From assembly GCA_015654825.1 (NCBI GenBank), contig JAATGE010000058.1, forward strand, positions 1 to 13,382: a stretch of DNA of 13,382 nt, given 5' to 3'. How positions within the stretch are numbered: position 1 is the first letter of the stretch; every line of letters starts with the position of its first letter. Under the pieces are notes generated by a model. It did not search any database. It was given only the letters and a program-made list of their open reading frames with translations, and was not told the DNA's origin. The translations under genes and the position numbers were made by a program. This document shows, one piece after another, positions 1 through 13,382 of this stretch. The DNA is from Rhodospirillales bacterium. GTDB taxonomy: Bacteria; Pseudomonadota; Alphaproteobacteria; Acetobacterales; Acetobacteraceae.

Positions 1-301
1 GGTCCAGGGCAGAGCCCTGGCCTTTGACAGGTCAACATTTAAGGGCGTTGGTATTAGGAAGTCGGGGCTCTGCCTGGCCCCGTCACGCCGGGCGCGTGGT
101 GCGCAGGACGGGGGCGAGTAGGAAGCGCGCCGCCAAATCCACGTCTCGCTACACCGTACAGAAGGCTCCCGCCGCGCAGCGCGTACGACAGCGGCGGCAC
201 GCCGACGGGGGTCCAGGGGGCGGAGCCCCCGGTCGGCGAAGCCATTAAAGTTAATCGTTTGAATTCGTTCTATAATTTATATCCTAGCTGCTGCGCTGCC
301 G
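1..301. other. Left-edge intergenic region, no convincing gene
   Basis: No reading frame here looks like a protein: the candidates on both strands are short, Arg/Pro/Gly-rich and unlike the neighbouring genes. The first 24 bases contain the hairpin CCAGGGC-AGA-GCCCTGG and match the terminator-like repeat at 7774-7797 exactly, so this is probably the truncated end of a repeat that continues outside the window. A second hairpin, GGGGGC-GGA-GCCCCC, lies near 219-233 and would fall downstream of the HupE-type gene ending at 302. Positions 240-295 are unusually AT-rich and include TATAAT at 271-276, but no recognisable -35 box sits at the right distance. Confidence 0.6.
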
Positions 302-919
302 TCACGTCACCAGCGCAAAGCCGCCCATCATCAGGCCTACGGCTGCGATCCAGCTGCCGCAGGCGCGCAGCGCGATTGGCCGCCAGCCTTGAGCTTGCGC
401 CGTTGTGGTGGCGAGGAACGCCACTGATACGGCCATGGTCAGCGTCATGACGGCGTAGCCGGCGCTTGCGAGGCCCGCGGCGAACAGGGTTACGTTCGTT
501 TCGTGCCCCATGCCGCCGGCGTTGACGGCGCCGCGCATGAGGGCGACTGCCGCGCCGATGGCGCAGAGGCCCCATGTCGGGAGCGGCGCGGCGGCGGCGA
601 GCATCAGGCCGAGCAGCGCGGTCACTACGGCGTCGCCGAGGGTTCCGACCGATGTGATGCCGGTCGCCATGCCGAGTGCGAGCCCCGCGACGAGGCCGAG
701 CGGGAAGGTCAGCACGAGCCAGCGGCCGCGGGTGGCGCCGAGCGAGCCGGCGAGGACGCCGAGCGCCACCCAGAGGATGACGTCCTGCGGGTCGGTCATT
801 GGGTGCAGCGCGCCGGCGTAGAAATCGCCGAGGCGGGCGCCGACGATGTGGGCTTCGGCGCGTGGCGCCGAGACCAGAAGGGTGGCCGCGGCTAGTGCCG
901 CGGCGCGCAGCAGCTTCAT
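302..919 (-). CDS. Degenerate HupE/UreJ-family membrane protein
   Basis: A 205-residue membrane protein, last gene of the PPIase-HupE operon. Residues 1-23 form a signal peptide ending AEA, followed by AHIVGARLGDFYAGALHP and about six hydrophobic segments, the HupE/UreJ layout. HupE proteins are secondary metal permeases (nickel/cobalt type) of the inner membrane. The usual HPLTGLDH signature reads HPMTDPQD here (residues 39-46), so the second His is lost. The internal FHGHAHG-type motif is also replaced, by RGAVNAGGMGHETN. The gene may therefore not carry metal itself, or may act as a partner of its neighbour, which is also 205 residues long. I chose ATG 919 over an upstream in-frame extension because its first codon overlaps the preceding stop (ATGA) and it starts exactly at the signal peptide. 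Family call fairly sure; function open. Confidence 0.8.
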   Translation of the reverse strand: MKLLRAAALAAATLLVSAPRAEAHIVGARLGDFYAGALHPMTDPQDVILWVALGVLAGSLGATRGRWLVLTFPLGLVAGLALGMATGITSVGTLGDAVVTALLGLMLAAAAPLPTWGLCAIGAAVALMRGAVNAGGMGHETNVTLFAAGLASAGYAVMTLTMAVSVAFLATTTAQAQGWRPIALRACGSWIAAVGLMMGGFALVT

Positions 920-1533
920 GCCAGCGCCTCGAGCGAGCGGAACAGGAATATGCAGCCGAGGGTGGCGATCGCGACGCCGAGGCCGCGGATCAGCCGCTCG
1001 CCGGCGGGCCAGCGGAGCAGCGTGCCGATGGTGATGCCGCACAGGTGCAACAATCCGGTGGCGACGACGAATCCGATGCCGTAGGCGAGGGGGTTCGCCG
1101 CGTGGGGCAGTTCGGCGCCGTGCGCGTGGCCGTGGAAGATGGCGAAAATGCCGACCACGACGGCGGCCGCGGCGAAGGGCAGGCGCAGGCGCAGCGCGAC
1201 CGCGGCGCCGAGCACGACGGCTGACAGCGCAATGAATACTTCGGGCAGCGGCAACGGAACGCCGGCGATACCGAGGACGCCGCCGAACGCCATGACCAGG
1301 GGGAAGGTGACCGGCAGCACCCAGATGGCGGGCATGCCGAGTTGCGCGCCCCAGATGCCGACCGCGACCATGGCGATCAGGTGGTCGAGGCCGGTCAGCG
1401 GATGCAGGAAGCCGCTTGCGAGGCCGCCTGGCACGCCGACCTGCGTGTGCGCGGCGGCGTGGCCGGTGAGCATCAGCAGGACCGCGAGCGCCAATCCGGG
1501 ACGCGCGAGATACCGTTTCATAGATGTTGTCAT
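916..1533 (-). CDS. hupE: HupE/UreJ-family metal permease
   Basis: A 205-residue inner-membrane protein with all HupE/UreJ hallmarks. It has a signal peptide (about residues 1-28, ending GHAAA), the metal-binding signature GFLHPLTGLDHLIAM (H44, D50, H51) in the first core helix, FHGHAHGAELP (H134, H136, H138) in a later helix, and H163. HupE proteins import Ni2+ (some Co2+), classically to supply hydrogenase or urease, but neither enzyme is present in this window. The start at ATG 1533 is preferred: GAGAG lies about 7 bases upstream, and 10 bases separate it from the stop of the preceding gene. The alternative ATG at 1521 has no ribosome site. The gene overlaps the next by ATGA, implying translational coupling. 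Metal specificity cannot be read from the sequence. Confidence 0.9.
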   Translation of the reverse strand: MTTSMKRYLARPGLALAVLLMLTGHAAAHTQVGVPGGLASGFLHPLTGLDHLIAMVAVGIWGAQLGMPAIWVLPVTFPLVMAFGGVLGIAGVPLPLPEVFIALSAVVLGAAVALRLRLPFAAAAVVVGIFAIFHGHAHGAELPHAANPLAYGIGFVVATGLLHLCGITIGTLLRWPAGERLIRGLGVAIATLGCIFLFRSLEALA

Positions 1534-1543
1534 TGGCTTGCTC

Positions 1544-2524
1544 TCATGCCTGGGTGAAGACGCGGACCAGCCGGCCAAGAAACCAGAACATGGCGACGGT
1601 TCCGATCGCGTAGGCGGGGATCAGATTTCCCCAGCGCGGCAGTACCGCGTTGAGACGGCGGTGGGCCCACATCAGTGCCAGGACCAGCAGCACGAAGCCG
1701 AGCTGGCCGATTTCGACACCGATATTGAAGGACAGGAGCGCTGCGGGCAGCACGCGGCGCTCGATGCCGAGGGAGGACAGTGCGCCGGCGAAACCGATGC
1801 CGTGCACCAGGCCGAACACCAGCGAAACGGCCCAGGGATAGCGCGATGTCAGCCCGGTTTCGCCGCGGTACTCGCGGACGATTTCGACGCCGATGAAAAC
1901 GATGCTCAATGCGATGCAGGCATTCAGCGGGCGTTCCGGCACGCCGATCAGGCCGAAGGCGGCGGCGGCGAGCGACAGGCTGTGGCCGACGGTGAACATG
2001 GTGATCGTTTCGACCAGGCGCCAACCGCCGCGCACGATCCAGATCAACCCGAACACGAACAGCAGGTGATCGGCGCCGAGCAGGATATGATCGATTCCGA
2101 AATTGACGTAGGTATGGGCGAGGTCCAGCCAGCTTTGCAGGTTCGGCTGGCCGGTGCCGGCGATGGTTGCCGTGGGATTGGCGCTGGTCAGCGTGTAGCT
2201 GCGGGTTTCGCCGGTGATCGGCACGATGCGGATCATAACGGCCGACATGTTGAAGCCGAGATTGTCGATGCTGATGGTGCCGACGAGACCTTTGTCGCCG
2301 CAATTGAGCTCGGGGAGGGCAAGGTGGCAATGCGGCGGGACGCGCAGCTGCACGCGGTCGCCGCCGATGACCGGTTCCATCGACCAGCGGCCGACGAACG
2401 CGCCGGCGCGCACTTCGCGCAGTTCGAGCACGCCGAGGCTCGCTTCATGGGCGCGCGCGGCGAGCGGCAGCAGCCCCAGCAGCAGGAGCAGAACGAATGC
2501 CCAGGCGGTACGCATGGGCGTCAC
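1544..2524 (-). CDS. HupE/UreJ_2-family membrane protein with extracytoplasmic domain
   Basis: A 326-residue protein. Residues 1-25 are a signal peptide ending AARA. About 26-130 are a beta-rich extracytoplasmic stretch with two Cys (C66, C75) that could form a disulfide. From about 135 on there are six to seven membrane helices carrying FGIDHILLGADHLLF (H146, H153), TVGHSLSL (H181) and FGLVHGIGFAGAL (H241). That His pattern is the one seen in the HupE/UreJ_2 group, which usually sits beside other HupE genes and is thought to handle metal ions. The start is given as GTG 2524, whose GTGA overlaps the upstream stop; ATG 2515, three codons in, is equally possible. It is the second gene of the operon, between the PPIase and the classical HupE. 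Substrate unknown. Confidence 0.85.
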   Translation of the reverse strand: MTPMRTAWAFVLLLLLGLLPLAARAHEASLGVLELREVRAGAFVGRWSMEPVIGGDRVQLRVPPHCHLALPELNCGDKGLVGTISIDNLGFNMSAVMIRIVPITGETRSYTLTSANPTATIAGTGQPNLQSWLDLAHTYVNFGIDHILLGADHLLFVFGLIWIVRGGWRLVETITMFTVGHSLSLAAAAFGLIGVPERPLNACIALSIVFIGVEIVREYRGETGLTSRYPWAVSLVFGLVHGIGFAGALSSLGIERRVLPAALLSFNIGVEIGQLGFVLLVLALMWAHRRLNAVLPRWGNLIPAYAIGTVAMFWFLGRLVRVFTQA

Positions 2525-3420
2525 TGCTCGACGCGCACGGTGTAGGCCGCTTTCAGGCGGTTGACGGCTTCCCAGGCGCGTTTGCGGACGGCGTCGTCGT
2601 GCCAGATACGCGAGGCGTCATCGACGACGTCGTCGAGGCGCGCGAGTTTGCCGGGACGGTGGGAGTCGAGGCGCACGACGTGCCAGCCTTCCTTGGAGTG
2701 CAGCACGACCCACTGGTTGAGCGGGGCGGCGAGCAGGGCGTCGCGGAAATCGTTGCCGAACGCGGGACCGATGCTCTGCACCGGGCGGCCGAGTATGGCG
2801 CGGGTTTTCTGTTGCAGATCGGAGTCTTCGTGTTGCGATAGGATCTCCTGCAGCTGCTGGCGCGCTGTTGCCTCGTCGGTAGCTGGCGTCAGGTAGAAAC
2901 CGACGCGCTCGGGTTCGTCGAACCTGCCGTGGTTCTCGGCGAACCAGGCTTCGAGCTGCGGGCGGGTTGGGCGCGCGACCTGGGCCTGGTCGAAGATCAG
3001 CAATTGCAGCTTGTAGGCGATACGGTCGCGGATCATCTGGTCGCCGCGATCGACGCCGGCGGCCTTGCCTTCGCGGTACAGTATTTCGCTGGCGATCCAG
3101 CTATCGGTCATTTTCCGCAAATCGTCGGCGGAGGGGACGAGGTCGTGATCCTCGCTGAAGCCGTCTATGAAAGACTGGCGCAGCGCCTTGGTGACGACGA
3201 TGACATGGTCGTTTTTCGCCGGTGGATGCAGCCACGCATCGGCCGCGAAGATGAGGCCGGCCAGGACGCAGAAATGCACCAGCGGTTCCTGCCGGATGAA
3301 TTGCCAGGTGCGCCGCCACGCGGTGGCGGCGGGATCGCGGCTCTGGCGTTCGGCCGTGCTGGCTTCGCTGCGCAGGGCGCCCGCGGCCCTGAACGTCCGG
3401 AACAATGCTGTAGTATTCAA
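2521..3420 (-). CDS. Membrane-anchored parvulin-type peptidyl-prolyl cis-trans isomerase
   Basis: A 299-residue protein with one membrane anchor (about 46-64), so the rest most likely faces the periplasm. Residues 70-150 form a helical SurA/PpiD-like segment (SEILYREGKAAGV, IRDRIAYKLQLLI). Residues 165-265 resemble a Rotamase/PPIC domain, ending with FGNDFRDALLAAP and the typical KEGWHVVRLDSHRPG. Such proteins assist folding of exported proteins by proline isomerisation, or only bind clients. It is first in the minus-strand operon with the HupE-type genes and divergent from the exported PHP-like protein, an obvious candidate client. The start is the only in-frame candidate after an upstream stop: TTG 3420, preceded closely by AGGA. 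A slightly later start would also keep the anchor. Catalytic activity is not certain because the domain is divergent. Confidence 0.85.
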   Translation of the reverse strand: MNTTALFRTFRAAGALRSEASTAERQSRDPAATAWRRTWQFIRQEPLVHFCVLAGLIFAADAWLHPPAKNDHVIVVTKALRQSFIDGFSEDHDLVPSADDLRKMTDSWIASEILYREGKAAGVDRGDQMIRDRIAYKLQLLIFDQAQVARPTRPQLEAWFAENHGRFDEPERVGFYLTPATDEATARQQLQEILSQHEDSDLQQKTRAILGRPVQSIGPAFGNDFRDALLAAPLNQWVVLHSKEGWHVVRLDSHRPGKLARLDDVVDDASRIWHDDAVRKRAWEAVNRLKAAYTVRVEQ

Positions 3421-3526
3421 TATCCTGCTCTTGCATTCGGGGCTGCACGGCTTGCCCGGCTGCCCTGGTTCTCACGGGGGCAGGTCAGTGAAGCGATTGG
3501 CGGGCGATGTCACCTCGCAATCGGCG

Positions 3527-3596
3527 CGGTCACAAAAACTTCACAAAACTGGGATGCGGCGGCGGGGGCGGTTACGCGCTGTCACAAAACCGTCTC
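3527..3596 (+). promoter_or_regulatory. Two Pho-box-like direct-repeat sites
   Basis: Box 1 (3527-3555) reads CGGTCAC-AAAA-ACTTCAC, then AAAA-CTGGGAT: 7-base units separated by AAAA, an 11-base period. Box 2 (3579-3596) reads CTGTCAC-AAAA-CCGTCTC with the same period. The PhoB-binding site of proteobacteria is built as 7-base CTGTCAT-like repeats spaced by 4 AT-rich bases, so both fit well in form. They read in the direction of the plus-strand PHP-like gene, 103-172 bases before its start. A third GTCAC at 3509 is out of phase. PhoB control is an inference; another response regulator with tandem sites is possible. Confidence 0.5.
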
Positions 3597-3686
3597 GCTC
3601 TCTTCATCAAAAGCCCTTTGTTTGCCTATCGCCTGGGAGTTGGGCGCCTGTTACATGCCGGCCCGTGAGTTACTCTTCGTCAAATT

Positions 3687-3692
3687 CAGGAG
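3687..3692 (+). promoter_or_regulatory. Ribosome binding site that decides the GTG start
   Basis: CAGGAG-type Shine-Dalgarno sequence followed, 6 bases later, by GTG 3699. The next in-frame ATG (3723) would be 30 bases away from it, so the GTG is favoured. Confidence 0.6.
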
Positions 3693-3698
3693 CGCCCA

Positions 3699-5687
3699 GT
3701 GGCTGATACGAAAACCTTAACCATGAAGACCGCGGCGACCGTCGCGCTGGTCCTCGCAGCGGGCGGGGCGCAAGCAAACCCGTACGTTGCCGGCGACATG
3801 CATAACCATAATACGTGCACCGACGGTTCCGTATCGGTTGGCTACTCCGTCGACCGCGCGGTCGGCACCGGGCAGGCGCAGGCCGGCGGCTCCAATTTCG
3901 GGCTGGACTGGTTCACGATCGGCAACCATGGCGGTTCGGGCAACCGCGATTGCCGCTTCAGCGACCCGGCGTACGATCCCAATGGCACGCTCGGCGCCGA
4001 GAACGGCACCGCAACGAACCCGAACGGCACGCCGCGCGCGACGCTGTGGACCGATACGTTCGGCCAGACCATTCAGGGCACCACGGTGAACAGCCTGCTC
4101 GGCACGCCGAACGGCAACAACATGTGGCGCTGGCAGAATATCGAGCAGGTCGAATACCCGATCCTGGCCTCGCGCATTCCCGAGTACAACAAGACGCTGA
4201 TCGAGGGCCTGGAGTGGGTGACCCCCGGCCACGAGCATACCGACATGGCGATCATCACCGGCCAGTTCCCGAAGGCCGGCACGCCGAACGCCGATGCGGT
4301 TGCCGAGTTCGAGTTCCGCTTCGACCGTTCCGATAACGATGCCATCGGCCAGCTCGACGCGCAGGGCCACCAGCTGTGGACCGGCAAGGACAACGTCGAC
4401 AACAACGGCACGGCCGGCCACCTGAAGGCGGTGCAGGGCGTATCGTGGCTGCAGGCGTATTACCCGGTTACCTCGTACGCCATTCCGACCCATTCGGAGC
4501 GCGCTGGCACGTTCAACCCGAACGGCGCCAATGGCTGGAACATCGAGCATTTCCGCGACTTCAATAACGCCGGCCCGACGGTTGCTTTCGGCATCGAATC
4601 GCCTGGCCACATGGCGCAGGGCGGCATCAGCGGCGGCTCCGGCTCCTACACCACGGGCGCGGTCGGTGGCGGCACCTACGGCCTGCAGGGCATCTACACG
4701 GCCAAGGTCGGCGGATTGTGGGACGGGCTGCTGGGCGAGGGACGCAACTCCTTCATCTACGTGAGCTCTGACTGGCATAACCGCGGCGTGTTCCCGGCGA
4801 CTTCGGTCAACACGACGTCCGACTTCCAGCCTGGTGAAATGACCAAGCTGTATGTCGCGCAGAAATCCGATGGCACCGTCGTCGACCATACCACGGCGCA
4901 GGACGTCATCGACGGCATGCGTTCGGGCAACTCCTATTCGGTCAACGGCGACCTTATCGGCTCCGACCTCAAGATCACGGCGCGCGCCGGTTCCGGCAAG
5001 GCCGTAACGATGGGCGGCACGCTGGTCGTCAATCCCGGCGAAGTCATCACCTACACCATGCAGCTGACGCTGCCGGCTTCGAACCACAGCCCGTACAGCT
5101 TCAATAACCCGTTGCTGCTGCAGGATGGGATCAAGCAGCCGCTGAACCGTCCGGTGCTTGACCATATCGATCTGATCACCGGCGCGATCACCGGCCTGAT
5201 CGGTCCGGGCGAGCCGGGCTACGCGGTGCCGAATGCCGGCGGTGTTGCCGGTGCCTCGATCGTTTACAACCCCAGCGCGACCATCGCCCGCCAGCTTCCG
5301 CTTGCGGCTGGCAAGCGCATCAAGATCAACGCGGACGGCTCGATCTCGCTGGTGTTCAAGACCACCTTCACGGCACCGGCCACGCCGTTCTACATTCGTG
5401 CACGCGGCACGAACGTCCCTGTCGCCACGCCGAATGTGACCGACGCGTCGGGGAATCCGCTGATCGATGTGGATAACGCGCTGGTGCCCTGCACCGACCC
5501 TGCCTGCCCGGCCCACCTCGACGTCAACGGCAACGGCCAGAAGGTCGTTACTTACGACGTGCAGGCGTATTCCAACCTCTGGTTCTACGCCAACCCGATC
5601 TTCGTTCGCCCTGCGAACTACCCGACGCTGCAGGTCGAGAAGAACGCACTGCTCGCCAAGACGCTGAAGTCGAAGAAGCACCTCTAA
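3699..5687 (+). CDS. Exported PHP-fold-like metal-dependent hydrolase
   Basis: A 662-residue protein with an N-terminal signal peptide (MKTAATVALVLAAGGAQA at 9-26, cleavage before NPY). The mature part opens with GDMHNHNTCTDG (H35, H37), the HxH motif of PHP-type phosphoesterases. It continues with LDWFTIGNHG (D70, H77), EGLEWVTPGHEHTDM (E172, H178, H180), IPTHSE (H265), FGIESPGH (H304) and IYVSSDWHN (D358, H360). Taken in order these match the PHP ligand set for two or three metal ions. Residues about 420-662 form a beta-rich C-terminal part ending in a Lys-rich tail. It resembles the DUF3604/PHP group of exported proteins but I am not certain of the exact family, and the substrate is unknown. 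The gene has its own divergent control region with Pho-box-like repeats and is opposite a PPIase/HupE operon, suggesting assisted folding and metal supply. GTG start chosen from the strong ribosome site. Confidence 0.8.
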   Translation: MADTKTLTMKTAATVALVLAAGGAQANPYVAGDMHNHNTCTDGSVSVGYSVDRAVGTGQAQAGGSNFGLDWFTIGNHGGSGNRDCRFSDPAYDPNGTLGAENGTATNPNGTPRATLWTDTFGQTIQGTTVNSLLGTPNGNNMWRWQNIEQVEYPILASRIPEYNKTLIEGLEWVTPGHEHTDMAIITGQFPKAGTPNADAVAEFEFRFDRSDNDAIGQLDAQGHQLWTGKDNVDNNGTAGHLKAVQGVSWLQAYYPVTSYAIPTHSERAGTFNPNGANGWNIEHFRDFNNAGPTVAFGIESPGHMAQGGISGGSGSYTTGAVGGGTYGLQGIYTAKVGGLWDGLLGEGRNSFIYVSSDWHNRGVFPATSVNTTSDFQPGEMTKLYVAQKSDGTVVDHTTAQDVIDGMRSGNSYSVNGDLIGSDLKITARAGSGKAVTMGGTLVVNPGEVITYTMQLTLPASNHSPYSFNNPLLLQDGIKQPLNRPVLDHIDLITGAITGLIGPGEPGYAVPNAGGVAGASIVYNPSATIARQLPLAAGKRIKINADGSISLVFKTTFTAPATPFYIRARGTNVPVATPNVTDASGNPLIDVDNALVPCTDPACPAHLDVNGNGQKVVTYDVQAYSNLWFYANPIFVRPANYPTLQVEKNALLAKTLKSKKHL

Positions 5688-5697
5688 GGCCTAAGTG

Positions 5698-5722
5698 CCG
5701 GGCGGGAATCTTTCCCGCCCGG
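5698..5722 (+). terminator. GC-rich hairpin just after the PHP-like gene
   Basis: Perfect 11-base-pair stem CCGGGCGGGAA / TTCCCGCCCGG with a 3-base loop, 10 bases after the stop codon. There is no T-run directly behind it (TTTT comes 10 bases later), so it may stabilise the mRNA end or act as a weak terminator ahead of the stronger one. Confidence 0.55.
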
Positions 5723-5736
5723 ACGCCTGCGTTTTG

Positions 5737-5780
5737 GGTCGGCCTTGTGGGTAATTCCACATAGGCCGACCTTGTTTTTT
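5737..5780 (+). terminator. Rho-independent terminator
   Basis: Stem GGTCGGCCT / AGGCCGACC (9 pairs), continued after a one-base bulge by TGTGG / CCACA around the loop GTAATT, then TTGTTTTTT. This is the classical form and ends the PHP-like transcript before the lipoprotein gene. Confidence 0.8.
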
Positions 5781-5789
5781 GAGGGCTGG

Positions 5790-6128
5790 ATGACGATGCG
5801 GCGAGCTACACGGACGGCATATGCGTGCCTGGCGTGTCTGGGCATGACGGTTTTGGTGTTCGGCTGCGCGGGTGCCGAAACGCTGCCGACGAAAGAGAAT
5901 TGCCGCGCCGCGATCGCGCATGCGCGCGTGCTGGCGAACCAGCTGGCCGTGGGCAGCATGTCGCGCCGCTTTGCCGATAGCGACCTGGTGCAGGCGGGGG
6001 CGGAAGGCGGCAACGGGGAGTTCGATGATTGCCTGGAATACGCGGCGAAAGCCGAGGACGAGGTGCGCCATCCGCACCATGGCCTGCCCGCCCCGCACAA
6101 GCCGCAACAGGAAGGACGGGGCAAATAA
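5790..6128 (+). CDS. Small putative lipoprotein, function unknown
   Basis: A 112-residue protein I do not recognise. It starts with a basic segment (MTMRRATR), a hydrophobic stretch and VLVFGC-AGAE, a passable lipobox with C26 as the lipid-bearing residue (Phe at -2 is unusual). If not lipidated it would still be exported. The mature part is mostly helical (ENCRAAIAHARVLANQLA, DDCLEYAAKAEDEV), with two further Cys (C38, C81) that could pair, and it ends in a His/Pro-rich tail (HPHHGLPAPHKPQQ). I start at ATG 5790 (second ATG at 5796) because the upstream in-frame ATG at 5745 lies inside the terminator stem; GAGGG precedes it at good distance. Its stop codon lies within the left end of the AT-rich repeat. 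Confidence 0.65.
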   Translation: MTMRRATRTAYACLACLGMTVLVFGCAGAETLPTKENCRAAIAHARVLANQLAVGSMSRRFADSDLVQAGAEGGNGEFDDCLEYAAKAEDEVRHPHHGLPAPHKPQQEGRGK

Positions 6129-6205
6129 CAAAAGTTTTTTGGTTCTTTTCTTCAAAAAAGAACAGACTTCTTTTTGAAAAAAGAAGCAAAAACTTTTGTA
6201 TATAA
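6124..6205 (+). repeat. AT-rich three-stem palindromic repeat, copy 1
   Basis: Outer arms CAAAAGTTTTT (6129-6139) and AAAAACTTTTG (6188-6198) are perfect inverted repeats. They enclose two hairpins: GTTCTTTT/AAAAGAAC (6142-6163) and CTTCTTTT/AAAAGAAG (6167-6186). The whole could fold as a three-way junction and is strikingly AT-rich in a GC-rich setting. The inner hairpins end in T-runs on both strands, so bidirectional termination is plausible. The right end runs into TATATAA (6199-6205), which with TTGAAA (6174-6179, spacing 19) is a possible promoter for the next gene. The inverted second copy is at 10477-10548. Confidence 0.85.
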
Positions 6206-6268
6206 GAAGCACGTTGCGGTGCCTGAGCATTTCGGGCAGGTAGCTGGGCACCTGGGTAATCTGGATTT

Positions 6269-6898
6269 GTGAGTATGGACCACGTCGAACCTTTGTTTCC
6301 GATTCCGCTGATGCGGGCGGAAGGCGTTCTTTCGGCCGAACTGGTGGCCGAGGCGGCCGCCGCGATACGCCATGCGCGGATTGAAAAGAACCTGCGATCG
6401 GACCAGCTGTTTCATTCCGAGGTGGCAAATCCAACGCAGGACCCGATCTTCCGCAAGCTGGCGGAGCTGGCGGTGCCGAAGCTGGAGGAACTCGGATTCC
6501 TGCTGTTCGGCGAGAGGCTGCGCTGGACGGTGAAGGAAATGTGGACGAACATGCTGGAAACCGGCGGCAGCCAGACGCTTCACGCCCACGCCAACAGCTT
6601 CATTTCCGGCGTCTATTACCTCACGCCATCGCACCCGGCCTGCAAGACCGTGTTTGTTCGGCCGCCCGGCGGGGGCGATTGGTCGTTCCGACACCATACC
6701 AGAACCGCTTCGATGGGGCCCTACAATGCCGGCAAATATATTCTGCCGAGCGCGGAGCCGGGCGACCTGGTGCTGTTTCCGAGCTATCTCTACCATGAAG
6801 TGCCGCGCAATCAGGGCGAGCAGAGGATTACGGCATCCTTCAACGCCATTCCGGACAGTCTCGATTGCTGGGGCTACCGTATTACCTTCACCCCGTGA
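6269..6898 (+). CDS. 2OG-Fe(II) oxygenase family protein (TIGR02466-like), first paralog
   Basis: A 209-residue cytoplasmic protein of the putative 2-oxoglutarate/Fe(II) dioxygenase group (2OG-FeII_Oxy_5, TIGR02466). Ligand motif LHAHANSFISGVYYL supplies H105 and H107. The distal motif PGDLVLFPSYLYHEVPRN supplies H176, and R186 in QRITASFNA is the expected 2-oxoglutarate-binding Arg. This family uses H-x-H where most relatives have H-x-D. The enzymes hydroxylate or otherwise oxidise an unknown target using oxygen and 2-oxoglutarate. Start GTG 6269 or ATG 6275; both have a weak ribosome site, and I give the longer form. It overlaps the next paralog by GTGA, so the two are surely co-translated. 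Confidence 0.85.
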   Translation: MSMDHVEPLFPIPLMRAEGVLSAELVAEAAAAIRHARIEKNLRSDQLFHSEVANPTQDPIFRKLAELAVPKLEELGFLLFGERLRWTVKEMWTNMLETGGSQTLHAHANSFISGVYYLTPSHPACKTVFVRPPGGGDWSFRHHTRTASMGPYNAGKYILPSAEPGDLVLFPSYLYHEVPRNQGEQRITASFNAIPDSLDCWGYRITFTP

Positions 6899-7554
6899 GT
6901 ACGCCCGCGCGCGACAATTCGCCGGCGCCGGATGCGCGGGGCGGCGACGATTTTTCGATGATTTTCGCGACGCCGTTGGTGATCCGCGACTGGCCCGATA
7001 GCGACACGCTGAACACGGAACTTGCCGGGCTGATAGCGGCCGCGCAAATGGCGGTGCCCGGCGTGGGCAAGAGCAATGTCGGCGGATGGCATTCGCCGCC
7101 GGACTTCATCCTGGGCGAAGTGCCGGCGCTGGCCACCTTGCGCGAACGGATCCGCACCGTGGTAATTGAATTGACCAGGCGCCTGATGGCGCCGGGCGCA
7201 TATCATTTCAAGATCGACGGCTGGGCCAATATCCTTCGCGCCGGCGATTATAACGGACCGCATAACCACCCGAACGCGACCTGGTCGGGGGTGTATTATC
7301 TGACCGGCGTGCCCGAGCCGGCGGATCGGCAGCCGAATGCGGTGCCGCCGCTTGCCGGCAAAATCGAATTTTTCGATCCGCGGCCGGCGGCCGGCATGGT
7401 TTATGCTGCTGAATCGATGCTTCAGCGGCGCTGCCTGTTTACGCCGCGGCCAGGATGCATGCTGGTTTTCCCGTCCTGGCTGCAGCACATGGTGCATCCA
7501 CACGATGGCGCCGGCGAACGGCACTCGATCGCGTTTAATGTGACCGTGGGGTAG
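6895..7554 (+). CDS. 2OG-Fe(II) oxygenase family protein (TIGR02466-like), second paralog
   Basis: A 219-residue protein of the same family as its upstream neighbour. Residues 22-33 (MIFATPLVIRDW) are the usual family N-terminus. GPHNHPNATWSGVYYL gives ligands H123 and H125, PSWLQHMVHPHDG gives H198, and R209 (ERHSIAFN) should bind 2-oxoglutarate. All key residues are present, so both paralogs look active. The start GTG 6895 overlaps the previous stop (GTGA); ATG 6958 would remove a 21-residue Gly/Asp/Pro-rich leader but has no ribosome site. The pair is flanked by repeat elements on both sides. Substrate unknown: the family occurs in many bacteria and phages. Confidence 0.85.
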   Translation: MSTPARDNSPAPDARGGDDFSMIFATPLVIRDWPDSDTLNTELAGLIAAAQMAVPGVGKSNVGGWHSPPDFILGEVPALATLRERIRTVVIELTRRLMAPGAYHFKIDGWANILRAGDYNGPHNHPNATWSGVYYLTGVPEPADRQPNAVPPLAGKIEFFDPRPAAGMVYAAESMLQRRCLFTPRPGCMLVFPSWLQHMVHPHDGAGERHSIAFNVTVG

Positions 7555-7566
7555 AAGGAAAGATCA

Positions 7567-7627
7567 GGCTAGGGGCTTTGCCCCTAGGACCCCACTGGGG
7601 CCTTAGGCCCCAGACCCCAATTTTGTT
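7567..7627 (+). terminator. GC-rich double-hairpin repeat, copy A (terminator-like)
   Basis: Two hairpins in tandem: CTAGGGGC-TTT-GCCCCTAG (7569-7587) and CTGGGGCC-TTA-GGCCCCAG (7595-7613), then ACCCCAATTTTGTT. It lies 12 bases after the dioxygenase pair and probably terminates it. It is identical at 60 of 61 positions to the copy at 13043-13103. Confidence 0.75.
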
Positions 7628-7741
7628 TGTTTCGAGATTGGTATCGACACCGGGTTCAGCGGTGGGGCGGGGCGGCCCACATCGGCTCCCCGGCGAAGCC
7701 AGTACCAGACGTAACTGTCCAGGCTTCGTCGTTCCCCGCAA

Positions 7742-7800
7742 TGAATGGGGTCTGGGGCCTACTGGCCCCAGCGGGTCCAGGGCAGAGCCCTGGCCTTCCT
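7742..7800 (-). terminator. GC-rich double-hairpin repeat, inverted copy B
   Basis: On the minus strand this reads CCAGGGC-TCT-GCCCTGG, a short linker, then the CTGGGGCC/GGCCCCAG hairpin and ACCCCATT. That is the same design as copy A but in the other direction, just after the stop of the minus-strand gene at 7805. The convergent neighbours thus each end in their own copy. The bases 7774-7797 also recur exactly at 1-24. Confidence 0.7.
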
Positions 7801-7804
7801 TCAT

Positions 7805-10408
7805 TCACGGTAATCCAAGTTCGGTGATCATGTCGCGTGCTTCCGGACGGGAAGGTGCCGCCGCATCGATTTGATGCAGCAGCCGGGCCGATGCCGCGCG
7901 ATCGTCGGCGGCGAGCATGCGGGCCATGCTGAGTAGCGGCTGGTAGGCGGGATCGAATTCCGGGCTGAGTTTAACGGTGTCGAGCAGGCCTGGCGATGCG
8001 GCATCGACCAGGGCCATGCCGCGCGGCGCGCCGTGCAGCGATGCACCGGCTTGCAGGAAACGATCGCGGGCCTGCCAGTAGGCATTCAAACGGGGGGCCC
8101 ATTCGGCTATGGCGCCGCCGGCGAGGATTTCGCTCGCATCAGGATGCACCGCGCCGATCAGCGTCAGCAGCAGCGCTGCGCGAGGTGCATCGAGCGCGCG
8201 GACGTTTCGCCGTGCATCGAGCGCCACGGCGGGAAAATCATCGGTGTTGAGCGGCGCATCGCCGGCGAATGCCGCCAGGCTTTTTGGGCCGGCCACGAAT
8301 TGACCGAGCAGATCGATCGGGTGTGCGAGACCGACCGGTGCGAGCACGCGGGCCGATGCGGGTTGGGTCAGGCGGACCGCCAGCGCGGCCGGATCGATCA
8401 CCAGCGGGCCACGAGCGCCGATCAGCGCGAGCATCGGGGTCGCGACGCTGTAATGGTTGAGCCATGCCGAGCCCTGGGGATACACGGCGAGGAAGCTGCG
8501 GACGATGGTGCGCAGCGACGGCAGATCAAGCTGGTACAGCGGCAGCCATTGGCAGAAAATACCGTCGGGCGCCAGGATATTGCGAATCGCGGCGAAGTGC
8601 TCGGTGGTGTAGAGCGCGCCGCTGCCATCCAGCGCGGGGTGGTACAGATCGGCAATCACCATGTCGTACTGGCGATTATCGGCGGCGACGTAGCGCCGTG
8701 CGTCGGCGACGGTTACCGGCGGGGCCAGGCCTGCGTTCGGATCGGCGAAGCGCGGCAGCAGGGCCGCTACTTCGGGCGACAATTCGACACCGTGCACGTT
8801 GACGCCTGGCATCTGTGCGCCGCCGACCAGGGTGGCACCGGTGCCGACGCCGAGGAACAGCGCCGTATGCGGTGCGGCGTGCAGCAGCAGCGGCACCATT
8901 GCCTGGCGATAATCGGACCGCATCGAGCTTGTGCCGCCCATGCGGAAATGACCGTTCACTTCGAGGTAGCGCGCACCGGATGCGTCATCGACGACGCTCG
9001 CGGTGGCCATTGGCCCTTCGCGCATGGCGATCAGCGCGCCGCCTTCCGGCACCCGGACCAGCGACGGCGCCGGATGTAAAACCAGGAAGATGCCGAGCAG
9101 CGCAGGGACCGTGCCCCAGGCGATGGCGGAGCGGCGCCATGGGACGAGCGCCAGGTATCCCAGCCCGACCGGCAATAACGCGGCCCACGCGCCGAACGCC
9201 GGAATGAGTATCAGCGAGGCCGCTGCTGGAGCGATGGCCGCGCCGAGGCTGTTGACGCCGACTGCCCAGCCGGGCGAGCCATTCCGATCGCGGACCGATT
9301 GGGCGAGATGGCTGAACAGGGCGCCAATCGCGGCGGATGGCAGCAGCAGCAGGGCCATCGCTACCGCGAGTTCGCCGGCGATGCCCCATGTGGCGGCCGC
9401 GTCGGCGATGTGGGCGATGGAAGGGGTCAGCCAGGCCGCGGCGAGGCATGCGAAGGATGTTGATGCCAGCAGCCAGGTTGCGCTGGCGGCGCGTATCCGG
9501 GGCCCGGCGAATTGCCATGCGATGCCGCCCGCCGCGGTGCCGAGCAGGTAGGCGGCGAGCAGGCCGGCGAAGGTGTAGATCGTGTCCTGCAACACTTGCG
9601 CTGCGAGGCGGACCACGATGACTTCGAAGCCGACGCCGAGCAGGCCGGTCGCGAACAGGGTTGCCGCGAGACGTGCTTCGCCCGGGCGCGTGCCGAGCAT
9701 CCGCTGCCTATCGGGCGCCTGGGGCAGCGATTTTCCGGGCGGGCCGAATGCCAGGGCGGCGAGCGCGCATATGAAGTTCAAAGCTGCCAGCGTCAGCAGG
9801 CTTCCCGACAGGCCGAACGCCGGCAGCAGAACGAACGCCGCAGCCAGGGTGCCGGCGACGGCGCCGGCGGTGTTGCCGCCATAGACGCCGGCGGTGACGC
9901 GGGGATTGCCGCCGGCCAGCACCATCATGCGGTCCAGCGCCGCCAGTGTGCCGCCCATGGCGATTGTTGCCGGCAGCAGCACGAGGGCGGGCAATGCGAA
10001 CCCGGCGGCCCACAGCAGCGCGGGAGCCGGATGGGTGCCCAGCAGCGGCGGCAGCGCCCGGCCGGCGGCGGGCAGCACGAAAACGCTGATGGCGCCCCAG
10101 GCGCCGATCACCGCTTCGAGCAGCGCATAGGCGGCGCGGGGCGAGTGTGCGCGGCGGATCGGCCTGTCCAAAACGAAGGCGCCCAATGCGAGGCCGCCGA
10201 AAAATCCGGCGACGACGCCGAGGACCGCCATCATTTCCGTGCCGAGCGCCAGGCTCAGCATGCGCGTCCAGACGATTTCATAGCCGAGGCCGGCAAAGCC
10301 GGAACCGGCAAGAACAGGGATCAGGGCCCAGGCGCGCCAGTTCGCGCGATTGTTGTCTATTGCCACCGGTCGTTGCATCGCGCCCTGGCTGCCGCCCGTT
10401 CTATCCAT
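7805..10408 (-). CDS. Polytopic membrane protein fused to a spermidine-synthase-like domain
   Basis: An 867-residue protein of the fused transporter/spermidine synthase-like type. About residues 30-445 hold twelve or more hydrophobic helices, beginning with SGFAGLGYEIVWTRML, typical of this family. Residues about 460-665 are an aminopropyltransferase-like Rossmann domain: LFLGVGTGATLVGG (nucleotide loop), GVELSPEVAALLP (acidic ribose-binding E542), VADARRYV, and YDMVIADLYHPAL with the aspartate D586 in the catalytic position. LNTDDFPAVALDAR and a helical tail follow. Whether it makes a polyamine is unknown; the substrate could be a membrane or exported molecule. ATG 10408 has AGAGAG upstream and is preferred; ATG 10378 and TTG 10471 are alternatives. 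It stands alone, separated from the upstream gene by the AT-rich repeat. Confidence 0.85.
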   Translation of the reverse strand: MDRTGGSQGAMQRPVAIDNNRANWRAWALIPVLAGSGFAGLGYEIVWTRMLSLALGTEMMAVLGVVAGFFGGLALGAFVLDRPIRRAHSPRAAYALLEAVIGAWGAISVFVLPAAGRALPPLLGTHPAPALLWAAGFALPALVLLPATIAMGGTLAALDRMMVLAGGNPRVTAGVYGGNTAGAVAGTLAAAFVLLPAFGLSGSLLTLAALNFICALAALAFGPPGKSLPQAPDRQRMLGTRPGEARLAATLFATGLLGVGFEVIVVRLAAQVLQDTIYTFAGLLAAYLLGTAAGGIAWQFAGPRIRAASATWLLASTSFACLAAAWLTPSIAHIADAAATWGIAGELAVAMALLLLPSAAIGALFSHLAQSVRDRNGSPGWAVGVNSLGAAIAPAAASLILIPAFGAWAALLPVGLGYLALVPWRRSAIAWGTVPALLGIFLVLHPAPSLVRVPEGGALIAMREGPMATASVVDDASGARYLEVNGHFRMGGTSSMRSDYRQAMVPLLLHAAPHTALFLGVGTGATLVGGAQMPGVNVHGVELSPEVAALLPRFADPNAGLAPPVTVADARRYVAADNRQYDMVIADLYHPALDGSGALYTTEHFAAIRNILAPDGIFCQWLPLYQLDLPSLRTIVRSFLAVYPQGSAWLNHYSVATPMLALIGARGPLVIDPAALAVRLTQPASARVLAPVGLAHPIDLLGQFVAGPKSLAAFAGDAPLNTDDFPAVALDARRNVRALDAPRAALLLTLIGAVHPDASEILAGGAIAEWAPRLNAYWQARDRFLQAGASLHGAPRGMALVDAASPGLLDTVKLSPEFDPAYQPLLSMARMLAADDRAASARLLHQIDAAAPSRPEARDMITELGLP

Positions 10409-10476
10409 GCGGCTCTCTGTGTCCGAGTTTGCCGATCGGCTCAAGGGCGGATCGCGTCTTCCGAGGGTCAATGAAC

Positions 10477-10548
10477 CAAGTTTTTGCTTCTTTTTTCAAA
10501 AAGAAGTCTGTTCTTTTTTGAAAAAAAGAACCAAAAAACTTTTGTTAT
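10477..10548 (-). repeat. AT-rich three-stem palindromic repeat, copy 2
   Basis: Inverted copy of the element at 6124-6205. Inner hairpins GTTCTTTT/AAAAGAAC (10510-10531) and CTTCTTTT/AAAAGAAG (10487-10506) are kept. The outer stem is 8 pairs rather than 11 because two A residues are missing at one end. Read on the minus strand it follows the small membrane gene and precedes the spermidine-synthase-like gene, the same polarity (upstream stop, element, downstream start) as copy 1. Confidence 0.85.
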
Positions 10549-10556
10549 TTTGGTCC

Positions 10557-10859
10557 TTACTTGGACTGGCGGACTTTGCCGAAATGGTGCGACAGGTAGA
10601 CACCTAGCGCGCAAGCGCCAGCAACAAACGCAAGGCTGGGCAGGTTGGCGCCGAACGCAAACGGGCGGAGGGACACCAGGGCGGCGCACGCAACGGCGTT
10701 GCCGCCGCCCCAGAGAAAATTCACCAGCGGCGAGGAATTGCCCACACCACGCGGCGTTGCAAAAGGGCTGGGGAAGGGTTCGCCGCGCAGGCCGGCGCAG
10801 AGATGCGGAATGGCGTTGCAGCCGAACGCGCCAGCGAAAAACCAGGCGAGATATTCCAT
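10557..10859 (-). CDS. Small conserved membrane protein, function unknown
   Basis: A 100-residue protein with about three hydrophobic segments: residues 1-20 (MEYLAWFFAGAFGCNAIPHL), about 50-70 and about 75-92. The loop RGEPFPSPFATPRGVGNSSPLVN, followed by FLWGGGN, resembles a short uncharacterised family I have seen in many proteobacteria; no biochemical role is known to me. The start at ATG 10859 is chosen because GGAG sits 6 bases upstream; ATG 10871 would add four residues. It stands between the deletion scar at 10905-11188 and the AT-rich repeat, and may have its own promoter in the short upstream gap. Confidence 0.75.
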   Translation of the reverse strand: MEYLAWFFAGAFGCNAIPHLCAGLRGEPFPSPFATPRGVGNSSPLVNFLWGGGNAVACAALVSLRPFAFGANLPSLAFVAGACALGVYLSHHFGKVRQSK

Positions 10860-10904
10860 TGCGGACTCCATGACCGGGGAAGCTCGCCCGATGCAAACGT
10901 CGAA

Positions 10905-11115
10905 TCAACCGAAGGGAGGTGCGACCGGATCGGCGAGAAGGCCGATTAGCGCTGCCGTGTTGGGCTCCGCGTCGAGATTGAGCACGCGCTGCACGATTTC
11001 ATCGAGCCGGGTTGGCTGGGCGATTCCGGCGGTGAGGGCACGGAATTTGGCAATGACGGCGTCGCGATCGAGCGGCGTGGTAAAGCCATGCGCCACGGGT
11101 TGAAACGCCGTACGG
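10905..11115 (-). pseudogene. C-terminal remnant of an MmgE/PrpD-family gene
   Basis: About 65 codons in one frame ending at TGA 10905: TTPLDRDAVIAKFRALTAGI, then RLDEIVQRVLNLDAEPNTAALIGLLADP. The D-AVIAKFRAL...R-DEIV..VL.LD...NTAAL..LL pattern matches the end of MmgE/PrpD proteins (2-methylcitrate dehydratase and relatives, usually about 450 residues). Everything before is missing: a stop in this frame occurs just upstream, and the preceding bases encode a different protein family in another frame. It can at best be translated from GTG 11096. The exact breakpoint is uncertain, near 11095-11120. Confidence 0.55.
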
Positions 11116-11188
11116 CGTCATAGGCGCCGGGGGCTACGATCAGGCCGCGGCTGCCGATCCGGATGCGCAACGTCGATGCAGCGGTCAT
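11101..11188 (-). pseudogene. N-terminal remnant of an isocitrate lyase/PEP mutase-family gene
   Basis: ATG 11188 opens a frame reading MTAASTLRIRIGSRG-LIVAPGAYDAV, which closely follows the first 27 or so residues of isocitrate lyase/PEP mutase-type enzymes (usually around 280 residues, e.g. methylisocitrate lyase relatives). After YDAV the frame turns into unrelated Arg/Ser/Pro-rich sequence and stops at 10946. The ATG overlaps the TetR stop (ATGA), showing that the intact gene was once directly behind the regulator. Together with the MmgE/PrpD remnant it looks like a deletion fusion. Confidence 0.55.
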
Positions 11189-11835
11189 GTTGCGCCGCCG
11201 CTGGCGATGCGGGCGCGGTTGCCGAGCGAGGCAAGAAAACTGTCGATCAGCCAGGCAAAACTCTCGTCGCGGCTGACCGGGTTCTTGAAGGCCGCGGAGG
11301 TTTCCATGGCAACGAAGCCGTGCACGAGGCTGCGCAGGCCGCGCAGCGCGTGCACCAGATCCGTTTCGTTCAGCGCATAGGCTTCGAGGCAGGCGGTAAA
11401 AGTTGTCATCAGCCGGTCCTGGGCGGCGCGCCATTCCGTGTCTTCGGGCGGCGGCGTGGGGATCGTCGCGGCATAGACGCCGGGGTTGGCGCGGGCAAAT
11501 TCGCGATAGCCCATCAGCAATCCACGCACGGCCATGGGGCCCGCCTTGCCGATGGCGGCGCGGCCTGCGCGCTCATCCAGCAAGGCGAGACCGTGCAGCG
11601 CGAGGAGCCGCTTGACCGCATCGATGCCGCTGACATGGGCGTAGAGCGACGGCGGGCGGATGCCGAGCGCGAGGGCGAGTTCGTTCATCGACAGACGGTC
11701 CAGACCTTGGCGGTTCGCCAGTGTCGCGGCTTCCTGGCGGATGCGATCGAGGTCGACTTTTGCCACGTGCGTGGTGGATGCGGGGAGCTTTCGGGCGGGT
11801 GGTTTGGCGGCTGTTTTGGAGGGGGCTGTCTTCAT
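11185..11835 (-). CDS. TetR/AcrR-family transcriptional regulator (WHG-type C-terminal domain)
   Basis: A 216-residue regulator. Residues 1-25 are a Lys/Pro/Ala-rich tail. Residues 27-72 hold the DNA-binding domain, with the helix-turn-helix LSMNELALALGIRPPSLYAHV at 48-68. The rest is a helical ligand/dimer domain with RGLRSLVHGFVAME (166-178), the signature of the TetR_C_33/WHG subgroup. It is divergent from the MDR oxidoreductase with a palindromic operator candidate in between, so it probably represses its own gene and perhaps the oxidoreductase, responding to an unknown small molecule. Its stop overlaps the start of the truncated lyase gene, so it may originally have headed a now-deleted catabolic operon. 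ATG 11835 is the first in-frame start after the operator; its ribosome site is weak. Confidence 0.9.
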   Translation of the reverse strand: MKTAPSKTAAKPPARKLPASTTHVAKVDLDRIRQEAATLANRQGLDRLSMNELALALGIRPPSLYAHVSGIDAVKRLLALHGLALLDERAGRAAIGKAGPMAVRGLLMGYREFARANPGVYAATIPTPPPEDTEWRAAQDRLMTTFTACLEAYALNETDLVHALRGLRSLVHGFVAMETSAAFKNPVSRDESFAWLIDSFLASLGNRARIASGGAT

Positions 11836-11887
11836 CGGGGGTACCTGGGCGAGTTGGCCTGCCGGACCGGGGCGTGGTGTAGGGTGG

Positions 11888-11920
11888 TTAGGATATGGCC
11901 TAATACGATTAGGTTGTCAA
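11888..11920 (-). promoter_or_regulatory. TetR operator candidate overlapping the regulator's promoter
   Basis: Three half-sites alternate in orientation: TTAGG (11888-11892), CCTAA (11899-11903) and TTAGG (11909-11913). The latter two form a perfect palindrome, CCTAAT-ACG-ATTAGG (11899-11913). On the minus strand a consensus -35 TTGACA (11915-11920) lies immediately before it, with CATATC 17 bases on as a weak -10. The palindrome would therefore sit between -35 and -10 of the regulator gene, the usual place for autorepression. Binding is inferred. Confidence 0.65.
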
Positions 11921-12074
11921 CCGGAGTTGGGCGGAGCGCTGCTCGCGGGGTTGCGACACCGCGAATTGCGGGAACGGCCGCCATGCGGGCGGGTTTTAGC
12001 GAGCGCCCGGGTATTTTGCGGGGACAACGCGGGTGCCGGGTTCGGCAAATGGCCGGTTACGGAGATGGATCGAC

Positions 12075-13022
12075 ATGGAAACGGTAAGGTCGATGAAGGC
12101 TGTTCGGATCGCGGCATTCGGTGGCCCGGAGATGTTGCATCTGGAGACTGTCGATATTCCGACGCCAGGCGAACGGGAGATGCTGGTTAAGGTTGCGGCA
12201 GCGGGGGTTAATCCTGTCGATTACAAGATACGCGCGGGAAAATATCCGGCGGTGCGGGAAGACAAGTTGCCTTACATATTGGGGCGGGATGTCTCGGGCG
12301 AAGTTGTCGAATGCGGGCCTTCGACGGAGCGGTTCGCGAAAGGCGACCGGCTGATGGCGATGCCGCGGATCGAGCGCGGCGGTTATGCGGAATACGTGGT
12401 GATCAGGGAAGATGAAGCGGCGCCAAGGCCAAGATCGCTTGACGCGATCGTTGCCGGAGCGGTGCCGCTTGCCGCGCTGACGGCATGGCAGGGACTGTTT
12501 CGACACGGTGGCCTCAAGCAGGGACAACGCGTGTTGATCCATGGCGGATCGGGCGGCGTCGGCCATTTTGCCATACAGTTCGCGAAGGCGAAGGGCGCCT
12601 ATGTCGCGACGACTGTTTCAGGACAGCATGCCGACTTCGTCCGCGGGCTCGGCGCCGATCAGGTCATCGATTACGAGGCGCGGCGTTTCGAAGACGAGGT
12701 CGACGCCGTCGACATGGTGTTCGACCTGATCGGTGGCGAAACGCAGGAACGGTCCTGGAGCGTGGTGAAGCGGGGAGGCATCCTGGTTTCGACCTTGACG
12801 CAGCCGTCGCGGGAGAAAGCGGCCGAGGGGGGCGCGCGCGGTGTGCGTTATACCGTGGAGGAGAGCGGCGCGGATTTGTCCGAGATCGGCGTGCTGATCG
12901 ATGCGGGCCAGGTGAGGGCGGTCATTGCGAGATGTTTTCCGCTCGATCGGGCCGCGGACGCACAGCGGTTCCTGGAGGCGGAACATCCGGCGGGCAAGGT
13001 GGTGCTTGAAGCCGGGTTGTAG
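12075..13022 (+). CDS. NAD(P)-dependent MDR-superfamily oxidoreductase (quinone oxidoreductase-like)
   Basis: A 315-residue cytoplasmic enzyme of the zinc-independent medium-chain dehydrogenase/reductase group. MKAVRIAAFGGPEMLHLETV (7-26) is the family start; GVNPVDYKIRAGKYP (44-58) and GRDVSGEVVECG (70-81) belong to the catalytic domain. LIHGGSGGVGHFAIQFAKAKGA (154-175) is the nucleotide-binding loop, and HPAGKVVLE (304-312) the usual end. No structural or catalytic zinc Cys cluster is present, so reduction of a quinone or an alpha,beta-unsaturated carbonyl is likely; the actual substrate is unknown. I chose ATG 12075 (GGAG and GGAT upstream); ATG 12093 would begin exactly at MKAVRI and is the main alternative. 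It is divergent from the TetR gene and ends before repeat copy C. Confidence 0.9.
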   Translation: METVRSMKAVRIAAFGGPEMLHLETVDIPTPGEREMLVKVAAAGVNPVDYKIRAGKYPAVREDKLPYILGRDVSGEVVECGPSTERFAKGDRLMAMPRIERGGYAEYVVIREDEAAPRPRSLDAIVAGAVPLAALTAWQGLFRHGGLKQGQRVLIHGGSGGVGHFAIQFAKAKGAYVATTVSGQHADFVRGLGADQVIDYEARRFEDEVDAVDMVFDLIGGETQERSWSVVKRGGILVSTLTQPSREKAAEGGARGVRYTVEESGADLSEIGVLIDAGQVRAVIARCFPLDRAADAQRFLEAEHPAGKVVLEAGL

Positions 13023-13042
13023 GGGGGGGTGTTTCGATGGAA

Positions 13043-13103
13043 GGCTAGGGGCTTTGCCCCTAGGACCCCGCTGGGGCCTTAGGCCCCAGACCCCAATTTT
13101 GTT
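13043..13103 (+). terminator. GC-rich double-hairpin repeat, copy C (terminator-like)
   Basis: Same two hairpins as copy A, CTAGGGGC-TTT-GCCCCTAG and CTGGGGCC-TTA-GGCCCCAG, then ACCCCAATTTTGTT; one substitution (G for A in the linker) in 61 bases. It starts 21 bases after the oxidoreductase stop and probably ends that transcript. Confidence 0.75.
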
Positions 13104-13248
13104 GTGGTGAACGGCGAAGGCGGGGGGCTGGCGTCGCGGGCGCGAACCGCGGTGGCTGAGCGTGAATTGCAGTTATCCACAGGGAGGCGGTTGCTAGGTT
13201 CGGGGGCGGGCTGTAGCGTTGGCCAAACCGATAGAGAGGACACGGCCG

Positions 13249-13382
13249 ATGCAAGCGCTTGCAAAACGTAGTGAAGGTGCAACTTTCGCGTGTATTGCCG
13301 CCATGGCCGCGGCGGTCGCGATGCCGCAGGCGGCCCGGGCAGGGAGCTGCACGACATCGAAGCCGACGCCGACGGCGGAGAC
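13249..13382 (+). CDS. Start of an exported protein, cut by the window edge
   Basis: Forty-four codons open to the edge. ATG 13249 is preceded by GAGAGGA (13234-13240), 8 bases away. The translation begins MQALAKRSEG, then a hydrophobic Ala-rich stretch (ATFACIAAMAAAVAMPQ) and AARA-GSC, a convincing Sec signal peptide with cleavage after residue 31. The visible mature end is GSCTTSKPTPTAE. Too little is present to name a family. A perfect DnaA-box-like TTATCCACA lies 67 bases upstream. Confidence 0.7.
   Translation, partial: MQALAKRSEGATFACIAAMAAAVAMPQAARAGSCTTSKPTPTAE

Follow-up and report, generated by a model that had tools for sequence, protein, structure and literature searches.

Within a 13,382-nucleotide stretch of a Rhodospirillales genome (hereafter the window), we found eight neighbouring genes that form a module. 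These encode an exported PHP-type metallohydrolase, a PPIase-like protein and three HupE-type proteins (HupE1-3), joined by a small secreted protein, the 2OG-Fe(II) oxygenase OxyA and Spdsyn, in which a membrane protein is fused to a spermidine-synthase-like SAM domain (Table 1). A reading of the sequence alone had earlier proposed a five-gene module here. All five open reading frames were found where it placed them and its interpretation is partly supported, but it had overlooked three further conserved module genes, those for the small secreted protein, oxyA and spdsyn. A search of the window gave no Rfam match at gathering scores that would indicate a riboswitch or other known RNA control, and its palindromic repeat had no plasmid match.

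Table 1. Genes and promoter sites of the module and its surroundings in the window.
Feature	Position	Strand	Basis
HupE3, HupE/UreJ protein	302..919	-	Pfam HupE_UreJ 50 bits, above cut-off
HupE2, HupE/UreJ protein	916..1521	-	Pfam HupE_UreJ 192 bits, above cut-off
HupE1, HupE_UreJ_2 permease	1544..2524	-	Pfam HupE_UreJ_2 157 bits, above cut-off
PPIase-like protein (Rotamase_2)	2521..3420	-	Pfam Rotamase_2 42 bits, cut-off 27
Pho-box-like site CGGTCACAAAAACTTCACAA, 11-bp direct repeat	3527..3546	+	repeat scan
Pho-box-like site CTGTCACAAAACCGTCTCGC	3579..3598	+	16.2 bits, pstS-trained matrix
Exported metallohydrolase of PHP type with C-terminal beta domain, CehA/McbA-like	3699..5687	+	profile, alignment, fold match
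Small secreted protein, two conserved Cys (C53, C96)	5745..6128	+	conserved across loci
oxyA, 2OG-Fe(II) oxygenase (2OG-FeII_Oxy_5)	6269..6898	+	Pfam 82 bits
oxyB, second 2OG-Fe(II) oxygenase, TIGR02466	6865..7554	+	Pfam, NCBIfam
spdsyn, membrane protein fused to spermidine-synthase-like SAM domain	7805..10471	-	Pfam 25 bits (cut-off 22.9)

The PHP-like protein has no Pfam match. It shares PHP-type motifs with the NCBIfam CehA/McbA metallohydrolase family (NF038032) but scores 24.4 bits, far under the curated cut-off of 80; 31 of 33 aligned PHP sequences, selected by us, matched this model at E 0.01 or better. The window protein is therefore CehA/McbA-like, and we do not assign it to the family. 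It displays the motif order of the PHP superfamily, D-x-H-x-H...D followed by H, E, H and D-x-H. Among the metal ligands listed in the sequence-only reading, H35, H37, H77, E172, H265, D358 and H360 are invariant in the 33 sequences, as are D33 and D42, whereas D70 varies and was rejected as a ligand. Among PHP proteins of solved structure, a profile of the protein matched 2anu (E 8e-7) and 3e38 (E 0.0013), with both of which the first invariant stretch (D33-D42) aligns. The PHP beta/alpha fold of the window protein is seen in a separate fold match. Fold match and motif alignment imply that the invariant residues could meet in one site. Foldseek alone found nothing in the PDB at E 0.001 or better, its displayed rows being mostly antibody-like, and phmmer with the single protein against the PDB gave 18 weak matches, to Runt domains and one diatom protein. 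An internal ATG at 3723 is a possible true start of the gene.

The PPIase-like protein is predicted to carry a parvulin Rotamase domain behind a single N-terminal membrane anchor (EPLVHFCVLAGLIFAADAW, judged by eye), and its gene is coupled to that of HupE1. All three HupE proteins match PF04955 or PF13795 above cut-off. The hallmark motifs of HupE/UreJ proteins are HX5DH and FHGxAHGxE. HupE2 has both (the first as H40-x5-D46-H47), conserved across 39 sequences, HupE1 has HX5DH alone, and in HupE3, compared across 40 sequences, both are degenerate, with H39 retained but Q45-D46 replacing D-H. A histidine is N-terminal after the signal peptide of HupE2 and after that of HupE3, which by eye ends in AEA, and follows the predicted signal peptide of HupE1 in 43/43 sequences, its cleavage site also judged by eye. 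The end of the HupE2 gene overlaps the start of HupE3; HupE1 starts at ATG 2515 or GTG 2524.

HupE1 appears to have an N-terminal periplasmic beta domain, in an anglerase-type architecture. Structural alignment with 9gce gave 11% identity, and its profile found two chance-level matches among PDB sequences. It resembles the HupE/UreJ-2 anglerases (Ang-1 plus PF13795), as presented in the available text of PMC12537917, in its predicted signal peptide, conserved N-terminal histidine, apparent periplasmic beta domain and HupE_UreJ_2 membrane domain. HupE1 differs in its association with a PHP hydrolase and a PPIase, and the available main text of that article mentions no DUF3604, isomerase or phosphoesterase. 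The earlier observation that neither a hydrogenase nor a urease accounts for the HupE proteins extends to the genome (66% complete), which has no NiFe-hydrogenase match and a single urease-alpha match of 21.5 bits, under the cut-off of 23.

The small secreted protein had no Pfam match at E 0.1; 45 other loci were searched for it, and 36 gave a match covering at least half its length. In OxyA, H105, H107 and H176 are at least 95% conserved in 40 sequences; among the loci compared, the window and Woeseiaceae locus L043 alone have oxyB next to the module. Spdsyn scored 54.8 bits against NCBIfam MFS_SpdSyn (cut-off 40), and its GxGTG and VEL stretches are conserved in 40 sequences.

The search for the cluster in other genomes kept the top 80 of 101 stretches, covering 74 loci. 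In comparing gene order we counted as full the loci with 4.3 kb ahead of the PHP match and 5 kb beyond it, flanks of our own choice; seven loci and the window fall short of this threshold. Gene order is unchanged in 33 of the 36 full-flank loci, the other three retain the five-gene core, and the PPIase is found in all 36. Many of the loci are from Bradyrhizobium and are not independent of each other. Absence of the neighbourhood outside the source genome had been named beforehand as decisive against the proposal; the cluster is kept far outside that genome and is best read as a horizontally acquired block conserved across unrelated soil bacteria. Sharp outer boundaries could not be drawn, and we dropped them, since TonB-receptor and type II secretion system (T2SS) genes adjoin many copies.

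A parallel arrangement is seen in operons of DUF3604 (PF12228), in which a PHP-type protein, a PPIase and HupE_UreJ_2 also occur together. DUF3604 lies near HupE_UreJ_2 at 14 of 18 places (18 of 21 were used, omitting two extra pieces of one gene and one sub-cut-off match; for HupE_UreJ_2 59 of 70 were used, omitting 11 sub-cut-off matches and including the window's own copy and two halves of one broken gene). DUF3604 shares the motif order HxH, D, H, E, H, DxH with the window PHP protein, which itself did not match PF12228 at E 0.001 or 0.1 and falls outside that family. Aligning its profile to the DUF3604 alignment with hhalign gave E 1.3e-5, over 97 C-terminal columns only, and no PDB sequence matched a Rhizobium DUF3604 protein at E 1. 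Together with conserved synteny, these operons strongly support the central claim of the sequence-only reading, that the secreted PHP hydrolase, the membrane-anchored PPIase and the HupE proteins belong to one module. Its further proposals, a PPIase that matures the PHP protein and HupE proteins that supply or sense the metal of that enzyme, gained no such support.

The module might instead be two adjacent systems, one the PHP/PPIase/HupE unit and the other a modification unit of oxygenase and SAM enzyme, which move together but have no joint function. We consider this very unlikely: DUF3604 operons L077 and L078 do have no oxygenase or spdsyn of the module kind nearby, but the five-gene core is intact in 36/36 full-flank loci despite differing arrangements, and in L042 and L076 all five genes point in a single direction. 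Synteny shows that the oxygenase and the membrane SAM enzyme are part of the PHP/PPIase/HupE unit.

The region between the PPIase and PHP genes contains Pho-box-like repeats spaced by 11 bp, similar to those before pstS in the same genomes. Sites of this kind occur in most module loci and are enriched with a pstS-trained matrix (n = 40, omitting L042, in which the PPIase gene lies downstream; the control was 587 windows that overlap one another, and the upstream regions of spdsyn and the TonB receptor had no control of their own). Exceptions are L076, in which the scan found no such site, L043, with a weak one, and the more distant relatives. DUF3604 operons differ from the module in lacking the enrichment: the scores of their upstream regions resemble those of controls (below 5 bits in 14 of 16, 9.6 in the other two), and among distant PHP relatives 2/29 reach 10 bits and 7/29 reach 8 (16 of 21 DUF3604 regions and 29 of 32 distant homologs were scanned, from hand-estimated starts). 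Given these mostly low scores, we rejected a Pho link for every PHP relative. Strict TGTCA pairs have no peak at 11 bp (one pair at 11, three at 20), the spdsyn upstream regions hold just three repeat pairs at 11 bp, and that of the window has no Pho-like site. Many strong Bradyrhizobium sites start with TTGACAT and could partly be -35 boxes.

These promoter sites back the earlier suggestion that the PHP protein is a phosphoesterase, an activity that we infer. The enzyme could also be a non-phosphate esterase or a carbamate hydrolase like CehA/McbA, the Pho-like sites being incidental or controlling only part of the block. McbA is a demonstrated carbaryl hydrolase (PMC5141477, in the available text), and the widespread NF038032 matches among the aligned sequences agree with such a function; given the window protein's low score on that model and the Pho-site enrichment, we regard it as quite unlikely.

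Other genes beside the module bear on metals. At 24 of 45 loci a TonB receptor of one family is found next to it, and 14 of these loci have the receptor 110-324 bp upstream of spdsyn and in the same orientation. The Comamonadaceae module L076 is flanked by NikR and PCu(A)C. Both findings point to metal or ligand uptake. The module may serve chiefly in Cu, Ni or Co acquisition or homeostasis: the PHP protein would free metal from an organic complex or process a metallophore that the TonB receptor brings in, HupE would import the metal, and the oxygenase and SAM enzyme would make or modify the ligand. The conserved N-terminal histidines of three HupE-type proteins fit this scheme, as does the binding of Cu and Ni by a relative of the HupE1 N-domain (PMC12537917). 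However, most loci carry Pho-like promoter sites, and there is no such receptor in the available DNA of the window and the remaining loci, some of which are truncated at contig ends; we hold this explanation to be possible but somewhat unlikely.

We propose, with roughly even confidence, a horizontally acquired and probably PhoB-controlled module centred on a secreted PHP phosphoesterase that has metal-capture proteins of its own, for use of external phosphorus at low phosphate. By binding the 11-bp repeats located between the two divergent operons, PhoB would switch on the PHP operon, perhaps also the PPIase-HupE operon. A signal peptide would take the PHP enzyme out of the cytoplasm, and in some Bradyrhizobium the T2SS encoded next door may carry it further. 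Its conserved ligands would form a multinuclear metal site at which the enzyme hydrolyses a phosphate ester. The membrane-anchored PPIase-like protein may help periplasmic folding, and HupE1, HupE2 and HupE3 may capture a transition metal at their N-terminal histidines and handle it to serve either the PHP enzyme or the whole cell. Some step of the PHP unit would involve the oxygenase and the membrane SAM enzyme, and the TonB receptor beside many copies could take up a product or ligand. Against the proposal, HupE proteins as described import into the cytoplasm, and this by itself does not load an exported enzyme; the TonB-receptor, NikR and PCu(A)C neighbours also weigh against it.

The module resembles the secreted phosphatases of the Pho regulon (PhoA, PhoX, PhoD and T2SS-secreted enzymes) in having an exported metal-dependent enzyme behind Pho-box-like sites and, in some loci, T2SS genes alongside. 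Their folds are unrelated to the PHP fold, and we know of no dedicated permease/foldase module for Pho-regulon secreted phosphatases. The module might go further and be a self-contained export and metallation machine, in which anglerase-type HupE proteins pass periplasmic metal to a PPIase-held PHP phosphatase, all under PhoB, and the oxygenase and SAM enzyme tailor a cofactor, ligand or lipid. We think this unlikely.

We found no published description, in the open-access literature, of the module or of HupE with a PHP domain, PPIase or DUF3604. If our preferred reading is true, many Bradyrhizobium and other soil bacteria have a new phosphorus-scavenging system, and one function of HupE-type proteins is linked to metalloenzymes that are exported. 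Were the metallation machine real, the same logic would apply to the DUF3604/PPIase/HupE operons, with two hydrolase families sharing one metal-loading device. The module offers a testable context for HupE_UreJ_2 permeases, DUF3604 and CehA/McbA-like PHP proteins, which are widespread and have no settled role: among 200 genomes sampled from the phylum, 42 had HupE_UreJ_2 above its cut-off and 11 had DUF3604.

An ORF check of the window bore out the five genes named in the sequence-only reading, an exported PHP-like protein and, divergent from it, a membrane-anchored parvulin (PPIase) and three HupE/UreJ-type proteins. Pfam assigned the three minus-strand membrane proteins to HupE_UreJ, HupE_UreJ and HupE_UreJ_2, and the 2521-3420 product to Rotamase_2, all above curated cut-offs. 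The first-strand His of active parvulins seems absent from this PPIase domain, thus the protein may be a chaperone and not an isomerase. The 3699-5687 protein gave no match in a Pfam search and a sub-threshold match to the CehA/McbA model. Within an alignment of 33 sequences that includes it, Pfam PHP was matched by four at E 0.1 (best E 5.8e-8) and the CehA/McbA model by 31 at E 0.01. The PHP assignment is firm, and phosphoesterase activity is plausible.

We mapped the window proteins onto 74 loci from a genome scan (the best 80 of 101 stretches) and one plasmid locus. Gene order and orientation are identical in 33 of the 36 full-flank loci: HupE3, HupE2, HupE1 and PPIase on the minus strand, PHP, a small secreted protein and a 2OG oxygenase on the plus strand, and spdsyn, a membrane protein with a spermidine-synthase-like domain, on the minus strand. 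The neighbourhood is real and conserved, and extends beyond the genes originally reported; all eight are present in the window. The three exceptions, from Burkholderiaceae (L042), Woeseiaceae (L043) and a Comamonadaceae plasmid (L076), are rearranged and all retain PHP, PPIase, HupE1, oxygenase and spdsyn. Contig ends or window edges limit seven further loci and the window. Two Acetobacteraceae loci, L031 and L032, have similar content in a new order, with HupE2 inverted and spdsyn turned, as is the L031 oxygenase. The 32 distant PHP homologs (L044-L075), some on short contigs, gave no partner match by tblastn (E 1e-4). The PHP protein was found in 0/59 relatives of the window's genome (0/49 of those at least 90% complete), which argues that the module was probably acquired horizontally.

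The spermidine-synthase-like domain of 7805-10471 retains the SAM-type motifs GxGTG and VELSPEV. DLYHP occupies the place of the acidic motif of spermidine synthases. Among the compared loci, a second 2OG-Fe(II) oxygenase adjoins the module only in the window (6865-7554) and in L043 (5837-6502).

Sharp outer boundaries of the module were considered and dropped, since a recheck found TonB-dependent receptors and type II secretion genes beside many loci. One receptor family (tblastn E 1e-8), with members ~41-50% identical where compared, adjoins 24 of 45 loci, the four tabulated and 20 others; in 14 loci the receptor gene has the orientation of spdsyn and precedes it by 110-324 bp.

Coordinates of genes flanking the module in other genomes and plasmids
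Locus	Feature	Position	Remark
L005	TonB-dependent receptor	15981-18182	beside module
L015	TonB-dependent receptor	18558-20921	beside module
L042	TonB-dependent receptor	3551-6463	beside module
L076	TonB-dependent receptor	6615-8699	beside module
L024 (Bradyrhizobium sp. BTAi1)	type II secretion genes	1005-6052	pseudopilin-like, K, L-like, M and linked protein; adjoin HupE3

The secretion-linked protein (about 215-218 residues) directly follows the K, L-like and M genes in L024. Of 45 loci, 21 have it alongside, either close to HupE3 or ~8 kb past the start of PHP. A secretin gene of the L024 genome is placed by its coordinates ~4 kb ahead of that locus. In the DNA examined, neither the receptor nor this protein is present in the window or at the three gammaproteobacterial loci L004, L009 and L039. 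The L076 module (CP099604.1, 6046-17708) adjoins, in addition to its receptor, a NikR-type regulator and a copper chaperone of the PCu(A)C family. Such neighbours are consistent with a secreted enzyme and the uptake of its product or ligand; they also count for the alternative that the module mainly serves metal acquisition or homeostasis. Since the neighbour facts pull opposite ways, we leave the odds between that alternative and our main reading, a probably PhoB-controlled module around a secreted phosphoesterase, as before. Dedicated metal loading of the PHP enzyme by the module would be a bold reading.

A parallel is offered by DUF3604 (PF12228), another PHP-motif family, which in two annotated plasmids is followed by PPIase and by HupE genes, three in one plasmid and one in the other. 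In a sample of 200 genomes from the phylum, DUF3604 exceeded the cut-off in 11 and HupE_UreJ_2 in 42. DUF3604 lies within 5 kb of HupE_UreJ_2 at 14/18 places (10/11 genomes), one of them (genome G089) a short fragment match; conversely, DUF3604 is nearby at 13/59 HupE_UreJ_2 places. Ten of these 14 places have a PPIase between DUF3604 and HupE_UreJ_2, and at one more it lies beyond a tandem second DUF3604 copy. Genome G184 carries a tandem DUF3604 pair ahead of PPIase and HupE (C3, 194977-198560). The DUF3604 protein of genome G164 has 89% identity with its Rhizobium sp. N324 counterpart; G164 falls in the class of the window's genome, which is thus most likely alphaproteobacterial. Invariant among thirteen DUF3604 proteins are HxH, D44, D88-H89, E176, H233 and D342-x-H344, the same order of putative metal-ligand motifs as in the window PHP protein. 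Direct profile comparison aligns the C-terminal stretch alone, and we therefore do not claim common family membership.

Pho-box-like sites recur between PPIase and PHP. With a matrix of eight E. coli Pho boxes, 33/40 intergenic regions gave shuffle p ≤0.05 and 36/40 scored at least 8 bits, a level reached by 5% of 587 AT-matched flank windows. In 25 dereplicated regions, a matrix-free count of [TG]TCA[CT] pairs peaked at 11 bp (11 pairs), with at most 5 at each other spacing from 5 to 30 bp; 400 kb of flanks held 4 at 11 bp, with counts of 1 to 24 across spacings following the codon period. Strict TGTCA pairs showed no 11-bp peak (1 at 11, 3 at 20). A second matrix, trained on pstS sites of module-bearing genomes and the window's genome, reached at least 12 bits in 19/40 module regions versus 4/587 control windows, and at least 8 bits in 34/40 versus 43/587, counts that are not independent trials as loci and controls share ancestry. 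The window site at 3579-3598 scores 16.2 bits with this matrix. The window has a single match to a looser pattern (3529-3544), and 43/200 shuffles have one or more, thus the evidence from the window by itself is modest and it is conservation that gives the case its strength.

Twelve regions upstream of pstS, drawn from the window's own genome and ten genomes with module loci (11 in all), served as a positive control, and 11 of them scored at least 9.3 bits; for the L141 genome a longer slice was scanned, and hand recomputation places the site ~200 bp before the pstS match. The pstS site of the window's own genome is CTGTCACAAAAGCTTCACCC. Upstream regions of spdsyn (14/40, pstS-trained matrix) and of the TonB receptors (5/23) reached at least 10 bits, neither having a separate control set, and the former hold only three pairs at 11-bp spacing. 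The low scores of DUF3604 upstream regions (14/16 below 5 bits, two at 9.6), distant PHP relatives (2/29 reaching 10 bits, 7/29 reaching 8) and L076 (3.8 bits) argue against a universal Pho rule. Pho control of the module is likely.

Two repeats occur in the window. A 73-nt element is present at 6123-6195 and 10478-10550 in inverted orientation (99%), its copies bracketing the oxygenase/spdsyn part; it also sits immediately upstream of spdsyn. A GC-rich palindromic repeat of 62 nt at 7566-7627 and 13042-13103 (98%) is probably a repeated extragenic element of the window's genome.
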